Source: an uncultured Devosia sp.
GTDB lineage: Bacteria > Pseudomonadota > Alphaproteobacteria > Rhizobiales > Devosiaceae
Assembly (NCBI GenBank): GCA_934553185.1
Contig: CAKTFF010000050.1
Coordinates: forward strand, 1-9,885
Reading direction: 5' to 3'
DNA: 9,885 bases
In this document: positions 1 to 9,885 of the stretch, piece after piece
Layout of the letters: each line of letters opens with the position of its first letter
Position numbering within the stretch: the first letter of the stretch is position 1
Translations under genes and position numbers: made by a program
Notes under the pieces: generated by a model
What the model saw: the letters and a program-made list of their open reading frames with translations, nothing else
Told to the model about the DNA's origin: nothing
The model's database searches: none

Positions 1-1811
1 ACCAGCGCAGCATTGTGCTGGGTCATTTCGTCCATGGTGCGCACCGCCACCGAGATTTCATCGATTGCGGCAGCCTGTTCGCGGCTGGCTTCGGCGATCG
101 ACTGCATCAGGCTGGCATTCTCGTTAACGGCCTGCAGCATGGCCATCAACTGCGCAGATGCATCGGACACCAGCTTGCTGCCGCCCCGAACCTCGTTGGC
201 ACTTTGCTCGATCAGCGCCTTGACGTCGGAGGACGCACTGGCAGCCGATTGCGCGAGGCGGCGCACTTCCACCGCCACCACGGCAAACCCTTTGCCGGCA
301 TCACCGGCGCGCGCCGCTTCCACGGAGGCGTTCAGCGCCAGCAGGTTGGTCTGGAAGGCAATGTCGTCGATCATGCCGATGATGTTCGAAATCTTGCCCG
401 AACTCGTGGTGATCCGCTCCATGGCCTGGTTCGCCTGCGTCATGGTTCCGCCACTCTGCGCCGCGCTGCTCGACACGGCTTGTGCCTTGCCATTGGCGTC
501 GCCAGCCATGCGGGCATTCTCGGCCACGGTCTTGGCAAGTTGTTCCATGGCCGCCGAGGTCTCCTCGATAGTCGCGGCCTGTTTGGTGGTGCGGTCCGAG
601 AGGTCGTTGGCACCGGCCAGGATTTCTCCGGTCGCGGTTTTGAGCGTCCGCGACGTTGCCCGCAACTGGGTAACGACATGGGTCAGCTTGTCGCCCACTG
701 CATTGGTGTCTGCCTTGAGCTTGGCAAAAGCGCCCTGGTAATGACCATGCATGCGCTTGGTGAGGTTGGTGTCGGCCAGTGCCGACAGCACGTCTCCCGT
801 TTCGCCAATGCCGCGATCCACGGTCTCGACAAGGCTGTTGACGCTTTTGGCCAGCGCGTTCAATTCCTGGTCGGCGAACTGGGCGTGCACGCGCTTGGAG
901 AAGTCGCCGGCAATTGCAGCGTCCACCACCTCGCCGAAAGCGGCCTGGAGCGCCACCATCATATCCGAGCGCTCTGCCCGGCGCCGCAACGCAGCCTCAC
1001 GCTCTTCAGCGGTCATGTGCGCCAGTTGTTGACCATTGGTGCGGAATACCGCAACGGCGCGGGCCATGTCGCCAATCTCGTCCTTCCGCTCCATTTCGGG
1101 GAGATCGATATCGAAGTCGTTCTCAGCCAACCGACGCATGCTGGCAGTCAGCGTTATGATGGGCTTGCGGATGGCACCGGCAATCAGCGCGCCCAGTGCC
1201 AGGATCACCACCATCACGCCAAGCGTGATCAGCGCGCTTGTCAGCGCCGTTTGCCAGAAAATTGCTTCAACCGTCGTCAGCAGCACGCCCGAGGCGATAA
1301 CCCAGCCCCAAGGCTCGAACGCCTGGGCATAGGTGACCTTATCCTTGAAGCTGTCGTCCTTATCCTTGAAGGCATAGGAAACAAAGGCGGATCCGTCGGC
1401 CTTGGCCGCGGTGATCATCTCGTTGAGATAGAGCTTGCCGTTGCCGTCGACGACGTCCGCGCGATTGGTGCCTTCCTTTTCGGGCTGATACGCATGCATC
1501 ACGTTGACGAAGTCGTAGTTGTCGACAAACAGATATTCCCCGCCCTGGTAACGCATGTGACGCAGCGTCTCGAGCGCAGCAGCCTTGGCAGCCCCTTCTT
1601 CCATCGTGCCAGCAGAGGCCATAGCGTGGTAATTCTCGACGACGCTGACCCCGGCCTGCACAACGGACTGAATCTCGGTGCGCTTAAACTGATCAAGGTT
1701 GGAGCGCAGTGCCACCAACTGGTAGCCAACAAGGCAGCAAAATCCGATGGCGAAAACGGCCAGCAGGCTGAACAGGCGGCGCGCAATACTTCCGGTAAAC
1801 AAAGAACGCAT
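1..1811 (-). CDS. Methyl-accepting chemotaxis protein with periplasmic Cache domain (3' end outside window)
   Basis: This is an inner-membrane chemoreceptor that passes ligand occupancy in the periplasm to CheA-CheW. The frame is open from ATG 1811 to the left edge, giving about 603 codons; the C-terminus lies outside the window. The start is supported by AAGGAG about 5 bases upstream. Visible in order: TM1 (about residues 13-35); a single-Cache domain (about 40-185) with GGEYLFVDN near 90-98 and [10 protein letters not shown] near 167-176; TM2 (about 188-213); HAMP (about 214-266); further HAMP-like helices (about 285-375, with AGDFSKRV and ADTNLTKRM); then the signalling hairpin. Its tip, near residue 481 onward, reads [20 protein letters not shown], the near-invariant contact region for CheA and CheW. 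The ligand cannot be told from sequence. The gene has its own upstream region, 274 bases after cheY2. The family assignment is very secure. Confidence 0.96.
1337..1371. repeat. In-frame 21-bp tandem repeat in the Cache domain
   Basis: CCTTATCCTTGAAG occurs at 1337-1350 and again at 1358-1371, a period of exactly 21 bases. On the coding (minus) strand it makes a seven-residue repeat, FKDKDDS followed by FKDK, at about residues 148-158 of the receptor. It lies just before the conserved PWGW segment. It looks like a slippage or tandem duplication that lengthened a loop of the ligand-binding domain while keeping the frame. Confidence 0.7.
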
Positions 1812-1956
1812 GTCACTCCTTCGGACGCAATGGCGTGTGCCGCACCAAACGAAACACGGAATAGCGTCAGAGCTGGATAAACCAGGTCATGAAAAGCCTG
1901 CCGTTCGGCTGGCTAGGTAAGGGTCTGCGTCCATCCAAGACTTTAGGGCTTCTTAC

Positions 1957-1971
1957 TTAATCTACAGTAAA
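1957..1971 (-). promoter_or_regulatory. Possible CtrA-type site upstream of the MCP gene
   Basis: On the minus strand the sequence reads TTTA, seven bases, TTAA; on the plus strand it is TTAA-TCTACAG-TAAA. This is one mismatch from the TTAA-N7-TTAA box bound by CtrA, which often controls motility and chemotaxis genes in Alphaproteobacteria. It lies about 145 bases before the MCP start, inside the 1812-2085 gap, where a promoter for the MCP gene is expected. A single near match in an AT-rich patch can arise by chance, so this is only a candidate. No convincing -35/-10 pair was found in the gap. Confidence 0.35.
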
Positions 1972-2021
1972 CCACGAAACATCGTAACAAGCGGTGGCCT
2001 TGAAGGCTTTCATCTGAGCGC

Positions 2022-2053
2022 CAGAAAACGAATAAGGCCACCAGTTGGTGGCC
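2022..2053 (-). terminator. Intrinsic terminator after cheY2
   Basis: GGCCACCA and TGGTGGCC (2036-2053) form an 8-bp stem with a minimal loop, more realistically 7 bp with 4 bases. On the minus strand it is followed by TTATTCGTTTT, a broken T-run. It lies about 33 bases past the cheY2 stop. The plus-strand side has no T-run, so it serves cheY2 and separates the cheD-R-B-Y operon from the MCP gene. The interrupted T-tract may allow some read-through. Confidence 0.65.
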
Positions 2054-2085
2054 CTGTTCAATAATTCCACCCATGCACGAGTGCT

Positions 2086-2475
2086 TCAGCTCAGAGCGCC
2101 GATCACCGCTTCGATGCGCTTTTTCATCGTCATCGCGTCAAATGGCTTGATGATGTAGTTGTTGACGCCAAAGGAAATGGCTTCCTTGACCTGCTCCTTG
2201 TCCGAGCGACCCGTGGCCATGATAAACGGCATGGCTTGTGTGCGCGGATGCTTGCGGATGACCTTGAGCAAGGTCAGCCCATCGATATCATCCATGTTCC
2301 AGTCAGAAATGATGAGATCGACATTGGCTTTTTCAAGCTTGCCAAGCGCGTCGCGACCGCTCTTGGCCTCGATGATGTCCTTGAACCCCAACTGGTTCAA
2401 AATGTACTTTGCAATTCCGCGCATGGACTGCTGATCGTCAACAATCAGAACGCTGACAGCGCTTGCTTTGGGCAT
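2086..2475 (-). CDS. cheY: Single-domain response regulator CheY (CheY2-like, probable motor regulator)
   Basis: This is a stand-alone receiver protein of 129 residues that takes a phosphoryl group from CheA. All active-site positions match E. coli CheY with an offset of one: acidic pair D13 and D14, phospho-acceptor D58, switch T88, aromatic Y107 and K110-P111. There is no output domain, so it acts by binding a partner, in this family the flagellar motor switch. It is the last gene of the cheD-cheR-cheB-cheY unit and is followed by a terminator. In Sinorhizobium meliloti the CheY next to cheB (CheY2) is the one that controls the motor; assigning that role here rests on gene position and on the classical active site. 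AGAAGG precedes the ATG at a rather long spacing. The 85-base gap to cheB holds a small CGGAAC/GTTCCG inverted repeat (2501-2518). Confidence 0.94.
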   Translation of the reverse strand: MPKASAVSVLIVDDQQSMRGIAKYILNQLGFKDIIEAKSGRDALGKLEKANVDLIISDWNMDDIDGLTLLKVIRKHPRTQAMPFIMATGRSDKEQVKEAISFGVNNYIIKPFDAMTMKKRIEAVIGALS

Positions 2476-2560
2476 GATCGTTCTTCACCTTCTGAGCGCC
2501 CGGAACCACTGCGTTCCGTTGAGCAGACACTAGGCAACAAGCGTTACAATTGTCTTGCCA

Positions 2561-3610
2561 CTATGCTGCTGTCTTGAGCCGAACAAGGGCTGACGCGAGC
2601 CGCCCGGCGATTGCCTCCACAGGTGCCTGCTCGACCACTGCGCCCTCCTCCCAAGCAACGCGCGGCATTCCATAAACAAGCGACGAAGCCTGGCTCTGCC
2701 CGATCGTATAGGCGCCACGCTCACGCATGGCCTTGAGGCCGCGGGCTCCATCGCGTCCCATTCCTGTCAGGATGGCGCCAACCGCCATCGACCCCACAAC
2801 TTGCGCAACCGAGTTGAACAGCACGTCGACGCTTGGGCGGTGACCGCTTTCCAGCCCATCCTGGCTAAGCCGGGTTCGCAGCAGGCCTGCCGAGCGCTCA
2901 ACCCTGAGATGGTAGTCGCCACGCGCCACGTAGGCGTGACCGGCCAGAAGCGGCGCACGATCCTCGGCCTCAAGCACCTTCAGGTCGCAGACTTCATCAA
3001 GCCGCGACGCAAAGCGGGCGGTGAATCCAGGCGGCATGTGCTGGGCGATAACGATTGGGGGACAATCCAGTGGCATGCCGGACAGCACGACCCGAATGGC
3101 CTCAACGCCGCCTGTCGAGGCGCCAATGGCGATAAGGGCGCCTTGCGGGGCGGCAGCAGACTTGATGGCGAGCTTCGGAGCCTCGCCACGCTCGCTTGAG
3201 CGCCCGCGCACATCGGACTTGGCAGCCGCGCGGATCTTGTCTCGCAGATTGCTGCCAAAGGCATCGAGACCCCCTTCGGCATCAGCGCTGGGCTTGGCCA
3301 CGAAGTCGACGGCACCCAATTCCAAAGCGAGCAGGGTTTCGCTGGCTCCCTTTTTGGTCAGGGTCGACACCATCACGACTGGGGTGGGCCGCAGCCGCAT
3401 CAGCTTGTCTAGAAACTGCAGCCCATTCATGTTGGGCATTTCGATGTCGAGCGTTACGACATCGGGGTTCAGCGCCTTGATCTTTTCCCGCGCGTCGATC
3501 GGGTCGGTCGCTGTGCCCACGACCTCGATGTCGCCGTCGCGCATCAGCATGCGTGAGAGCACTTCACGGATCAGCGCCGAGTCATCGACAACCAGAACCT
3601 TGATGCTCAT
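2561..3610 (-). CDS. cheB: Chemotaxis protein-glutamate methylesterase/glutamine deamidase CheB
   Basis: CheB removes methyl groups from receptor glutamates (and deamidates glutamines), resetting receptor signalling; phosphorylation by CheA activates it. The 349-residue product is of normal family length. The N-terminal receiver (about 1-120) has D9 and D10, phospho-acceptor D55, and K106 before P107. A linker (about 125-155) follows, then the esterase domain (about 156-345). The expected catalytic residues are S165 in GASTGG, H191 in AQHMPPGFTARF and D287 in TGMGRDG, each one off the enteric numbering. Its ATG overlaps the cheR stop as ATGA, which suggests translational coupling of the methyltransferase and the methylesterase. 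Nothing is missing or broken. Confidence 0.97.
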   Translation of the reverse strand: MSIKVLVVDDSALIREVLSRMLMRDGDIEVVGTATDPIDAREKIKALNPDVVTLDIEMPNMNGLQFLDKLMRLRPTPVVMVSTLTKKGASETLLALELGAVDFVAKPSADAEGGLDAFGSNLRDKIRAAAKSDVRGRSSERGEAPKLAIKSAAAPQGALIAIGASTGGVEAIRVVLSGMPLDCPPIVIAQHMPPGFTARFASRLDEVCDLKVLEAEDRAPLLAGHAYVARGDYHLRVERSAGLLRTRLSQDGLESGHRPSVDVLFNSVAQVVGSMAVGAILTGMGRDGARGLKAMRERGAYTIGQSQASSLVYGMPRVAWEEGAVVEQAPVEAIAGRLASALVRLKTAA

Positions 3611-4455
3611 GCTGCTTCTCGCTTGTTCGCTTTTTGGCGCGATTGGTAGATCGTTTTTCCAACAAGGCGAAAACCCTCGCCTCCCGAGCCCAGATTCTCT
3701 GAATGCCCGATATAGAGAAAAGCCTCTGGCGCCAGAAGTTTGCCTAGCCGGCTGAAAACCTGGCCTTGGGTCGGCTTATCGAAATAGATCGCCACATTGC
3801 GACAGAACACGGCGTCAAACGGCCCTTTCATCGGCCAGCTCGAAGCGATCAAGTTCAGCGGCTTAAACGACACGAGATCACGCGCGGCAATAGGGATGCG
3901 GACCGTACCGTCGCCCAACTTTTCCAGCATGCGCGCCCGCTCGGGCGACAGGCCTGCCAGCTCATTCTCGGGGTAAACACCACCCGCGGCCTTGGCGATC
4001 ACTGCCGTGTCGATGTCGGTGGCCAAAATCTTGAAATCCCACCGCCGTAACTCAGGGAAGGCGGCCAGTAAATCCATGCCGATCGTATAGGGCTCCTGCC
4101 CGGTGGAGCAGCCCGCCGACCAGATGCGCAACCGTGTACCCCGCGGCTTTTGCTCTATCAACGTGCCAACATACGCTCGAAGATGCTCGAAGTGGTGGTC
4201 CTCCCGAAAGAAACGGGTCAGGTTGGTGGTCAACGCGTTGACGAATTCCTGCCCGTCAGGGCCCGAGCCACTACGCTCCAAGTAGTCTAGATAAGCATCG
4301 AAGCTCCCAAGACCAAGCGACCGCACGATCTTGGACAGCCGCGACACCACCAGCGTCCGTTTCGCGTCGCTCAGCGAGATGCCGGCTACCTGGTAGACCC
4401 GGCTCTTGACCCGCGTGAATTCACGGTCACTGAGCGAAATTTCCCCCTGGTCCAT
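3607..4455 (-). CDS. cheR: Chemotaxis protein methyltransferase CheR
   Basis: CheR methylates receptor glutamates with S-adenosylmethionine, opposing CheB. The product has 282 residues from ATG 4455. The N-terminal all-helical domain (about 1-75) leads to TTNLTRFFRE (about 76-85), then the SAM-binding fold with AGCSTGQEPY (about 114-123), ATDID (about 145-149) and FCRNVAIYFD (about 217-226, where most family members have M instead of A). I preferred ATG 4455 because GGGGGA lies 9 bases upstream; an in-frame TTG at 4476 would add seven residues. The 3' end overlaps cheB (ATGA). cheD ends 142 bases upstream with no terminator visible between, so cheR is probably cotranscribed with cheD, although a promoter in that gap is possible. 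Confidence 0.96.
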   Translation of the reverse strand: MDQGEISLSDREFTRVKSRVYQVAGISLSDAKRTLVVSRLSKIVRSLGLGSFDAYLDYLERSGSGPDGQEFVNALTTNLTRFFREDHHFEHLRAYVGTLIEQKPRGTRLRIWSAGCSTGQEPYTIGMDLLAAFPELRRWDFKILATDIDTAVIAKAAGGVYPENELAGLSPERARMLEKLGDGTVRIPIAARDLVSFKPLNLIASSWPMKGPFDAVFCRNVAIYFDKPTQGQVFSRLGKLLAPEAFLYIGHSENLGSGGEGFRLVGKTIYQSRQKANKREAA

Positions 4456-4597
4456 GCGGCTCAGTCCCCCATTCAAGCCAACTGCGTCAGGTGGCCTCGT
4501 GGGCTAACTGACCGCTGCCGATCCTACCGGGCTCATTGCTTAGATTGCGTAAAGACCGGTCGGGCGGACTGGTGGATCGATCCAGCCGACTGAGCCG

Positions 4598-5188
4598 TCA
4601 AAACAGCTCAATATCGTCCACCGGAGCCGCAACAACGACGCGGCGTCGGGCCAGGGCGACTTCTTCGCGCGCCACGTCGTCGCCGGCAACACTGTCGAGT
4701 CGTTTCACAAAAGCCCGACCGGAAAAAGGCTTGAACAGGACGCGCCGCGCATAAGTGCCGCCAAGGTCTTCACTGGTTGCGACATAGCCTTCATCGGCCA
4801 AGAACTGCCGGATGAACTCGATGTTCTTGCGACCCACATCGTCAAGTGTCGAGTTGATCTTGCCCCCTCCAAAAACCTTAATCTCAAGGTTGTTTTTGCG
4901 GCCGGTTCCCTTGGTCAAGACCTTATTGATCAATTGCTCCATGGCGAAAGCACCGTAGCGTGCCGACGCGCCATACCGGTCCTTGGCGGAACCGGACTGC
5001 TCAGCCAGAAGGAAATGGTTCATGCCGCCCACATTGGCGACGCGGTCGCGCACACAGGCGGAAATGCACGAGCCCAATACGGTGGAATAGGTCAGGTCAG
5101 GCTCGCCCGAAACATGGCAATCGCCCTGGTGCACAGTGGTGACCACACCACGATCAAATTCAGGGGGAAGAGAATTGGGCAGTCCCAT
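4598..5188 (-). CDS. cheD: Chemoreceptor glutamine deamidase CheD
   Basis: CheD deamidates glutamines in receptor methylation regions and so helps set receptor activity. In some bacteria it is also the partner of the CheC phosphatase, which is not present in this window. The 196-residue product has the family's nucleophile in VLGSCISAC (C41) and the following histidine in GGMNHFLL (H58); FGGGK near residues 105-109 is also typical. The C-terminal ~25 residues are outside the core fold, basic then acidic, and end in VDDIELF, which resembles the end of the divergent small protein at 5351-5704. The first gene of the cheD-R-B-Y unit, it is read away from cheT across a 162-base gap. Its GGAG ribosome-binding site lies in a possible hairpin (5200-5220). 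Confidence 0.96.
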   Translation of the reverse strand: MGLPNSLPPEFDRGVVTTVHQGDCHVSGEPDLTYSTVLGSCISACVRDRVANVGGMNHFLLAEQSGSAKDRYGASARYGAFAMEQLINKVLTKGTGRKNNLEIKVFGGGKINSTLDDVGRKNIEFIRQFLADEGYVATSEDLGGTYARRVLFKPFSGRAFVKRLDSVAGDDVAREEVALARRRVVVAAPVDDIELF

Positions 5189-5199
5189 CGTCGTCTTGC

Positions 5200-5220
5200 A
5201 ACTCCGGCCAGCATGGAGTT
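5200..5220 (-). promoter_or_regulatory. Hairpin covering the cheD ribosome-binding site
   Basis: AACTCC and GGAGTT form a perfect 6-bp inverted repeat separated by 9 bases. On the cheD (minus) strand the downstream arm GGAGTT is the only Shine-Dalgarno-like sequence, ending about 11 bases before ATG 5188. If it forms in the mRNA, the upstream arm would mask the ribosome-binding site. This is an inference from sequence alone. Confidence 0.35.
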
Positions 5221-5239
5221 CGATGGTACTGGCAAACTC

Positions 5240-5256
5240 GTTAGTTAAACGCTAAC
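5240..5256. promoter_or_regulatory. Inverted repeat GTTAG-N7-CTAAC in the cheD/cheT divergent promoter region
   Basis: GTTAG and CTAAC are perfect 5-bp arms separated by seven bases, with TTAA inside. The TTAG-N7-CTAA core has the spacing and symmetry of a CtrA-type box, with one change in each half. On the minus strand TTGCGC and TAACGA, 16 bases apart, could be a -35/-10 pair for cheD, placing the repeat over the promoter. It sits between the divergent cheD and cheT genes and could control both. No protein can be assigned with certainty. Confidence 0.35.
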
Positions 5257-5350
5257 CACGCGCAAAGAGCCACCCCCAACCCTGCTCCGGCGCAAGAAGA
5301 CTTTAGGAATAGGCGCATAGAGTGAAGCCAATCGGGCTAGGGATCCTCCA

Positions 5351-5704
5351 ATGTCACTCCAAAAACTCGCAAGAGAACTCGACGAGACGGCGCGTCAGAC
5401 AGCGTCCATGGTCGAGGGCATAGCCGAGGCTCTGGAGGTACTGGCGGACAAGAACGTGGCAAAGGACCCCACAATAAGGCAAGCCGTGCAGATAATCGTC
5501 ACCGCTCTCCAGGGTCAAGACAGGATCGAGCAACGCTGCCATAACATGGCGCTGGCGGTCAGACAGTTTGCTCTTCTGCCGCCCACCGCCCCGGACAGCG
5601 TTTATGACGAAATCTGGTCCAGCCTCACCCTCGATGAGCTACGCGTTCCAGCCCTGAGCGGCATCGCGGCCCATCAAAGCCATGGTGATGCCGAACTGTT
5701 CTGA
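5351..5704 (+). CDS. cheT: Small CheT-like protein with DXXXQ phosphatase motif
   Basis: This 117-residue soluble protein has no signal peptide or membrane segment. Residues 1-75 look wholly helical, and helix 2 contains LQGQDRIEQR with D57 and Q61 in a DXXXQ arrangement. That is the catalytic pattern of CheZ (D143, Q147 in E. coli), where the glutamine positions water to attack phospho-CheY. S. meliloti CheT is a small DXXXQ protein encoded next to cheD that speeds decay of the sink regulator CheY1-P and binds CheR. The same neighbourhood here (cheD, though divergent) supports a CheT-type role. The second half carries YDEIWSSLTLDEL (about 85-97) and ends in GDAELF, like the tail of CheD. The start has AGGGAT just upstream, and a terminator follows. 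The gene is real; the phosphatase role is inferred, and direct homology to CheT was not tested. Confidence 0.72.
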   Translation: MSLQKLARELDETARQTASMVEGIAEALEVLADKNVAKDPTIRQAVQIIVTALQGQDRIEQRCHNMALAVRQFALLPPTAPDSVYDEIWSSLTLDELRVPALSGIAAHQSHGDAELF

Positions 5705-5731
5705 TCGGCAACCCAACTAGGCTGATCAACT

Positions 5732-5759
5732 AAAGGCGCCATGCAGGGCCTTTTGCTTT
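5732..5759 (+). terminator. Intrinsic terminator after the cheT-like gene
   Basis: AAAGGC (5732-5737) pairs with GCCTTT (5748-5753) and the downstream side continues into TTTTGCTTT. It lies about 27 bases past the stop at 5704, on the plus strand, so the cheT-like gene appears to be a single-gene transcript that ends before the convergent remnant at 5768. Confidence 0.6.
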
Positions 5760-5767
5760 AGGGCGTT

Positions 5768-6064
5768 CTACGAAAACACCACCTGCACGCCCGGCGCGAC
5801 CATGGCACCGAGCTCCTCGGCATCCCAATTGATCAGCCGCACGCAACCATGTGAGCGGGTCTTGTCGATCTGGGCAGGCTCGGGGGTGCCGTGAATGCCA
5901 AGGTGGGCTTGCTGAGCGCGATCCACCTCGATCCTGCCGGTCCGCTGGGGCCCGGCGGGATAGTGAGAACCTCGGTGTTCTCGCCCTGCTGGAAATTGAT
6001 CTTTGTAGGTATAGTTCGGCATGGGTGCCACCACCTCCACAACATAGCTGCCGCTGGACGCAAA
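5768..6064 (-). pseudogene. L,D-transpeptidase (YkuD family) remnant, N-terminally truncated and frameshifted
   Basis: The sequence matches the C-terminal part of a family that crosslinks peptidoglycan using a catalytic cysteine. One minus-strand frame gives GSYVVEVVAPMPNYTY, then at about 5990-6005 similarity moves to another frame (NFQQGENTEVLTIPPGPSGP, then WIALSKPTL), and at about 5898-5901 it returns to the first frame with GIHGTPEP and the active-site segment SHGCVRLINWDAEEL. The second change fits loss of one G (TTGGC for TTGGGC). The first frame is open throughout, from a TTG at 6103, but its middle part does not look like the family. The N-terminal half is absent, and the remnant abuts the cheW terminator. 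No start codon with a ribosome-binding site is visible. It is most likely a decaying gene; sequencing error could explain the frame changes but not the missing half. Confidence 0.75.
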
Positions 6065-6084
6065 AAAGGGGCGCCAGGCGCCCC
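6062..6084 (-). terminator. Strong intrinsic terminator after cheW
   Basis: GGGGCGC and GCGCCCC form a 7-bp all-G/C stem with a CAG loop (6068-6084), followed on the minus strand by six T residues (6067-6062). It starts 26 bases past the cheW stop and ends the cheS-cheY-cheA-cheW unit. This is the clearest terminator in the window. Confidence 0.9.
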
Positions 6085-6109
6085 TTCTCTTATTCAGCCG
6101 CAAGAAGCT

Positions 6110-6598
6110 TCAGCTATCCATCTTGGCGCCGCTAACTACGGCGTGCAGATCGATCAACCCGACCATGCGGCTTTCATGGGTGACGATACCGTTGAGCAAT
6201 TCGGTGTCGATTGAATTGCCTTCTGGTACGTTGTGGATGTCGTCGCGGGATACGGTGAGAATGTCCGACACAGCATCGACCAGAATGCCCACCCACTTGT
6301 CGCCCACGCTCATCACCACCACGACATGGTTCTTGGTAGGTGACGTCTGCCCGTCGCCAAAGCGCGCACGCAGATCAAAGATCGGCACGATGGTGCCTCG
6401 CAAGTTGATGACGCCGCGCACGAACTCACGCGTATTGGGCAGCGGCGTCGCCCCGTTCCAGGCGCGGATCTCCCGCACCGTGGTGATTTCCACCCCATAG
6501 GTCTGCTCGCCAATGGAAAAGGCGATCAACTGCAGGGAGTTCTGGGCGGCCAGTGCCGACTTGTCGCCCATGTCATCGCGCAAACTCAGCGCTTCCAT
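6110..6598 (-). CDS. cheW: Chemotaxis coupling protein CheW
   Basis: CheW links receptors to CheA in the chemosensory array and has no enzyme activity. The 162-residue product is one CheW fold: LQLIAFSIGEQTYGVEI (about 22-38), then VINLRGTIVPIFDLR (about 63-77, with the conserved NLRG loop) and VGILVDAVSDIL further on. The first ~20 residues are a short variable extension. An AAAGG-like site precedes the ATG; a later in-frame ATG (10th codon) cannot be excluded. It follows cheA by 51 bases, in which there are two hairpins, and a strong terminator follows. It lies in the same operon as cheA, so expression of the two is likely tied. Confidence 0.97.
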   Translation of the reverse strand: MEALSLRDDMGDKSALAAQNSLQLIAFSIGEQTYGVEITTVREIRAWNGATPLPNTREFVRGVINLRGTIVPIFDLRARFGDGQTSPTKNHVVVVMSVGDKWVGILVDAVSDILTVSRDDIHNVPEGNSIDTELLNGIVTHESRMVGLIDLHAVVSGAKMDS

Positions 6599-6614
6599 CT
6601 TCTTTGGCCTTTCT

Positions 6615-6658
6615 GCCGCCCTGAGGGCGGCTACGCAATACCAGGGCCGCTAAGCGGC
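6615..6658 (-). repeat. Two hairpins between cheA and cheW
   Basis: GCCGCCC-TGA-GGGCGGC (6615-6631) is a perfect 7-bp stem ending 16 bases before the cheW start, and GCCGC-TAA-GCGGC (about 6646-6658) straddles the cheA stop codon. Neither is followed by a T-run on the minus strand, so they are not obvious terminators. They could stabilise or process the mRNA or alter the cheA:cheW ratio; that is inference. Confidence 0.5.
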
Positions 6659-8971
6659 ATTCTTGTGAACAATCGTGGTCTTTAGCCCTTGGACGTCAAC
6701 GATCAGTGCGACATTGCCGTCGCCTAGGATCGTGCCGCCGGCGATGCCTTCGACGCGCTCGAAATTCTCTTCAAGCGACTTGATGACAACCTGCTGCTGG
6801 CCGATGATGTCATCAACGATCAGCGCCACCTTGGCTGAGCCTTCTGCTTCGCACAGCACGACAAAGCGGCTTTCCGCTTCAGCCTCGGTTCTCATCTCGA
6901 AGCGCTGCGCCAGGTCGATTACCTGCACATATTCGCCCCGCACTTGGAGTACCTGCCCGCCGCTCGGCACGCGCTCGAAACTGGCGCGCGAGCACTGAAT
7001 GGTCTCAACGATGGAGGAAAGCGGCACCACATAGGGCGAGTCACCCACCTTGACCAGCATGACGTCCAGCACAGCCAGCGTCAGTGGCAGGCGCAGGGTC
7101 ATGCGCGTGCCCTTGCCGGTCCAGGAGCGCACATGCACCGAGCCGCCGATCTTCTTGATGTTGCTCAGCACCACATCCATGCCGACGCCGCGGCCCGAAA
7201 TGTCGCTCAACGCCTCGGCGGTGGAGAAACCTGGGGCAAAGATCAACTGGTCGATCTGCTCGTCGCTAGGATTGGTGTCCGGCGCCACGATCCCCTTGTC
7301 GCGCGCCACCTGAAGCACACGCTCGCGATTAATGCCGCCGCCATCATCCTCGACAATGATCAGGATATTGCCGCCCGCCTGTTCGGCAGAAAGACGGATC
7401 GTGCCTGTTTCGCCCTTGCCACGGGCAAGCCTTTTCTCCGGCGTTTCAATGCCGTGATCGGCCGAATTGCGGATCATATGGGTCAACGGATCGCTCAATT
7501 GCTCGATCACCGTCTTGTCGATCTCAGTGTTCTCGCCGATGGTTTCGAGCTTGATCTTCTTGCCGGTTTTGGTGGCCAGTTCGCGAACCAGCCGCGGCAT
7601 GCGCGAAAACACCGATTTAACCGGCTGAGCGCGGATCGCCATCACCGAGTCTTGTAGGCCACGTGTGGTTTGCGCCAGCACTTCAAGCCCGCGCACGAGT
7701 TCGGTGTAGCGCGCGCGCAGCGTTTCATCCATCTGCTGGGTTAGCATGGACTGGGTGATCACCAGTTCGCCGACCATGTTGACGACGCGGTCCACCTTGT
7801 CGAGGTCGACACGAATGGACTGGACGCCGACACTGCTCCGACCGCCACTCTCTTCGCCGTCCGCCGGGGAGGAGGCAACCCGCAAGGGTGCCGCAACTGT
7901 TGCTGCCGGCTTCACTTCAGGGCTTGGCTGAAGCGCCTGCGCCAAATCGGTGAAGCTGAGTGCGGGGGCAGAAGTAAAGCTATCCTGCTCGCCGGGGGCT
8001 TCAGGCATCGGCTCGGGAACAAATGGCCGGCCCGTATCAAAAGCGAGCAGGTTATCGACCTCATCGTCGGCCAATGCCAGCAAATCGGCCGGATCGCTGT
8101 TGATTGCACCTGACTGCTCCGGCGCTGAAGCCGGCAGCCATGAAGCGGCCGGTAAAGAGGAGGTGCCCAGTTGGGCAACAACGATGTCGCAATCGCCTTC
8201 AACAAACTCGAAGACTTCGCGGATCAGCGTCTCGGTCACGGTTGGGGAGATCATGGTGATCTCCCACGAGCAGTAAACCGCAAAGGGCTCGAAGTCGCTC
8301 AGAAGTGGAATGTCGCCCAAAACGGCGCGCACATGCAATTCGCCCAGCGAAGCGAGCTCGCGGAACAGCAGCAATGGGTCATTGGCGCGCGCATAGAGTG
8401 CCCGATGCGGCGTGAAGCGGATCTCCCAATGACCTGGCTCGATCTCGGCCATCGGCGGCTGCTCGAACGCATCCTCCTCAGGCTCTTCATCGGCGTCCGC
8501 AGAGGCGTCGAGATTAACCCGCACCGGGGTAAATTCGATATCGAAATCTTCGATGGGCTCACCGCTCTCGTCGTCAACGGCGGTATCGCCTCGGGCCAAC
8601 GCGTCAAAACGCTGCTTTTCATCCATGCCGTAATCGGCAGGCAGTGGCTCGCCGGTCTGCGCAGCCTTGACGTGGTCGGCGACAATGTCATTGGCCCGGA
8701 TGCAAAGGGTAACAACCTCGTCGGTCAACTCAATACGGCCATCTCGCACATAGTCGAGAAGCGTTTCATAGACATGGGCAAAGCCGACAAGCGCTGAAAA
8801 TCCGAACGCCCCCGCGCCGCCTTTGATCGAATGAATGGCCCGGAACACCGCATTGAGCCGATCAGCATCCCGTTCGCCGGCTTCGATCGCCGCAAACTGC
8901 TCTTCGAGCTCAAGAAGGAGCTCGGAGCATTCGTCAAAATAGGTGGCTTTGAAATCGTCGAGGTCGCTCAT
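6650..8971 (-). CDS. cheA: Chemotaxis histidine kinase CheA
   Basis: CheA is the soluble kinase of the receptor array; it autophosphorylates on P1 and passes phosphate to CheY and CheB. The 773 residues read: P1 HPt (about 1-105) with phospho-acceptor H47 in RAIHSIKGGAGAFGF; an acidic linker; an extra alpha/beta domain (about 180-266, WEIRFTPH... NDPLLLFRELASLG... REVFEFVEGD) where the CheY-binding P2 would be; a long Pro/Ala/Ser/Asp-rich linker (about 270-380); P3 dimerisation (about 385-450); and P4 kinase with the N box (MIRNSADHG, about 499-507), G1 (VEDDGGG), F box (FAPGFSTA) and G2 (GRGVGMDVV). A P5 CheW-like domain (about 635-765) ends it. AGAAGG lies upstream of ATG 8971. The 33-base gap to cheY1 places it in the cheS operon. 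All catalytic boxes are intact. Confidence 0.97.
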   Translation of the reverse strand: MSDLDDFKATYFDECSELLLELEEQFAAIEAGERDADRLNAVFRAIHSIKGGAGAFGFSALVGFAHVYETLLDYVRDGRIELTDEVVTLCIRANDIVADHVKAAQTGEPLPADYGMDEKQRFDALARGDTAVDDESGEPIEDFDIEFTPVRVNLDASADADEEPEEDAFEQPPMAEIEPGHWEIRFTPHRALYARANDPLLLFRELASLGELHVRAVLGDIPLLSDFEPFAVYCSWEITMISPTVTETLIREVFEFVEGDCDIVVAQLGTSSLPAASWLPASAPEQSGAINSDPADLLALADDEVDNLLAFDTGRPFVPEPMPEAPGEQDSFTSAPALSFTDLAQALQPSPEVKPAATVAAPLRVASSPADGEESGGRSSVGVQSIRVDLDKVDRVVNMVGELVITQSMLTQQMDETLRARYTELVRGLEVLAQTTRGLQDSVMAIRAQPVKSVFSRMPRLVRELATKTGKKIKLETIGENTEIDKTVIEQLSDPLTHMIRNSADHGIETPEKRLARGKGETGTIRLSAEQAGGNILIIVEDDGGGINRERVLQVARDKGIVAPDTNPSDEQIDQLIFAPGFSTAEALSDISGRGVGMDVVLSNIKKIGGSVHVRSWTGKGTRMTLRLPLTLAVLDVMLVKVGDSPYVVPLSSIVETIQCSRASFERVPSGGQVLQVRGEYVQVIDLAQRFEMRTEAEAESRFVVLCEAEGSAKVALIVDDIIGQQQVVIKSLEENFERVEGIAGGTILGDGNVALIVDVQGLKTTIVHKNAA

Positions 8972-9004
8972 GCGAAAACGCCCAACCCTTCTGGGTAATG
9001 GAGC

Positions 9005-9373
9005 TTAGTGGACGACCCGGTGAATAACCGAGATCAGCTTTTCAGGATCAAATGGCTTGACGATCCAGCCCGTGCCGCCCGCCGCCTTGCCCTGATCGCG
9101 CTTGTCTTGCGAAGTCTCGGTGGTCAGGATCAGGATGGGCAGGCTCTGGTGATTGCCGCCGGCGCGCACATGACGGATGAATTCAATGCCGTCCATCACT
9201 GGCATATTGATGTCGGTGATCACCACGTCCACCGTCTCGGTACGCAGCACATCAAGGCCCTGCTTGCCGTCCTCGGCCTGCAAGACCTCAAAACCGGCAT
9301 TGCTCAGCGTGTGGTGCAGCATGGCGAGGATCGTCCTCGAATCGTCCACCGTCAGTACCCGCAAAATCGTCAT
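9005..9373 (-). CDS. cheY: Single-domain response regulator CheY (CheY1-like, possible phosphate sink)
   Basis: This is a 122-residue receiver with D10 and D11, phospho-acceptor D54, switch T84 (followed by T85) and K106-P107. The position of the enteric CheY aromatic switch (Y106) holds tryptophan, W103, which sets it apart from the second CheY at 2086-2475. The start is ATG 9373, overlapping the cheS stop as ATGA; the same frame stays open far upstream without any receiver-like sequence. Its place between cheS and cheA matches S. meliloti CheY1, which does not drive the motor but drains phosphate from CheA. That role is assigned by gene order, not by a diagnostic residue. Divergence from the other CheY is consistent with a division of labour. 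Confidence 0.93.
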   Translation of the reverse strand: MTILRVLTVDDSRTILAMLHHTLSNAGFEVLQAEDGKQGLDVLRTETVDVVITDINMPVMDGIEFIRHVRAGGNHQSLPILILTTETSQDKRDQGKAAGGTGWIVKPFDPEKLISVIHRVVH

Positions 9374-9660
9374 CCTCTGATTATCCCTGAAAACTGGGCG
9401 CCCAAACCCAGGCGATCGATCGCCGTCAGCAGTGCCGTGCTGGGCTGCTCCAGCGCAAATTCGAACTGATTTTTTCGCGCGGTCTCGGCGGCGCTGATCA
9501 GCATGAACAGGGCATTGGTCGAAACGCGCTCCACCCCATCGGCGCGCACCGCAACGGCACCCTCTTCGACGGCGTCGATCAAGCCGTCGCGGATGCCATC
9601 GAGGGCATCGAGGTCGATCACGGCTGGCAGGTGAACGGTCTTGGTGGTCTGGCTGACCAT
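9370..9660 (-). CDS. cheS: STAS-domain protein, CheS-like
   Basis: This is a small cytoplasmic protein of 96 residues with a STAS-like fold: TVHLPAVIDLDALDGI, then RVSTNALFMLISAAETARK, then STALLTAIDRLGLGAQF. The usual phosphorylatable serine of anti-sigma antagonists cannot be picked with confidence. S. meliloti CheS, a 97-residue protein encoded just before cheY1 and cheA, binds CheA and speeds loss of phosphate from CheY1. Length and gene order agree with that. The start is uncertain: ATG 9660 gives a length like CheS, with only a GGGGGG run about 12 bases upstream; GTG 9693 would add 11 residues with no better site. It is the first gene of the operon and overlaps cheY1 by ATGA. Name by similarity and position; homology not tested. 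Confidence 0.75.
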   Translation of the reverse strand: MVSQTTKTVHLPAVIDLDALDGIRDGLIDAVEEGAVAVRADGVERVSTNALFMLISAAETARKNQFEFALEQPSTALLTAIDRLGLGAQFSGIIRG

Positions 9661-9714
9661 GACGGATGTGTGCCCCCCGGGACGTTTCTCCACGTCTCAC
9701 TTTCGCCGGGAACG

Positions 9715-9731
9715 GTTTAAGAAGGTTAAAC
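9715..9731. promoter_or_regulatory. Inverted repeat GTTTAA-N5-TTAAAC upstream of cheS
   Basis: Two perfect 6-bp arms are separated by GAAGG, about 55-70 bases before the cheS ATG. The octamer CGTTTAAC on the minus strand also occurs in the cheD/cheT gap (5245-5252). It sits between the cheS operon and the divergent gene at 9838, a good place for an operator. A second short palindrome, CTGCT-G-AGCAG, lies at 9736-9746. TTGCAC further upstream could be a -35 element, but no clear -10 was found. Confidence 0.4.
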
Positions 9732-9837
9732 GGACCTGCTGAGCAGTGAAATGCTTGTGCAATGCCGCCGCAGTTTTGCTTGCTTGCCCTTTGCCACACG
9801 GGTAACCCCAAGCAGCCATGTGGAGCCGGAAGCGCTT

Positions 9838-9885
9838 ATGACCACCCAGATCGCCCTGACCGGCCTTGCCCGCGACCTTCAAGCC
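9838..9885 (+). CDS. Start of a divergent gene, product unknown (3' part outside window)
   Basis: Only 16 codons are visible, MTTQIALTGLARDLQA. GGAG and GGAAG-like sequence lies just upstream, and the reading is open to the window edge. It points away from the cheS operon. Too little is present to name the product. An overlapping minus-strand reading frame (9697-9882) is not convincing. Confidence 0.4.
   Translation, partial: MTTQIALTGLARDLQA

Follow-up and report, generated by a model that had tools for sequence, protein, structure and literature searches.

In the chemotaxis phosphatase CheZ, the glutamine of a DXXXQ motif positions the attacking water and the aspartate contacts the conserved lysine of CheY. 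Phosphatases of the CheC, CheX and FliY type differ from CheT in fold and motif and would serve the same purpose, with CheC working together with CheD. CheT itself was reportedly characterised in one rhizobium in 2024, and in that work, by Agbekudzi et al., the S. meliloti protein is said to act on CheY1, the phosphate sink, and not CheY2, the motor regulator. One review describes S. meliloti CheT as carrying DXXXQ, enhancing the dephosphorylation of only one CheY, forming a complex with CheR, and having a predicted structure similar to that of CheZ (PMC12654446). In S. meliloti and similar rhizobia, according to a second review, no CheZ is encoded and CheY1 is a phosphate sink for CheY2 (PMC8429497).

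The stretch of DNA analysed here, which we call the window, is 9,885 nucleotides long and comes from an uncultured Devosia sp. It holds a chemotaxis cluster in which a small plus-strand gene (5351..5704), annotated only as 'hypothetical protein' in the database records examined, adjoins cheD (4598..5188, minus strand; Pfam CheD 3.6e-24; 42% identical to S. meliloti CheD) and reads divergently from it. A sequence-only reading of this DNA had put the gene forward as a CheT-like phosphatase candidate. The best explanation of our comparisons, and one that we consider reasonably likely, is that its product is a divergent member of the CheT family whose D57 and Q61 would reach into the active site of CheY~P and speed the loss of phosphate in the manner of CheZ. 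By analogy with CheZ, Q61 would position the attacking water and D57 would contact the conserved lysine of CheY.

The setting of the gene is that of the rhizobial system with a local rearrangement. On the minus strand, the window also encodes cheS (9370..9693; Pfam STAS_2; 30% identical to S. meliloti CheS), cheY1 (9005..9373; 59.5% identical to S. meliloti CheY1), cheA (6650..8971; 53% over 380 aa), cheW (6110..6598; 44%), cheR (3607..4476; 42%), cheB (2561..3610; 52%) and cheY2 (2086..2475; 42% identical to S. meliloti CheY2 and a motor-type CheY by orthology), with cheA, cheW, cheR, cheB and both cheY genes assigned by Pfam and all compared with their S. meliloti namesakes. The resulting order, cheS-cheY1-cheA-cheW-(cheT inverted)-cheD-cheR-cheB-cheY2, is exact in 42 of 71 loci carrying the family, and the remaining loci have genes missing at contig ends or split or overlapping ORFs; in some relatives an ordinary receptor lies between cheR and cheD. 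The divergent adjacency of cheT and cheD holds at every one of these loci (71/71, scored as 70 because overlapping stop-to-stop ORFs at L061 sort differently). In the S. meliloti record CP090106.1, the cluster reads STAS-response regulator-cheA-cheW-cheR-cheB-response regulator-cheD-'hypothetical protein', and by position the last of these is CheT. The inversion that the sequence-only reading had noted relative to S. meliloti is borne out by this cluster: the Devosia gene is inverted and divergent from cheD, and cheD has moved in front of cheR. CP090106.1 is a 3.7-Mb record labelled plasmid pSymB that has the appearance of a chromosome and carries the main che and flagellar genes.

The cheT candidate is a real and conserved gene, as evidenced by 897 relatives in a protein search (E<=0.01) and by 71 loci found when species genomes were scanned, every locus having a single family ORF. 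Its frame is open from an ATG start and encodes 117 amino acids. The best 120 of the 897 relatives are at least 83% identical, those named by organism being Devosia, and the 71 loci are mostly titled Devosia, with Pelagibacterium, Maritalea and other Alphaproteobacteria also represented. At one locus, a Devosia-type cheT (78% identity) stands on a contig titled Thermomicrobiaceae, probably through a binning error. Sequence searches of Pfam, NCBIfam and the PDB found nothing above threshold (DUF982 and Mediator subunits were among the weaker matches), and no relative of the Devosia protein was found in searches of viral contigs and plasmids.

The putative catalytic motif lies in LQGQDRIEQR (residues 53-62; 5507..5536, plus strand), with D57 encoded at 5519-5521 and Q61 at 5531-5533. 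The presence of a DxxxQ pattern alone is weak evidence, because 49% of 10,000 shuffles of the protein contain one. The conservation of its residues is more telling: D57 and Q61, which the sequence-only reading had singled out, are identical in all 72 aligned family sequences (71 loci plus the window), and 18 of the 117 columns are invariant (L10, E12, T13, R15, Q16, L31, Q54, D57, R58, I59, Q61, R62, A69, W89, L94, E96, L97 and F117), six of which fall within the motif stretch. This invariance is the opposite of the poor conservation that the sequence-only reading had named as refuting it and, together with the profile link to rhizobial CheT described below, supports the CheT-like reading. The motif had also been placed on a predicted helix, and in the AlphaFold2 model it stands at the start of a single helix spanning residues 56-74, within a helical hairpin that is followed by a low-confidence tail. 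Confidence falls below a pLDDT of 50 at residues 97-100 and 102-117, and the end of the rhizobial CheT model (111-129) is likewise below 50, which would suit a flexible tethered peptide in both proteins. Among the matches listed, Foldseek and VIA-align searches with the Devosia model returned generic helical hairpins only (Mediator, BAR, ESCRT, EsxB), as did Foldseek with the rhizobial model; CheZ was not among the matches listed, which is uninformative either way.

The tail of the protein ends in a tag that it shares with CheD. DAELF occupies residues 113-117 (5687..5701), F117 is present in 72/72 sequences, and family ORFs end in [DE] (once Q)-x-[ED]-[LF]-F at 70 of 71 loci. The remaining frame, L042, has the same letters and reads beyond the ELF codons to a later stop, reflecting a stop loss or a sequence error. 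The last five codons of the window cheD (4601-4615) spell DIELF, and the tag terminates 71 of the 72 CheD-assigned ORFs of the 71 loci (70 DIELF, one EIEMF). At the same loci, no closed ORF has it among 399 from the seven other Che genes or among 134 from receptors. Receptors with a DWxEF-type end carry a known type of tether for CheR and CheB, and 76 of the 134 receptor ORFs end in xWxxF, most commonly DWSEF (26), DWNEF (17) and DWDEF (9), so two different tags coexist. Across the whole genome of Devosia aurantiaca, the DNA pattern for [DE]x[ED][LF]F-stop gave four matches, including CheD and CheT; of the other two, one is followed by TGG rather than a stop and one has no ORF of at least 40 aa ending there, and thus no ORF besides CheD and CheT was found with the tag end in that genome. 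More broadly in Hyphomicrobiales, CheD ends in [IVL][EDQ][LF]F in 25/25 ORFs, six with one extra residue, D (CheD was found by pattern in 25 of 27 loci), and this tail occurs in genomes with or without a standalone CheT (L092-L117).

Similar peptides occur in proteins that engage CheY. CheZ has a C-terminal tail with [ED]...LF, and 12 of 19 CheZ ORFs of the order end in DID[AS]LF plus one residue. FliM begins with NQDEIDSL[LF] in four Devosiaceae genomes, which resembles the EIDALL motif through which FliM binds CheY~P (PMC9126983); S. meliloti FliM has no such start. We favour the proposal that the tag of CheT and CheD serves for docking to CheY, akin to the peptides of CheZ and FliM, rather than to CheR. 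The flexible ELF-ended tail of CheT would then act as a docking peptide like the C-terminal peptide of CheZ or the N-terminal peptide of FliM, with CheR as an alternative partner.

The resemblance between tag and tether raises a different role, which we judge rather unlikely, in which the protein would be an adaptor of the adaptation arm and not mainly a phosphatase, its tail docking to CheR or CheB in mimicry of the DWxEF tether and its conserved helix forming a binding surface. The acidic first residue and final F are common to tag and tether, and the DFEAF end of S. meliloti CheT resembles a receptor tether with F for W; however, the tag is without the tether's W, and both kinds of tail coexist within one operon, where a receptor ending in DWKEF stands beside a CheD and an MCP-like protein that both end in ELF. 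An adaptor would also accord with the S. meliloti CheT-CheR complex (PMC12654446), whereas a single residue beyond the F in 6/25 CheD of the order is a feature of CheZ tails, and docking alone leaves the invariance of D57 and Q61 unexplained.

That the Devosia protein belongs to the CheT family is suggested by profile comparison. BLASTP of the window protein against S. meliloti CheT found no similarity (E 2.9). Alignment by hhalign of a profile of 26 diverse members of the Devosia-type family (26/72; A2) with a profile of 22 rhizobial-type CheT sequences (A3) gave a score of 30.1, an E value of 1.7e-4 and a probability of 50%, covering residues 48-117 and placing DXXXQ on DXXXQ and C-terminus on C-terminus. 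Two other alignments, A1 and A4, comprised 39 of 121 and 46 of 120 sequences. As controls, 100 column shuffles of A3 scored at most 18.9, 30 further shuffles at most 17.5, and reversed profiles 12-13, while 59 natural decoy profiles from the same loci reached at most 23.6 against A2 and 20.6 against A3. The highest decoy (23.6) is the ordinary receptor found between cheR and cheD in many relatives, which is without the DXXXQ motif.

Searches of genomes with either profile stayed on their own side of this divide. The A2 profile gave 19 matches in 297 Hyphomicrobiales genomes, namely 13 strong Devosia-type matches, one in G175 at 1.7e-7, and five weak ones comprising four MCP-like proteins (G061, G191, G215 and G273) and a match inside a DnaK frame (G131). 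The A3 profile gave eight matches in 199 Hyphomicrobiales genomes, none of them in Devosia genomes, such that profile-to-genome searches cross in neither direction. The G175 protein (LQAEDRIRQR ... EIELF) occupies the same divergent position next to cheD; it scores 46.8 against A2 and 16.2 against A3, the latter equalled or exceeded by 1 of 30 shuffles. The Devosia and rhizobial groups have several features in common. Both consist of small proteins of 117-130 aa, predicted to be helical, with LQGxDxxxQ[KR], an acidic-x-acidic-x-F type of C-terminus, and a gene that adjoins cheD in a cluster of cheS, cheY1, cheA, cheW, cheR, cheB and cheY2. S. meliloti CheT from CP090106.1 is 124 aa long, has LQGIDLAVQK as its motif and terminates in GDFEAF; NCBI or UniRef gives its close rhizobial relatives the name 'chemotaxis protein CheT'. 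In addition to the gene order, the groups differ in their tails, DAELF in Devosia versus DFEAF or DFDFF in rhizobia. Taken together, the Devosia-type protein is likely a divergent, inverted CheT.

A third group of proteins connects to both. Soluble MCP-like proteins of Hyphomicrobiales share with CheT a DXXXQ helix, an ELF-type end and the same kind of che operon; unlike CheT, they are about 370 aa long and have an MCP signalling domain (PF00015) before the motif. PF00015 was found in three of three such proteins scanned, and in 3/3 genomes read their genes follow cheB in the series cheA-cheW-mcp-cheR-cheD-cheB (L167:9308-10447, L168:9334-10965 and L169:7077-8354); a further DXXXQ/ELF protein of this kind is encoded on the minus strand of L088 at 1339-2448. 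A search with one MCP-like protein scored 6931 relatives (E<=1e-5), a set that may include many ordinary receptors; the named relatives listed are called methyl-accepting chemotaxis proteins. Among the best 120, [LMIV]QxxDxxxQ is present in 120/120 and an ELF-type end in 119/120. A profile of 40 of these 120 scored 46.4 against A2, 33.1 against A3 and 25.3 against CheZ, compared with 14.9, 15.2 and 17.6 for the best of 30 shuffles in each case, and all three alignments are in register at DXXXQ. In profile space, the MCP-like proteins bridge CheT to CheZ, and it is possible that they are receptor-phosphatases.

The direct relation of the Devosia protein to CheZ is fainter. PF04344 (CheZ) matched the window protein neither in a Pfam scan to E 1 nor among the 25 families listed for A2, and PF04509 and PF13690 (CheC/CheX) gave no match to it in the Pfam scan. 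Against a CheZ profile of 11 ORFs from 20 loci of the same order, A2 scored 15.5, with 7 of 30 shuffles as high or higher, and 15.9 against the C-terminal part of CheZ, with 0 of 30 as high (best 14.8). A3 found nothing in CheZ (15.4 with 5/30 shuffles as high; 9.3 with 27/30 in the other comparison). Of the two families that the sequence-only reading had named for a profile search, CheT is thus linked remotely and above controls, and CheZ has no clear direct link. The window protein is also about half as long as CheZ and is without its N-terminal region, and its profile score is at or barely above that of shuffles. The two are alike around the motif, where DXXXQ is preceded by A-x-x-[FG]-Q (A52-L-Q-G-Q56-D57 in the window protein), consistent with the AXXFQ motif next to DXXXQ described for CheZ proteins (PMC7750401).

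Genomes with this gene tend to be without the established phosphatases. No CheZ, CheC or CheX is encoded in the window, as had been claimed, with ten proteins scanned and the receptor at the low end judged by translation only. Of 14 tested genomes with Devosia-type cheT, 13 are without CheZ, the exception being G096, where both are present; CheC and CheX are each absent in 9/9 tested relatives. Among 199 Hyphomicrobiales genomes (taken to be G001 and G004-G201), 16 have a standalone CheT, and CheZ is present in 3 of these (G096, G175 and, weakly, G138) versus 123 of the other 183 (Fisher p=2.0e-4, with no correction for ancestry). This count left out the DnaK-frame match G131, the MCP-like matches G061 and G191, and three small cheD neighbours with DxxxQ that neither profile reaches (G071, G132 and G189), none of these three occurring with CheZ. 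In Devosia, the CheT candidate probably stands in for the CheZ phosphatase.

Which CheY would be served bears on the suggestion that the gene supplies signal termination. That suggestion fits the absence of CheZ, CheC and CheX from most or all relatives tested, but it is weaker than first worded because the target of S. meliloti CheT is reportedly the sink CheY1 rather than the motor CheY2. Judging by orthology with that sink, the target in Devosia is probably CheY1, in which case the candidate protein would empty the sink and thereby indirectly speed the shutdown of CheY2. If the Devosia protein is a CheT, CheT-type phosphatases extend beyond rhizobia to Devosia, and their activity would explain how CheY~P is removed in genomes that have no CheZ, CheC or CheX.

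That the protein has no kinship with CheT is improbable; it would then be a CheD partner specific to this clade, whether or not it is a phosphatase, with a DxxxQ helix and an ELF end reached by convergence. In favour of this, BLASTP and profile-to-genome searches fail to join it with rhizobial CheT, about half of all shuffles contain DxxxQ, and cheD is present in 16/16 genomes counted with a standalone CheT; against it, the profile link stands above two kinds of control and the MCP-like proteins link to both families. Returning to CheT-family membership, a broader reading that we regard as tentative is that CheT represents, in free-standing form, a larger phosphatase family that has gone unrecognised and is defined by the DXXXQ helix and the ELF tag, elsewhere in Hyphomicrobiales built onto a soluble receptor-like protein that would carry a CheY~P phosphatase of its own. 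CheD, CheT and the receptor-phosphatases would then share, in their tag, one code for docking to CheY, with the CheZ tail and the FliM N-terminus as its equivalents; it would couple CheD (adaptation) and CheT (termination) directly to CheY phosphorylation and do the job of the CheC-CheD feedback of Bacillus. The tag, being short and easy to mutate, offers a way to ask how CheT and CheD find their partners, and bears on whether CheY couples adaptation and termination. In the open-access literature searched, a scope outside which most subscription papers fall, no paper listed dealt by title or abstract with Devosia CheT, a tag common to CheT and CheD, or receptor-like DXXXQ proteins.

The gene had also been credited with its own promoter region and terminator; the first claim is half borne out and the second is weak. 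Between cheD and cheT lies a palindrome, GTTAG-N7-CTAAC (5240..5256), and the form TTAN-N7-YTAAC occurs upstream of cheT in 71 of 72 sequences (all but L025) versus 5 of 2010 control stretches. A stricter form is found near -110 in 58/72 and only twice elsewhere in 1.25 Mb. The palindrome is likely an operator, and a scan found no sigma70-type promoter match upstream of cheT. The palindrome has the spacing of a CtrA site; the full site, TTAA-N7-TTAA, is present upstream of cheT in 0/71, so no regulator is assigned. Downstream of the gene, a weak hairpin on the plus strand (5732..5753) could serve as a terminator; the segment 5722-5762 folds at -11 kcal/mol, 36 of 200 shuffles fold equally stably or more so (z -0.8), and the terminator scan did not call it.

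Between cheT and cheW, the window further contains an ORF (5768-6103) that corresponds to the C-terminal part of an L,D-transpeptidase (positions 57-145 of 146 in the YkuD profile), and among 71 relatives just one has a similar ORF above the score used. On the minus strand, a strong hairpin accompanied by a T run (6062-6090) is apparently the cheW terminator. Because this hairpin overlaps the start of the ORF, the latter is probably a gene remnant.
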